64,000 nucleotides of DNA, taken from assembly GCA_029265405.1 (NCBI GenBank), contig JAJUJI010000010.1, positions 1-64,000 of the forward strand, in the 5' to 3' direction. Made by a program: the position numbers and the translations under genes. The notes under the pieces are model-generated. The model saw only the letters and a list, made by a program, of their open reading frames with translations. It was not told the DNA's origin and made no database searches. The stretch is from Clostridiales bacterium. GTDB lineage: Bacteria > Bacillota > Clostridia > Oscillospirales > Oscillospiraceae. Below are positions 1 through 64,000 of this stretch, one piece after another. Every line of letters begins with the position of its first letter. The first letter of the stretch is position 1.

Positions 1-23
1 AAGCCTTTTTTAAAATAGATTAA

Positions 24-139
<116 letters not shown>

Positions 140-148
140 ACTTTAAAG

Positions 149-172
149 GGAGCAGCGAAAGCTGCTCCTTTT
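149..172 (+). terminator. Intrinsic terminator after 5S rRNA
   Basis: Perfect 8-bp stem GGAGCAGC / GCTGCTCC closed by a GAAA tetraloop and followed by TTTT. It ends the rRNA operon. Confidence 0.92.
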
Positions 173-188
173 AATTAAAGTTAAGATT

Positions 189-226
189 AAAATAAAACGG
201 AACGCGGCCGCGTTCCGTTTTATTTT
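189..226 (-). terminator. 38-bp perfect palindrome, terminator of aor
   Basis: Perfect 19+19 palindrome centred on CGGCCG and flanked by A and T tracts, so it can terminate on either strand. It lies just past the stop of the minus-strand aldehyde oxidoreductase gene and faces the rRNA operon. Confidence 0.9.
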
Positions 227-248
227 AGAAATCAGAGCTGTGCAGGGC

Positions 249-2102
249 TCAGTACAGGGCTTTAATGACGGCTTCCAGACCGCCGACGCTTTCAAGAACG
301 GCTTTAGGGGGAACTGCGGTTTCAAGATCCCAGCCGAGCTCCTTGAAGAAGTTGTCGGCAAGCTTGACATCGTCCACCGTAATGCCGGCGGTAGGCCCTT
401 CCTTGAGAGGCGGCTTGCCTATTATCCTGTCGGATATATCGAAGTCCTTCCTCCTGAAGCCCTCGCGGAGATTGAAGGCGTGTCTTATGGTGTAAGAGCG
501 GATGCCGAGCTTGTTGGTGTCTTCTTCATTGTAGGTGAAGCCTGCTATAGCCTCAAGGTACTTTACATGGCACCCGGGAGGCAGGCCGAAGTCGGCCATC
601 ATGCAGAACCCGGCGGCGTTGATTATCTCCTGATTGATGACGCCGTCAAGGTCGCGCTTGCCGGTATCGCTGTAATCGTACTTTACCTCGGGCGGATTGT
701 TGCCGTAGTGTATGCTCAGGCCGCCCTTGACGTGCCTGCCGGGGGTCGGATCGAACTGGTAGGTGCGGGAAAGACCGGGCGACCACCTGGGGTCGTGCTG
801 CGGAATCTCGATGCCGCTTGCCGTAACGAGAGACTCGAAGCCGCGGTTGAAGTGGCGGGCGGCGGCGCGGGAGCCCTGGGCAAGTATCGCGCCTATGCCC
901 TTGAAATCGCAAACGCGCTGCGTCATGGCTACGATCGCCTCGGCGCTGCCCCACTTAAGGTCGATGCCGTCAAGCTCGTCTATGGTGAACAATCCGTTGT
1001 TGTAGCACTCCATGAGCCAGGCTATGGTGCCGCCCAACGCTATGGTGTCGAAGCCGTACTGGTTTGCTAGCCAGTTGCAGTGGTTTACCGCCTCGGCGTC
1101 GCTGTTGAGCATCTGGCTGCCGAACATGCCCAGCGTCTCGTACTCGGGACGGCCGGTGTCCTCGTGAGGCCAGCGCTTGCCGACTACGTCGTATATGGCG
1201 CCGCAGCCGACGGGACAGGCGTTGCAGGCAAACTTCTTCTTCTTATACAGCTTGTCCATGGCCGGAGAGGTAAGCGCCTTGATCTGCTCGTCGGTCAGAT
1301 CCAGGTGGGTTCCGGCCCAGTTTTTAACTGAGGTGTCGCCCGAGTAAATGCCGGACTCGTAGGTGCCGCCTGTGCCGTAATTTGTGAACAGCTCGAAAAC
1401 GGGGGCGACCGCCGACTTTTCCCAGTTTACGGTTTCCTTGTTCAGCTCGACAAGCCTGGCCCTGTCCTTTATTTCTATCTTATGGTTGCCGCGGCAAACC
1501 AGCGCCTTCAGCTTTTTGGAGCCCATGACGGCGCCCGTACCGCCGCGCGCCGCGGCGCGGTGGCTGTCGTTCATAATCGCCGCCATATTGGACAGCCTTT
1601 CTCCGGCCGGTCCTATAAGAGCTATTCCGAGATTTTTGTCGTTGAGCTCCTTTTTGATGGCTTCTTCGGTCTCGACGGTGGTCAGGCCCCAAAGGGCGGA
1701 AGCGTCGCGGAACTCCACCTTCCCGTCGTCTATGAAGACGTAAACGGGCTTGTCGGATATGCCCTTGAAAAACACAGCGTCGTAGCCCGACTTCCTGAGT
1801 ATGGGCCCGAAATTGCCGCCGGAGTTGGCGTCGTTCCAGCCGCCGGTGACGGGCGATTTGCTTACGACGGTATACCTGCCGCCCATGAGCGCCCCGGTGC
1901 CGTTGGTCGGTCCGGAAACGAAGCCGAGCATGCTCTCCGGAGCAAACACGTCGGTATGGGCGGGCATCTCATCGAAAAGTATCTTGGCGCCCAGCGATGG
2001 ACCTCCGACATAATCGCGAGCCGTTTTTTCATCCAGCTCTCTGACCTCATAGGTGCGGTTGGTCAAGTCCACAAAAAGCAGCTTACCAATATAACCGTAC
2101 AA
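249..2102 (-). CDS. aor: Aldehyde:ferredoxin oxidoreductase (tungsten/molybdopterin, Fe-S)
   Basis: 617-residue AOR-family enzyme, of usual family length, expected to oxidise aldehydes to carboxylates with ferredoxin as acceptor using a W/Mo-bispterin cofactor and one 4Fe-4S cluster. The N-terminal AOR domain (about 1-205) starts with the typical MYGYIGKLLFVDL. The cluster ligands are visible as CNACPVGC (C293, C296, C300) plus C500 in GFCMMADFG. The start is TTG, chosen because AAGGAGGG sits 6-7 nt upstream and the family N-terminus begins exactly there. It is monocistronic, with a sigma-A promoter about 390 bp upstream and a long structured leader in between. The substrate cannot be told from sequence. 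The family is strongly associated with anaerobes. Confidence 0.95.
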   Translation of the reverse strand: MYGYIGKLLFVDLTNRTYEVRELDEKTARDYVGGPSLGAKILFDEMPAHTDVFAPESMLGFVSGPTNGTGALMGGRYTVVSKSPVTGGWNDANSGGNFGPILRKSGYDAVFFKGISDKPVYVFIDDGKVEFRDASALWGLTTVETEEAIKKELNDKNLGIALIGPAGERLSNMAAIMNDSHRAAARGGTGAVMGSKKLKALVCRGNHKIEIKDRARLVELNKETVNWEKSAVAPVFELFTNYGTGGTYESGIYSGDTSVKNWAGTHLDLTDEQIKALTSPAMDKLYKKKKFACNACPVGCGAIYDVVGKRWPHEDTGRPEYETLGMFGSQMLNSDAEAVNHCNWLANQYGFDTIALGGTIAWLMECYNNGLFTIDELDGIDLKWGSAEAIVAMTQRVCDFKGIGAILAQGSRAAARHFNRGFESLVTASGIEIPQHDPRWSPGLSRTYQFDPTPGRHVKGGLSIHYGNNPPEVKYDYSDTGKRDLDGVINQEIINAAGFCMMADFGLPPGCHVKYLEAIAGFTYNEEDTNKLGIRSYTIRHAFNLREGFRRKDFDISDRIIGKPPLKEGPTAGITVDDVKLADNFFKELGWDLETAVPPKAVLESVGGLEAVIKALY

Positions 2103-2214
2103 ACTATTCCCTCCTTAAAATAAAGTGCGGACAATAAGATAATATAAAGAATGGCATTGCCATTTTTACCAATTTATTGCGGAAAGCAACGGGTGAACGC
2201 CGCAAGGCAAGGCC

Positions 2215-2258
2215 AAAAAAACAGCGGCAGCCTGCCGATAGCGAAAACAGACTGCCGC
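2215..2258 (-). terminator. Leader terminator upstream of aor
   Basis: On the minus strand GCGGCAGTCTG pairs with CAGGCTGCCGC (11 bp, one G-U pair, 13-nt loop), followed by TG and seven T. It lies downstream of the aor promoter and upstream of its start, so it would cut the mRNA short unless overridden. Confidence 0.85.
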
Positions 2259-2482
2259 CCAACACACAACGACTACGCTTTCGCCGGCAATTCCCAGTCG
2301 CCCTCTCATATGAAGGCCGTCTTGTCTCAAACGGCGGACTGCGCAGCCCATAGGCGCAGGCCGCATGGCAATAGACTATGTCCGTAAACCGCAAGGCACG
2401 GAAATGCGCGGTTTAAGTAAGGTTCACAGCGGCATCCGCTTTTGAGGATTTGCTAAACCGCGTCCGGCAAGCGCCAAATACA
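2215..2482 (-). promoter_or_regulatory. Structured 5' leader of aor, candidate riboswitch or attenuator
   Basis: On the minus strand the region between the probable transcription start (~2482) and position 2215 contains a long-range helix of CGCGGTTTA with TAAACCGCG, further GC-rich hairpins, and then a textbook intrinsic terminator at 2215-2258. About 110 nt of leader follow before the coding start. A terminator placed inside a leader implies regulated read-through. I could not match the aptamer part to a riboswitch class I know. For an AOR gene a Moco/Tuco-type RNA would be the obvious candidate, but I do not recognise its conserved core. Confidence 0.55.
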
Positions 2483-2488
2483 TATTAA

Positions 2489-2517
2489 ATTATAAGCAAT
2501 ATCATGGAAAATGTCAA
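2489..2517 (-). promoter_or_regulatory. Sigma-A promoter of aor
   Basis: Consensus TTGACA (2512-2517) and TATAAT (2489-2494) with a 17-bp spacer, reading toward aor. Confidence 0.9.
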
Positions 2518-2599
2518 TAACAATGAGGGAAAGCCCAAGGCTCGCGGGCAGTTGCTCGCGCTCGGGAGGCTAAAGGAGTTTTTTGCGCCCGAGCGCTTC

Positions 2600-3157
2600 T
2601 CACCCGCCAAGCTTCACCCGGTCCAGCGCAGGTATGAGCAGCGCCGAGGCGAGGGCAGTAAGCGCTATCTCGGGCAGCATGTAGCTGCCGTTGTAGGTCA
2701 GCGAATAAAGCCAGACGGGAGTGCCTTCGGGAGCGTAGCTTCCCCAGATGAGAATCCCGGAAAGAAAGCTGCATATGAATCTGATGAAACCCCCGGCGGC
2801 GGAGCCGACGGCGGCGGCAGCTATCCGGCTTTTAAAGGGCCTTCCGAAAAAGGCCGCCGCGCCAAGCGCGGTGAAGGCCAGCACGTAATCCAGCAGTATG
2901 ACGCCTGCAAAAGCTATAAGCGTGTTGGCCGGGGGCGGGTAGAATTGTATCAGCATCTGCAGCAGGCTGTGGACGAAGGCCGCAAGCATTCCCCATTTGA
3001 CGCCGTGCCGGAACGAAATTAGCGCCAGCGGCGCCATGCTCACGCAGGTGACGGAGCCGCCCTGAGGCAGCTCTATTATTTTGACAAAGCTAAGGGCGGT
3101 GGCCAGCGCTATCATCATCGCGCATTCCACCAGTATTCTTGTAGATTTGCTCCTCAT
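2600..3157 (-). CDS. thiT: ThiT, thiamine-specific S component of an ECF transporter
   Basis: 185-residue hydrophobic protein with about six membrane segments and the ThiT/YuaJ look: N-terminal RILVECAMMIALATALSF, a polar loop carrying PQGGSVTCVSMAPL, and aromatic-rich loops near the end. It should bind thiamine at the outer face and work with a shared EcfA-EcfA'-EcfT module encoded elsewhere. The upstream TPP riboswitch supports the thiamine assignment. The ATG at 3157 is chosen over the in-frame ATG at 3175 because AAGGAGAG lies between them, 6 nt before the inner ATG. The gene stands alone. Confidence 0.92.
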   Translation of the reverse strand: MRSKSTRILVECAMMIALATALSFVKIIELPQGGSVTCVSMAPLALISFRHGVKWGMLAAFVHSLLQMLIQFYPPPANTLIAFAGVILLDYVLAFTALGAAAFFGRPFKSRIAAAAVGSAAGGFIRFICSFLSGILIWGSYAPEGTPVWLYSLTYNGSYMLPEIALTALASALLIPALDRVKLGG

Positions 3158-3175
3158 TTTCAGCTCTCCTTGCAT

Positions 3176-3211
3176 AAAAATAAAAACGCCCCGTGAATAA
3201 CACTGAGCGTT
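3176..3211 (-). terminator. Expression-platform terminator of the TPP riboswitch
   Basis: On the minus strand AACGCTCAGTG can pair with CACGGGGCGTT (11 positions, one G-U, one mismatch), followed by TTTTTATTTTT. It lies between the TPP aptamer and the thiT ribosome-binding site, as expected for transcriptional control. Confidence 0.75.
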
Positions 3212-3221
3212 CTCTCAACAA

Positions 3222-3313
3222 AGCATTTCCTACGCTGGCATTATCCAGATCAGGTATAAGGGTTAGAAGCGTCGATTCGCTTCCTCTCAGCCGAGGACAC
3301 TCAGCACCCCGTA
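3222..3313 (-). ncRNA. TPP (THI-box) riboswitch controlling thiT
   Basis: The minus strand carries the conserved TPP elements in order: GGGGTGC, CTGAGA, ACCCTT, ACCTGATCTGGATAATGCCA and GCGTAGGAAA. Binding of thiamine pyrophosphate should favour the terminator that follows and switch thiT off. Confidence 0.97.
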
Positions 3314-3326
3314 TTCATTTTTCAGC

Positions 3327-3355
3327 ATCATACCTTATGAACAGGCGTTTGTCAA
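3327..3355 (-). promoter_or_regulatory. Sigma-A promoter of thiT
   Basis: TTGACA (3350-3355), 17-bp spacer, TATGAT (3327-3332), ending about 14 bp before the TPP aptamer. Confidence 0.9.
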
Positions 3356-3449
3356 TCCCAAAACGGGCGGCAAAGATATTCTTATGCTTTTTGCATCAAA
3401 GCGCCGGGAACAACAGTTCTGTTTTTTACGCGCATTTTTATTCGATTTG

Positions 3450-3478
3450 TTGAAAGCATGACCTCAACGGTATATAAT
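3450..3478 (+). promoter_or_regulatory. Sigma-A promoter of the uvrA operon
   Basis: TTGAAA (3450-3455), 17-bp spacer, TATAAT (3473-3478), 38 bp before the uvrA start. No LexA-type palindrome was noticed nearby. Confidence 0.85.
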
Positions 3479-3515
3479 AAACTTTAAATACTTTATAAGA
3501 GGAACTCAAAAAGAT

Positions 3516-6341
3516 ATGCACGACAGTATAATCATCAAGGGAGCAAGAGAAAACAACCTGAAGAACATAGACCTGGCGATACCGCGCAACAAGCTGGTGG
3601 TTTTGACGGGCGTTTCCGGCAGCGGCAAGTCTTCTCTGGCCTTTGACACGATTTATGCGGAGGGGCAGCGGCGCTATGTGGAATCCCTGTCCTCCTACGC
3701 CAGGCAATTTCTGGGCCAAAAGGAAAAGCCGGACGTAGACTATATTGAGGGCCTTTCACCGGCCATATCCATAGATCAAAAAACCACCTCCAAGAATCCG
3801 CGCTCGACCGTCGGTACGGTTACGGAAATTTACGACTACATGCGCCTTTTGTGGGCGAGGATAGGCATACCCCACTGCCCGAAATGCGGCAAGGAGATAA
3901 GGCAGCAGACTATAGACCAGATAATAGACCAGATTATGCTGCTGGAGGAGGGAACGAGGATACAGGTGCTGGCCCCGGTCATAAGGGCGCGGAAGGGCGA
4001 ATACGCAAAGGTGTTCGAGAACGCCAGAAAGAGCGGCTATGTCCGCGTCCGGGTGGACGGCAGCATATACGACCTTTCGGAAGATATAAAGCTTAACAAG
4101 AACGTTAAGCATACCATAGAAATCATAGTGGACAGGCTCGTCATAAAGCCCGAGGTAGTCCGCAGGCTGACGGATTCGATTGAGATAGCCTCCGGCCTCG
4201 CCGGAGGAATCGTTATTATTGATATAGTCGGGCAGGACAGGGAGCTTATGTTTTCGCAGAATTACGCCTGCGACGACTGCGGCATAAGCATAGAGGAGCT
4301 GACTCCGCGCATGTTCTCCTTCAACAATCCCTACGGGGCCTGTCCATCCTGCGCAGGCTTGGGCTGGCAGCTCAGGGTGGATCCGGGCCTGATCATTCCG
4401 GATCCGACTCTTTCGATTATGGAAGGGGCCATCTGCGCGTCAAACTGGGGCAATATAAAAACCGACAGCATCTCCCGCATGTATTTCGAGGCGCTGGCAA
4501 AGCAATACCGTTTCAAGCTGACAACGCCGGTAGGAGAGCTTCCAAAGGAGGCGCTCAATGCCCTGCTTTACGGAACGGGAGGCGAGAAGCTGGAGCTGAA
4601 ATATGAAAGGGAGCGCGGCTCCGGCACCTTCTATCAGGCCTTTGAGGGCATAATACCTAACCTGGAGCGCAGATACAGGGAAACCCAGAGCCAGTCCATG
4701 CGGACTGACCTTGAGCAGTACATGACGGAATACCCGTGTCCGGACTGCAACGGGAAGCGGCTGAAGAAGGAAACTCTGGCGGTTACGGTCGGCGGCCTTA
4801 ACATCGCGGAGTTTTCCGACAAGTCGGTAACCGAGGCGCTTGACTTTATCAACGGCCTGAGCCTCAAGGGGAAGGAGGCGGCCATAGCCGAGGTTATACT
4901 GAAGGAGATACGGGAGCGGCTGGGCTTTTTGCGGAGCGTCGGCCTTGAATACCTTACCATAAGCCGGCAGGCGGGCAGCCTTTCGGGAGGCGAAAGCCAA
5001 AGGATAAGGCTGGCTACGCAGATAGGCAGCTCCCTTGTCGGCGTGCTGTATATACTGGACGAGCCCAGCATAGGCCTGCACCAGCGGGACAACGGGAAGC
5101 TGATAGCCACGCTCAAGCGCCTGCGCGATCTGGGCAACACGCTTATAGTCGTGGAGCACGACGAGGAAACAATGCTGGAGTCGGACTATCTGGTGGACAT
5201 TGGGCCGGGGGCGGGGGTCCACGGCGGGGAGGTTGTATGCGCGGGGACGGTGGAGGAGGTTATGGCCTGCGAGGGCTCCGTCACCGGGCAATATTTAAGC
5301 GGCAGAAAGACCATACCGGTTCCGGCCGCAAGGAGGAAGGGGAGCGGCAAATTTCTTGAGATATTGGGCGCCGAGGAGAACAACCTGAAAAATATAGACG
5401 TGAAGATCCCGTTGGGAGTGTTCAACTGCGTGACGGGAGTATCCGGCAGCGGCAAGTCCTCGCTGGTTAACATGATACTGTACCGCGCGCTGGCCGCGCG
5501 CCTCAACAGGGCCAAGGTCAAGCCGGGCAGGCACCGCGACATACTCGGCGCGGAGCAGCTTGACAAGATAATAGACATAGACCAGTCCCCGATAGGGAGG
5601 ACGCCGCGCTCCAACCCGGCAACCTATACGGGTGTTTTCAACGATATAAGGGATATTTTCGCCGCAACCCCGGACGCGAGGGCAAGAGGCTACAACGCCG
5701 GGCGCTTTTCCTTCAACGTCAGGGGCGGCCGCTGCGAAGCCTGCGGCGGAGACGGCCTTATCAAGATAGAGATGCACTTTTTGCCCGACATATATGTGCC
5801 CTGCGAGGTTTGCAAGGGGAGGCGCTACAACCGAGAAACGCTGGAGGTGCGCTACAAGGGCAAGAACATATACGAGGTGCTGGAAATGACGGTGGACGAG
5901 GCCTTGGGCTTTTTTGAAAACATGCCGAAAATAAGGGAAAAGCTTCAGGCGCTTTGGGATGTTGGTCTTGATTATATCAAGCTGGGCCAGCCGTCAACGA
6001 CCATATCGGGGGGCGAGGCCCAGCGGGTCAAGCTGGCCGCGGAGCTGGCAAGGCGCTCCACCGGCAGCACGATGTACGTGCTGGACGAGCCGACGACCGG
6101 GCTGCACACCGCCGATGTCGCGAAGCTGCTGACGGTTTTGAACCGGCTGGTGGACGCAGGGAACACCGTAGTCGTCATCGAGCACAATCTTGACATCATA
6201 AAAACCGCGGACTATATAATAGATTTGGGCCCGGAGGGCGGAGACCGTGGCGGACAGGTGGTCTGCACGGGAACGCCGGAGGAAGTCGCGGCCTTCGAGG
6301 GCAGCTATACAGGCCAGTATTTGAAAAAGGTGTTGCGCTGA
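3516..6341 (+). CDS. uvrA: UvrA, excinuclease ABC subunit A
   Basis: 941-residue damage-recognition ATPase of nucleotide excision repair, full length for the family. It shows the duplicated ABC architecture: Walker [16 protein letters not shown] near residue 32 and [15 protein letters not shown] near 641, with signatures LSGGESQR near 488 and ISGGEAQR near 829. The zinc modules are visible as CDDC...CPSC and CEAC...CEVC. It dimerises, scans DNA and loads UvrB, which is encoded at 11057 in the same co-directional run. The stop overlaps the recD2 start (TGATG), so the two are translationally coupled. Confidence 0.98.
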
Positions 6342-8551
6342 TGTCCAAAGAGCTTGTCCAGATTTCCGGCAGCATAGAGTCGGTTGTTTATTCCAACGAG
6401 GACAGCGGCTATGCGGTGCTGCGCCTTGCCCTCGAGGAGGGAGGGGTGGCCACAGTGGTGGGCGTGCTGCCCTATGCCGCGCCGGGCGAGAAGCTGATAG
6501 TTACGGGCGAATGGACTACTCACCAGTACCACGGCGACCAGTTCAGGGCGGACAGCTTCGACAGGCTGATGCCGGAAACCGTGATGGAGATATACAGCTA
6601 TCTGGCCTCGGGAATAGTCAAGGGCATAGGGCCCTCAACCGCAAGGGCGATAACCGACCGCTTCGGGGAGGATACGCTTCGCGTGCTGGAGGAGGAGCCG
6701 GAGCTGCTTGCCGAAATCAAGGGCATCAGCCGCAAAAGAGCCGAGGAGATTGGGGCAGCCTTCAAGCGCCAGTCCTCCCTGAGGCGGCTGATGGAGCTGT
6801 TTGCGGTCAACAGGGTGCATTTGCAATACGCGATAAGGCTTTACGCCGCCTACGGCGACGAGGCGCTGGCCGCCGTCATGGCAAATCCTTATATAATCAC
6901 GGAGGAATACTTCGGAGCCGATTTTACCGACGCGGACAGGCTGGCCTTGTATCTCGGCTTTACCGCCGACTCGCCCGAAAGGATAGAGGCGGCTGTAAGC
7001 TTCGAGCTGGCCTACAACTCCGGCAACGGGCATTGCTTCTGTCCCTACGGGAAGCTGGCGGACGCCGTGTCCAGGCTGATATCCGTCCCCGAGGCGGACG
7101 CCGCCGCCGCTCTGGACAGCCTTATTATGTCCGGAAGGGTGGTTTACGAGGAGATAGCGGGGCAGAACGCCTGCTACCTGTCCAAGCTCCACGAGGCGGA
7201 GGTCTATGTGGCCGGCCGCCTTGCAGAGCTCAGCCGCAGGCGCTTTTTCGCCGCCCTTGAGTCCGACAAACTGATGGAAGCGGTGGAGGCGGAGATGGGC
7301 ATCAGCCTTGCGGAAAACCAGAGGGAAGCCGTCCGCGCCTCCGCCTGCTACGGGTTGCTGGCGCTGACGGGAGGCCCAGGAACCGGAAAGACTACCACCG
7401 TAAGAGCCATAATCAGGCTTTTTGAAAGCATCGGGCTCAGGACGGCCCTGGCCGCGCCGACAGGACGGGCGGCCAAGCGTATGGGCGAGCTTTGCCTCAG
7501 GGAGGCCTCCACCATACATAGGCTTCTTGAAACCGGCTTTGACGCGGCTTCGTCGTCACTTGTTTTCAAGAGGAACGCGGAGGATCCGCTGGAGGCCGAC
7601 GCGGTTATACTTGACGAGGCGTCGATGGTTGACATAACTTTGATGAAGGCCCTGCTTGAAGCCATTAAAAAGGACTGCCGCCTGGTTCTGGTGGGCGATG
7701 CGGACCAGCTTCCCTCCGTGGGGCCGGGCAGCCTGTTTGCCGACCTGATCAAAAGCAAGGCCGTACCCTGCGTCAGGCTGAGAGAGGTTTTCAGGCAGGC
7801 GGAGGAAAGCCGCATTATTAAAAACGCGCACCTGATCAACAGGGGCGTCATGCCCGAGCTGAGGGCGAACACCGGAGATTTCTTCTTTTTGAGCAGGAAA
7901 AGCGGCGAGGCCGCCGTGGAAACCATTCTGGACTTATGCGCCGAAAGGCTGCCCGGCAAAATGGGTATAAGGCCCGAGGAGATACAGGTGCTCTCGCCCA
8001 CAAGACGCTACAATACGGGAACCGTCAACCTTAACAAAAAGCTTCAGGAAAGGCTTAACCCTCCCTCCCCCGACAAGCCTGAAAAGCTGTTCGGAGAATT
8101 TGTCTTCAGAAAAGGGGACAGGGTAATGCAAATCCGGAATAATTATGATATAATATGGAAACGCGCAGATGGAGTAGTCGGAACGGGAGTTTTCAACGGA
8201 GATATCGGCGCCGTGGCCGATATAGACGCTGCGCAGCAGGTAATGACAGTCGTCTTTGAGGACAGGACGGTGGAGTACGGCTTCGATATGCTGGGAGAGC
8301 TGGAGCCCGCCTATGCAATGACGGTGCATAAGGCCCAGGGCAACGAATATAGGGCTGTGGTGCTCGCGCTGGTCAAGGGCGCGCCGACTCTTTTTTCCAG
8401 GTCTGTTCTGTATACCGCGGTGACCAGGGCCAGAGAGCTGCTGATAATAGTCGGGGACGAAGAAGCCGTGGCGCGGATGGTAGAAAACAACCTTCCCAGA
8501 AAGCGCTACAGCGGGCTGAGGGCCAGGCTGCTGAAGGCCCTGGAAGGCTGA
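6341..8551 (+). CDS. recD2: RecD2-type ATP-dependent DNA helicase
   Basis: 736-residue SF1B helicase with 5'-3' polarity expected. The N-terminal part (about 1-190) carries an OB-like region and helix-hairpin-helix repeats (GIVKGIGPSTARAI, LAEIKGISRKRAEEI) that mark the RecD2 branch not associated with RecBC. The motor follows: Walker A GGPGTGKTTT near residue 344, Walker B VILDEAS near 421, and the C-terminal helicase motif YAMTVHKAQGNEY. RecD2 acts in replication-fork and mismatch repair. It starts inside the uvrA stop codon and ends 4 nt before comF, so it is an operon member. Confidence 0.95.
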   Translation: MSKELVQISGSIESVVYSNEDSGYAVLRLALEEGGVATVVGVLPYAAPGEKLIVTGEWTTHQYHGDQFRADSFDRLMPETVMEIYSYLASGIVKGIGPSTARAITDRFGEDTLRVLEEEPELLAEIKGISRKRAEEIGAAFKRQSSLRRLMELFAVNRVHLQYAIRLYAAYGDEALAAVMANPYIITEEYFGADFTDADRLALYLGFTADSPERIEAAVSFELAYNSGNGHCFCPYGKLADAVSRLISVPEADAAAALDSLIMSGRVVYEEIAGQNACYLSKLHEAEVYVAGRLAELSRRRFFAALESDKLMEAVEAEMGISLAENQREAVRASACYGLLALTGGPGTGKTTTVRAIIRLFESIGLRTALAAPTGRAAKRMGELCLREASTIHRLLETGFDAASSSLVFKRNAEDPLEADAVILDEASMVDITLMKALLEAIKKDCRLVLVGDADQLPSVGPGSLFADLIKSKAVPCVRLREVFRQAEESRIIKNAHLINRGVMPELRANTGDFFFLSRKSGEAAVETILDLCAERLPGKMGIRPEEIQVLSPTRRYNTGTVNLNKKLQERLNPPSPDKPEKLFGEFVFRKGDRVMQIRNNYDIIWKRADGVVGTGVFNGDIGAVADIDAAQQVMTVVFEDRTVEYGFDMLGELEPAYAMTVHKAQGNEYRAVVLALVKGAPTLFSRSVLYTAVTRARELLIIVGDEEAVARMVENNLPRKRYSGLRARLLKALEG

Positions 8552-8555
8552 AGCC

Positions 8556-9212
8556 GTGGGCGCGATTGGTTGGGCGCTTAAGCTGCTGTTTCCAGAGAAA
8601 TGCCCCTTTTGCGGGAGGCTGCTCGGTGAGGAGGAAATCGGGCTTTGCGAAAAATGCCTGAGGGAGCTGCCCTATACCGGCGGGAAATGCAAAACCAACG
8701 GGGCCTTTTTCGGTTCATGCGTGTCTCCGCTCTTTTATGAAGGGGCGGCGAGAAAAGCGGTGCTGCGGTTCAAGTTCTCCGGCAAGGCTTCCTACGCGGC
8801 CTGCTTCGGCGAGCTGCTGGCCGATTGCGTGCGGCAAAACCTGCCGGGCAGCTTTGATGTGATTACATGGGTGCCCCTTAGCCCGCGCCGGCACAGGAAA
8901 AGGGGGTATTCGCAGGCCCGGCTGCTGGCGGAGGCCGCGGCGGCGGAGCTGGGCGTCGGGAACTGTGTCGAGCTTTTGAAAAAGCGCCGGAATACGCCCG
9001 CTCAGTCGGGGATAAAGGGCGCGGCGGCGCGCAGGGCAAACGTAAGCGGAGCTTTCGAGGCTTCCCGCAGCGACGCGCTGATTGGAAAAAGGATACTGCT
9101 TATAGACGATGTCGTTACCTCCGGCGCGACATTGTCCGAATGCTCCCGCGTGCTTATGACGCATGGCGCGGAGACCGTGGTCTGCGCGACTTTGTGCAAG
9201 GCGCGAAGATAA
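8556..9212 (+). CDS. comF: ComF family protein (phosphoribosyltransferase fold)
   Basis: 218-residue ComF-like protein. An N-terminal zinc-finger-type segment (CPFC...CEKC, residues ~13-33) precedes a type I phosphoribosyltransferase domain with the PRPP loop ILLIDDVVTSGAT near residue 185. In naturally competent bacteria ComF helps take in single-stranded DNA and interacts with PriA and helicases. Here no ComFA helicase is next to it, so a role in competence is only an inference. The start is GTG, 4 nt after recD2 stops. Confidence 0.88.
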   Translation: MGAIGWALKLLFPEKCPFCGRLLGEEEIGLCEKCLRELPYTGGKCKTNGAFFGSCVSPLFYEGAARKAVLRFKFSGKASYAACFGELLADCVRQNLPGSFDVITWVPLSPRRHRKRGYSQARLLAEAAAAELGVGNCVELLKKRRNTPAQSGIKGAAARRANVSGAFEASRSDALIGKRILLIDDVVTSGATLSECSRVLMTHGAETVVCATLCKARR

Positions 9213-9294
9213 GCCGGGCTTGCGGGCAGCCGCCGCCCGAGGCGGCAGGGGATGGACTCCCTTACGGCAATCATTGAAAGGATAAGAGTCACAA

Positions 9295-10320
9295 ATGCTT
9301 TTTGGACGCGATATAGGAGTAGACCTCGGGACCGCGACGGTTTTGATGTACGTGCGCGGAAAGGGCATAGTCCTGAGGGAACCGTCTGTCGTCGCAGTAG
9401 ATAAAAATACCGGCAGGGTGCTTAAGGTCGGACTTGAAGCCCAGAAAATGCTTGGAAGGACGCCGGGGAATATAGTCGCCATCAAGCCGCTAAGCGAGGG
9501 CGTCATATCGGATTACGAGATGACGGAGCGCATGCTGCGCGAATTTTTGAGAAAAATCACCTCCTTCAGCCTGCTGAAGCCGAGGCTGCTCATAAGCGTG
9601 CCCAGCGGCATAACCGAGGTGGAGGAGCGCGCCATTATAGACGCGGGCATGCAGGCGGGGGCCAGAAAGGTTTTTCTTATTGAGGAGCCCGTGGCGGCCG
9701 CCATAGGCGCGAACCTGCCAATAAGCGAGGCCAGCGGCCGCATGGTTGTGGATATAGGCGGCGGGACTACCGACATAGCCGTGATTTCACTGTCGGGAGT
9801 GGTGAACTCGGCCTCAATCAAGGTCGCCGGGTATAAGTTTGACGAAGCCCTTATAAAATATGTCCGGAAAAAGCACGCCATACTGATAGGCGAGAGGACG
9901 GCCGAGGAGCTCAAGCTGAATCTCGGCTGCGTCTATCCGAAGAAGGAAACCGTCACCGTAGAGGTTAAGGGGAGGTGCCTCCTTACGGGGCTTCCCAAGC
10001 TGTTCAAGATAAGCTCGGACGAGATGCTGGAGGCTTACGACGAGGTCTGCGAGCAGATACTCGACGCCATACACGGCGTCCTGGAAAGCACGCCGCCGGA
10101 GCTTGTCGCGGACATATCGCAAAACGGCATAACTCTCACCGGCGGCGGCGCCCTGCTTTGGGGCCTGGACAAGGTTATCGAGGCCAGAACCCGCATCAGC
10201 ACCCAGCTTGCAGACGACGCGGCCTCCTGCGTCGCCTACGGCACGGGCAAGGCGCTGCAATGGCTCAGCGAAATGCAGGACGGCACCATCAATCTCTACA
10301 GAAGAAAGCAGATGCTTTGA
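9295..10320 (+). CDS. mreB: MreB/Mbl-like rod-shape actin homologue
   Basis: 341-residue bacterial actin of normal MreB length. Visible parts are the phosphate-1 loop GVDLGTATVLMYVRGKG, the phosphate-2 loop VVDIGGGTTDIAVISLSG, and the adenosine region ITLTGGGALLWGLD. It should polymerise on ATP under the membrane and guide elongasome cell-wall synthesis. The usual partners mreC and mreD are absent, and radC, normally upstream of mreB, lies downstream. It may therefore be an Mbl/MreBH-type paralogue. ATG with GAAAGGA about 10 nt upstream. Confidence 0.93.
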   Translation: MLFGRDIGVDLGTATVLMYVRGKGIVLREPSVVAVDKNTGRVLKVGLEAQKMLGRTPGNIVAIKPLSEGVISDYEMTERMLREFLRKITSFSLLKPRLLISVPSGITEVEERAIIDAGMQAGARKVFLIEEPVAAAIGANLPISEASGRMVVDIGGGTTDIAVISLSGVVNSASIKVAGYKFDEALIKYVRKKHAILIGERTAEELKLNLGCVYPKKETVTVEVKGRCLLTGLPKLFKISSDEMLEAYDEVCEQILDAIHGVLESTPPELVADISQNGITLTGGGALLWGLDKVIEARTRISTQLADDAASCVAYGTGKALQWLSEMQDGTINLYRRKQML

Positions 10321-10343
10321 AATAAACGCAAGGGAGCCGACTT

Positions 10344-11042
10344 ATGGCCGGAGAGGGTTCTGTACACGGTGGACACAGAGCTAGGATAAAGGCCCGCTAT
10401 CTCAGGGACGGGCTGGACACCTTTGACGATCACAACGCGCTGGAGCTGCTTTTGTGCTACGCCATACCGAGGCAGGACGTCAACGAGCTTGCCCATGAGC
10501 TCATAAACGCCTTCGGGAGCCTGCACGGGGTGTTCGAGGCGGAGTTCGGAAACCTTGTCAAGGTTAAGGGCGTGGGCGAGAATACGGCCCTGCTGATAAG
10601 GCTGGTCATGGACATGAACAGGCGCTGCCTGATTTCAAAGGCTTCGTCGCAAAAGGACATAGAGTTTAAGGACAGCGGACAGGTGGGCGAGTACTTCAGG
10701 CCCTTCTTTTACGGGGAAAAGGAGGAAAGGGTTTACGTCGCCAGCATAGACTCGCAGCTTAAGCTGATAAGATGCCACAGGCTTTTCGACGGCAGCGTCA
10801 ATTCGGCGGCAGTCAGCACGCGCAAGATAGTCGAGACGGCTCTGGCCGACAGGGCGACCTTTGTAATAATGGCGCACAACCATCCCACCGGGCTTGCCGT
10901 CCCGTCCTACGAGGACAAGGAAACGACGGTCAGGATCGCCAAAGCCTTGAAGTCGGTCGAGATAAAGCTTTTGGATCATTTTGTTATAGCCGGGTCGGAG
11001 TATGTTTCAATGCGCGACGCGGGCTTTTTCACGCTTATTTGA
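10344..11042 (+). CDS. radC: RadC-family JAMM/MPN domain protein
   Basis: 232-residue RadC-like protein, full length. The N-terminal helix-hairpin-helix part holds [14 protein letters not shown]. The C-terminal JAMM domain has the metal ligands HNHPTG (H178, H180) with D191 in SYEDKE. The family name reflects an old link to DNA repair that was later withdrawn. The true substrate is unknown, although the fold is that of a zinc metalloprotease or deubiquitinase. It lies between mreB and uvrB with short gaps, consistent with one transcript. Confidence 0.93.
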
Positions 11043-11056
11043 AAAAGAGGAGCCGT

Positions 11057-13030
11057 ATGCCTGAATTCAGAGTGGTAAGCGAATACGAGCCCTCGGGCGA
11101 CCAGCCCGAGGCTATTGATATGCTGGCCTCCGGCCTTGGCCGGGGCCTTAAGGAGCAGACGCTGCTGGGCGTTACCGGCTCGGGCAAGACCTATACCATG
11201 GCGAAGGTCATAGAGCGGGTGCAGCGCCCGGCTCTTGTCCTTGCGCACAACAAGATACTGGCGGCGCAGCTCTGCGCCGAGTTCAAGGAGTTTTTCCCGG
11301 ACAACGCCGTGGAATACTTCGTGTCCTACTACGACTACTACCAGCCCGAGTCCTACATCCCCCACACAGACACCTATATAGAGAAGGACGCCGGGATAAA
11401 CGACGAGATAGAGCGGCTGCGCCATTCGGCGACGTCGGCGCTGTTCGAGCGCCGCGACGTGATAGTCGTTGCCTCGGTGTCCTGCATATACGGTCTGGGC
11501 GACCCCATAGACTATAAAAATATGGTTTTGTCCCTGCGCGAGGGCCAGACCCGCAGCAGGGAGGAGGTTATTAAAAAGCTCATAGAGATACGCTACGAGC
11601 GCAACGATATTGCCTTTGACCGCAACATGTTCAGGGTGCGCGGCGACACGATAGAGATATACCCGGTCTACTCGCGGGACACCGCCCTGCGCGTCGAATT
11701 TTTCGGCGACGAGGTGGACCGGATAAGCGAGATAAACGTGACTACCGGGCTGCCGTTAAGAAGGCTTTCCCACGCCGCAGTCTACCCCGCCTCCCACTAC
11801 GTCACCAGCCGCGAAAAGCTTGATAGGGCCCTGAAGGACATAGAGGCGGAGCTTGAGGAGCGCGTAAGGTGGTTTGAGGAAAACGGAAAGCTTGTTGAGG
11901 CGCAGCGCATCAGGCAGCGCACAATGTACGATATGGAGATGATACGCGAGCTGGGCTACTGCTCCGGAATCGAAAACTACTCCCGGGTGATAGCAAACAG
12001 GCCGGCGGGCAGCGCGCCCATGACGCTGCTGGACTATTTTCCCAAGGACTACGTCATGTTCATAGACGAATCGCACGTGACGCTGCCGCAGGTTAGGGCC
12101 ATGTACGCCGGCGACAGGGCGAGGAAGGACAACCTTGTGCAGTACGGCTTCCGCCTTCCCAGCGCCTATGACAACCGCCCCTTGAATTTTGAGGAGTTCA
12201 ACGAGCGCATCAATCAGGTCGTCTACGTCAGCGCCACCCCGTCGGAATACGAGACGGGCCGCTCGGCCCAGGTGGTGGAGCAGATAATCCGCCCGACGGG
12301 GCTGGTGGATCCGAAAGTGGAGGTCAGAAAGACCGAGGGCCAGATAGACGACCTCATGGGAGAGATAAACAGGCGCACGGCGAAAAACGAAAGGGTCCTG
12401 GTTACGACGCTTACCAAAAAGATGGCGGAAAACCTGGCGGAATACCTGCAAAAGGCCGGAATAAGGGTGCGCTACATGCACCACGACATAAACAGCATAG
12501 AGCGCATGGAGATAATACGCGATTTGCGGCTGGGCGAGTTCGACGTGCTTGTGGGCATCAACCTGCTGCGCGAGGGGCTGGATCTGCCGGAGGTTTCGCT
12601 GGTGGCGATACTCGACGCCGACAAGGAGGGCTTCCTGCGCAGCGGGACCTCGCTTATACAGACCATAGGCAGGGCGGCGCGAAACGCCGAGGGCTGCGTC
12701 ATTATGTACGCCGATACGGTGACGCCCTCCATGCGCTGGGCTATAGGCGAAACGGAGCGGCGTCGCGAAAAGCAGCGCAGGTACAACCAGGCGCATGGGA
12801 TAGTGCCGAAAACAGTCGTCAAGAGCGTTCGGGAGCTGCTGGAGATATCCAAGGAGGACTCCGGCCGGGCCATGCGCGAGGACGGAGTGAAAATGACGGG
12901 CCGGGAGCGGGAGGAGGCCATCAGGAAGCTTGAGAAGGAGATGCAGCGCGCCTCGAAGCTGCTTGAGTTCGAGTACGCGGCCGTATTGAGGGACAGGATC
13001 ATAAAGCTGCGTGCAGAAGGCGGGCGTTGA
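11057..13030 (+). CDS. uvrB: UvrB, excinuclease ABC subunit B
   Basis: 657-residue damage-verification helicase of nucleotide excision repair. Walker A GVTGSGKT lies near residue 38, the beta-hairpin [12 protein letters not shown] follows, helicase motifs include [18 protein letters not shown], and the C-terminal UVR domain that binds UvrC is visible ([17 protein letters not shown]). The in-frame reading extends upstream through radC, but the family N-terminus [20 protein letters not shown] begins at the ATG at 11057, preceded by AAGAGGAG. uvrA is about 4.7 kb upstream on the same strand. uvrC is not in the window. Confidence 0.98.
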
Positions 13031-13047
13031 CCGTCCGCCGCGGGAAT

Positions 13048-14268
13048 TTATTTGCTGTACATGGAGCGGCGCCTGGCCAGCTTCCTCCTGCGCCTTATAA
13101 AGATTATTGCCAGCGCTATTATTATCGCGGCGATGCCCGCGGCCGCATAAATAAGGCCCGAGCTGCCGCCGGCCGTCTTGACGCCGAGCCAGAGGGACTC
13201 CATTTCCTGCAGGGTTTTGTCGGAGAGGTTCAGAAAGGTCTGCCCTCTGGCCAGCGTTTCCTCGGAGGGGTAGGCCACCTCGCTTGCCGCGAGAGCAGGA
13301 TCCATATAGTCCTTCGCGCCGCTGATCGGGGTAGAGTAGCCCAGGTAGTCCAGGTTTTGGCCCGAAACGGACGGGTCGCACATGAAATTGATGTAGGCCT
13401 CTGCCGCCTCCTTGTTGTCGCTGCCGGCGGGTATGCACATGGCGTCGATGAAAAGGTTGAAGCCCTCCCTGGGATAGTAGAAGGCCAGGTTATCGTTTTC
13501 ACGGAGCATCGTCAGATAGTCGCCGGCGTAATAGGGGGCCGCCCAGGCCTCCTCCCGCTCCATCTTTGAGAAGATTTGGTCCATGACGTAGCTCTGGACC
13601 AGGGGCCGCTGCTTCAGGAGCAGATCGGCCGCGGCCCTTAGCTCCGCCGGGTCCTCTGTGTTGAGGCTGTAGCCCAGGGACAGCTCGGCTATGCCGAAGG
13701 CGTCGCGCGGGTTGTCGAACATCAATATTTTGCCGGCGTATTTGTCGTTCCACAGCAGGTCCCAGCCGCCGACGTCGGCCTCGTCGACGTATTTTTTGTT
13801 GTATATGACGCCGACGCAGCCCCAGGTATAGGGCACGCTGTATTTGTTTTCGGGGTCGTAGGCGGTGTTTTTATAAGCCTCGTCGACATACCGGTAGTTT
13901 GGAATATTATTAAAATCCAGCTCGGCCAGCAGGCCTTCCCTTATAAGGCGGGCTATCATATAGTCGGAGGGGATGATCACGTCGTAGGTGGAGCCGCCGG
14001 TTTTCAGCTTTGAATAAAGCGTTTCGTTGCTGTCATAGGTCATATAGTTGACCTTGATGCCTGTAGCCTCGGTGAAGGCGGCGTTGACGTCTATGGAGCC
14101 GTCGGCGCCGTCGGAGATATACTGGCCCCAGTTGTAGACGTTGATGGTCGTGCCTTCGCCGGATTTGGCGTCGTCGCCTTCCGCCCTGGCGCGCATAAAA
14201 CCGAGTGCCGCCGCAAACAGCATGGCGGCAAGCGTTACGGCGAAAGCCCTCGAAGCGATTTTGCGCAT
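13048..14268 (-). CDS. potD: PotD-like spermidine/putrescine-binding protein with C-terminal membrane anchor
   Basis: 406-residue family-1 solute-binding protein. Residues ~1-30 are a signal peptide ending near ARAEG with no lipobox cysteine. The mature part starts with the PotD-like INVYNWGQYI. Residues ~365-388 form a strong transmembrane helix followed by the basic tail RRRRKLARRR, so the protein appears anchored at its C-terminus instead of by lipid. It is last in potABCD and overlaps potC by 1 nt (14268-14270 region). ATG 14268 is preferred over TTG 14277 because AGGAGG lies 10 nt upstream of the ATG and touches the TTG. Polyamine specificity is inferred from family and operon. Confidence 0.9.
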   Translation of the reverse strand: MRKIASRAFAVTLAAMLFAAALGFMRARAEGDDAKSGEGTTINVYNWGQYISDGADGSIDVNAAFTEATGIKVNYMTYDSNETLYSKLKTGGSTYDVIIPSDYMIARLIREGLLAELDFNNIPNYRYVDEAYKNTAYDPENKYSVPYTWGCVGVIYNKKYVDEADVGGWDLLWNDKYAGKILMFDNPRDAFGIAELSLGYSLNTEDPAELRAAADLLLKQRPLVQSYVMDQIFSKMEREEAWAAPYYAGDYLTMLRENDNLAFYYPREGFNLFIDAMCIPAGSDNKEAAEAYINFMCDPSVSGQNLDYLGYSTPISGAKDYMDPALAASEVAYPSEETLARGQTFLNLSDKTLQEMESLWLGVKTAGGSSGLIYAAAGIAAIIIALAIIFIRRRRKLARRRSMYSK

Positions 14269-14269
14269 T

Positions 14270-15103
14270 TCAGCCAAGCCTCCTTTTTCTGAGCGCTCCG
14301 CTCTCGCCGCTTGCTCGCTTTTTTACATCCCTGGCCTGCAATATGTTCATGATTATCATAAGCAGCAGTATGGCCGTGAACAGGAGGGTAAAAAGGGCGT
14401 AGATCTTGGGCTGGAGCGGCTTTTTGGTATAGTTGTATATTTCCACCGGCAGAGTGACATATTCGGCGCCGTAGACGAAATAGCTTATCACGAAATCGTC
14501 CAGCGACATCGTGAAGGCCATCAGCGCGCCGGATATGACGCCGGGCATTATCTCGTGCAGCACCACCTTGAAGAAGGCCTGCAGGGGAGTGCAGCCCAGA
14601 TCCATGGCGGCTTCGTAGAGGTGCCTGTCCATCTGCCGCAGCTTGGGCAAGACCGAGAGTATAACATACGGCAGGTTGAAGGTGACGTGGGCTATCAGCA
14701 GGGTGGCAAAGCCCATCACATTTTTGATTTTCAGCATGCGCCCGGCAAAGGCGAAAAGCAGAGCCAGCGAAACGCCGGTTACTATCTCCGGGTTTGTCAG
14801 CGGTATGTTTGTCAGCGACATCGCGGCGCGGCGCAGGCGCGGACTCATGCGGCTTATGCCTATCGCGGCGGAGGTGCCCAGAACCGTGGCGCAGAGGGAG
14901 GAGGCCAGGGCCAGTATGACCGAATTCAGAAGCAGAGGCAGCAGCACCCCGTCTTTGAACAGGGCCGAGTAGTTGCCGAGGGTAAAGCCCTTGAATACCG
15001 CAACGTCGCTGCCCCGGTTGATGGAGGCCGCGGCCAGAACCAGCATCGGGACATAAAGAAATAAGAATATTACGAAAGTGAACGCTCCTGCGGCCCTTTT
15101 CAT
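14270..15103 (-). CDS. potC: PotC-like polyamine ABC permease
   Basis: 277-residue inner-membrane permease with about six membrane segments and the EAA loop that docks on the ATPase (YEAAMDLGCTPLQAFFKVVL). The conserved SLDDFVISYFV near the C-terminus is typical of PotC. Its start overlaps the potB stop (ATGA) and its stop abuts potD. It pairs with PotB to form the translocation pore. Confidence 0.94.
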   Translation of the reverse strand: MKRAAGAFTFVIFLFLYVPMLVLAAASINRGSDVAVFKGFTLGNYSALFKDGVLLPLLLNSVILALASSLCATVLGTSAAIGISRMSPRLRRAAMSLTNIPLTNPEIVTGVSLALLFAFAGRMLKIKNVMGFATLLIAHVTFNLPYVILSVLPKLRQMDRHLYEAAMDLGCTPLQAFFKVVLHEIMPGVISGALMAFTMSLDDFVISYFVYGAEYVTLPVEIYNYTKKPLQPKIYALFTLLFTAILLLMIIMNILQARDVKKRASGESGALRKRRLG

Positions 15104-15912
15104 ACCGTAGCCACCCTTTCGTCTTCGCCGGTGAACTTGTTCATTACCGCGATGCAGGCGAGAACAAGAACCATCAGGAAAAGCGACATGGCCGCGCCCA
15201 GATTAGGATTGTACGCAGCCTTAAACTGCGACTCTATCACGTCGCCGATTAGCGCCGTGCCGGGGCCCCCGAGCTTTTGCGATATATAAAAGGTGGAAAC
15301 TGCGGGCACGAAAACCATTGTGATGCCGGATACTATGCCCGGTACCGACAGCGGCAGGGTGACCTTGAGGAACACGCGCCGCCCGTCGCAGCCCAGGTCC
15401 TGGGCCGCCTCCACCAAGCGGCGGTCTATCTTCATGATGACCGTATAGAGGGGCATAATCATATACGGGAGATAGTTGTACACCATGCCGAGAACCACCG
15501 CTCCGCTGTTGCGTATCAGGGGCAGCGGTCTCAGGCCCAAGGCGCGGATCAGGTTGTTTATTATCCCCGTGTCCTCAAGGAGAGAAACCCATGCCAGAGT
15601 CCTTAAAAGAAAGCTTATGCACATGGGCAGCATGACCAGCATGTAGAGAAACCGCTGGCGTGAGGGCCTGGCCTGCGCTATGCGCCAGGCGACGGGATAG
15701 CCCAGCAGCAGGCAGATCATCGAGGACACGACCGCCAGCCACACGCTGCGCAGGAATATCGGAAAATAGTTATGCAGGGCGGCGAGGTTTGAAAGCGTGA
15801 AGCTTCCCGTGGCCGAGTCCGTCAGCGCGTAGTATAAGACGATGACGAGCGGGATGAGCGTAAACAGGGCCATCCAAACGAGGTAAGGCCCGGACAGGAG
15901 CCTATTCCTCAT
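15100..15912 (-). CDS. potB: PotB-like polyamine ABC permease
   Basis: 270-residue permease with about six membrane segments and the EAA loop [20 protein letters not shown]. It overlaps potA by 11 nt and potC by 4 nt, so the four genes are tightly coupled. The N-terminal [20 protein letters not shown] is the usual first membrane helix of PotB. It should heterodimerise with PotC. Confidence 0.94.
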
Positions 15913-17044
15913 ATGCCGTTTCCTCCTCGCCCTCGGCCGCCTCGGCGTCGCCTATCTCGTCGTACTCGGCGCTGTAGGAGCTGTAGTCGCCGAACATGCC
16001 GGAATATTCGCTGCGCTTCATTATGTGGATATCCTCGGGGTTGAAGCGCATGCCTACCGCCGCGCCCACAGGGTGGCAGTCGGTGGTCTGTATCAGCCAT
16101 TTGAAGCCCCGGAAATCGACTATTATGTCGTAGTGCACGCCCTTGAAGGTCACGCTTGTAACGGTCCCGCTGAGCTGGCCGTTCTCGCTCGGCACAATGT
16201 CTATATCCTCCGGGCGAATCACCACATCCACCGGCTCCCTTTTTTCAAAGCCGGTGTCCACGCAGGGGAAGCGCCTGCCGAATATTTCAACCACCCGGTC
16301 ATCTATCATGATGCCGTCCAATATATTGCTCTCGCCTATGAAATCCGCAACGAAGGCGTTTTTCGGTTCGTTGTATATTTCCTCGGGAGTGCCTATCTGC
16401 TGTATGACGCCCTTGTCCATGACAACGACGGTGTCGCTCATGGTCAGGGCCTCCTCCTGGTCGTGGGTGACGTAGATGAAGGTTATCCCGAGCTGCTGCT
16501 GGATGCGCTTGAGCTCGTTCTGCATGTCCTTGCGCAGCCTGAGGTCCAGGGCGCCCAAGGGCTCGTCCAGCAGCAGCACCTTCGGCCTGTTGACGAGGGC
16601 GCGCGCTATAGCTATGCGCTGCATCTGCCCGCCGGAAAGGGAGTCGATCCTGCGCTCCTCGAAGCCCGTCATTCCGACAAGCCTCAGCATCTCGCCGACC
16701 CGGGAGGCTATCTCCTTCTCCGGCAGCTTGGCTATCCTCAGCCCGAAGGCAATGTTGTCGTATACGTCCAGATGGGGGAAAAGCGCATAGCGCTGGAATA
16801 CCGTGTTGACCTGGCGCTTATGGGGCGGAACATCATTAATCCTCACGCCGTCAAAAAGGACCGAGCCGGAGGTCGGCTTTACAAAGCCGCCTATGATGCG
16901 CAAAGTCGTGGTTTTGCCGCACCCGCTCGGCCCCAACAGCGTGAGGAATTTCGAGTCGTTGATGTATAGGTTAATGTTGTTTAAAACAACCTCACCGTCA
17001 AACGCCATGCAGCAATCAACAAGGCGAATGAGCTCTTTCGGCAT
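15902..17044 (-). CDS. potA: PotA-like polyamine ABC transporter ATPase
   Basis: 380-residue ATPase, full length. Walker [11 protein letters not shown] (near 37), Q-loop [12 protein letters not shown], signature [15 protein letters not shown], Walker [13 protein letters not shown] and the switch VTHDQEEAL are all present. The C-terminal third is a TOBE-type regulatory domain ending in an acidic tail ([13 protein letters not shown]). It energises PotBC for polyamine uptake delivered by PotD. GGGGGAGG sits 4 nt before the ATG. First gene of the operon. Confidence 0.95.
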
Positions 17045-17111
17045 TTATCCTCCCCCATTCCGTTTTATCAAATATGAGCAGGCGGTCAAGCCTGAAATGT
17101 GCACGAAAGAA

Positions 17112-17139
17112 ATATTACCATATATGCGCCAAATGTCAA
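17112..17139 (-). promoter_or_regulatory. Sigma-A promoter of potABCD
   Basis: TTGACA (17134-17139), 16-bp spacer, TAATAT (17112-17117). The -35 box abuts the stop codon of the upstream pseudouridine synthase gene. Confidence 0.75.
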
Positions 17140-18108
17140 TCACAATTGCCTGCCGGGGAAATATTTTTCGACGAAATCCACCCTTTTGACTGTATAGGTT
17201 TTTCCTCTAAGATATTCAAGGCAGCCGGCGTCGGTGGGGAAGGCGAAGGTGAGGCGGTAGGAATACAGGGCCTGCCGTTTTTCGCCGAAATCGCGGACCA
17301 GCCTGCCGCCGTACTTGCCGTCCCCCAGCAGCGGATGGCCGGCGGCGGCAAGCTGCGCCCTGATCTGGTGAGTTCGGCCGGTGAGCAGCCTGCACTCCAG
17401 CAGCGACAGGCCGTTTCTCGTTTCAAGGGTGCGGTATTCGGTGACGGCGGTCTTGGAGCCCGCCTCCGCCGCGCTTCGCACATAGACCCTGTTTTTCTGC
17501 GCGTCCTTGAAGATGAAGCCCTCGAGCCTGCCGGAGGAGGGTTTTATTTCCCCGCAGATCACGCAAAGGTAGTACTTGTCTATCTCCCTGTCGCGTATTT
17601 TTTGGTTGAGTATCCTCAGGGCCTCGGCGTTTTTCGCCGCTATTACCAAGCCTCCGGTATTCCTGTCTATGCGGTTGCACAGGGCGGGGGTGAAGGCGTT
17701 TTCCTCGCGGGGGCGCCACTCCCCCTTCCGGTGGAGATAGGCCTGTATGTTGGCAATAAGCGTCCTTGAAAGCTCCGCGCCCTCGCCCCCATGGCAGAGC
17801 ATGCCGACTTTTTTGTCGGCCAGCAGTATGTTCCCGTCCTCATAAACTATGTCTATTTTCGGCGCGACGACCTTGGAGTAGGCGTTTTCCTCAGTGGGCC
17901 TTTCAAAAAATTCGTCGCTGATGTAAAGCGAAAGCACGTCGCCGCAGCTCAGGCGGTAGTCGCGCGAGGAGCCCTTGCCGTTGACCTTGACGCGCTTGAG
18001 CCTGATGTATTTTTGGCACAGGGCGGCGGGAAGCAGGGGTACGGCCTTGTCGAGAAAGCGGTCCAGGCGCTGGCCGGCATCGTTTTTGCCTATGATTATT
18101 TCCTTCAA
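17140..18108 (-). CDS. RluA-family pseudouridine synthase (RluC/RluD-like)
   Basis: 322-residue rRNA or tRNA pseudouridine synthase. An N-terminal S4 RNA-binding domain (~10-75) precedes the catalytic domain, with the invariant aspartate D148 in NRIDRNTGG and the RluA motif LTGRTHQIRAQLAAAGHPLLGD. It isomerises uridines in structured RNA, but the exact target cannot be read from sequence. The start is TTG, supported by AAGGAGA 8 nt upstream and by the family N-terminus. Its promoter is interleaved with that of rpmB. Confidence 0.92.
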   Translation of the reverse strand: MKEIIIGKNDAGQRLDRFLDKAVPLLPAALCQKYIRLKRVKVNGKGSSRDYRLSCGDVLSLYISDEFFERPTEENAYSKVVAPKIDIVYEDGNILLADKKVGMLCHGGEGAELSRTLIANIQAYLHRKGEWRPREENAFTPALCNRIDRNTGGLVIAAKNAEALRILNQKIRDREIDKYYLCVICGEIKPSSGRLEGFIFKDAQKNRVYVRSAAEAGSKTAVTEYRTLETRNGLSLLECRLLTGRTHQIRAQLAAAGHPLLGDGKYGGRLVRDFGEKRQALYSYRLTFAFPTDAGCLEYLRGKTYTVKRVDFVEKYFPGRQL

Positions 18109-18183
18109 TTGGGTGTCTCCTTGGAAAATCGTTGGCGCGGCGGCGCGTGGAGGGGAAAAGCCTTGCGCGGCCCGCCGCAGACT

Positions 18184-18212
18184 AAAATAGCAAAAAAAAC
18201 TTGCTTTTTCAA
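18184..18212 (-). promoter_or_regulatory. Promoter of the pseudouridine synthase gene
   Basis: TTGAAA (18207-18212), 17-bp spacer, TATTTT (18184-18189) on the minus strand. It overlaps the divergent rpmB promoter. Confidence 0.65.
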
Positions 18213-18229
18213 TAAAAGTCTGTTATCAT
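18201..18229 (+). promoter_or_regulatory. Sigma-A promoter of rpmB
   Basis: TTGCTT (18201-18206), 17-bp spacer, TATCAT (18224-18229). Confidence 0.75.
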
Positions 18230-18289
18230 AGCTTTTGCTGTTCATTAAAGCGAGATTCGCAGAAACTAACGCTTAAGGAGGTGCGGCAA

Positions 18290-18478
18290 ATGGCTAAATG
18301 TGATTTTTGCGATAAGAGTGTAGCTTTCGGTATGAAGGTCAGCCACTCCCACAGGCGTACGAACAAGATGTGGAAGCCCAATGTAAAGCGAGTGAAGGCG
18401 ATAGTCGACGGCTCTCCCAAACACGTATACGCCTGCACTAGGTGCCTCCGCAGCGGCAAAGTCACCCGCGCGGTCTGA
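18290..18478 (+). CDS. rpmB: Ribosomal protein bL28
   Basis: 62-residue large-subunit protein of usual length, zinc-binding (C+) type with CDFC near the start and CTRC near the end. The core VSHSHRRTNKMWKPN is the L28 signature. AAGGAGG lies 6-7 nt before the ATG, which rules out the in-frame start 9 nt upstream. It is monocistronic with its own promoter and terminator, as L28 often is in Bacillota. Confidence 0.97.
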   Translation: MAKCDFCDKSVAFGMKVSHSHRRTNKMWKPNVKRVKAIVDGSPKHVYACTRCLRSGKVTRAV

Positions 18479-18500
18479 TTATACAATAAAAGTGGATATG

Positions 18501-18542
18501 AAAGCGCGAGGCTGCAAGCTCGATTTGCGGCCCCGCGCTTTT
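18501..18542. terminator. Bidirectional terminator between rpmB and the plsY-like gene
   Basis: AAAGCGCG pairs with CGCGCTTT around a GC-rich inner hairpin, with A/T tracts on both sides. It serves the convergent rpmB and plsY-like genes. Confidence 0.75.
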
Positions 18543-18549
18543 GACCGTT

Positions 18550-19185
18550 CTATCGAGGGCTTTCGTCCCCGCCGCCGTCCGGAGGGGACGAAGCGACGCG
18601 CCGCCCGCCGCCGCCGAGCAGAAGCCGGAGCAGGCTTTTGCCGTACATGGCTATTACTATGGCCGAGCAGCCGGCCGCCAGAAGGATCCTGAGCCCGCCC
18701 CCGTAAAATACGCCGACGAACACCGGAAACAACGCGGAGGCGGCCAGCGCGCCCAGCGAGGCGCGCCTTGAAGCGGCGGTGGCGATAAGAAAGGCTGCCG
18801 CGCAGATTAGAAAGAGCCGCCAGTCGGCAATAAGCAGCAGCAGGCCGCTCCACGATACGTTCCTGCGGGGCTTAAGGCCGTTGGTTATGGGCATCGCCTG
18901 GCCCAACAGGGCGAAAAATATGGCGGCAAGCTTGCCTGTGAAGGGGAAGCCGGCGCTTTTCAGCAGGGCGCCGCCTATCAGCACTACGGCGGCCGCCTTG
19001 AACAGATCGGCAATAAGAACGTAGGCTGCTCCTTTGGCCTTGAATATCTCATGCACTTTTGAATAGGTAAGATTCCCGTATTTGCGCGCGTCGGTATTGA
19101 AAACATATCTGGATATCAAATTGCCGGAGCTGACGGCGCCGAGGATGTACGCCAAAGCCGCTATGAGGGCAAGCTTTACTGCCAT
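18550..19185 (-). CDS. PlsY-like membrane protein with degenerate acyltransferase motifs
   Basis: 211 residues with about five membrane helices. The start (AYILGAVSSGNLISRY) and the downstream layout match PlsY, the acyl-phosphate:glycerol-3-phosphate acyltransferase. It also sits at the canonical plsY place after der. The catalytic signatures are not there, however. The GSGNxGAxN motif is replaced by KYGNLTYSK, and the GHxFPVxxxFKGGKG motif by GQAMPITNGLKPRRN. The DxxKG helix reads DLFKA. It is therefore probably not an active PlsY of the known kind. It could have a new substrate or a non-catalytic role. AGGAGG lies 7 nt before the ATG. The C-terminal 20 residues are disordered and charged. 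Confidence 0.7.
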   Translation of the reverse strand: MAVKLALIAALAYILGAVSSGNLISRYVFNTDARKYGNLTYSKVHEIFKAKGAAYVLIADLFKAAAVVLIGGALLKSAGFPFTGKLAAIFFALLGQAMPITNGLKPRRNVSWSGLLLLIADWRLFLICAAAFLIATAASRRASLGALAASALFPVFVGVFYGGGLRILLAAGCSAIVIAMYGKSLLRLLLGGGGRRVASSPPDGGGDESPR

Positions 19186-19210
19186 TGCGCTTCCTCCTTT
19201 TAGCTGTCTG

Positions 19211-20551
19211 TTAGGCTTTCTCTTCTCCCTTTTCTCTTATGACGAATCTTATGGGCGTGCCTTCAAGGCCAAATACGCTTCTGATTTGGTTTTCAATATA
19301 TCTCTGATATGAAAAATGGAACAGCTCCGCGTCGTTGACGAAGATGACGAAGGTCGGAGGCTTGATGCCGGCCTGCGTGATATACAGTAGCTTCAGGCGC
19401 TTGCCTTTGTCGGTGGGAGGCTGGACCCTCGCCGTGGCGTCGGCCAGGACGTTGTTCAGCATGCCGGTGGTGACGCGCATGGAGCTTTGGTTGCTGACAT
19501 AGTTGATGAGCTCGAAAAGGCGCTCCACGCGCTGTCCGGTCAGGGCCGAAATGAATATTACGGGCGCGTAGGACATGAAGCTAAGGTCGCGCATTATCTG
19601 GGCGCGCATGCGGTCCATGGTTTTGGAATCCTTTTCGACAAGGTCCCACTTGTTGACGGCGATTATGCTGGCCTTGCCGGCTTCGTGGGCCAGGCCGGCC
19701 ACCTTCGTGTCCTGCTCTGTGACGCCCTCGCGGGCGTCCAGCATTATTACGCACACATCGGCCCTGTCCACGGCCCTTTCGGCTCTCAGGACGCTGTATT
19801 TTTCTATCCGGTCGTCTATCTTGGAGCGGCGGCGTATGCCGGCGGTGTCTATGAAGACATACTTTCCGCTGCCGTTTTCAAAGTAGGTGTCCACGGCGTC
19901 GCGCGTGGTTCCGGCAACGTCGCTGACTATCACCCTGGTTTCGCCGAGTATGGCGTTGGTCAGCGAGGATTTCCCGACGTTCGGGCGGCCTATTATGGCT
20001 ACTCTGATTATGTCGTCGTTCTCCGGCACCTCCTCCTCGGGAGGGAAGTATTTCAGGCAGGCGTCCAGCAGGTCTCCCGTGCCGTGCCCATGCAGGGCGG
20101 ATACGCCTATGGGCTCTCCCAGGCCAAGAGAGTAGAATTCGTATATAGCCGGATCGGCCGGGCCTATGGAGTCCATCTTGTTTACCGCCAGCACCACCGG
20201 CTTATTAGAGCGCAGCAGCATTCCGGCGATTTCCTGGTCTGCCGCCGTGACCCCCGTCCTTATGTCGGCAACCATGACTACCACGTCGGCGGCGGCGATG
20301 GCGATGTTCACCTGCTCGCGCATGAAAAGCAGCAGCTCGTCGTCGGTTTTGGGCTCGATGCCCCCGGTATCGACCAGGGTAAAGGCCCTGCCGCTCCAGT
20401 CCGAATCGGCATAGAGCCTGTCCCTCGTCACGCCTGGGGTATCCTCAACTATGGACAGGCGCTTGCCGGCCAGCTTGTTGAAAAGCATGGACTTGCCGAC
20501 GTTCGGCCGGCCTACGAGCGCTATGAGCGGTTTTGCCAAAGGGCTATGCAC
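19211..20551 (-). CDS. der: Der (EngA) ribosome-assembly GTPase
   Basis: 446-residue tandem GTPase needed for 50S subunit maturation. G domain 1 begins GRPNVGKSMLFNKL (near residue 14) and G domain 2 GRPNVGKSSLTNAI (near 188). Each has DTxG and NKxD motifs (DTPG/NKMD, DTAG/NKWD), and a KH-like C-terminal domain ends the protein. The longest reading starts with GTG at 20551. TTG at 20539, giving MAKPLIALVGRPNVGKS, resembles family N-termini better and has GAGG 11 nt upstream, so it may be the real start. It overlaps the DUF512 gene by 8 nt. Confidence 0.96.
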   Translation of the reverse strand: MHSPLAKPLIALVGRPNVGKSMLFNKLAGKRLSIVEDTPGVTRDRLYADSDWSGRAFTLVDTGGIEPKTDDELLLFMREQVNIAIAAADVVVMVADIRTGVTAADQEIAGMLLRSNKPVVLAVNKMDSIGPADPAIYEFYSLGLGEPIGVSALHGHGTGDLLDACLKYFPPEEEVPENDDIIRVAIIGRPNVGKSSLTNAILGETRVIVSDVAGTTRDAVDTYFENGSGKYVFIDTAGIRRRSKIDDRIEKYSVLRAERAVDRADVCVIMLDAREGVTEQDTKVAGLAHEAGKASIIAVNKWDLVEKDSKTMDRMRAQIMRDLSFMSYAPVIFISALTGQRVERLFELINYVSNQSSMRVTTGMLNNVLADATARVQPPTDKGKRLKLLYITQAGIKPPTFVIFVNDAELFHFSYQRYIENQIRSVFGLEGTPIRFVIREKGEEKA

Positions 20552-21875
20552 CTCGATTCATAAAGGCTTTAAGAAGCTCCGCGCCGTCGTTCGGCACGGG
20601 CACGATGGGAACGCCCAGCTCCCGGGAAGCGTCCTCAAGCGTAAGGCTGTCGAGAAACATGTCGCCTCCGTGGCGGAGCATGCCGGCGGAAATAAGCAGG
20701 CGGGAGCCGAGCGGCTTGCCCTTGAGCTGCGCTACAAGGTCGCGACCCGTTATCAGCCCGGCCACATCGACCGTATTCCCGAAAAAACGGTTTTCTATTC
20801 CATAAACCGACCCGTTTATATAATAGCACTTACTTTCTGCAATTTGAAGCAGTTTTGCCAATAAAGGCCTTGAGGCAAGGCCGGTGGCGACTGAAAATTC
20901 ATGCGGCTCCGAGCCGGAGGGACAGGCCTCGACGCCGCGCAGCGCGGCCATAAACTCATCCTCCAGCGAGCGCAGCATTCCAACGCCGTTTTCGTACTGT
21001 GGAAAGCCCTCGTAGTAATCGCGCGGCGGAATGTCCAGACCCGCCTTTAAAAACAGCTCGTCGGCGCAGTAAAACAGCCTGGTTCCGTGTTCCGGCATGA
21101 AGCCTGCGCTGAAGGCCTCCGCTGAGGCTATTATCTCCCGCGCCTTTTCCGGCCCTACCGGCTCAAGCGGATAAAGGCCAAGCTCATCCCTGTAGCGCGT
21201 AAGGCCGACCGGCACTATGGAAACGCTGGCTACGGCGGGGAAAAGCTCCGCCAGATCGGACATGGTCCTTTCAAGCTCCGCGCCGTCGTTAAGGCCGGGG
21301 CAGACGACTATCTGGCAGTTCATTTCAATTCTCGCGCCGGCGAAGGCCCTCATTATCTCCAGGCAGTCTCCGGCGTTTTTGCTGCCGAGCAGCCTGCGCC
21401 GCAGCTCGGGGTTCGTCGAGTGAACGGAAACGTTTATCGGGCTGATGCGAAGGCTCATGATCCTGTCCAGCTCGCGCCGCGAGAGGTTTGTGAGTGTGAC
21501 GTAGCTGCCTGTGAGGAAGGAAAGGCGCGCGTCGTCGTCCTTGAAATACAGCGTCTCTCGCAGGCCGGGCGGGAGCTGGTCGATAAAGCAGAAAAGGCAT
21601 TTGTTGGCGCAGGAGCGGGGCTTGTCCATCAGGTAGCTTTCAAAGAGCAGTCCAAGAGGCTCGCCCTCTTTTTTGCGCAGCCTGAAGCTGCGCCGCCTTG
21701 GCGGCCGCGCCGGGCTTTCGGTTTCAATATGCAGCTTGGCTTCCTCGCTGTGGAACATGTAATCCAGCACGTCGCTTATTTCGTTCCCGTTTATGGCTAT
21801 GAGCCTGTCGCCCGGGCAAAGGCCGGCCTTTTCGGCGGGGCTGCCCGGTTCGACGCCCGTTATCAATGGATGCAT
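20544..21875 (-). CDS. PDZ / radical-SAM / DUF512 protein
   Basis: 443-residue protein of the DUF512 family. An N-terminal PDZ-like domain (GVEPGSPAEKAGLCPGDRL, ~1-60) is followed by a radical-SAM-type cysteine cluster CANKCLFCFID (~107-117) and the C-terminal DUF512 region. The family occurs next to der across Clostridia and other anaerobes, as here. The reaction and substrate are unknown. The Cx3Cx2C spacing suggests a 4Fe-4S cluster and S-adenosylmethionine chemistry, but activity is inferred. ATG 21875 has GGGAGGATC upstream. Confidence 0.85.
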   Translation of the reverse strand: MHPLITGVEPGSPAEKAGLCPGDRLIAINGNEISDVLDYMFHSEEAKLHIETESPARPPRRRSFRLRKKEGEPLGLLFESYLMDKPRSCANKCLFCFIDQLPPGLRETLYFKDDDARLSFLTGSYVTLTNLSRRELDRIMSLRISPINVSVHSTNPELRRRLLGSKNAGDCLEIMRAFAGARIEMNCQIVVCPGLNDGAELERTMSDLAELFPAVASVSIVPVGLTRYRDELGLYPLEPVGPEKAREIIASAEAFSAGFMPEHGTRLFYCADELFLKAGLDIPPRDYYEGFPQYENGVGMLRSLEDEFMAALRGVEACPSGSEPHEFSVATGLASRPLLAKLLQIAESKCYYINGSVYGIENRFFGNTVDVAGLITGRDLVAQLKGKPLGSRLLISAGMLRHGGDMFLDSLTLEDASRELGVPIVPVPNDGAELLKAFMNRGA

Positions 21876-21916
21876 CAGATCCTCCCGCGGCTGTCGAGCC
21901 TTGAATTGCGCGGATA

Positions 21917-21950
21917 TGAAAACAGAGGGGATGCCTTAACCCCCTCTGTT
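21917..21950 (-). terminator. Terminator after rpmF
   Basis: AACAGAGGGG pairs perfectly with CCCCTCTGTT around a 10-nt loop, followed by TTTT on the minus strand. Confidence 0.8.
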
Positions 21951-21962
21951 CCATAAACCTGA

Positions 21963-22151
21963 TTATTTCTCGGCGGCAACGGCTATGACCTCTCTGCCGT
22001 TGTAGGTTCCGCAGGCCTTGCAGACCCTGTGCGGCAGACGGTAGGCCCCGCATTTGGGGCAGGCGATCAAAGCGGGAGTTTCAAGCTTCCAGTGCGAGTT
22101 GCGCCTCTTGTCCCTTCTAGCCTTCGACGTTTTTCTTTTTGGAACAGCCAT
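21963..22151 (-). CDS. rpmF: Ribosomal protein bL32
   Basis: 62-residue bL32 starting [17 protein letters not shown], with zinc ligands CPKC and CKAC. The start at 22151 is fixed by AGGAGG 9 nt upstream and by the family N-terminus. The open frame continues upstream into yceD but is not coding there. It follows yceD directly, the common yceD-rpmF pair. Confidence 0.97.
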
Positions 22152-22174
22152 TATGACACCTCCTGTTAATCTGG

Positions 22175-22666
22175 TTATTCTGATAATAGCTGCTTCAAAA
22201 CAGCTAATCGGGAATCGGCTTCCGGCTTGCAAGCGCAGGGGCCGTCGTTCAAATTTTTGCCGCAGCCGGGGCAGACGCCGAGGCAGCCTTCGCGGCATAG
22301 GGTCTTGCTTTCAAGGCTGAAGACGAAGGCCGTAAAAACTATCTCATCCAAATCGGCCCAGCCGTCCTCCAGCGGATAAATATCGGGATTTTCCCTGTCC
22401 TGAAGCTCGCCGGACAGAACCGCGTTAAGCTCTATTTCCCTGTCCGAACGAAACTCGGCACCGCAGCGGTCGCACACGCAAAGAAGGCTTACGGAGGCTT
22501 TCCCCGTCAAGGTCAGCACCCCGGCCGAATTTGTTACCCTTCCAGAGGCGCGGAGGGGCGAGAGAAACCCGGCTATGGAGTCAAAGCTCATGCCGCTCAG
22601 ATCGGTTTCAAAATCGAAGGGCGCCGTTCCCGCCTCATTAATGATGCCGCGCAAATCGAGGCGCAT
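22175..22666 (-). CDS. yceD: YceD family protein (DUF177)
   Basis: 163-residue YceD/DUF177 protein. Cysteine pairs CDRC (~66-69), CREGC and CPGC near the C-terminus suggest a bound metal. In bacteria and plastids the family is linked to 23S rRNA accumulation and is almost always encoded just before rpmF, as here. Its biochemical activity is not established. GGGAGGG lies 6 nt before the ATG. Confidence 0.9.
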
Positions 22667-22728
22667 TTGCTTACCCTCCCGCAGTTGTTATCGAGCGCTG
22701 CAAAGGCGAGCTTTTTCAGCAGACTCTA

Positions 22729-22757
22729 ATTATAGAGCATATGTTAAGCCTTGTCAA
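22729..22757 (-). promoter_or_regulatory. Sigma-A promoter of yceD-rpmF
   Basis: Consensus TTGACA (22752-22757), 17-bp spacer, TATAAT (22729-22734). Confidence 0.9.
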
Positions 22758-22790
22758 ACACTTTCTCGCGCTTTGCGCTATATTTTTCAC

Positions 22791-22819
22791 TTGCAAATGA
22801 ATATAATATTGTTTACAAT
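22791..22819 (+). promoter_or_regulatory. Probable sigma-A promoter of hprK operon
   Basis: TTGCAA (22791-22796), 17-bp spacer, TACAAT (22814-22819), 40 bp before the hprK start and divergent from yceD. Confidence 0.65.
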
Positions 22820-22859
22820 TTATCCATGCTATATTTTTGCCGGCGCGGAGAATAAAAAT

Positions 22860-23819
22860 ATGGAAGAAAAATACAGCGTAAAGCTATCCAAAATAGCGGA
22901 TGAGTTTGAGCTGACCAAGGTATATATCCCGCCAAATTACGAGGATATAAATATAGTGACCTCCCACATAAACCGGCCGGGCATGCAGCTTGTGGGCTTT
23001 TTCAACCATTTCAGCAACGAAAGGCTGCAAATAATGGGCATAGTGGAGAGCATGTATCTCAAGACCCTGCCCGCAAACGAGCGCAGAAAGTGCTTCGAGA
23101 TGCTCATGAAGAGGAACATCCCGGCTCTGATTATCTGCGCGAATATGGAGGTTTTTCCGGAGTGCCTCGAAATGGCGCAAAAATACGAGGTGCCCCTGTT
23201 CAAGACCGGCCTGAACACCTCGGAATTCGAGGCCGAGCTGATTACGAACCTTAACACGCATCTGGCTCCCCGCATAACCAGGCACGGGGTAATGCTGGAG
23301 GTTTACGGCGAGGGCATACTGATTACCGGCGAGAGCGGCATAGGCAAGAGCGAAACGGCAATCGAGCTTGTCAAGCGTGGCCACCGCCTGATAGCCGACG
23401 ATGCGGTGGAGATAAGGAAGATATCGTACAACACCCTGTTCGGCTCCGCCCCGGAAATAATCAAGCACTACATCGAGATAAGGGGCATTGGAGTAGTCGA
23501 TGTGATGCGCCTCTTCGGCATGGGGGCCATCAAGGCCTACCAGCAGCTTGACCTTATAATCGATATACAGCCCTGGCAGGACGGGATGATCTACGACAGG
23601 CTGGGGCTCGAAAACCAGTATACGAACCTGCTGGGCGTGAAGGTGCCGTCCATAACCATACCGGTAAAGCCGGGCAGGAACCTGGCCGTTATAATCGAGG
23701 TCGCCGCCATGAACAACCGCCAGAAGAAGATGGGCTACAACTCGGCCCAGGAATTTACCGACAGGATAAACAAGTATTTTGCCGAAAGCCTTAAAAACAA
23801 CAAAGACGGAGGCCAATAA
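22860..23819 (+). CDS. hprK: HPr kinase/phosphorylase
   Basis: 319-residue bifunctional enzyme that phosphorylates and dephosphorylates HPr on its regulatory serine, the centre of carbon catabolite control in Bacillota. The P-loop GESGIGKS is at ~156-163, followed by the family signature around EIRGIGVVDVMRLFG. ATG 22860 is chosen for GGAG 9 nt upstream and the family N-terminus. Its stop is directly followed by the GTG start of murB. The cluster hprK-murB-rapZ-whiA is typical of Clostridia. Confidence 0.96.
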   Translation: MEEKYSVKLSKIADEFELTKVYIPPNYEDINIVTSHINRPGMQLVGFFNHFSNERLQIMGIVESMYLKTLPANERRKCFEMLMKRNIPALIICANMEVFPECLEMAQKYEVPLFKTGLNTSEFEAELITNLNTHLAPRITRHGVMLEVYGEGILITGESGIGKSETAIELVKRGHRLIADDAVEIRKISYNTLFGSAPEIIKHYIEIRGIGVVDVMRLFGMGAIKAYQQLDLIIDIQPWQDGMIYDRLGLENQYTNLLGVKVPSITIPVKPGRNLAVIIEVAAMNNRQKKMGYNSAQEFTDRINKYFAESLKNNKDGGQ

Positions 23820-24728
23820 GTGACTGAAAAGCTGGTCGAAGAGATACGAAGGAGGCTGCCGATAACCGAGCTGAGGGAAAACGAGCCGCTTGCGGCGTAC
23901 ACGAGCCTTAGGATAGGGGGCCCTGCCGCGCTGATGCTTTTTCCCAAAAGCGCCGGCGAGATAGCCGCGCTGTGCCTCATTATGGCAGCCGTCGGCGAAA
24001 GGCCGCTCATGCTGGGAAACGGAAGCAACGTGCTTGCGCCCGACGAGGGGCTGGACAGGGCCGTGATTGTCACCTCGCGCGTCATCAGCTGCTCCGTGGA
24101 CGGAGAGCAAATAGCGGCCGAGTGCGGGGCCTCTCTGACGAAGCTGGCCGCGGCGGCCGCTGCGGAAGGCCTGTCCGGCCTTGAATTTGCCTACGGCATA
24201 CCGGGCACCGTCGGAGGGGCGCTGGTCATGAACGCCGGAGCCTACGGCGGCGAGATGAAGGATGTGGTCATTAAAACCGATTATCTCAGGATTTGCGACG
24301 ATAATATAGACATATTCAGCGTCGAAGGGGAGGAGCACGGCTTTTCCTACAGGGCCAGCCGATTCGGCCCCGAGGACGTAATACTGAAAACAAGAATGAG
24401 GCTGAAGGAGGGCCGGCCCGAGGAAATCAGGAAAAAAATGAAGGATCTGATGTCCAGGAGAAGGGCTTCGCAGCCGCTGGAGCTGCCCAGCGCCGGCAGC
24501 GCCTTCAAAAGGCCGGCGGGAGGCTACGCGGCGGAGCTTATCGAGCGGGCAGGGCTGAAGGGTTTTTCGGTGGGCGGGGCGAAGGTTTCGGAAAAGCACG
24601 CCGGCTTTATAGTAAATTCCGGCGGAGCCAGGAGCGGAGACGTCCTCAGGCTGATGGAGCATATAAGGGAGACGGTTCTGGCTAGATTCGGCGTCGAATT
24701 GCAGCCGGAAATTAAAATACTGTCATAA
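23820..24728 (+). CDS. murB: MurB, UDP-N-acetylenolpyruvoylglucosamine reductase
   Basis: 302-residue FAD enzyme that reduces UDP-GlcNAc-enolpyruvate to UDP-MurNAc in peptidoglycan synthesis. FAD-binding motifs GNGSNVLAPDEG and GIPGTVGGALVMNAGAYGGE are present, as are the catalytic serine in PSAGSAFKRP and the terminal glutamate in LQPEIKIL. The start is GTG, immediately after the hprK stop. The family length is normal. Confidence 0.96.
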   Translation: MTEKLVEEIRRRLPITELRENEPLAAYTSLRIGGPAALMLFPKSAGEIAALCLIMAAVGERPLMLGNGSNVLAPDEGLDRAVIVTSRVISCSVDGEQIAAECGASLTKLAAAAAAEGLSGLEFAYGIPGTVGGALVMNAGAYGGEMKDVVIKTDYLRICDDNIDIFSVEGEEHGFSYRASRFGPEDVILKTRMRLKEGRPEEIRKKMKDLMSRRRASQPLELPSAGSAFKRPAGGYAAELIERAGLKGFSVGGAKVSEKHAGFIVNSGGARSGDVLRLMEHIRETVLARFGVELQPEIKILS

Positions 24729-24738
24729 AGAAAGAGAT

Positions 24739-25590
24739 ATGGATTTTTTGCTAATAACGGGCCTGTCCGGCGCAGGCAAGAGCCAGACTGCCGGAATGCT
24801 GGAGGACCTGGGCTATTATTGCGTGGACAACATGCCCGCGGAATTAATGCCAAGGTTTGCCGAGCTGTGCCTTGACGCGGAGGGAAAGTACAGAAAGGTC
24901 GCGCTGGTCAGCGACATACGCGGCAACAGGAGCTTCGACGGCCTGCTTGCGGCCCTGGAGCGGATAGAGGCTTTGGGCTGCAAGTGCAGGATACTGTTTA
25001 TAGAGGCCTCCACCGCCGCCATAATCAAGAGGTACAAGGAAACCCGCAGGCGGCACCCGCTGGACCTTGACGGGCGGTCGGTGGAAAACGCGATAAACGA
25101 GGAAAGAGGCCTATTGAAGCCGCTGAGGGACAGGGCGGACTACATCATCGACACGACGGACTATCCCCTGGCGGCGCTGCGGCGCACGCTGTCGGACTAT
25201 TTTACCGAAAACAAGAGCGAAAAGCCAATAAACGTGAATTTTCTGTCCTTCGGCTTCAGAAACGGCCTGCCCAGCGAGGCGGATCTTGTTTTTGACGTCA
25301 GGTTTCTGCCGAATCCGCACTACGTCGCGGGGCTTAAGAACCTGACGGGCAGGGACAAGCCCGTAAGGGACTATATTTTCTCCTTCCCGCAAACGAAGAC
25401 CTTCGCGGACAAGCTTCTGGAGCTGCTGGAATTCCTTCTGCCCCTCTATATCGAGGAGGGGAAGCCTTCTCTCAACGTGGCCTTCGGCTGCACGGGGGGG
25501 CATCACAGGAGCGTGGCGCTGGCCGAATATTTCGGCGGCGAGATATCCAAGCTGGGCTACAGGACGGCCTGCAGGCACAGGGATATATAG
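24739..25590 (+). CDS. rapZ: RapZ/YvcJ nucleotide-binding protein
   Basis: 283-residue RapZ-family protein. Walker A GLSGAGKS at residues 8-15, DTTD near 139, and the C-terminal domain with GCTGGHHRSVALAE, the signature of the family. In E. coli RapZ delivers the small RNA GlmZ to RNase E. In Bacillota YvcJ is an NTP-binding protein linked to competence and cell-wall precursors. It ends with TAG directly before the ATG of whiA. Confidence 0.95.
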   Translation: MDFLLITGLSGAGKSQTAGMLEDLGYYCVDNMPAELMPRFAELCLDAEGKYRKVALVSDIRGNRSFDGLLAALERIEALGCKCRILFIEASTAAIIKRYKETRRRHPLDLDGRSVENAINEERGLLKPLRDRADYIIDTTDYPLAALRRTLSDYFTENKSEKPINVNFLSFGFRNGLPSEADLVFDVRFLPNPHYVAGLKNLTGRDKPVRDYIFSFPQTKTFADKLLELLEFLLPLYIEEGKPSLNVAFGCTGGHHRSVALAEYFGGEISKLGYRTACRHRDI

Positions 25591-26526
25591 ATGTCGTTTT
25601 CACAGGACGCAAAAACGGAATTATGCCGCGTACCGCTCGCCTCCAGGTGCTGCGCGGAGGCCGAGCTGTACGGCGTTTTGCTCTATTGCAACACCTTCGG
25701 CGCGGAGGAGGTGAAAATCGTCACCGAGCACAGGCAGTTTGCCGCGCGCGCGGAGAAGCTGCTGAAAAGGGCGGCCGATTTGGCGCCGGTCTTTAAAAGC
25801 GGAGGCGAGGGCGCGGCCGGCTCGGACAAGACGAAGTTTACCCTGTCGGTAACCGGGCCGGAAAAGCTCAAGCGGCTGCACCAAAAATACGGCTACGACG
25901 CGGGAAGGAGCCTGGCCCACCATATCAATCTGGCCGTCATCGAGGAGGAATGCTGCAAGGCGGCCTTCCTGCGGGGCGCGCTGCTGGCGGGCGGCTCCAT
26001 TACAGAGCCGTCCAAGGGCTACCACCTGGAGCTGGCGACGAGCCACTACAACGTGTCCAGAGAGGTGTATTCGCTGCTGCTCGATTTGGGCTTCAAGCCG
26101 CGAAACACCGCCAGAAACGGCAATTACGTCACCTATTTCAAGCAGAGCGAGGCAATAGAGGACCTGCTGACGCTGCTGGGCGCTCCGGTCGCGGCCATGC
26201 GCATCATGAACGCTAAGGTGGAAAAGGAGATAAGCAACAAGGTAAACAGAAGACTCAACTGCGATGAGGCCAATCTGGACAAGATGGTCAACGCGGCCCA
26301 GGAGCAGCTCAAGGCCATAAGGAAGCTGGAGGAGGAGGGGAGCTTCGACAGCCTGAGCGGAAAGCTCAAGGAGGCCGCTATGCTGCGAAGGGACAATCCC
26401 GATCTGAGCCTGGCGCAGCTTGCGGCCATGACGCGGCCGGCGGTCACAAAATCCTGCCTCAACCACAGACTTAGAAAAATTATGGAGATTGCATACGGTA
26501 ATGTTGAAGAAACTAAAAAACAATGA
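25591..26526 (+). CDS. whiA: WhiA, sporulation/cell-division regulator family
   Basis: 311-residue WhiA. A LAGLIDADG-like N-terminal domain (KAAFLRGALLAGGSITEPSKGYHLELAT) precedes a C-terminal helix-turn-helix (~210-300; DNPDLSLAQLAAM). It is a DNA-binding protein that affects division and chromosome segregation in Bacillota and sporulation in actinobacteria. It starts with no gap after rapZ. The yvcK (glmR) gene that usually separates the two is missing. Its 3' end overlaps the next gene. Confidence 0.96.
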   Translation: MSFSQDAKTELCRVPLASRCCAEAELYGVLLYCNTFGAEEVKIVTEHRQFAARAEKLLKRAADLAPVFKSGGEGAAGSDKTKFTLSVTGPEKLKRLHQKYGYDAGRSLAHHINLAVIEEECCKAAFLRGALLAGGSITEPSKGYHLELATSHYNVSREVYSLLLDLGFKPRNTARNGNYVTYFKQSEAIEDLLTLLGAPVAAMRIMNAKVEKEISNKVNRRLNCDEANLDKMVNAAQEQLKAIRKLEEEGSFDSLSGKLKEAAMLRRDNPDLSLAQLAAMTRPAVTKSCLNHRLRKIMEIAYGNVEETKKQ

Positions 26527-27721
26527 AAATTACGGCTACGTCATTTTGATTTTGCTTTGCCTGGCGATGTGCCTCCCCAGCTTCGCGCAGTATCAGGTGA
26601 TGGTTCTGGGCGACAGGCTGCGGGCGAGCATGGGGCTAAATATGAGCCAGTTTTCAAGCATAGCCACAGCCCCGCTCGTCATGGGCATAATCGCCGGCTT
26701 TTTGTCCGGCATGCTTGCCGACAAATACGGGGTAAAGGTCCTCACCGTCAGCTTGATAGTTACGACTGCGGGGATATGCCTGAGGCTTGTCGGCGGCGGC
26801 TTTTTCACGATGTACATATTGATGGTCATGCTGGGCTGCTCGGCTACCTTCGTCAACACCGCCACACCCAAGATCATGGGCTCGTGGTTTACGCCCGCCA
26901 GCGCCACAGGTATGATGGGCATAGCGCTCGCTTCCACGAACGTCGCCATGGCGCTAGGGAGCGGCACCGCCGCGCTGTTCGAGTCCACAGAGGCCGCCTT
27001 CAGGTTCACGGCGGCGGCCGCGGTCGCAATAATGCTGCTCTGGCTTGTCTTTATTAAGGAAAAGAGCGCCCCCGCCGGGCAGGCCCGTGAAAGCGCGCCC
27101 TTCAGGGAAAGCCTCGCCGTGGTGGTCAAAAACAAGGGCATATGGGCTGCGGCGCTGTGCGGAATGTCCATGTGCACCGGCCTTACGGGCTGCGGCGTTT
27201 TCATGCCGCAGGCGCTGATGTCAAGAGGCCTGAGCGAAGCGGGAGCCGGAGCCATGGGCATGGCACTGACCTTTGGGTATATGGCGACAAGCCTGGTTTC
27301 GCCCGTCATTATAAAAAAAGTCGGAACAACAAAAAAGCGCCTTCGCCTTTTGATGACGCTCTACGGCGCGCTCATGGTAGTTTTCCTGGCCGTGGGCTGG
27401 CTTGCGCCTGTGGGCGTCTTGCTTGCTATAACGCTTTTCATTGAGGGCTTTCTGGTAATGGGCTTCGAGGCTCTGATGCTTGCCATTCCGGTGTCCATGA
27501 AGGGGATCGGGACTAAGTATTCCGCCACGGCCACGGGGCTCATAGTGACCGTTCAGCTTATTGGGGCGGTAACGATAACCTCTTACGTGGCCGCGCCCAT
27601 AGCGGGAGACAACTATCATCTCATTTTTCTCATGCTGGCGGCCGTAGGGCTCGTATTTTGCGTTTGTTCAAGGTTCCTGCCGATAGAGGACTTGCTGGGA
27701 AATAGCTCAAAGGCAGGTTAG
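26501..27721 (+). CDS. Major facilitator superfamily transporter
   Basis: 406-residue MFS protein with about 12 membrane helices. The loop 2-3 signature is visible as GMLADKYGVK, and loop 8-9 as KKVGTTKKRLR. The substrate is not readable from sequence, although the overall look resembles organic-anion or nitrate-type MFS carriers. ATG 26501 overlaps the whiA end by 26 nt, implying translational coupling. A TTG 12 nt upstream is possible but unsupported. A strong bidirectional terminator follows. Confidence 0.85.
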   Translation: MLKKLKNNENYGYVILILLCLAMCLPSFAQYQVMVLGDRLRASMGLNMSQFSSIATAPLVMGIIAGFLSGMLADKYGVKVLTVSLIVTTAGICLRLVGGGFFTMYILMVMLGCSATFVNTATPKIMGSWFTPASATGMMGIALASTNVAMALGSGTAALFESTEAAFRFTAAAAVAIMLLWLVFIKEKSAPAGQARESAPFRESLAVVVKNKGIWAAALCGMSMCTGLTGCGVFMPQALMSRGLSEAGAGAMGMALTFGYMATSLVSPVIIKKVGTTKKRLRLLMTLYGALMVVFLAVGWLAPVGVLLAITLFIEGFLVMGFEALMLAIPVSMKGIGTKYSATATGLIVTVQLIGAVTITSYVAAPIAGDNYHLIFLMLAAVGLVFCVCSRFLPIEDLLGNSSKAG

Positions 27722-27784
27722 GGCCCGACGTTATGTCTCCTGCCCGCAGCGGCGACGCGCCGCCGGCGGCGCCCATAAGGATAA

Positions 27785-27824
27785 AAAAGCCTCCGCCCGG
27801 CAATCGAGCCGGGCGGAGGCTTTT
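27785..27824. terminator. Strong bidirectional terminator (MFS gene / corA)
   Basis: 13-bp perfect GC-rich stem GCCTCCGCCCGGC / GCCGGGCGGAGGC with a 6-nt loop, A tract on one side and TTTT on the other, between convergent genes. Confidence 0.93.
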
Positions 27825-27843
27825 ATGAAGAGCGCGGCCGCGG

Positions 27844-28776
27844 TTAAAAGAGCCGCTTTTTCATCAGGGCCAGCGTGGTAAGTATCGACAGCAGCGCGGA
27901 AGCGCCTACTATGACATAAAAGGCGTATGGGTAATTTTCAAAAGGGATGCCTACGTTCATGCCGAAAAAGCCCGATATCATGCTGGGAACAGCAAGCGTT
28001 ATCGTGACGATGGTCAGAGATTTCATGACGATGTTGAGGTTGTTCGATATCACGGAGGCGAAGGCGTCCATTGTGCCGCTTAGTATGCTGCTGTATATGT
28101 TGGTCATTTCTATGGCCTGCTTGTTTTCTATGATGACATCCTCCAGCAGCTCCTGGTCGTCCTCGTATTTCCTGATGGCCTCAAGCTTCATCAGCTTTTC
28201 AAGCACGGACTCGTTGGATTTAAGGGAAGTGGAGAAATATACAAGGCTCTTTTCAAGCTGCAAAAGCTGGGTAAGCTCCTTGTTTTTCATCGATTTTTGA
28301 AGGTCGTTTTCTATCCTGTTGCTGAGCTTTTCTATCTGGCGAAGGTAGTTGAGATACAGGGTGGCGTTCTTGAAAAGTATCTGTAAAAGGAACCTGCTTT
28401 TATATTGCGTGTAGAATGACTTGACGCGCTTTTTGGTGAATTCGCTCAATACCGCCGTTTCCTTGAGGCAGACGGTCACGAGGCAGTTTTTTGTCAAAAT
28501 GATGCCGAGGGGTATCGTCGAATAGACGTTCATGCTTCCGGCATCCTCTATTATCGGCACGTCCACAAGTATCAGAGTCTGACCGTTTTCAATCTCTATA
28601 TGGGAGCGCTCCTCCTCGTCGAGGGCAGGCCTTATCATTTCGGCCTCTATGCCCGTTGCTTCGACTACTCGGCCTATCTCCTCCTCGGTGGGATTCACCA
28701 GGCTGATCCATACGCCCTCCTCAAAGGCCTCGCAGCAGATCAGCTCCTCATTGACGGTTTTGTAAAATTTGACCAT
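27844..28776 (-). CDS. corA: CorA family magnesium transporter
   Basis: 310-residue CorA channel subunit. A long N-terminal cytoplasmic domain with acidic and helical stretches leads to two C-terminal membrane helices. The pore signature GMN is at ~272-274 (FFGMNVGIP), and the basic end KKRLF is typical. It forms pentamers that admit Mg2+. ATG 28776 is chosen over GTG 28785 because GAGAGGG overlaps the GTG and lies 8 nt from the ATG. The M-box riboswitch upstream supports the magnesium role. Confidence 0.95.
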   Translation of the reverse strand: MVKFYKTVNEELICCEAFEEGVWISLVNPTEEEIGRVVEATGIEAEMIRPALDEEERSHIEIENGQTLILVDVPIIEDAGSMNVYSTIPLGIILTKNCLVTVCLKETAVLSEFTKKRVKSFYTQYKSRFLLQILFKNATLYLNYLRQIEKLSNRIENDLQKSMKNKELTQLLQLEKSLVYFSTSLKSNESVLEKLMKLEAIRKYEDDQELLEDVIIENKQAIEMTNIYSSILSGTMDAFASVISNNLNIVMKSLTIVTITLAVPSMISGFFGMNVGIPFENYPYAFYVIVGASALLSILTTLALMKKRLF

Positions 28777-28808
28777 GGATATCACCCTCTCTTAAAGTGT
28801 ATGAGGGT

Positions 28809-28895
28809 CTATCCGCCTGCGCTTGAAACGGCATGGCGGACCAGCCCCGTTTTTAGTTCGTACGATGTACTTCGTATACCGCCGTCGCCGTCCAT
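28809..28895 (-). CDS. Putative 28-residue leader peptide upstream of corA
   Basis: Small ORF beginning MDGDGGIRSTSYELKTG and ending at TAG, 32 nt before the corA start. Its Shine-Dalgarno sequence GGAGGTGA, 4 nt before the ATG, is the strongest in the leader. It lies after the M-box terminator and so is transcribed only with corA. I recognise no homologue. It could couple Mg-dependent translation to corA expression, as leader ORFs of some enterobacterial Mg transporters do. No evidence of translation beyond the SD. Confidence 0.45.
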   Translation of the reverse strand: MDGDGGIRSTSYELKTGLVRHAVSSAGG

Positions 28896-28912
28896 GCCGT
28901 CACCTCCAACAT

Positions 28913-28945
28913 AAAAAAATCCCGCCATTGCAACGAATGACGGAA
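28913..28945 (-). terminator. M-box expression-platform terminator
   Basis: On the minus strand TCCGTCATT pairs with AATGGCGGGA (one bulge, one G-U) over CGTTGC, followed by TTTTTTT. The CATTCGTTG within it is also complementary to CAACGAATG at the end of the aptamer, which gives a competing antiterminator. Confidence 0.85.
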
Positions 28946-28954
28946 AAACGGCTC

Positions 28955-29118
28955 CACCATTCGTTGAGCTTCAACACTATACGGCGTCAACCGGAAAACG
29001 CGTAACGGCCAGCTGCGCTAAGTAGAACCTTGTTTCGATAATACCTGTTGGCCCATTGGCATCTCTCGATGTTTCCGGGCGGCAGCATGTGTCCGTATAG
29101 TAGCCTCACCTAACGATG
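28955..29118 (-). ncRNA. M-box (ykoK-type) magnesium riboswitch
   Basis: The minus strand carries the conserved M-box sequence: GTTAGGTGAGGC at the 5' end, ACATGCTGCCGCCC, GCCAATGGGCCAACAG, GCAGCTGG, and GCCGTATAGTGTTGAAGCTC at the 3' end. Mg2+ binding should favour the terminator and lower corA expression. Confidence 0.95.
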
Positions 29119-29134
29119 ATACGCTTGCGCTTGC

Positions 29135-29163
29135 ATTATAGACTAAAAGCGGCGCTATTGCAA
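29135..29163 (-). promoter_or_regulatory. Sigma-A promoter of corA
   Basis: TTGCAA (29158-29163), 17-bp spacer, TATAAT (29135-29140), just upstream of the M-box. Confidence 0.85.
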
Positions 29164-29172
29164 CATGAAATT

Positions 29173-29214
29173 GCGGCCTTCCGAAAAAGCGCCCCGCGCT
29201 TTCCGGAAGGCCGC
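29173..29214. repeat. 42-bp nested inverted repeat, probable terminator
   Basis: Outer arms GCGGCCTTCCG and CGGAAGGCCGC are perfectly complementary. On the minus strand they enclose an inner hairpin AAAGCGC/GCGCTTT followed by a short T run. It lies between the glmL stop and the corA promoter, so it probably ends the glm transcript. Confidence 0.6.
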
Positions 29215-29285
29215 GCTGGTGCCGGCCGCAGATAAAAAAGCAAAGACCGGCTCATTATGAAATCACGCCGCAAAACGGCGCTTTT

Positions 29286-30674
29286 TCAAAGCCTGACCAT
29301 GTATTTCCTGAATATCCTCAGGGCTTTTTCCGGCTCGGTGAGGGAGAGCAGGCCTACGGCAAAGAGAATATAGCGCCTGTCCAGATAATAAGAGGGGCTG
29401 ACGGGCTTGAGTATAAGGGAGGATGCGCCGTCCGCGCCGCATAGGGCCGCGCCCTCGAGAACAAATTTCGGGTCGGCCGAAAAAGCCAGGGGCCCTCCGG
29501 TGCCGATTACGGTCCTTATCTCCCGCAGGTCCTTGCCGCGCTGGAGCCAGACCTCGCCGCTTCCCGTGAAGCGGCGCTCAAGCCGCCCGGCGTGCCTGTC
29601 CACCGCCGCTCTGACCGCAAGCTGAGACAGAAGCATTTGGAATTTTATCTGCTCGTCCCCCTTGGGAACGCTCAGGGCGGCCTTCAGGCCCTCGGCCGCG
29701 GCCTCGCAGGACTGGACGCCATCAAGGCCGACGCGCTCGCGCCGCGCTATCTCAACCAGCGTGTCGAGGTTGTGGAACAGGCCCAGGTCGCCCTCCACAG
29801 TTCTTTTCGCGTAGGGCTCGGGAAGGCCGGCATAGCCGACTCCGGCCTTTAGAGGCGCGCCGTATCCGGCTGAATAAACGTCGGTCGTCGCTCCGCCGAC
29901 GTCCACGGCCAGCAGCTCGCCGAGGCCGGGCTCTGAATAAGCGCCTTCCGACAGCACCCTGACCGCCTGGAGAACCGCCGAGGGCGTGGGCATGACTACC
30001 CCGCCCGTAAGCTCGCGCACCGCGCTTATGCCCTTGGCCTCGGTTATGCGGCCGATGAACAGCTCGCGTATGGCCTCGTTGACCGGCTCCAAATCCAGGA
30101 CGCCGAATTCGGGCATTACATTGCTTGTGTATACGACTTTTTTTCCCTTGCCGTCCAAAAGCGCGCGCAGCTCGTCCCGGGCCGACTTGTTACCCGCAAC
30201 GATTATGCAGCCTATCCCGGGGCCGGTCTGCGCGAGAAGCTCGGCGTTCCTGATTATGGTCCGCTTGTTGCCGCCGTCCGTACCGCCGGTAAGCAGCACT
30301 ATGTCCGGCTTGAGAGCTTCAAGCTGCTCGATCTCGCCTTTTGTCAGCTCGTAGGAATAAGAGCCGACGACCTTGGCTCCGGCGCCCAGGGCGGCCAGGC
30401 GTCCGGCCTCGGTGGTGTATTCCGGCACAAGGCCCACGCAGGCCATGCGCAGGCCGCCCGCCGCGCTTGAGCAGGCCTGCGCTCCGCGTATGTCGTCCTC
30501 CGAAACGGGCACAGCTTTTTTCAGCTCGCCTAGGGCCCGGCGCAGGCCGGCGGTTATATCCGTATCTGCCGTGGAGGGAGCCTGAACCCGCGCCGCAAGC
30601 TCCTCCCGCTCCATGTCGAAGGCCGCCACCTTGGTGAAGGTGCTGCCGAAATCTATGAAAATCCTGATTTTCAA
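29286..30674 (-). CDS. glmL: GlmL/MutL-type reactivating ATPase for the B12 mutase
   Basis: 462-residue ASKHA-fold ATPase of the glutamate mutase MutL/GlmL family. The phosphate loops are IFIDFGSTFTKVAAFD at the start and AVDVGGATTDVYSA near ~250. VLLTGGTDGGNKRTI near 125 is the family motif. Such proteins chaperone or reactivate adenosylcobalamin mutases by exchanging damaged cofactor. It lies 65 nt after the fused mutase gene on the same strand, which fits that role. A GGGCGGGA hairpin sits in the gap. SD GGAGAG is 10 nt before ATG. Confidence 0.9.
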   Translation of the reverse strand: MKIRIFIDFGSTFTKVAAFDMEREELAARVQAPSTADTDITAGLRRALGELKKAVPVSEDDIRGAQACSSAAGGLRMACVGLVPEYTTEAGRLAALGAGAKVVGSYSYELTKGEIEQLEALKPDIVLLTGGTDGGNKRTIIRNAELLAQTGPGIGCIIVAGNKSARDELRALLDGKGKKVVYTSNVMPEFGVLDLEPVNEAIRELFIGRITEAKGISAVRELTGGVVMPTPSAVLQAVRVLSEGAYSEPGLGELLAVDVGGATTDVYSAGYGAPLKAGVGYAGLPEPYAKRTVEGDLGLFHNLDTLVEIARRERVGLDGVQSCEAAAEGLKAALSVPKGDEQIKFQMLLSQLAVRAAVDRHAGRLERRFTGSGEVWLQRGKDLREIRTVIGTGGPLAFSADPKFVLEGAALCGADGASSLILKPVSPSYYLDRRYILFAVGLLSLTEPEKALRIFRKYMVRL

Positions 30675-30709
30675 TTTTCTCTCCGCGCGCCGCAGCGCCG
30701 AATCCGTAT

Positions 30710-30731
30710 TTCCCGCCAGAGCGGGCGGGAA
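30710..30731. repeat. Small hairpin between glmE-S and glmL
   Basis: TTCCCGCC and GGGCGGGAA arms (8-9 bp) in the 65-nt gap between the two genes. No T run, so it may stabilise mRNA ends instead of terminating. Confidence 0.4.
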
Positions 30732-30739
30732 TAAAGAGT

Positions 30740-32674
30740 TTACAGCAGGCCTCTGGCCCTGAGGTCGCGGCAGAGATCCAGCATTGAGCGCTCAACGTCC
30801 GTTTCCGGAGGATAGACCCTGTCGAAGCCTATCTTCGGGTCCTTGAAGGTGGCCTCGTCCTGCTTGAAATCCCGCACGCCGACTCCCAGTATGCCGCCGA
30901 TGTACAGCAGTATGTCGCCTATTCCGGCCTCTACGCACTTGGCGCGGAAGCCCTGGCAGTCCATTTCGGCCATGCCGTAAAGCGAGGAGACGAACATGGC
31001 GCAGGCGTCCGTTTCCTGCGCTGCCTTTATGAAATCCTCCGGCGCGGTCTGAGCGCCCAGCGCCACAACCTTGAAGCCGTATTCGCCGAGTATTTTGGAA
31101 ACTATTTTGGTGCCGATGACATGCGAATCCACGCCCACGGTGCCGGTGACGACGGTGGGCCTTTTTGCCTGTATGGCGGGCTTGAACTCAAGGCAGGCGG
31201 CCTCGTAGGGGCTGACCTCCGGCGCTCCTACCAGCCTGCCCTTGCTTAGGGCCCAGAAATCGGCTATGGAGGCGCTGAAGCCCAGCTTCACGCCCTGCGC
31301 CCTTTCGCGCTCCCTGAGCTTTTCCCTATGGTATTCCTTGACCTCCTCCGGAACCGGTATGTTGCCGAAATCAAGGTACCGGCAGGCCCCGTGCAGGTCG
31401 CGCGCCCCAAGGCAGAGATCGCGCGGATGCTTGTTGATGGAAAAGGGGGAATCGAGCACTCCGGCCTCAATCGCCAGAACGGTGCCGACGCAAACGTCCC
31501 CGTCGCCCATTTCCAGCACCTTGTCCACTATTGCGCTGACGGCCTTGACGGTCATCTCCGTCTCAAGCCGGACCTCCTTTTCGTTGACCTCGAAGTCCTG
31601 CGCCCGCATGACCTCGAAGATCCAGTTGGCGCTGCGATAGGTTTGCAGGTGCGACTCTATGCTGGGAACGCCGCTGGCCTCGTCCACCGTCTTGACCGAG
31701 CAGGCGGGCAGCCTGGCGGCGGCAGCGAGCATTGCGGTGTAGTTGATGTATGCGTAGGCCATGCCGATATCCTGCGGGAAGGGGAAGAGGGAGGATTGGT
31801 TGCCTATTATGCCGGGGATGAAGGCGTCCTTCCTTCCCATCTTTTCAAAATATTTTGGGAAAAGAATCTCGGTGGCCCGGATGTCGGAAAGGTCCTGGGA
31901 AAAGTTGCCCTGCATGTTGGTGAGAGGGATTATCGCGCGGCCGCCCTGGCCGGTGGTGACCAGGCTCTCTATTATCTGCGTGGCTATGTTCATATACATC
32001 GGCACCACGCCGTTCGGGAGCCAGCCGTGGCAGGCCGAGCTGAGAATCACGCCGTGGTCGGCATACCAGCCGATAAGGCGGCCCAGGTATTGGGCCGTCT
32101 CTATGCATTCCTCGGGAGTCACCAGCTTGTCGTAGCCGGAAATCCACCCGAAAAAGCTGTTGGGCATCGAGGTCATGCCGGAGGCGAAGGCCATTTCGGC
32201 CACGAAGCTGTTGGCTCCGTGGGACGAGCGGGGATCGAAGGCGCCTGTGCAGGACTCCACCACCCGCCTGTTGGTCTTTACGCCGTGGTTTATGATCGGA
32301 TAGCCGTTGAGCATGGGCCGGCCTGTACGGACGCTCTCCTCAAGTCCGCGCTGGGCCTTTTCAAATTGGCGGTTCCTCGTATACGAGTCCGTAGTGAACG
32401 GAAAAAGCTCCACCCCTACGGAATTGAGCGCCCGGAGAAGCTTAATCTCCTCCTCCGCCACGGGAACGCCGCTGCGGGGATAGAGGCCGGTCCTGCCCTC
32501 GGCCTTGTATCTGGCCAGCCGCTTGGCAAAATTTTTATCCTCCGGCAGCGACTTCTGGTATTCCACGGCCTCGTGGAGGTCTATGTCCCTGCCGGTCGGC
32601 CAGGCGGATATCTCCTTTTCGTGCAGCTTCATGAATACGGCTTCGTCTATTTTTACATCTCTGACTCTTATCAT
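30740..32674 (-). CDS. glmES: Fused glutamate-mutase-type enzyme (GlmE domain + GlmS B12 domain)
   Basis: 644 residues. Residues ~15-480 align by eye with the catalytic epsilon subunit of glutamate mutase (WPTGRDIDLHEAVEYQKSLP, GRPMLNGYP). Residues ~505-640 match the cobalamin-binding sigma subunit, with the DxHxxG motif at D516-H518-G521 and FVSSLYGMAEMDC. In studied clostridia these are two proteins. GlmE residues for the coenzyme (VKT.DEA, the K326/E330 pair) and two of the three carboxylate-binding arginines (PRSG, YTR) are kept. The region with R149, E171, Y177 and Y181 is changed (DPRSSHGANS, SMPNSFFGW). The carbon-skeleton rearrangement chemistry is therefore likely, but the substrate may differ from glutamate. 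GGAGG lies 7 nt before ATG. glmL follows. No methylaspartate ammonia-lyase gene is in the window. Confidence 0.85.
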   Translation of the reverse strand: MIRVRDVKIDEAVFMKLHEKEISAWPTGRDIDLHEAVEYQKSLPEDKNFAKRLARYKAEGRTGLYPRSGVPVAEEEIKLLRALNSVGVELFPFTTDSYTRNRQFEKAQRGLEESVRTGRPMLNGYPIINHGVKTNRRVVESCTGAFDPRSSHGANSFVAEMAFASGMTSMPNSFFGWISGYDKLVTPEECIETAQYLGRLIGWYADHGVILSSACHGWLPNGVVPMYMNIATQIIESLVTTGQGGRAIIPLTNMQGNFSQDLSDIRATEILFPKYFEKMGRKDAFIPGIIGNQSSLFPFPQDIGMAYAYINYTAMLAAAARLPACSVKTVDEASGVPSIESHLQTYRSANWIFEVMRAQDFEVNEKEVRLETEMTVKAVSAIVDKVLEMGDGDVCVGTVLAIEAGVLDSPFSINKHPRDLCLGARDLHGACRYLDFGNIPVPEEVKEYHREKLRERERAQGVKLGFSASIADFWALSKGRLVGAPEVSPYEAACLEFKPAIQAKRPTVVTGTVGVDSHVIGTKIVSKILGEYGFKVVALGAQTAPEDFIKAAQETDACAMFVSSLYGMAEMDCQGFRAKCVEAGIGDILLYIGGILGVGVRDFKQDEATFKDPKIGFDRVYPPETDVERSMLDLCRDLRARGLL

Positions 32675-32739
32675 CGGTCATCCTCCGTAAAGAATGCGTC
32701 GCGCCCGCCGCCGGCGCGGCCGGCCTTGTCCGCCAGAAA

Positions 32740-32768
32740 AGTATAGCATGCCATACGAATATATGCAA
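32740..32768 (-). promoter_or_regulatory. Promoter of glmES-glmL
   Basis: TTGCAT (32763-32768), 17-bp spacer, TATACT (32740-32745). The short leader that follows does not resemble a cobalamin riboswitch. Confidence 0.7.
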
Positions 32769-32864
32769 ACGGCAAAATGCCGGCGCTGTTCAAGGCCGGC
32801 TTGAAGGCGGCGGGAAAAGCGCAAATGCGCCGCCGTACCGAGGGGTTTGGGCCGCAAGAGACCC

Positions 32865-34193
32865 TTATCCTTCCCCGCCGCCATCGGCTTTATCGCCGAA
32901 GAGCGCGGCGGCCGCAAAAAAGGCCGCCGTTAAGGCTAAAATAACAAGAAGGGCAAAGCCGCAGCGCATGGGCAGGAGATAGCGCATATAAAAATAAGCG
33001 TGGTAGCCCAGAAGCGAGGCAAACTGGGAAAAAAGCGGCAGGAGCAGGCAGGCCGGCTCAATGAATGCCGCGGCTAGGGCCAGCGCGTCGCAAAGGTAGA
33101 AATAGCGGTCGTGCATGTGCGGAAGCAGGAGAGGTATGGAAACGGAAAAGAGAAGCGCCGCAAAGAACAGGGAACGCCTGCCGATTTTTCGGCGTCTGAT
33201 GAAAAACGCCGCAAAAACGATAAGGCACAGGGCGGCGGCCGCAGCTATCCCAGCCGCGGCCGCCGCGGAAGTGTCGCCGCTATTGAAAAAATACGGCAGA
33301 GAGTACATGGAGGGAGAATTGTAGTTGAGCGCGCTTCCGGCGGTTCCGGCGGTCGATATGTAAACGGAAACAGTGTCCCGGAAGCCGCGGCCGGCCAGCA
33401 GGGCCGGCGATACGGCAAGGAGATAGACCGCCGGAAAGACCGGCAGATGCCGCAGTCTTAGCCTGCCGGAAAAGAGAAACAAGAGAAAGACCGGCATTAC
33501 GAATACCGCCTGGAGCTTGAAAGCGAAGGAAAGGGCCGCGGCGGCCATGGAGAGAGCGGGCTTCGAGTCAAGGCAGAGCCAGAGCGCCAACACGGCAAGC
33601 GAGGCGTAGATGCTGTCGCACTGGCCCCAGACGGAGCCGTTGATGAATACGGTCGGCAGGGCCAGCGCGGAGGCAAAGCACAGCGACTTTTTAACGTGGC
33701 TTTCGGTAAAAGCGGAAAGCGTTTTCATAAGCGCAAAGGCGAGGAGCAAATCGAATAAGACGGAAAGCAGCTTTATAAGGTAAAGGGTGTCGAATTCAAA
33801 ATAGGAAAAAACGGCGAGAAAGAAAAGATAGGGCACGTTGTAGTTGCCTACCGCGTATTTCAGGCCGGCAAGCCCCCCCAGCTCCCTGAAGCGTTCCGTC
33901 CAGGGCTTTAAAAAATCAATGTAATCAGAGGTGGCGACGCCGAAAAAGCAAAGGCGCAGCAGGAGAAGAAGGCAGACCGCTGCTGAAACGGGCAGAAAAA
34001 AGCCTCCGAACTCCCTGCGCGAAATAAGCAGGAAGAGTCCGGCGAAAACCGTCAGACAGGAGGAAAGCAGCAGGGCGCCCCAGACGCCGCAGCCGGGCAG
34101 GCGGAAAGAAACAAAAAACGCCGCCGCAAAAAAACCGGCGGACAGCAGGCTGCAGCGTATAACCGACCCGTTTAAAGCTTCGCCCTTTTTCAT
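32865..34193 (-). CDS. GT-C-like multi-pass membrane glycosyltransferase
   Basis: 442-residue polytopic membrane protein with roughly 10-12 hydrophobic segments. Features of the mannosyltransferase/DUF2029-like GT-C group are present: an extracytoplasmic acidic motif early on (TSDYIDFLKPWTERF), the NGSVWGQCDSIYASLAVLAL segment, and PHMHDRYFY late in the protein, a motif common in these enzymes. It probably uses a polyprenyl-phosphate sugar to modify a cell-surface glycan or protein. The acceptor is unknown. ATG 34193 has only GGGAAG as SD. An upstream in-frame codon at 34235 lies inside a terminator hairpin and is less likely. Confidence 0.75.
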   Translation of the reverse strand: MKKGEALNGSVIRCSLLSAGFFAAAFFVSFRLPGCGVWGALLLSSCLTVFAGLFLLISRREFGGFFLPVSAAVCLLLLLRLCFFGVATSDYIDFLKPWTERFRELGGLAGLKYAVGNYNVPYLFFLAVFSYFEFDTLYLIKLLSVLFDLLLAFALMKTLSAFTESHVKKSLCFASALALPTVFINGSVWGQCDSIYASLAVLALWLCLDSKPALSMAAAALSFAFKLQAVFVMPVFLLFLFSGRLRLRHLPVFPAVYLLAVSPALLAGRGFRDTVSVYISTAGTAGSALNYNSPSMYSLPYFFNSGDTSAAAAAGIAAAAALCLIVFAAFFIRRRKIGRRSLFFAALLFSVSIPLLLPHMHDRYFYLCDALALAAAFIEPACLLLPLFSQFASLLGYHAYFYMRYLLPMRCGFALLVILALTAAFFAAAALFGDKADGGGEG

Positions 34194-34233
34194 AACCGAC
34201 ACTTCCCGTAAAACAGCCGCAGCCCGATCCCAC

Positions 34234-34262
34234 AAAAAAAGGCCAAGCCGGGCGGCTTTGCC
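34234..34262 (-). terminator. Intrinsic terminator just upstream of the GT-C gene
   Basis: On the minus strand GGC-A-AAGCCG pairs with CGGCTT-G-GCC (9 bp, one mismatch) and is followed by seven T. It points into the GT-C gene, 40 nt before its start, with no gene upstream on that strand. Confidence 0.75.
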
Positions 34263-34291
34263 AAATTAAACAAAAAATATCGTAAAAAGTG

Positions 34292-34320
34292 TTGACAAAC
34301 GATAAAGCGCTTGATATAAT
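34292..34320 (+). promoter_or_regulatory. Sigma-A promoter of rpoBC
   Basis: Perfect TTGACA (34292-34297), 17-bp spacer, TATAAT (34315-34320). A leader of nearly 200 nt follows, with two small hairpins (CACTA/TAGTG and GCCGCC/GGCGGC). No gene is seen in it. Confidence 0.93.
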
Positions 34321-34517
34321 ACCTTGCTTTTCGTATCCGCGATAAAAAGAGAAACTTTCAGCACTAACGTTTATAGTGTACCATAATGAGAAAAAAAGTC
34401 AAGCCGATATGGCAACTGACACGTTAATATAAAACAACCGTGCCGCGTGTTCAGATTTAAGCTTAGGCTAAGCCGCCCCTCGGCGGCAATTCAGACACAC
34501 AGGAGTGAAGGGGCAAT

Positions 34518-38267
<3,750 letters not shown>

Positions 38268-38327
38268 GCAGCGCTCCGTTTCCGGTCGCGCTTTTGAATC
38301 CAGTCGCCATGAAAGGGGCATCATTTA

Positions 38328-41879
<3,552 letters not shown>

Positions 41880-41897
41880 ATAAGGCAGTCTGACAAG

Positions 41898-41926
41898 TTG
41901 ACTAAGCGGGCAAATTGTGCTATAAT
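41898..41926 (+). promoter_or_regulatory. Sigma-A promoter of rpsL-rpsG-fusA
   Basis: TTGACT (41898-41903), 17-bp spacer, TATAAT (41921-41926). Confidence 0.9.
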
Positions 41927-41975
41927 TCCAATTTGTCTGATTAGAATATAAAGTATCAACGAAAGGAGGAAACAC

Positions 41976-42419
41976 ATGCCTACTTTTAACCAGCTGGTGA
42001 GAAAAGGCAGGGAGAAGTCGGAGTACAAATCCAAGGCTCCGGCCATGCAGAAGGGCCTCAATACCCTGAAGAACAGGGAAACGGACCTGAGCGCGCCCCA
42101 GAAGCGCGGCGTCTGCACCACGGTCAGGACCTCCACGCCCAAAAAGCCCAACTCCGCTCTCCGAAAGATCGCCCGTGTGCGTCTGACAAACGGATACGAG
42201 GTGACCGCCTATATCCCCGGCATAGGCCACAACCTGCAGGAGCACTCCATAGTCATGATAAGAGGCGGCCGCGTTAGGGACCTGCCCGGTACCAGATACC
42301 ACATCATACGCGGAACGCTCGACGCGCAGGGCGTAGCCAACCGCAAGCAGGGCAGAAGCAAGTACGGCGCGAAGCGCCCGAAGCCCGGCGCAGCGGCCGC
42401 GGCGGCAAAGAAAAAGTAA
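41976..42419 (+). CDS. rpsL: Ribosomal protein uS12
   Basis: 147-residue S12, with the decoding-centre loop [11 protein letters not shown] keeping the lysine linked to streptomycin sensitivity, and [12 protein letters not shown]. The C-terminus is extended by an Ala/Lys tail (AAAAAAKKK). AAAGGAGG precedes the ATG. First of the str-type operon. The L7Ae-like gene that often lies between rpoC and rpsL in Bacillota is absent. Confidence 0.97.
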
Positions 42420-42580
42420 GCCGCAGCGAGGTTAATTTTAAGTAAAATCGGAGCCCCGATTTCATATATAGCGAAAAAGAGCACGATATAAGCATATGTA
42501 TGTTGTCTCGGGGCGCGACGCCGGCCGCAAGGGGCCGGCGAGTACCTGTGAAATCATTTCATGTGAAGGAGGGAAGTACG
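42420..42580 (+). other. rpsL-rpsG intercistronic region with hairpins
   Basis: 161 nt without a gene. A hairpin AAATCGG/CCGATTT (near 42444-42463) and a strong 8-bp hairpin CGCCGGCC/GGCCGGCG (42519-42540) precede the S7 ribosome-binding site. In E. coli the equivalent gap is where S7 represses its own synthesis. A similar role here is a guess. Confidence 0.4.
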
Positions 42581-43051
42581 GTGCCCAGAAGAGGTAACGT
42601 CCCCAAGAGGGAGGTTTTGCCTGACCCGATATACAATTCGGTATTGGTGACCAAGCTGATAAACAATATCATGCTTGACGGCAAGAAGGGCGTAGCCCAG
42701 AAGGTCGTCTACGGAGCCTTCGATATTATCGGCGAGAAGACAGGCAAGGCCCCTCTGGATGTGTTCATCCAGGCTCTTGAAAACATCATGCCGACCCTGG
42801 AGGTAAAGGCGCGCCGCGTTGGCGGCGCCACATACCAGGTGCCTATCGAGGTCAGGCCGGACAGAAGGCAGACGCTGGGTCTCCGCTGGCTTATAACCTA
42901 CGCGAGGAACCGCGGCGAAAAGACCATGAAGGAACGCCTGGCGGCCGAGCTGATAGACGCCAGCAACAATACGGGCAACGCCGTCAAGAAGCGCGAGGAT
43001 ACGCACAAGATGGCCGAGTCCAACAAGGCGTTTGCCCATTACAGATGGTGA
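42581..43051 (+). CDS. rpsG: Ribosomal protein uS7
   Basis: 156-residue S7, exactly the family length, beginning [19 protein letters not shown]. The start is GTG at 42581 with AAGGAGGG 8-9 nt upstream. The open frame continues upstream but that part is intercistronic. S7 nucleates assembly of the 30S head. The EF-G gene follows. Confidence 0.97.
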
Positions 43052-43135
43052 GCCTGCGGCGCCTGGCCGCGTCTGCGGACGGCGGCGCGGCGAGGCCGCA
43101 AATTGATTTTTGATTATTGGAAATAGGAGAAACGG

Positions 43136-45208
43136 ATGCCAAGGCAATATTCCCTTGAAAAAACAAGAAATATAGGAATCATGGCCCATATAGACGCCGG
43201 AAAGACCACGACCACGGAGCGCATACTGTTTTACACGGGGCGCACCTACAAGCTGGGCGAGGTTCACGAGGGCGCGGCGACGATGGACTGGATGGAGCAG
43301 GAGCAGGAGCGGGGCATAACTATCACCTCCGCCGCCACCACCTGCTTCTGGAAGGACCACCGCATAAACATAATCGATACGCCGGGCCATGTCGACTTCA
43401 CCGCCGAGGTGGAGCGGTCTCTTCGCGTGCTCGACGGGTCTGTTACCGTCCTTTGCGCGAAGGGCGGCGTTGAGCCTCAGTCGGAGACCGTTTGGCGCCA
43501 GGCCGACCGCTATCATGTCCCTAGGATAATCTATGTTAACAAGATGGACATAATGGGGGCCGACTTCTATAAGGTGCTGGACATGGTGCGCGACAGGCTC
43601 AAATGCAACGCCGTTCCCATCCAGCTTCCCATAGGCTCTGAGGACGAGTTCAGGGGGATAATCGACCTTGTAGAAATGAACGCCTGCGTATACTACGACG
43701 AGCTGGGCAAGGATCAGCGCGTAGAGGAAATACCCGAGGACATGCTTGAGCTGGCCGAGGAATACCGCATGAACCTTGTGGAAAAGGCTGCGGATTTCGA
43801 CGACGCCATCATGGAAAAGTATCTTGAGGGCAGCGAGGTGACGGCTGAGGAGCTCAAGGCCGCTATCCGCAAGGGAACCCTGGCGGTAAAGCTCATACCC
43901 GTAGTCTGCGGCACGTCCTACAGGAACAAGGGCGTGCAAAAGCTGCTGGACGCCATAGTGGACTTCCTCCCCTCGCCGCTGGACATCCCGCCTGTCGAGG
44001 GGAAGAATCCAGACACCGGCGAAACCGAGGTGCGCCATTCCGACGACGAGGCGCCCTTTGCCGCGCTGGCGTTCAAGATCATGACCGATCCCTTTGTGGG
44101 AAAGCTCGCCTTCATACGCGTGTATTCCGGCACATGCGAGTCGGGCAAGACGGTCATAAACGCGGGCAAGGGCCACAGGGAGAGGCTGGGGCGCATACTT
44201 CAGATGCACGCCAACCACCGCGAGGACATTGACTTTGTCTATTCGGGCGATATAGCCGCCGTAGTCGGGCTTAAAAATACGACCACGGGCGACACCCTGT
44301 GCGACGAAAAAAACCGCATAGTGCTTGAATCCATGGAATTTCCGGAGCCGGTCATAAGAGTCGCCATAGAGCCTAAGACCAAGGCCGGGCAGGAAAAAAT
44401 GGGCGTAGCGCTGAGCAAGCTGGTGGAGGAGGATCCGACCTTCAAGGCCTATACGGATCCCGATACGGGCCAGACCATAATCGCGGGCATGGGCGAGCTC
44501 CACCTGGAAATCATAGTAGACAGGCTGCTGCGCGAATTCCGCGTTGAAGCCAACGTCGGCAAGCCGCAGGTTTCCTACAAGGAAACCATAAGGAAGGCCG
44601 CAACGGCCGAGGCGAAGTTCGTGCGCCAGTCCGGCGGCAAGGGGCAGTACGGCCACGTCAAGCTGCTGGTCGAGCCGAACGAGTCGGGCAAGGGCTATGA
44701 GTTTATAGACAAGATAACCGGAGGCGTCATACCGAAGGAGTTTATTCCGGCGGTGGACCAGGGCGTGCAGGGAGCCTTGCTGACCGGCCCGCTTGCCGGC
44801 TACAACATGGTTGACATCAAGGTTACCCTGCTCGACGGCAGCTACCACGAGGTGGACTCCAGCGAGCTTGCCTTCAAGATAGCCGGCTCGATGGCGGTGA
44901 AGGAGGCCTGCCTCAAGGCCGACCCGGTGCTGCTCGAGCCCATTATGAAGGTGCGCGTAATCGTCCCCGACGAATATATGGGCGACGTAATGGGCGACCT
45001 GAACGCCAGAAGGGGCCAGATCACCGGAATGGAATCCAGAGTCGGAGCCACGGACATAGACGTCTTTGTGCCGCTCTCGGAAATGTTCGGCTACGCCACG
45101 GATCTGCGCAGCCGCACCCAGGGCAGGGGCCAGTTCAGCATGGAGCCCAGCCACTATGTCGAGGTGCCTAAATCCATCGCAGAGAAGCTATGCAAGCTGT
45201 CCGGTTGA
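43136..45208 (+). CDS. fusA: Elongation factor G
   Basis: 690-residue translocation GTPase. G1 [16 protein letters not shown]3 DTPGHVDFT and G4 NKMD are intact, and domain IV and the C-terminal domain are full length. AGGAGA precedes the ATG. It follows rpsG in the conserved order rpsL-rpsG-fusA-tuf. Confidence 0.98.
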
Positions 45209-45229
45209 CGCCCGGTCGGCCGAATGCTG

Positions 45230-45258
45230 TTGCAAATTGTAATTTTTTGCGGTATAAT
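45230..45258 (+). promoter_or_regulatory. Sigma-A promoter of tuf
   Basis: TTGCAA (45230-45235), 17-bp spacer, TATAAT (45253-45258). It gives tuf its own transcript in addition to read-through from fusA. Confidence 0.85.
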
Positions 45259-45328
45259 TCATAGACTTGAATTATATACAACCATATCGACTGTTATAAC
45301 GAATATGACTTGAGGAGGATAACCAGAA

Positions 45329-46534
45329 ATGGCCAAGCAAAAGTTTGAAAGAACAAAGCCGCACGTAAATATCGGTACCATTGGTCACATCGACCACGGC
45401 AAGACCACCCTCACCGCCGCGATAACCAAGGTTCTGTCCCTTCAGGACCCCAACAAGGCCACCTTTACCGCTTACGACCAGATCGACAAGGCGCCTGAGG
45501 AGAAGGCCCGCGGAATCACGATAAACACAGCGCACGTCGAGTACCAGACCGACGCCAGGCACTACGCCCACGTCGACTGCCCGGGACACGCCGACTATAT
45601 CAAGAACATGATCACGGGCGCCGCTCAGATGGACGGCGGAATCCTCGTCATAGCCGCCTCCGACGGACCCATGGCCCAGACGAGAGAGCACCTGCTGCTG
45701 GCACGCCAGGTCAACGTGCCCTATATCCTTGTCTTCCTTAACAAGGTAGACCAGGTGGACGACCCCGAGCTTCTTGATCTTGTCGAGATGGAAGTCCGCG
45801 AGCTGCTCAATACCTACGGCTTCCCCGGCGACGATACGCCCATAATCAAGGGCTCCGCTCTGAACGCTCTGGCCAGCACCTCCACCGACCCCAACGCGCC
45901 CGAGTACAAGTGCATACTCGAGCTTATGGACGCCGTCGATACCTGGATCAAGACCCCCGAGCGCAAGGCCGATTTGCCCTTCCTCATGCCCATCGAGGAC
46001 GTGTTCACCATCACCGGGCGCGGCACCGTCACCACCGGCCGTGTGGAGCGCGGCAGGGTGAAGGTTGGCGACAAGGTCGAGATAGTCGGCATCAAGCCCA
46101 CCAAGGAAACCACCGTCACCGGCACCGAAATGTTCCACAAGACCCTTGACTACGCCGAGGCGGGCGACAACGTCGGCACGCTTCTCCGCGGCATCGCGAA
46201 AAACGAGGTCGAGCGCGGACAGGTTCTTGCCGCTCCCAAGAGCATCAAGCCCCTTACGAAGTTTACCGGCCGCGTATACGTTCTTACCCAGGCCGAGGGC
46301 GGACGCCATACCCCCTTCTTCAACAACTACAGACCCCAGTTCTATTTCCGCACCACCGACGTGACGGGCGTCATCACCCTGCCCGAGGGCGTCGAAATGT
46401 GCATGCCGGGCGACAACATCGACATGAAGGTCGAGCTTATCACCCCCATAGCCATCGAGAAGGAGCTCCGCTTCGCCATCCGCGAGGGCGGCAGGACCGT
46501 AGGCTCCGGCGTCGTCATTGACATCGAGGAATAA
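45329..46534 (+). CDS. tuf: Elongation factor Tu
   Basis: 401-residue GTPase that delivers aminoacyl-tRNA. [26 protein letters not shown] and NKVDQVDD mark the G domain, and domains II and III are complete. TGAGGAGG precedes the ATG. Codon use is strongly biased to C-ending codons, as expected for a very highly expressed gene. A terminator follows at once. Confidence 0.98.
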
Positions 46535-46552
46535 AAGCCAGAAGAAACATTA

Positions 46553-46583
46553 TCAGGCCGGTCCGCAGACCGGCCTGATTTTA
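46553..46583 (+). terminator. Intrinsic terminator after tuf
   Basis: TCAGGCCGGTC pairs perfectly with GACCGGCCTGA around CGCA, followed by TTTTA. Confidence 0.93.
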
Positions 46584-46648
46584 CTCTCTACAGCTAAGCA
46601 TTAAAAAGATAAAAAGCAGAGCGGATGCTTATAACGGCTGTTCGGCCG

Positions 46649-47023
46649 CTATTTCAGCCCGGCTTCCGCAACGCTGAGGACCTCGTCGTAGAAGGATATT
46701 TTGAAGTCCAGCCTTGCAAGGGTTTCCTGCATTTCCCCAATCCTTGCGAGAAGCTGCTCGCGCTGTTCAACAAGCAGCCGCCTCCGAGCCTCGACGGTGG
46801 AATCCCCCTGACGGAACAGCGCCACATACTCCGAAAGGACCTCTATCGGGAGCCCGGCGCCGCGCATGCACTTGATGAATTCTATCCAGCGGCAGTCCTC
46901 CTCGGAGTATTCCCTGAAGCCGCTTTTTGAACGCCTTACGCCGGGAATAAGGCCCAGCCTTTCATAGTATCGCAGGGCGTCCGGCGTAAGCCCGTATTTC
47001 TTGCTTACCTCAGATATGGTCAT
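46649..47023 (-). CDS. MerR-family transcriptional regulator
   Basis: 124-residue MerR-type activator. The N-terminal winged helix begins MTISEVSKKYGLTPDALRYYERLGLI, and a dimerisation coiled coil covers ~80-115. There are no metal-binding cysteines at the C-terminus, so it resembles the AdhR/aldehyde-stress group more than heavy-metal sensors. It is the second gene after the aldo-keto reductase (9-nt gap). The promoter of the pair has the 19-bp spacer and dyad typical of MerR targets, so autoregulation is likely. Confidence 0.9.
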   Translation of the reverse strand: MTISEVSKKYGLTPDALRYYERLGLIPGVRRSKSGFREYSEEDCRWIEFIKCMRGAGLPIEVLSEYVALFRQGDSTVEARRRLLVEQREQLLARIGEMQETLARLDFKISFYDEVLSVAEAGLK

Positions 47024-47032
47024 GACGCCGCT

Positions 47033-48184
47033 TCAGGGCCTTGGCGGCATGCCCTTTGGCATTTCCGCTATCTTTTTGGCAAATTTGCTCATATAGTCGG
47101 GAATGTTTATGTTTTGGGGGCATTTTGATACGCAAAGTCCGCAGGATACGCACCTGTCCGGCTTCTTTTCGGGCTTTAGCGCATTGACGGCGAACATCAC
47201 GCCCATGCCCGGCGCGACGTTCATCTCGTTGTAGATGGCAAGAAGCTCGGGTATATCCAAATCCTGGGGGCAGCCCTCGCAATAGCGGCACTTTGTGCAG
47301 GGAATGAAATCCTTGCCCTTAAGTATCTCGAGCGCCCCGTCCAGAGCTTTCATTTCAGCCTCGGACAGCGGGTCAAGCTGCGAGAAGGTGGCGACGTTGT
47401 CGACGGCCTGCTCCATAAGGGTCATGCCGCTGAGTATCACGCGCACGTTGTCCAGCCCCTGCAAATAGCGGAAGGCCCAGGAGGCCACCGATTTGTCCGG
47501 CCGCGCCTTTTTCAGCAGCTCGTCGGCTTCCGGGTTGAGCGAGGCGAGGCGTCCGCCGCGGCAGGGCTCCATGACGACGACGGGAAGGCCGTGCTCGGTG
47601 ATTATTTCATACTGCCGCTTGGCGTCCTGCAAGGTCCAGTCGAGATAATTGAGCTGTATCTGGACAAAGTCGAAGCAGTTCCAGCGCTCAATGAAGCCTT
47701 TCAGCGTCGCCGGGGTCCCATGGCTGGAAAAGCCCAGATGCCTTATCCTTCCGTTTTTCTTTTCCTCCATAAGGTACCTGACTATGCCGAGCTCCTCGTT
47801 CAAATAAACGGGCAACGAGCTTTCGCTCACATTATGAACCAGGTAAAAGTCGAAATAATCGGTTTGGCAGCGCTTGAGCTGTTCCTCGAATATGCCGCGC
47901 GGCGTCTGGCCGGGCGCGATCATGAAGCCGGGTATCTTGGTCGCGATAAAATAGCTGTCCCTGGGATATTTCTTTAAGGCCTCGCCCAAAAACCTCTCCG
48001 AGTCCCCCTGATGGTAGACATAGGCCGTATCGTAATAGTTGACCCCGGCGGCGTATACGTAGTCTATTATCTCCTGCGCCTTGGCCCGGTCTATGGCGCC
48101 CATGGGCCCGCCTGCGGTAGGCAGGCGCATGTTGCCCATCCCCAGCATCGATACCCTTTCCCCGCATAAGCTTTTGTAAATCAT
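47033..48184 (-). CDS. Aldo-keto reductase with C-terminal ferredoxin-type domain
   Basis: 383-residue oxidoreductase. The (beta/alpha)8 AKR domain (~1-275) shows DTAYVYHQGDSE with the catalytic Asp/Tyr region, TKIPG, and VHN in place of the usual His neighbourhood. A dicluster Fe-S segment follows: CTKCRYCEGCPQ and CVSCGLCVSKCPQ. These fusions are common in anaerobes and probably take electrons from ferredoxin-like donors. The substrate is unknown, and the MerR partner hints at aldehyde or electrophile stress. GGGAGG is 7 nt before ATG. Confidence 0.92.
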   Translation of the reverse strand: MIYKSLCGERVSMLGMGNMRLPTAGGPMGAIDRAKAQEIIDYVYAAGVNYYDTAYVYHQGDSERFLGEALKKYPRDSYFIATKIPGFMIAPGQTPRGIFEEQLKRCQTDYFDFYLVHNVSESSLPVYLNEELGIVRYLMEEKKNGRIRHLGFSSHGTPATLKGFIERWNCFDFVQIQLNYLDWTLQDAKRQYEIITEHGLPVVVMEPCRGGRLASLNPEADELLKKARPDKSVASWAFRYLQGLDNVRVILSGMTLMEQAVDNVATFSQLDPLSEAEMKALDGALEILKGKDFIPCTKCRYCEGCPQDLDIPELLAIYNEMNVAPGMGVMFAVNALKPEKKPDRCVSCGLCVSKCPQNINIPDYMSKFAKKIAEMPKGMPPRP

Positions 48185-48217
48185 GTGAAGCCTCCCGAAT
48201 GATATGTTATTATATAT

Positions 48218-48248
48218 AGATTAAACCCTGGAGCGTGCTCCAAGTCAA
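48218..48248 (-). promoter_or_regulatory. MerR-type promoter/operator of the AKR-merR pair
   Basis: TTGACT (48243-48248) and TAATCT (48218-48223) are separated by 19 bp instead of 17. The spacer holds the dyad TTGGAGCACGCTCCAGG. This is the geometry that MerR proteins activate by untwisting DNA. Confidence 0.85.
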
Positions 48249-48314
48249 GCGTTTTTTCTCAGGCGGCTCCGGGCAGCTTATGGACTTTTTTAATATATTT
48301 TATTATGATTATAC

Positions 48315-50357
<2,043 letters not shown>

Positions 50358-50372
50358 AACCCCCGCTGGCAA

Positions 50373-50446
50373 GGCGCCATAGCCAAGCGGTAAGGCAGAG
50401 GTCTGCAAAACCTTCATCCCCGGTCCGATTCCGGGTGGCGCCTCCA
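50373..50446 (+). tRNA. tRNA-Cys (anticodon GCA)
   Basis: 74 nt including an encoded CCA. Acceptor stem GGCGCCA/TGGCGCC, D arm AGCCAAGCGGTAAGGC, anticodon stem-loop AGGTCTGCAAAACCT with GCA, T arm CCCGGTCCGATTCCGGG. The discriminator base is T (U73), the identity element of tRNA-Cys. Confidence 0.97.
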
Positions 50447-50449
50447 CTC

Positions 50450-50484
50450 AATCACCTTTGTACAAAAGCAAAGGTGATTTTTTT
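50450..50484 (+). terminator. Intrinsic terminator after tRNA-Cys
   Basis: AATCACCTTTG pairs perfectly with CAAAGGTGATT, followed by a run of T. Confidence 0.93.
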
Positions 50485-50596
50485 CCTATTTGGAAGCTTT
50501 GCCCGAACGGAGCGGGGCCGCTGCGCCAAGCCTGCGCCTGCCTTCGGGATTTATGCATATTTCGGCTGGAAAAATGAATATTTTTGCGCGCGGCGA

Positions 50597-50625
50597 TTGT
50601 AATTTTAATTAAGTTTTGCTAATAT
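50597..50625 (+). promoter_or_regulatory. Possible promoter of the dxs operon
   Basis: TTGTAA (50597-50602), 17-bp spacer, TAATAT (50620-50625). The rest of the ~210-bp gap after the tRNA terminator (50485-50695) holds nothing else I recognise. Confidence 0.55.
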
Positions 50626-50695
50626 CGTATAAACGCCGTCATTTTAGCGGCAAGACGGCAATGCGCCGCGTGCGTTAATTATGAGGTAGGTTTCC

Positions 50696-52555
50696 TTGAG
50701 TATTCTGGAAAGGATAAACTGCTCGGCGGACGTCAAAGCGCTGAGCATGGATGAGCTGAACACGCTCTGCCGGGAGATAAGAAGCTTTCTCATAGGCAGC
50801 GTTTCCAAAACGGGCGGCCACCTGGCTTCAAATCTTGGGGTGGTGGAGCTTACCGTCGCCATACATAACGTGTTCGACACGGAAAAGGACAGGCTGGTTT
50901 TCGACGTGGGGCACCAGTGCTATGTCCACAAGCTGCTGACCGGCAGGAGGGAAGCCTTCGATACGCTGCGGCGGGAGGGCGGGCTTTCGGGCTACCCGAA
51001 GCCGTCCGAGTCATTAAGCGACGCCTTTATTGCCGGGCACGCGTCGAACTCCATATCGGTGGCTTTGGGAATGGCTCGGGCCCGGACGCTGGCGGGTGCC
51101 GATTACAGCGTCGTTGTGCTTGCTGGTGACGGGGCGCTGACGGGCGGGCTTGCCTTTGAGGGCCTGAACAACGCCGGCCAAAGCGGCGAGCCCATAATCA
51201 TAATATTAAACGACAACGGCATGGCCATAGACAGCACCGTAGGCAGCCTATCCAGAATTTTGGCCTATGAGAGGACCCGGCCGGCCTACTATGAGCTGAA
51301 AAAGCGCTACCGCAAGGTTATGAACCGGCTGCCAGGCGGAAAAGCTATCTATAACTATACCCGCAGGATAAAAAACAGGCTTAAAAGGGCCCTGCTGCAC
51401 AGCGGGATATTCGAGGAGCTGGGCTTCAGATATCTCGGGCCGGTGGACGGACACGATGTGAAGAAGCTCTCGTATATGCTGAAGGTGGCGAGGGATTACA
51501 ACGAGCCTGTGCTGCTCCATGTGGTGACGCAAAAGGGCAGGGGCTACCCCTACGCCGAGCGCCTGCCGGATGAATACCACGGAGTCGCCCCATTCGACCC
51601 GTCCGTCGGCCTGAGCTGCTCCGTCGGCATGTGCTTTTCAAGGGCTTTCGGAGACGCGCTATGCCGGCTTGCCGAAGAAAATCCGAAAATTTGCGCCATT
51701 ACCGCCGCCATGAAAAGCGGCACCGGGCTGGACCGCTTTGCGGAGGCATTCCGGGAGCGCTATTTTGACGAGGGCATAGCCGAAGGGCACTGCGTGGCCA
51801 TGGCGGCGGGCATGGCTGCCCAGGGGTTTGCGCCGGTATTTGCCGTTTACTCCACCTTCCTTCAGCGCGGCTACGACATGCTTATACACGATGTCGCGCT
51901 GATGAAGCTTCATGTGGTGTTCGCCGTCGACAGGGCGGGCTTAGTCGGCGGCGACGGGGAGACGCACAACGGGGTATTCGACGTAGGCTACCTTACGCAG
52001 ATACCCCATATGACGGTATACAGCCCGTCAAGCTACAGGGAGCTGGCCGACATGCTCAAGGCGGCCCTTGATATGGACGGCCCTGTCGCCGTGAGATATC
52101 CCAGAGGCGAGGAGGGCGCCTACTCCGAGGGCGGAGCCGAGCCGGTCAAAATAGTGCGCGAGGGCTCGGATGTGACCATAGTATCCTACGGAATAATGAT
52201 AAACGAGGCCTTAAAAGCCGCCGACCTGCTCAAAATAAAGGGCGTCTCGGCGGAGGTAGTGAAGCTCGGCCGCCTCGCGCCGCTGGAAACGGAGGAAATA
52301 AGGCTTTCGGCGAGCAAGACTAAGCGCCTAATAATCGCGGAGGATTGCATATCCCCCGGCTGCATGGGCGAAAAGATAGCTGCCGGTCTGAATTTGAGCG
52401 ATGTAAAGCTCAGCCTTGTGAACATCGGCCGGCGCTTTACCGGAGCCGGAACGATAGCCCAGCAGATGAAAAGCTGCGGCATAGACGCCGAGTCCATAGC
52501 GCGTCGCGCGCTGGAGCTTACCGGAAGCTTTCGGACGGCGCTGCCGCTTCAATAA
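50696..52555 (+). CDS. dxs: Dxs, 1-deoxy-D-xylulose-5-phosphate synthase
   Basis: 619-residue thiamine-diphosphate enzyme making DXP from pyruvate and glyceraldehyde-3-phosphate, first step of the MEP isoprenoid route. FDVGHQCYVHKLLTGR, the ThDP/Mg motif GDGALTGGLAFEGLNNAG, and the transketolase-C part near the end (ISPGCMGEKIA) are present. The start is TTG, with GAGGTAGG 6 nt upstream and the family N-terminus. First gene of a conserved Bacillota cluster. ispA and xseAB, often upstream, are not here. Confidence 0.96.
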   Translation: MSILERINCSADVKALSMDELNTLCREIRSFLIGSVSKTGGHLASNLGVVELTVAIHNVFDTEKDRLVFDVGHQCYVHKLLTGRREAFDTLRREGGLSGYPKPSESLSDAFIAGHASNSISVALGMARARTLAGADYSVVVLAGDGALTGGLAFEGLNNAGQSGEPIIIILNDNGMAIDSTVGSLSRILAYERTRPAYYELKKRYRKVMNRLPGGKAIYNYTRRIKNRLKRALLHSGIFEELGFRYLGPVDGHDVKKLSYMLKVARDYNEPVLLHVVTQKGRGYPYAERLPDEYHGVAPFDPSVGLSCSVGMCFSRAFGDALCRLAEENPKICAITAAMKSGTGLDRFAEAFRERYFDEGIAEGHCVAMAAGMAAQGFAPVFAVYSTFLQRGYDMLIHDVALMKLHVVFAVDRAGLVGGDGETHNGVFDVGYLTQIPHMTVYSPSSYRELADMLKAALDMDGPVAVRYPRGEEGAYSEGGAEPVKIVREGSDVTIVSYGIMINEALKAADLLKIKGVSAEVVKLGRLAPLETEEIRLSASKTKRLIIAEDCISPGCMGEKIAAGLNLSDVKLSLVNIGRRFTGAGTIAQQMKSCGIDAESIARRALELTGSFRTALPLQ

Positions 52556-52568
52556 CGGAGCATGCGTA

Positions 52569-53366
52569 TTGAATAAGGAAAGACTTGATATTCTGGTGCA
52601 CCGCCTCGGACTGGCCGAAAGCAGGGAGCGGGCGAAGGCGGAGATAATGAGGGGCGCCGTGTATGTGGACGGGCGCAAGGCCGACAAGGCCGGGATGCTC
52701 TATCCGGAGGACGCTAGGATAGAGCTTCGCGGCTCGCCTCTGAGCTATGTAAGCAGGGGCGGTCTGAAGCTTGAAAAGGCGCTCAGGGAGTTCGGGATCT
52801 CTCCGGAGGGTAAGACCTGCATAGACTGCGGAGCCTCAACCGGCGGCTTTACCGACTGCCTTCTCAAGGGCGGCGCCAAGAAGGTGTACGCAGTGGATGT
52901 GGGCTACGGCCAGCTTGCCTGGAGCCTGAGGACCGACGAGCGCGTGGTGAGCATGGAGCGCACCAACGCCAGATATCTTACGCCGGGGGACATACCCGAA
53001 AAGCTCGAGCTGGCGGTTATAGACGTTTCGTTCATATCGCTCAGGCTCATACTGCCGGCCGTCAAGCGGCTGCTGGCCGAAGACGGGGAGGTAATCTGCC
53101 TTGTCAAGCCGCAGTTCGAGGCAGGCAAGGACAAGGTAGGGAAAAAGGGAGTCGTCAGGAGCCGAGATGTCCATAAGGAGGTGCTCGACGGCTTCATAGC
53201 CGGAGCCGGGGAAATGGGCTTCGCGGTCAGGGGTCTGACCTGGTCGCCGGTCAAGGGTCCGGAAGGAAACATTGAATACCTGGGATACCTGACGCTCAAG
53301 GGCGCTTCCGCGGCGTTCGACACGGCCAAAATAGTCGCCGACTCCCACGGCGAGCTGGAAGGATAA
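52569..53366 (+). CDS. tlyA: TlyA-family rRNA 2'-O-methyltransferase (YqxC)
   Basis: 265-residue protein with an S4 RNA-binding domain (~6-65) and an FtsJ-like Rossmann methyltransferase with the SAM loop DCGASTGGFTDCLL. Members methylate rRNA riboses. The old hemolysin label is doubtful. TTG start 13 nt after dxs ends, supported by CGGAG upstream. Confidence 0.93.
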   Translation: MNKERLDILVHRLGLAESRERAKAEIMRGAVYVDGRKADKAGMLYPEDARIELRGSPLSYVSRGGLKLEKALREFGISPEGKTCIDCGASTGGFTDCLLKGGAKKVYAVDVGYGQLAWSLRTDERVVSMERTNARYLTPGDIPEKLELAVIDVSFISLRLILPAVKRLLAEDGEVICLVKPQFEAGKDKVGKKGVVRSRDVHKEVLDGFIAGAGEMGFAVRGLTWSPVKGPEGNIEYLGYLTLKGASAAFDTAKIVADSHGELEG

Positions 53367-53373
53367 TAAAAAT

Positions 53374-54231
53374 ATGAATCGAATCCTCATCTGCACCAAT
53401 GCCGAACGGGATCCCAAAATGGCCTTTACAAGGCAGGTCATAGCCAAGCTCAGGAGCTTGGGCGCGGAGGCCAGGGCCTTTATCCCCTTCGGAGACAGGG
53501 ACTTGAGCGGCCTGGAGCCGGATATGGCCTGCCCGGATCCCGAGAAGGCCATGGAAAGCGCCGACCTGCTGGTTTGCCTCGGCGGGGACGGGACCATGCT
53601 CCACATATCGAAGCTTGCCGCCGAAAACAAGGTGCCGATGATAGGCATCAACATGGGCCAGCTCGGCTTCATAACCGAGCTGGAGCAGGAGGAGCTTGAC
53701 AGGCTGGAGGACGTCGTCAGAGGGGCTTACACGATAGAAAAGCGAATGATGATAGATGTAGCCGTCAGCCGCGACGGAAAGGAGATATACCGCGCCTTCG
53801 GGCTAAACGAAGCCGTAGTCACCAGAAAAAACGCGGCCCACGCCATCAGGCTTACCGCCTACGGCGATGACAAAAAGATATCCGATTACTCCGGCGACGG
53901 GATAATCATAGCCACGCCCACCGGCTCCACGGCATATTCCATGGCGGCCGGCGGCCCCATCGTCGAGCCTACGGCTGAAAATTTGATACTTACCCCCATT
54001 TGCGCCCACTCGCTTACGGCGAAGGCCTACGTCCTCACCGGGGACAGGCGCACGTCGGTTAGGATAATCAAGGCCGAGGAAAACGACGCCCTGCTGCTGG
54101 TGGACGGAAGGCAGCCCTTCGACCTGAGGATAGGAGATACGGTCAGCGTTTTCAAGTCGGCTTACGTTACCAGGCTTGTAAAAGTTAAGAACCTTAGCTT
54201 TTATGACATAGTAAAAAATAAGCTCAACTAG
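53374..54231 (+). CDS. nadK: NAD kinase
   Basis: 285-residue ATP-NAD kinase producing NADP. The family motif LGGDGTMLHISK (near 70), the second site NEAVVTRK and SGDGIIIATPTGSTAY are intact. It sits between tlyA and argR, as in many Clostridia. The gap to tlyA is 7 nt. Confidence 0.97.
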   Translation: MNRILICTNAERDPKMAFTRQVIAKLRSLGAEARAFIPFGDRDLSGLEPDMACPDPEKAMESADLLVCLGGDGTMLHISKLAAENKVPMIGINMGQLGFITELEQEELDRLEDVVRGAYTIEKRMMIDVAVSRDGKEIYRAFGLNEAVVTRKNAAHAIRLTAYGDDKKISDYSGDGIIIATPTGSTAYSMAAGGPIVEPTAENLILTPICAHSLTAKAYVLTGDRRTSVRIIKAEENDALLLVDGRQPFDLRIGDTVSVFKSAYVTRLVKVKNLSFYDIVKNKLN

Positions 54232-54284
54232 CCCGGCTCTTGCAAAACGGTGCAAGAATCACAAATCAGGACGGTAGGAAAGAG

Positions 54285-54749
54285 ATGAAATCAAGCAGGC
54301 AGGAAAAAATTCTGGAAATAATCTCAAAGCGGGAAATCGAAACGCAAAACCAGCTGATAGAGGCCCTGAGGGCGGAGGGATATAACAGCACGCAGGCCAC
54401 CGTTTCGCGCGACATCAGGGAGCTGAGGCTCGTAAAGGAGCTGACCGAGAGCGGCGGCTACAAATACGCCCTGCCGCCCGACAGCGCCTCCGGCGACTAC
54501 GGCATGAAGCTTAAAACCATATTCAACGAATCCGTCAGGGAAATAAGGCAGGCCCAGAACCTCGTCGTCATAAAGACCCTTCCCGGCCTTGCCAACGGAG
54601 CCTGCGCCGCTCTGGACGCCATGGAAATCGCCGGCCTTGTAGGCACGCTGGCGGGGGACGATACGGCCTTCCTGGCTATGACTGACAGCGAGGCTGCCAA
54701 AAAGTTCTGCGAGGAGCTTGCGCCCAGATACAACCTGGGCAAAAGATAG
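54285..54749 (+). CDS. argR: Arginine repressor ArgR/AhrC
   Basis: 154-residue regulator. The N-terminal winged helix includes the classic TQATVSRDIRELRL. The C-terminal hexamerisation and arginine-binding domain includes GLANGACAALDAMEIAGLVGTLAGDDT. It represses arginine synthesis and activates catabolism in Bacillota. ATG 54285 with TAGGAAAGAG directly upstream is preferred to the longer frame from 54240. It precedes recN, as in Bacillus. Confidence 0.96.
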   Translation: MKSSRQEKILEIISKREIETQNQLIEALRAEGYNSTQATVSRDIRELRLVKELTESGGYKYALPPDSASGDYGMKLKTIFNESVREIRQAQNLVVIKTLPGLANGACAALDAMEIAGLVGTLAGDDTAFLAMTDSEAAKKFCEELAPRYNLGKR

Positions 54750-54789
54750 GGCGTTTTTTCGCATCTTGTTTGAAAAGAGATAGATCGAT

Positions 54790-56502
54790 ATGCTGAACCT
54801 GCTCCATATTGAAAACGTGGCCGTTATAGAAAGGGCGGACATAGAGTTCGGCCCCGGCCTCAACGTGCTTACCGGCGAGACCGGAGCGGGCAAATCCATA
54901 ATAATCGACTCCATAGGCGCGATTTTGGGAGAGCGCGCTTCACGCGAGCTTGTGAGGACGGGGAGCCCGGCAGCGGTGATAACCGCGGAGCTGAGTCTTT
55001 CGGAGGCCGCCAAAGGCTGGCTGCTCGACAACGGCGTGGACGCAGAAGACGGCGACGGCCTGATACTTTACCGCAAGATAACCAGCGACGGCAAAAGCTC
55101 CTGCCGGGTAAACGGCTTGCCGGTAGGCGCCTCGCAGCTTCGGGAGCTGGGCGAGCTGCTGTTTGACGTGCACGGCCAGAACGACGGGAGGAGGCTGCTC
55201 AGCGAGGCTAGCCACAGGCGCTATCTTGACGGCTTCGGGGGCCTGGACGGGCTGCGCGAGGAGTATGCGGCGGCGTACAAGGCATACATGGCGGCGCTGG
55301 AGGAATACGAGGCGCTTAAGAAGTCGGAGGCCGACAAGGAGCGCAGGGAAGAGGCGCTGCAGCGCGAAATAGACGAGATACAAAGGGCGAAGCTCAGGGA
55401 AGGCGAAAACGAGGAGGAAGAGCTTAACGAGCGCAGGGCTCTTCTAAAAAACGCCGGACGGATAACCGAGAGGCTGGAAAAGGCCTATGAGGCGCTTTAC
55501 GGGGGCGAGGACAGCGAGGGGGCGCTGGCGCTTATAGCTTCCGCAGCCTCGGCTGCCGAGGCTGCGGCCAGGTGCTCAGAAGCGCTTGCCGGGCTTGCCG
55601 AGGCGGCAAGCAGCCTGCGGTACCAGGCCGAGGATGTCGCCGAGCAGATTAGGGACCATGTGAAAAGCCTGGATTTTTCGCCCGGTGAGCTTGACAGGAT
55701 AGAAAGCCGCCTGTCTGTTCTGGGACGGATAACCAGGCGCTACGGAAGCGCGGACGCGGCGCTGAAAAGGCTGACGGAAGCGAAAAACGAGCTTGAGGAT
55801 GTGCGGTACCTTACGGAAAAGCTTAAAAAGCTGGCGGGGGAAGCCGAGCGGCGCAGGGAGGAGGCCCTCAAAAAGGCGTCCGAACTGAGCGCGGAGCGTA
55901 AAAAAGCCGCCGCGAGGCTGGAAAAGGCTATAGTGTCCGAGCTGCGCCAGCTCAGCATGCCCGGCATAAGGTTTGCCGTTGATTTCAGCCCGAAGGGCGG
56001 AGGGGGAGAGCCGGCCATGGACGCGTCGGGGATAGACGAGGTCAGGTTCCTCATGTCGGCAAACGCGGGGGAGGAGCTGGGCAGGCTGTCCAAAATAGCG
56101 TCGGGCGGCGAGCTTTCAAGAATTATGCTGGCAATGAAGAACGTGCTCAGCTCCGAATCGGAGGCGCAGGTGCTTATCTTTGACGAGATAGACGCCGGCG
56201 TTTCGGGCATAGCGGCACAGAGGGTAGGGGAGAAGCTTTCCGATCTGGCCTCGCGCAGGCAGGTGCTTTGCGTTACGCACCTCCCGCAGCTTGCCGCGAT
56301 GGCCGACACGCACTTTTCCATAGAAAAAAAGGTTAGGGACGGCAGAACCTACACCCAGGTGAGCAGGCTGGACGAGGAAGGCCGGAAATACGAGCTGGCG
56401 AGGCTAATCGGCGGCGAAACCGTGACCCGGGCTACGCTTACCGGAGCGGGCGAGCTGATAGAGGCTGCCCGTGCATACAAGGCGGGCAGAGCGGCAAGAT
56501 GA
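54790..56502 (+). CDS. recN: RecN DNA repair ATPase
   Basis: 570-residue SMC-like protein of double-strand-break repair. Walker A GETGAGKSIIIDSIGAILG (near 30-48), central coiled coil (~155-365), ABC signature KIASGGELSRIMLAMK and Walker B VLIFDEIDAGVSGIAAQ are visible. Ends 48 nt before tyrS. Confidence 0.97.
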   Translation: MLNLLHIENVAVIERADIEFGPGLNVLTGETGAGKSIIIDSIGAILGERASRELVRTGSPAAVITAELSLSEAAKGWLLDNGVDAEDGDGLILYRKITSDGKSSCRVNGLPVGASQLRELGELLFDVHGQNDGRRLLSEASHRRYLDGFGGLDGLREEYAAAYKAYMAALEEYEALKKSEADKERREEALQREIDEIQRAKLREGENEEEELNERRALLKNAGRITERLEKAYEALYGGEDSEGALALIASAASAAEAAARCSEALAGLAEAASSLRYQAEDVAEQIRDHVKSLDFSPGELDRIESRLSVLGRITRRYGSADAALKRLTEAKNELEDVRYLTEKLKKLAGEAERRREEALKKASELSAERKKAAARLEKAIVSELRQLSMPGIRFAVDFSPKGGGGEPAMDASGIDEVRFLMSANAGEELGRLSKIASGGELSRIMLAMKNVLSSESEAQVLIFDEIDAGVSGIAAQRVGEKLSDLASRRQVLCVTHLPQLAAMADTHFSIEKKVRDGRTYTQVSRLDEEGRKYELARLIGGETVTRATLTGAGELIEAARAYKAGRAAR

Positions 56503-56550
56503 AACGCTCCGAGCCGCTTCAATAATGATGATAATAAAGGACTGGATTGC

Positions 56551-57774
56551 ATGACATTGTACGAGGAATTGAAGGCCAGGGGGCTTATAGCCCAGGTCAC
56601 GGACGAGGAAGAAATCAAAAGCCTTATAGATAACGGAAAAGCCACCTTTTATATAGGTTTCGACCCTACGGCCGACAGCCTGCACGTGGGCCACTTTATG
56701 GCCCTCTGCCTGATGAGGCGGCTGCAGATGGCAGGCAACCGGCCTATAGCGCTCATAGGCGGGGGGACTGCCATGATAGGCGACCCCAGCGGCAGGACCG
56801 ATATGCGCGCGATGATGACAAAGGAAACCATTGAGCGCAACGGCGAGCGCTTTAAAAAGCAGATGGCTAAATTTATAGATTTTTCGGACGGCAAGGCGCT
56901 GATGGTAAACAACGCCGACTGGCTGCTGCCGCTTAATTACGTGGAAATGCTTAGGGATGTGGGTCCGCATTTCTCCGTAAACCGCATGCTGGCCGCCGAA
57001 TGCTACAAGCAGAGGATGGCTAACGGCCTGTCCTTCCTTGAGTTCAACTACATGATAATGCAGAGCTACGACTTTTACGCCCTCTACAGGGACTACGGCT
57101 GCGTCCTCCAGTGCGGGGGCGACGACCAGTGGTCCAACATGCTCGGCGGCACCGAGCTTATCCGCAGAAAGCTCGGCAAGGACGCCTACGCCATGACCAT
57201 AACCCTGCTTTTGACCTCCGAGGGCAAAAAAATGGGCAAGACGCAGAAGGGCGCCGTCTGGCTTGATCCGGAAAAGACCTCGCCCTATGAGTTTTACCAG
57301 TATTGGCGCAACGTTGGCGACGCCGACGTCATAAAATGCCTGAAGCTGCTGACCTTCCTGCCTTTGGAGCAAATAGCGGAAATGGAAAAATGGAAGGATC
57401 AGGAATTGAACAAGGCCAAGGAAATACTAGCCTTTGAGCTGACAAGGCTTGTGCATTCGGAGGAGGAGGCGCAAAAGGCGCGCGACGCGGCAAAGGCCCT
57501 GTTTGCCGACGAGGGCTCGGCCGAAAACATGCCGGCTCTGAAGCTGGCCGACGAAAGCTTCACCGACGGCTATATAGGAATAACCGAACTGCTTGTGCTT
57601 ACCGGCCTTTGCTCCTCCAAGAGCGACGCCAGGCGCAACATAGATCAGGGCGGAGTTGAGGCGGCCGGCGAAAGGGTCTCGGACATATCGGCAAAATATA
57701 CTAAGGAGGACCTGTCGGGAGACGGGATAATAATTAAGCGGGGCAAAAAGAAATTTTACAGGGTTTATTATTGA
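56551..57774 (+). CDS. tyrS: Tyrosyl-tRNA synthetase
   Basis: 407-residue class I synthetase. HIGH-type motif HVGHF near residue 46, [10 protein letters not shown], the tyrosine-binding [10 protein letters not shown], and KMSKS-type KKMGKTQ near 230. A C-terminal S4-like domain binds tRNA. No T-box or leader was found before it, only 48 nt after recN, so it may share the dxs-operon transcript. AAAGGA upstream of ATG. Confidence 0.96.
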
Positions 57775-57784
57775 CCCCATAAAA

Positions 57785-57827
57785 CCCGGGGCCGCGCCGC
57801 AAGCCTTCGTTGCGGCGCGGCCCCGGG
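57785..57827. terminator. Very strong inverted repeat between convergent tyrS and the DUF2156 gene
   Basis: 18-bp perfect arms CCCGGGGCCGCGCCGCAA / TTGCGGCGCGGCCCCGGG with a 7-nt loop. There is no clean T run, but an A run precedes it (terminates the minus-strand gene) and TCATTTTA follows. Confidence 0.7.
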
Positions 57828-57831
57828 CGCG

Positions 57832-58689
57832 TCATTTTACTTTCGCCTGATACTTTTCCACCATGAAATCCGGATAATAGCTTCGCTTTGCCCTGCGGAG
57901 GTTCTCCAGGCCCATGTCCTCCTCGCGGTTGATGTACCTGACCTCCGGGTATTTGGCCAAAACATGCCGCACAAACTCGCGGTTGATCATGGGATAGGCC
58001 CCCTCGATCTCGGCCAGCGCCTTTTCAAAATGCACAATGAAGGTGTCGCAGCAGACGCGCTCGCCGAGAGTGAAGGCCGCCGGACGGCCGTTTACGTACA
58101 GAACACCGCCGTCCAGCTTAAGCTCCTCAAACTCGGTCAGCGCCTTGTCTATCACTGCTTCCTCGCCCACGGCCGAACGCTCCTTTTCCCAAAGCCTGTC
58201 GAGATAACGGCAGTCGGCCGCATTATCGGCGGTTATGGGCCTGTATTCCCAATCGTACAGCGCCTCGAAGCGGTTTATATAATTCCGTTTAGCGTGCAGC
58301 TTTTTGCCGGCAAGCGTCGCCAGCTTCTCGGCCGAATAAACGTAGTCGAAAAGATCGGTGAGCGGCGTAAATTCGAACAGCCCGGGAAAGCTCTCCTCGA
58401 GCCTCCTCACATCCTCGGGGGAGAGGGATTGCATCGTAAGATCCGGGAAATCCGCAAGCAGCCTCTCGACGGTTGCTTTGTCAAAGTACGGGATGGCGAA
58501 TACCCTGAGTCCCTTGTCGAACGAAGCTATTACCGGCACCGGATAGTCGGAGCTTATCTCGACGCCGTAGAACGGACCCCAGGCGTAGAGGTGGATGAAG
58601 CTGAAATCGGCGTTTTTCGTGCCTGACTTGCACATAAGGTTATGAAGCCACTCCCTGTCTGACAGCGCGACAGGTCTGAATGAAGGCAT
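57832..58689 (-). CDS. DUF2156 (GNAT-fold, lysyl-PG synthase C-terminal-like) protein
   Basis: 285-residue protein with two GNAT-like halves as in DUF2156. KKLHAKRNYINRFEALY in the middle and VRYINREEDMGLENLRRAKRSYYP near the end are family landmarks. It is related to the soluble domain of MprF-type phosphatidylglycerol aminoacyl transferases but has no membrane part. Many clostridia carry such stand-alone versions of unknown acceptor. Starts 6 nt after the UDG gene and shares its promoter. Confidence 0.85.
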   Translation of the reverse strand: MPSFRPVALSDREWLHNLMCKSGTKNADFSFIHLYAWGPFYGVEISSDYPVPVIASFDKGLRVFAIPYFDKATVERLLADFPDLTMQSLSPEDVRRLEESFPGLFEFTPLTDLFDYVYSAEKLATLAGKKLHAKRNYINRFEALYDWEYRPITADNAADCRYLDRLWEKERSAVGEEAVIDKALTEFEELKLDGGVLYVNGRPAAFTLGERVCCDTFIVHFEKALAEIEGAYPMINREFVRHVLAKYPEVRYINREEDMGLENLRRAKRSYYPDFMVEKYQAKVK

Positions 58690-58695
58690 AAATTA

Positions 58696-59259
58696 TTAAC
58701 TCCCCAGCTTTAAAGCTTTTATTTTTCTTTGGATCTCTTTCAAATCGTCGAAGGCCTCCGGCCTGCGCCGGGGGTCGCGCAGCAGCGCGGCCGGATGGTA
58801 TATGGCGGTAAGCTCCCGCCCGTCGCGTGAAAACCACAGGCCGTGCTCCTTTGTTATCTTAAAGTCGGGCTTGATGAGCCTCATTGCGGCTATTCTGCCC
58901 AGGCAGACGATGATTTTGGGGTCTATCAGCCCGATCTGCCTTTCAAGCCAGCCCCAGCAGGCGTCCTGCTCGGATTCCAGAGGATCCCGGTTACCGGGCG
59001 GGCGGCATTTTACGGTGTTGGCTATGTATATCTTGGTCCTGTCCAGATCGATTATGGCCAGCATGTCGTCCAGCAGCTTTCCCGCTCTTCCCACAAAGGG
59101 CTCGCCCTTCAGGTCCTCCTGTTCCCCGGGCCCTTCGCCGATGAACATGACCTCGCTTTCCTCGTTTCCGACGCCGAAAACAAGGTTTGTCCTCTCGGCT
59201 CCCAGGGGACAGGCCATGCAGCCGAGACAGGCTTTTCTCAGTTCGTCGAGTTTTGACAT
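58696..59259 (-). CDS. Family 4 uracil-DNA glycosylase (Fe-S)
   Basis: 187-residue base-excision enzyme that removes uracil from DNA. The motif-1 region GEGPGEQEDLKGEPFVGRAG and the second motif HPAALLR are typical of family 4. The 4Fe-4S ligands are the N-terminal CLGCMAC cysteines, KCRPPGNRDP and DACWGW. AAAGGG lies before the ATG. First gene of a two-gene operon. Confidence 0.95.
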   Translation of the reverse strand: MSKLDELRKACLGCMACPLGAERTNLVFGVGNEESEVMFIGEGPGEQEDLKGEPFVGRAGKLLDDMLAIIDLDRTKIYIANTVKCRPPGNRDPLESEQDACWGWLERQIGLIDPKIIVCLGRIAAMRLIKPDFKITKEHGLWFSRDGRELTAIYHPAALLRDPRRRPEAFDDLKEIQRKIKALKLGS

Positions 59260-59293
59260 ATACGCGCCCTTTCGCTCTGATTATTTGTGAAAT

Positions 59294-59322
59294 AGTATAG
59301 CACGTTTGTTTTAAACGCGCAA
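59294..59322 (-). promoter_or_regulatory. Promoter of the UDG-DUF2156 pair
   Basis: TTGCGC (59317-59322), 17-bp spacer, TATACT (59294-59299). Confidence 0.65.
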
Positions 59323-59393
59323 TTCACCGCTGCGGCATTATACAAAGCGCATAATAGAGGACGTTCAAATTATATTTTTTTTATGTATTACTC

Positions 59394-59422
59394 TTGTCAA
59401 GCCCTTTGCCTTATGCTATAAT
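59394..59422 (+). promoter_or_regulatory. Sigma-A promoter of the 179-residue membrane-protein gene
   Basis: TTGTCA (59394-59399), 17-bp spacer, TATAAT (59417-59422). Confidence 0.82.
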
Positions 59423-59453
59423 CCGGTTATAAAAATTAAGGGGTGTGTCTCTT

Positions 59454-59993
59454 ATGAAATTTATCGAAAGCAAACCCAAGTCGTTTTTTTATACGATATT
59501 GCTTCTTGTTTTTGCAATGTTTGAGATGGGCGTTCTTTCGTCCTACAGATATGTGGAAATCGGCGGAGCAGCCGATAAGTACGGAAACGGGCTTACGGTA
59601 GATGCCGTCAAAACGCTGACGCAGCTTGGCGCGAACGTGGGCTGGAATTTTATAACCGTTTCCTGCCTCATAGTGCTGGCGCTGCTCGGCTACTCGATGC
59701 TGCTGGGCTACAATAAGAATCCCGGCGGTCTGCTGGCGATAGTCATAACGAACCTGGTTCCCTCGCTTATAGGTGCGGCGACAAGCTTCGACTTTTTCAT
59801 AGGCTACGGCACCGCCCATCTGCTGCCGGCCATGACCATATTCGGCCTGCAAAACGCGGCCACAAAATCGGCCCAGATAGCGCACGCGCTTATTTTCTGC
59901 GGCGTGATTTGCGCGCTTTGCGTAGTCTTTTGGGTGATAGGCAGGCTCATAAGAAAGTCCTACGCAGCAAAATACGAGGTGGAGTTCAACTGA
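59454..59993 (+). CDS. Unrecognised four-helix membrane protein
   Basis: 179 residues with four predicted membrane helices at about 12-32, 62-85, 92-130 (one or two passes) and 140-165, and a short charged C-terminus (RKSYAAKYEVEFN). I recognise no family or motif. The gene looks real: consensus promoter, AAGGGGTG 8 nt before ATG, coding-type composition, and its own terminator. GTG 9 nt upstream is an alternative start but overlaps the SD. It is alone on its strand between UDG and a MATE exporter. Confidence 0.8.
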   Translation: MKFIESKPKSFFYTILLLVFAMFEMGVLSSYRYVEIGGAADKYGNGLTVDAVKTLTQLGANVGWNFITVSCLIVLALLGYSMLLGYNKNPGGLLAIVITNLVPSLIGAATSFDFFIGYGTAHLLPAMTIFGLQNAATKSAQIAHALIFCGVICALCVVFWVIGRLIRKSYAAKYEVEFN

Positions 59994-60019
59994 TATACAG
60001 CTGAGCGGAGACGGAAATC

Positions 60020-60048
60020 AACCCGTCCGGCATCGCCGGGCGGGTTTT
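60020..60048 (+). terminator. Terminator after the four-helix protein gene
   Basis: AACCCGTCCGG pairs with CCGGGCGGGTT (one G-U) and is followed by TTTT. Confidence 0.88.
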
Positions 60049-60064
60049 GATTTAACCGATTATT

Positions 60065-60094
60065 CGCGCCGCAGCCATTGGCTGCGGCGTTTTG
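60065..60094. terminator. Second hairpin, probable terminator facing the MATE gene
   Basis: GCGCCGCAGCC pairs with GGCTGCGGCGT around ATT, followed by TTTG on the plus strand. It lies in the convergent gap before the MATE stop. Confidence 0.6.
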
Positions 60095-60124
60095 CGCCTT
60101 TAATGCGGGGCCTGCTTGCGGCTT

Positions 60125-61612
60125 TTACAGCCTTATGCCCTTCCATTTGCCCTGGTTGTAGCGCCACATTATTAGCAGCGAGCGAAGCACCTGGTCGACC
60201 GCGACGGCTATCCAGGCCCCCATAAGCCCCAGTCCGAGGACGGTTACAAGCAGCCAGGCCAGGGAGGTGCGGATTATGACTATGGTAAGCAGCATGGTGA
60301 AGGCGGTGAATCTTGTATCGCCCGCGCCCCTGAGCGAGCCGCCCAATATGAACTGGTTGCTCTGGAAGGGCTGGAGGAAGGCGACAATGAACATCAAATA
60401 CCCGCCGAGCCTTAAAATCTCCGGATCCCTGTTGTACAGACCAACCAGGGTATGCCTGAAAACAAGGAACAAGAGCGCTATCGCTACGGATACCCACAAG
60501 CCTATGGAGCGGCAGCGGCGGCTGTAATGCTCGGCCATGTCGGGGCGCCGCTTCCCCAGGCCTTGGCCGACAAGGGAGGTGGAGGCTACGGCAAAGCCCT
60601 GGCCTATCATAAAGGACATGGACTGTATGTTCATCGCTATGTTGTGGGTGGCGAATTCAATCTCTCCCAGCGAAGCGACCGTACGGCTGAATATGATCAT
60701 GCCGACCCTCATGATAAGCTGCTCTATCATGGAGGGCACGCCCACCTTGTAGAGGCCGGAGAGTATGTCCCTGTCGAAGCTGAAAAGGTTTTTAAGGCTT
60801 ATTTTCAGCGTCGCGTAATACTTGCCGCTCAGTATGCACCCGAAGGCGATTACGGTCGCCACCGTCTGGCCTATGCCGGTTGCTATGGACGCTCCGGCTA
60901 CGCCCAGCTTCGGGCAGCCGAGATTGCCGTATATCATTACCCAATTGAAAAAAATGTTCACTACGTTGGCTATGGTGTTGTAGTACATGCTGGGCTTGGC
61001 CTGGCCCGTACCTTTGAGTATGGCGGATATGCTCATCGACCACGACAGGCTCATGAAAAATAAAAATTGTATGCGCAGATAGCGGGTGCCTTCGGCTATA
61101 ACGTTCTCGCTCAGGCCGCCGTTGGACATGAAGCGTATCATCCACTCCGAGCCCCAATAGCCGATTATGGTGCTCAGCAAGCCCACAAAGGTGATAAGTA
61201 CAAGGGATTGCCTGAGTATGGCGTCCGCCCGCGCCCTGTCCTGCATGCCTCTGGCTCGTGATACGAGGGCCGTCGCGCCCGTATTAAGTGCCATGATAAG
61301 GTTCATGAAAACAAATTTGGGCTGGGTAGCCAGGCTTACGGCCGATATGGCCCCCGCTCCTAGCCCTCCCACCATCATGGTATCCACCATTGATACCAGC
61401 GAGGTCAGGAAAAGCTCGCAGAGAGAGGGCCAGGCTATGCGCATGATATCGGCGTACAATTCCTTTGAGGTTATGGTTTCCGGGAGCTGCTTTCTCTCTT
61501 TCTTGCTTTTTGCCAGCTCCGTGTTCATCGAGTCCTCGGTGCCCCAATCCAGCCTGTCCAGGGTTATGGGCACAGCCGCCTTGCTTAAAGTCTTTTGGTT
61601 GTCTTCCGTCAT
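60125..61612 (-). CDS. MATE family efflux transporter
   Basis: 495-residue MATE exporter with two bundles of six membrane helices. The first helix region IAWPSLCELFLTSLVSMVDTMMVG and the duplicated VGVPSMIEQLIMRVGMIIFSR are typical. The N-terminal ~50 residues are a soluble, charged extension rarely this long in the family. An inner ATG at residue 29 is possible, but AAGGGG supports the first one. Probably a Na+ or H+ driven drug or metabolite exporter. Substrate unknown. Confidence 0.92.
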   Translation of the reverse strand: MTEDNQKTLSKAAVPITLDRLDWGTEDSMNTELAKSKKERKQLPETITSKELYADIMRIAWPSLCELFLTSLVSMVDTMMVGGLGAGAISAVSLATQPKFVFMNLIMALNTGATALVSRARGMQDRARADAILRQSLVLITFVGLLSTIIGYWGSEWMIRFMSNGGLSENVIAEGTRYLRIQFLFFMSLSWSMSISAILKGTGQAKPSMYYNTIANVVNIFFNWVMIYGNLGCPKLGVAGASIATGIGQTVATVIAFGCILSGKYYATLKISLKNLFSFDRDILSGLYKVGVPSMIEQLIMRVGMIIFSRTVASLGEIEFATHNIAMNIQSMSFMIGQGFAVASTSLVGQGLGKRRPDMAEHYSRRCRSIGLWVSVAIALLFLVFRHTLVGLYNRDPEILRLGGYLMFIVAFLQPFQSNQFILGGSLRGAGDTRFTAFTMLLTIVIIRTSLAWLLVTVLGLGLMGAWIAVAVDQVLRSLLIMWRYNQGKWKGIRL

Positions 61613-61646
61613 CTTTTCCCCTTCGTTTTTTTAATCTAATGCCAAT

Positions 61647-61675
61647 ATCATAGCATGCAACAAAATAGTTTTCAA
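61647..61675 (-). promoter_or_regulatory. Promoter of the MATE gene
   Basis: TTGAAA (61670-61675), 17-bp spacer, TATGAT (61647-61652). Confidence 0.75.
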
Positions 61676-61705
61676 TGGATGCGGCCGTTTATATAAAAAT
61701 GTAAT

Positions 61706-61745
61706 AATCATACGCAAGCATATTAACAGCCTGCGTATGATTTTT
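61706..61745. terminator. Bidirectional hairpin after glnS
   Basis: AATCATACGCA pairs perfectly with TGCGTATGATT, then TTT on the plus strand. On the glnS strand it is followed by ATTACATTTTTATA. It insulates glnS from the MATE promoter. Confidence 0.75.
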
Positions 61746-61770
61746 ATGCGCGCCTGCCTTAGATCTATTG

Positions 61771-63438
61771 TTATTTATTATAGCTGTCCTTCAGCGCGAC
61801 GCTGCGGTTGAAGACCAGACTGCCGGGCGCGGAATCGACGCTGTCCACGCAGAAGTAGCCCAGACGCAGGAATTGGAAGCTGGCGGGGGCCTTGGCGTCC
61901 TTTAGGCCGGCCTCCAGCTTGCAGCCCTTGAGTACGGTTAGGGAATTGGGATTTAAAACCGAAAGGAAGCCGCCCTCGGCCCCGTCGGGATTAGGGTCGC
62001 TGAAAAGATTGTCATAGAGCCTGACTTCGGCATCCACGGCCGTTTGGGCGTCCACCCAATGTATGGTTCCGCGCACCTTGCGCCCGTCGGCGGCGTTGCC
62101 GCCGTAGGACAGGGGATCGTATTCGCAGAGGACCTCCGTGACTCTGCCCTCGCCATCCTTTACGCAGCCGGTGCATTTGACTATATAGGCCGATTTGAGG
62201 CGGACCTCGTTTCCGGGAAAGAGGCGGTTGTATTTTTTGGGGGGGACCTCCTCGAAATCCTCGGCCTCTATCCACAGCCGCCTTGAAAAGCTGACCTCGC
62301 GGAAGCCGGCGCCCTCGTTTTCGGGATTGTTTTCCACCTTGAAAAATTCGGTCTTGCCCTCGGGATAATTGGTGACGGTCAGCCTTATGGGCCTCAGTAC
62401 GGCCATGGCGCGGTTGGCGTTGAGGTTAAGGTCCTCGCGCAGACAATGCTCCAGGAAAGCGTAGTCAACTATGCTGTTGACCTTAGATACGCCGTTGCGC
62501 TCATTAAAGCTCAATATGGAGGCCGGGGTATAGCCTCTCCTGCGAAGGCCGCAGAGCGTGGGCATCCTCGGGTCGTCCCAGCCGGAGACATAACCCTCCT
62601 CCACAAGCTGGCGGAGCTTGCGCTTGCTCATGACGGTATAGGTAATATTCAGCCGGGAAAACTCGATCTGGCGCGGCCTGGACGGCGGATCTATGTTTTC
62701 GATGACCCAGTCGTAAAGGGGCCGGTGATCCTCGTATTCAAGGGAGCAGAGGGAATGGGTTATCCCTTCTATCGCGTCCTGTATGGGATGGGCAAAGTCG
62801 TACATCGGGAAAATGCACCATTTTTTTCCGGTGCGGTGATGATCCACATAGCGTATCCTGTACAGCGCCGGGTCGCGCAGATTGAAGTTGCCGCTGGCCA
62901 GGTCTATCTTTGCCCTGAGCGTCATGGAGCCCTCTGGGAATTCGCCGTTCTTCATTCTTTCAAACAGCTCGAGGCTTTCCTCTATAGGCCTGTCGCGGTA
63001 TGGGCTGGTGGCCGGAGTCGTAAGGTCGCCCCGGCGTTCCTTCAGCTCCTCGGGGCTGAGCTGGCATACGTAGGCCAGGCCCTTCTTTATGAGCTTCACC
63101 GCGTAATTGTAGGTTTCCTCAAAATAGTCGGAGCCGTAATGGAAGCGGTCGCCCCAGTCGAAGCCGAGCCAGCGTATGTCCTCCTTTATCGCGTCCACAT
63201 ACTCGGCGTCCTCCCTGACGGGGTTCGTGTCGTCCATCCTGAGGTTGCACAGGCCGCCGTATTTTTTTGCCGTGCCGAAATCTATTATCAGGGCCTTGGC
63301 GTGCCCTATATGCAGGTAGCCGTTCGGTTCGGGAGGGAAGCGGGTGTGAACGGTCATGCCGTGAAAGCGCCCTCCCTCGGCAAGATCCTCGTCTATTAAA
63401 GCTTCAATAAAATTTTTGCCAGCGGAATTTGCATCCAT
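61771..63438 (-). CDS. glnS: Glutaminyl-tRNA synthetase
   Basis: 555-residue class Ib synthetase. HIGH region FPPEPNGYLHIGHAKAL near residue 40 and KMSKS region VMSKRKLRQLV are intact. NLRMDDTNP is a GlnRS landmark, and the C-terminal beta-barrel anticodon-binding domains are complete. Having GlnRS means direct Gln-tRNA charging, although many Bacillota use the GatCAB route. ATG 63438 is fixed by AGGAG 10 nt upstream and the family N-terminus. The open frame upstream runs through a terminator and is not coding. Control appears to be by the attenuator at 63477-63610. Confidence 0.97.
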   Translation of the reverse strand: MDANSAGKNFIEALIDEDLAEGGRFHGMTVHTRFPPEPNGYLHIGHAKALIIDFGTAKKYGGLCNLRMDDTNPVREDAEYVDAIKEDIRWLGFDWGDRFHYGSDYFEETYNYAVKLIKKGLAYVCQLSPEELKERRGDLTTPATSPYRDRPIEESLELFERMKNGEFPEGSMTLRAKIDLASGNFNLRDPALYRIRYVDHHRTGKKWCIFPMYDFAHPIQDAIEGITHSLCSLEYEDHRPLYDWVIENIDPPSRPRQIEFSRLNITYTVMSKRKLRQLVEEGYVSGWDDPRMPTLCGLRRRGYTPASILSFNERNGVSKVNSIVDYAFLEHCLREDLNLNANRAMAVLRPIRLTVTNYPEGKTEFFKVENNPENEGAGFREVSFSRRLWIEAEDFEEVPPKKYNRLFPGNEVRLKSAYIVKCTGCVKDGEGRVTEVLCEYDPLSYGGNAADGRKVRGTIHWVDAQTAVDAEVRLYDNLFSDPNPDGAEGGFLSVLNPNSLTVLKGCKLEAGLKDAKAPASFQFLRLGYFCVDSVDSAPGSLVFNRSVALKDSYNK

Positions 63439-63476
63439 AATATCAGCACTCCTGTAACGCCGTGATGAATAGCCGT

Positions 63477-63505
63477 AAAAAAGCGGCATGGCCCAGCCAT
63501 ACCGC
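63477..63505 (-). terminator. Attenuator terminator before glnS
   Basis: On the minus strand GCGGTATGGC pairs with GCCATGCCGC (10 bp, one G-U, 3-nt loop) and is followed by six T, 39 nt before the glnS start. Confidence 0.9.
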
Positions 63506-63526
63506 CGCGTTTGTACTAGAACGGAT

Positions 63527-63610
63527 TCAAGGGGCATAAAACGCGCGGCAAGCCAAAGCGCCCGGAAAGACCGGCCGCCGGAGCTGCTGTCGAAAAATCA
63601 TAGCGCGCAT
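63527..63610 (-). CDS. Putative 27-residue glnS leader peptide
   Basis: ATG 63610 to TGA 63527, with AAGGGAGG 7 nt upstream and about 21 nt from the predicted transcription start. The peptide begins MRAMIFRQQLRRPVF; codons 8 and 9 are consecutive CAG (Gln). It is also Arg-rich (5 of 27). The reading frame ends 22 nt before the terminator's 5' arm. No protein homology is expected for such a peptide. Confidence 0.6.
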   Translation of the reverse strand: MRAMIFRQQLRRPVFPGALACRAFYAP

Positions 63611-63638
63611 GCCTTTGCCTCCCTTGATTTATTTATAT

Positions 63639-63668
63639 ATGATATCATGAAAAGACCGTGTTTGTCAA
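63639..63668 (-). promoter_or_regulatory. Sigma-A promoter of glnS
   Basis: TTGACA (63663-63668), 18-bp spacer, TATCAT (63639-63644), reading into the attenuator leader. Confidence 0.82.
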
Positions 63669-63708
63669 TCGGCAGCAGGCGAAACGGCCCGATGCGTGTA
63701 GAAAATTA

Positions 63709-63737
63709 TTGACAAAGCCTTATGGCGATAGTATACT
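63709..63737 (+). promoter_or_regulatory. Sigma-A promoter of the T-box leader
   Basis: TTGACA (63709-63714), 17-bp spacer, TATACT (63732-63737). Confidence 0.9.
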
Positions 63738-63744
63738 CTATTTT

Positions 63745-64000
63745 CAATAAGGCAAAGGCGACGAAGGGGAGCAGTAGACGCCGCTCCGATGCGCAGAGAG
63801 GGAACGGACATGGGCGGGCCGCGGCATTGCGCGGCAGCGCTTGGTCAGGGTGCGAGTTCCCGTGAGGAGGCGTCGAAGTCGCCCCGGAGCCTCGGCCCGA
63901 AAGCGGCTTGCGGCCGCCTGTAGGCGCCGACGGGCAGCTCCCGTTACAGGGCGGAGCCGTCGAAAAGGCGGCGGAGTGATAAAATCGGGTGGTACCGCGG
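63745..64000 (+). ncRNA. T-box riboswitch leader, GUC (valine) specifier, runs off the window
   Basis: Stem I elements AGTA (63773-63776) and AGAGAG, the helix GACGCC/GGCGTC, the specifier segment GAA-GTC (GTC at 63878-63880), and the T-box sequence GGGTGGTACCGCGG at the very end. GUC would be read by tRNA-Val(GAC). The antiterminator TGGT suits an A73 tRNA, as tRNA-Val is. The regulated gene, most likely valS, lies beyond position 64000. The terminator is also outside the window. Confidence 0.9.

Follow-up and report, generated by a model that had tools for sequence, protein, structure and literature searches.

The window analysed here is a stretch of 64,000 nucleotides from a Clostridiales bacterium, and it carries two divergently oriented synthetase genes, glnS on the minus strand and its neighbour valS (TIGR00422). 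The region in front of glnS combines a promoter, a short leader ORF and an intrinsic terminator with further RNA segments that could pair in alternative ways, and the parts concerned are the following:

63639..63668, minus strand: glnS promoter, sigma-70-type, TTGACA-18 nt-TG-TATCAT, matching the consensus at 11 of 12 positions
63618..63624, minus strand: Shine-Dalgarno (SD) AGGGAGG of the leader ORF, about 8 nt 5' of its ATG, from the sequence
63527..63610, minus strand: leader ORF of 27 codons, MRAMIFRQQLRRPVFPGALACRAFYAP and stop, from the sequence, with counterpart ORFs in seven species of genus g11
63584..63592, minus strand: putative control codons 7-9, CGA CAG CAG (Arg-Gln-Gln), invariant in 8/8 species
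63548..63587, minus strand: helix 1:2 (anti-antiterminator hairpin), beginning within the Gln codons, from the fold of the window leader and covariation
63539..63554, minus strand: segment 2, predicted 5' strand of the antiterminator, codons 19-24, pairing with 63512-63495 in folding
63495..63512, minus strand: segment 3, predicted 3' strand of the antiterminator, overlapping the terminator 5' arm, from folding
63477..63506, minus strand: intrinsic terminator, helix 3:4, GGCGGTATGGC TGG GCCATGCCGCT plus T run, -19.3 kcal/mol, stem kept in eight species
63526..63627, minus strand: predicted long-range helix of the SD/start region (about 63627-63605) with the stretch 3' of hairpin 1:2 (about 63545-63526), from the fold without a ribosome
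61771..63438, minus strand: glnS, glutamine--tRNA ligase, 555 aa, TIGR00440 with 713 bits against a cut-off of 426

An earlier note on this DNA had described the promoter, the Shine-Dalgarno, the 27-codon ORF with CAG CAG at codons 8-9 and the terminator, and all of them were found where it placed them. The terminator stem-loop itself covers 63506-63482 and is followed by T's, and 44 nt separate the end of its stem from the glnS start codon. The single tRNA-Gln gene found in the 81% of the genome that was read has the anticodon CTG, which reads CAG and hence fits the CAG CAG control codons. Read in the 5' direction, the glnS frame stays open across the terminator as far as an ATG at 63537, where it overlaps the last part of the leader ORF; the resulting ORF has 588 codons, and this upstream extension is probably a coincidence.

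A scan of 2,008,183 of the 2,484,539 bases of the genome for the succession of promoter, SD-preceded short ORF, terminator and gene yielded 1724 terminators, 223 of them with a gene just 3', and 35 of these also with a promoter 5'. Only three of the 35 promoter-terminator-gene sets had an SD-preceded leader ORF, glnS included, the other two being a 10-codon GTG ORF and an ORF at the site of a T-box match. The glnS leader is the only clear promoter, leader-ORF, terminator and gene set in 2.0 of 2.48 Mb, and its terminator stem-loop type is present in a single copy in 2.0 Mb. The chance of a tandem Gln pair within codons 6-17 is about 0.7%, computed post hoc with the codon usage of the window.

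The window's genus was represented by one genome, and the comparison was therefore drawn from other genera, with the upstream regions of some 190 glnS genes collected from the family and order. Leaders in these regions are mostly short, with a median of about 50 nt from promoter to gene. A screen of the 190 regions for two neighbouring Gln codons within a leader ORF returned the window and two species of genus g11; the other five of the seven g11 species examined, looked up without selection for the Gln pair, had the leader in 5/5. ORF, Gln codons, hairpin and terminator are found directly 5' of glnS in all seven g11 species examined, whose genomes are all incomplete (70-90% complete). The earlier note had named relatives that keep the terminator and have lost the ORF or its Gln codons as the case that speaks against its proposal; this was looked for, and the seven species keep both, at the same codon numbers.

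The g11 leader peptides fall into group A (MLCFTFRQQRPAGI, MTLFCFRQQRPGVN, MTLFVFRQQRPYLLK and MVFCAFRQQRPARI) and group B (MALWMDRQQGGRRQRLPHRA, MTLWMDRQQGGRR and MALWMDRQQGGRRLRLPHRA), to be compared with MRAMIFRQQLRRPVFPGALACRAFYAP in the window. Across the eight species of two genera codons 7-9 are always CGA CAG CAG, and the surrounding codons 2-6 and 10-11 have diverged, with a mean pairwise nucleotide identity of 0.32-0.56. CGA makes up 0.25% of the codons in the window's long ORFs, yet codon 7 (63592-63590) is CGA in 8/8. Concerning the remaining signals, TTGACA lies about 56-60 nt 5' of the leader ATG in 7/7 g11 promoters, and the GG of the leader Shine-Dalgarno is invariant across the eight species. 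A DNA BLAST of the window leader against 400 family genomes gave no other glnS leader among the matches listed, and the homologues surfaced only through the comparison of leader ORFs of glnS genes, not of leader DNA.

The RNA structures are conserved to different degrees. Hairpin 1:2 begins right after the second CAG in g11 and is placed somewhat differently in the window, because the window ORF is longer. Helix 1:2 covaries, with two-sided, compensatory changes at 4/6 counted pairs (alignment A1, eight species). For the two helices together the covariation score in the same alignment reaches 0.279, whereas shuffles average 0.128 and 0/500 score as high; slid controls are 32-41% paired compared with 95.8% for the true alignment. 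The terminator stem, CGGYAUGGC/GCCAURCCG, is present in 8/8 species, with one pair alternating between UA, UG and CG and the rest invariant. The predicted antiterminator 2:3 stands on folding: the model brings it out clearly in the window and in the g11 species L334 and L336, fairly in L332 and L333, and ambiguously in L331, L341 and L335, where ORFs are short and stalled and stop states are not separated. Covariation does not establish this helix; the energy of the segment 2-segment 3 duplex summed over species is reached by 21/500 shuffles, modestly above the shuffled background. Pairing of the SD region with the stretch behind the hairpin is possible in 8/8 species with differing sequences, its summed energy being reached by 11/500 shuffles, and it may hinder re-initiation on the leader.

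The dependence on ribosome position was modelled by folding the window leader in the state before synthesis of the terminator 3' arm, with the ribosome placed codon by codon. When the A site is anywhere in codons 1-17 segment 2 is free and the model favours the antiterminator; once the ribosome has reached about codon 18-19 or the stop, or if there is no ribosome, this helix does not form. Upstream pairing of the terminator arm is about 0.8 for a stall at codons 8-9, 0.13 with no ribosome and 0.00 at the stop. The folding supports the classical stall and stop behaviour that had been anticipated for the three helices, although helix 2:3 turns out longer than described, with 16 pairs and one-base bulges (63554-63539 with 63512-63495) and an energy of about -20 kcal/mol, its inner pairs included. 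The E. coli thrL and pheM leaders, put through the identical procedure as controls, yield ribosome-position curves of the same form. In post hoc comparisons with dinucleotide shuffles, the stall-dependent pairing of the terminator arm is not exceptional when taken by itself (57/500), and the three-state contrast of low without a ribosome, high for a stall at codons 8-9 and low at the stop is reached by 4/500. In the full-length leader the terminator beats the antiterminator (P about 0.98); being the more stable structure once completed, it implies that the switch must be kinetic.

We consider it very likely that glnS is controlled by ribosome-mediated transcription attenuation, its leader sensing charged tRNA-Gln by means of the tandem CAG codons. 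From a presumed transcription start, and with the leader ORF presumably translated, the leader would respond to Gln-tRNA charging as follows. With ample Gln-tRNA the ribosome would traverse the leader ORF, and either segment 2 would be covered or hairpin 1:2 would form again; in both cases the terminator would form and glnS expression would be reduced. A shortage of Gln-tRNA would make the ribosome stall at codons 8-9 and break hairpin 1:2, which would let segment 2 pair with the terminator 5' arm as antiterminator and the polymerase enter glnS. A leader that carries no ribosome would be disposed to termination by hairpin 1:2 together with the SD-region helix.

The predicted structure is by itself not Gln-specific, since in the model the antiterminator is freed by a stall at any of codons 1-17, of which only two are Gln. 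The leader ORF could on this ground sense a general slow-down of translation or the supply of Arg, through the rare codons CGA and CGG, with the Gln codons incidental; the window peptide has 5 Arg in 27 residues, and the rare CGA is invariant at position 7. We regard this as improbable. Conservation is limited to codons 7-9, the further Arg codons vary between the groups, a single Arg weighs little against a Gln pair, and the regulated gene is glnS in 8/8 species. The excess of Arg codons, which had been raised as a caution, is partly accounted for: one of them, the CGA, is invariant together with the Gln pair, and the others are not conserved. A role for this codon within sensing of tRNA-Gln is conceivable, though rather doubtful: the CGA-CAG-CAG triplet might be the sensor unit, in which the rare CGA, probably read by inosine wobble, would pause the ribosome and sensitise the first Gln codon to Gln-tRNA. 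If true, it would be a two-part control-codon design compensating for only two Gln codons.

Synthetases may also bind their own messages, as E. coli ThrRS does with thrS mRNA in autoregulation, and the conserved CGACAGCAG and the GGYAUGGC stem could accordingly be sites for GlnRS rather than control codons. The invariance of CGACAGCAG at the nucleotide level, rare codon included, would suit such a protein site, as would the terminator loop U-CUG, like the tRNA-Gln anticodon loop, in 3/4 group A g11 species. This U-CUG loop, the only type of mimic sought, is absent from L331, group B and the window, and the loops of group B and the window have just 3-4 nt. Moreover, CGACAGCAG lies exactly 18 nt from the ATG in 8/8 species, a spacing needless for a protein site, and the stem ends in a U-tract, all of which makes binding by GlnRS very improbable.

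The leader is patchily distributed. With a covariance model of the eight leaders, strong scores (81-131 bits) among 400 family genomes are limited to those eight, the next-best score being 35 bits, and in 391 genomes drawn from the class the model finds the window only. That the element is a chance ORF before an ordinary unregulated terminator, as might be argued from its absence in the nearest GlnRS relative and in 392/400 family genomes, is scarcely credible given that eight species in two genera conserve its ORF, codons and helices. The GlnRS tree, which includes six g11 species, unites these in a single clade and puts the window in a separate part beside G056; this nearest relative and its congener G138 both lack the glnS leader. 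Beside glnS there is a divergent T-box in the window, in six g11 species and also in the leader-less L092 and L227, hence the gene order probably predates today's distribution of the leader. Several lineages may have lost it, or it may have been transferred; convergence is less likely, because the CGA codon, its position and the terminator sequence are shared. The patchy glnS leader offers a small natural case of leader gain and loss.

Several other candidates were rejected. In other relatives, most terminators on the 5' side of glnS stand ahead of its promoter and so belong to the preceding gene. Two g24 genomes (L089, L090) have a longer promoter-glnS stretch with a small ORF (MHPLIYPPLPAFE in L090), and L090 also a hairpin and T run; they were set aside as leader relatives for having no Gln codons, and the arrangement is absent from three sister species. 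The weaker covariance-model matches in L350 and L351 are terminators whose stems are similar in sequence but which lack CGACAGCAG, and pattern matches in L361 and L362 are starts of longer open frames. As a separate observation, the near-identical stem GGYATGGC/GCCATRCC occurs in terminators elsewhere in other family genomes (L350, L351).

Among known systems, the E. coli pheST operon is the classical case of leader-peptide attenuation of a synthetase gene, with pheM as its leader, and the pheST gene order is seen in E. coli. It shares with the glnS leader a leader peptide containing codons for the synthetase's own amino acid, the anti-antiterminator, antiterminator and terminator, and a similar ribosome-position curve, whereas it differs in its Phe codons, in the genes controlled and in belonging to gammaproteobacteria, with no apparent sequence relation between the two leaders. 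In the trpL and thrL attenuators, too, mutually exclusive helices follow a leader ORF that carries tandem control codons, but these attenuators control biosynthetic operons and not a synthetase.

In bacilli, Naville and Gautheret (2010) predicted His leader peptides for hisZ and hisS*, and stated that they knew of no demonstrated leader-peptide system outside Proteobacteria and Actinobacteria (PMC2965389). Those leaders share with the present one that a leader peptide takes the place of a T-box before a synthetase-type gene of Bacillota, and differ from it in having His codons in front of hisS paralogs of Bacilli, instead of Gln codons in front of glnS in Clostridia (PMC2965389). A computational screen in Shewanella lists a predicted glnS leader motif, with no description beyond that of a tRNA synthetase leader (PMC2659441). 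No glnS or Gln leader peptide was found in the open-access literature searched, a coverage that leaves subscription journals outside, and the Gln/glnS version of leader-peptide attenuation looks undescribed. The novelty proposed in the earlier note accordingly holds for this pairing, and not for leader-peptide attenuation of synthetase genes as such, which is known from pheST and predicted for hisS paralogs in bacilli (PMC2965389). With glutamine and glnS, the few leader-peptide attenuators known at synthetase genes would gain a further member, in Clostridia.

The T-box (RF00230) and the other Rfam models have no match in the glnS leader, and no T-box core was found on the glnS strand in 190 glnS upstream regions. 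Synthetase control in Clostridia is usually by T-boxes. Both devices would raise synthetase expression when tRNA is uncharged, and both work through a terminator and an antiterminator, but the T-box binds the tRNA directly whereas the glnS leader has a conserved ORF. T-box matches near glnS sit on the opposite strand, in the window at valS. The valS T-box (plus strand, 63752-64000 and beyond; L113 about 750-1020) scores 67 bits with the core GGGTGGTACCGCGG present, below the Rfam gathering score of 93, and is thus missed by a default Rfam scan. The glnS-valS intergenic region presumably carries two kinds of tRNA-charging sensor, one translation-based and one tRNA-binding, placed back to back, so that the two strategies could be compared in one cell. 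Elsewhere in the window, an M-box magnesium riboswitch (28949-29124, minus strand) and a TPP riboswitch (3209-3321, minus strand) score above their Rfam gathering scores.
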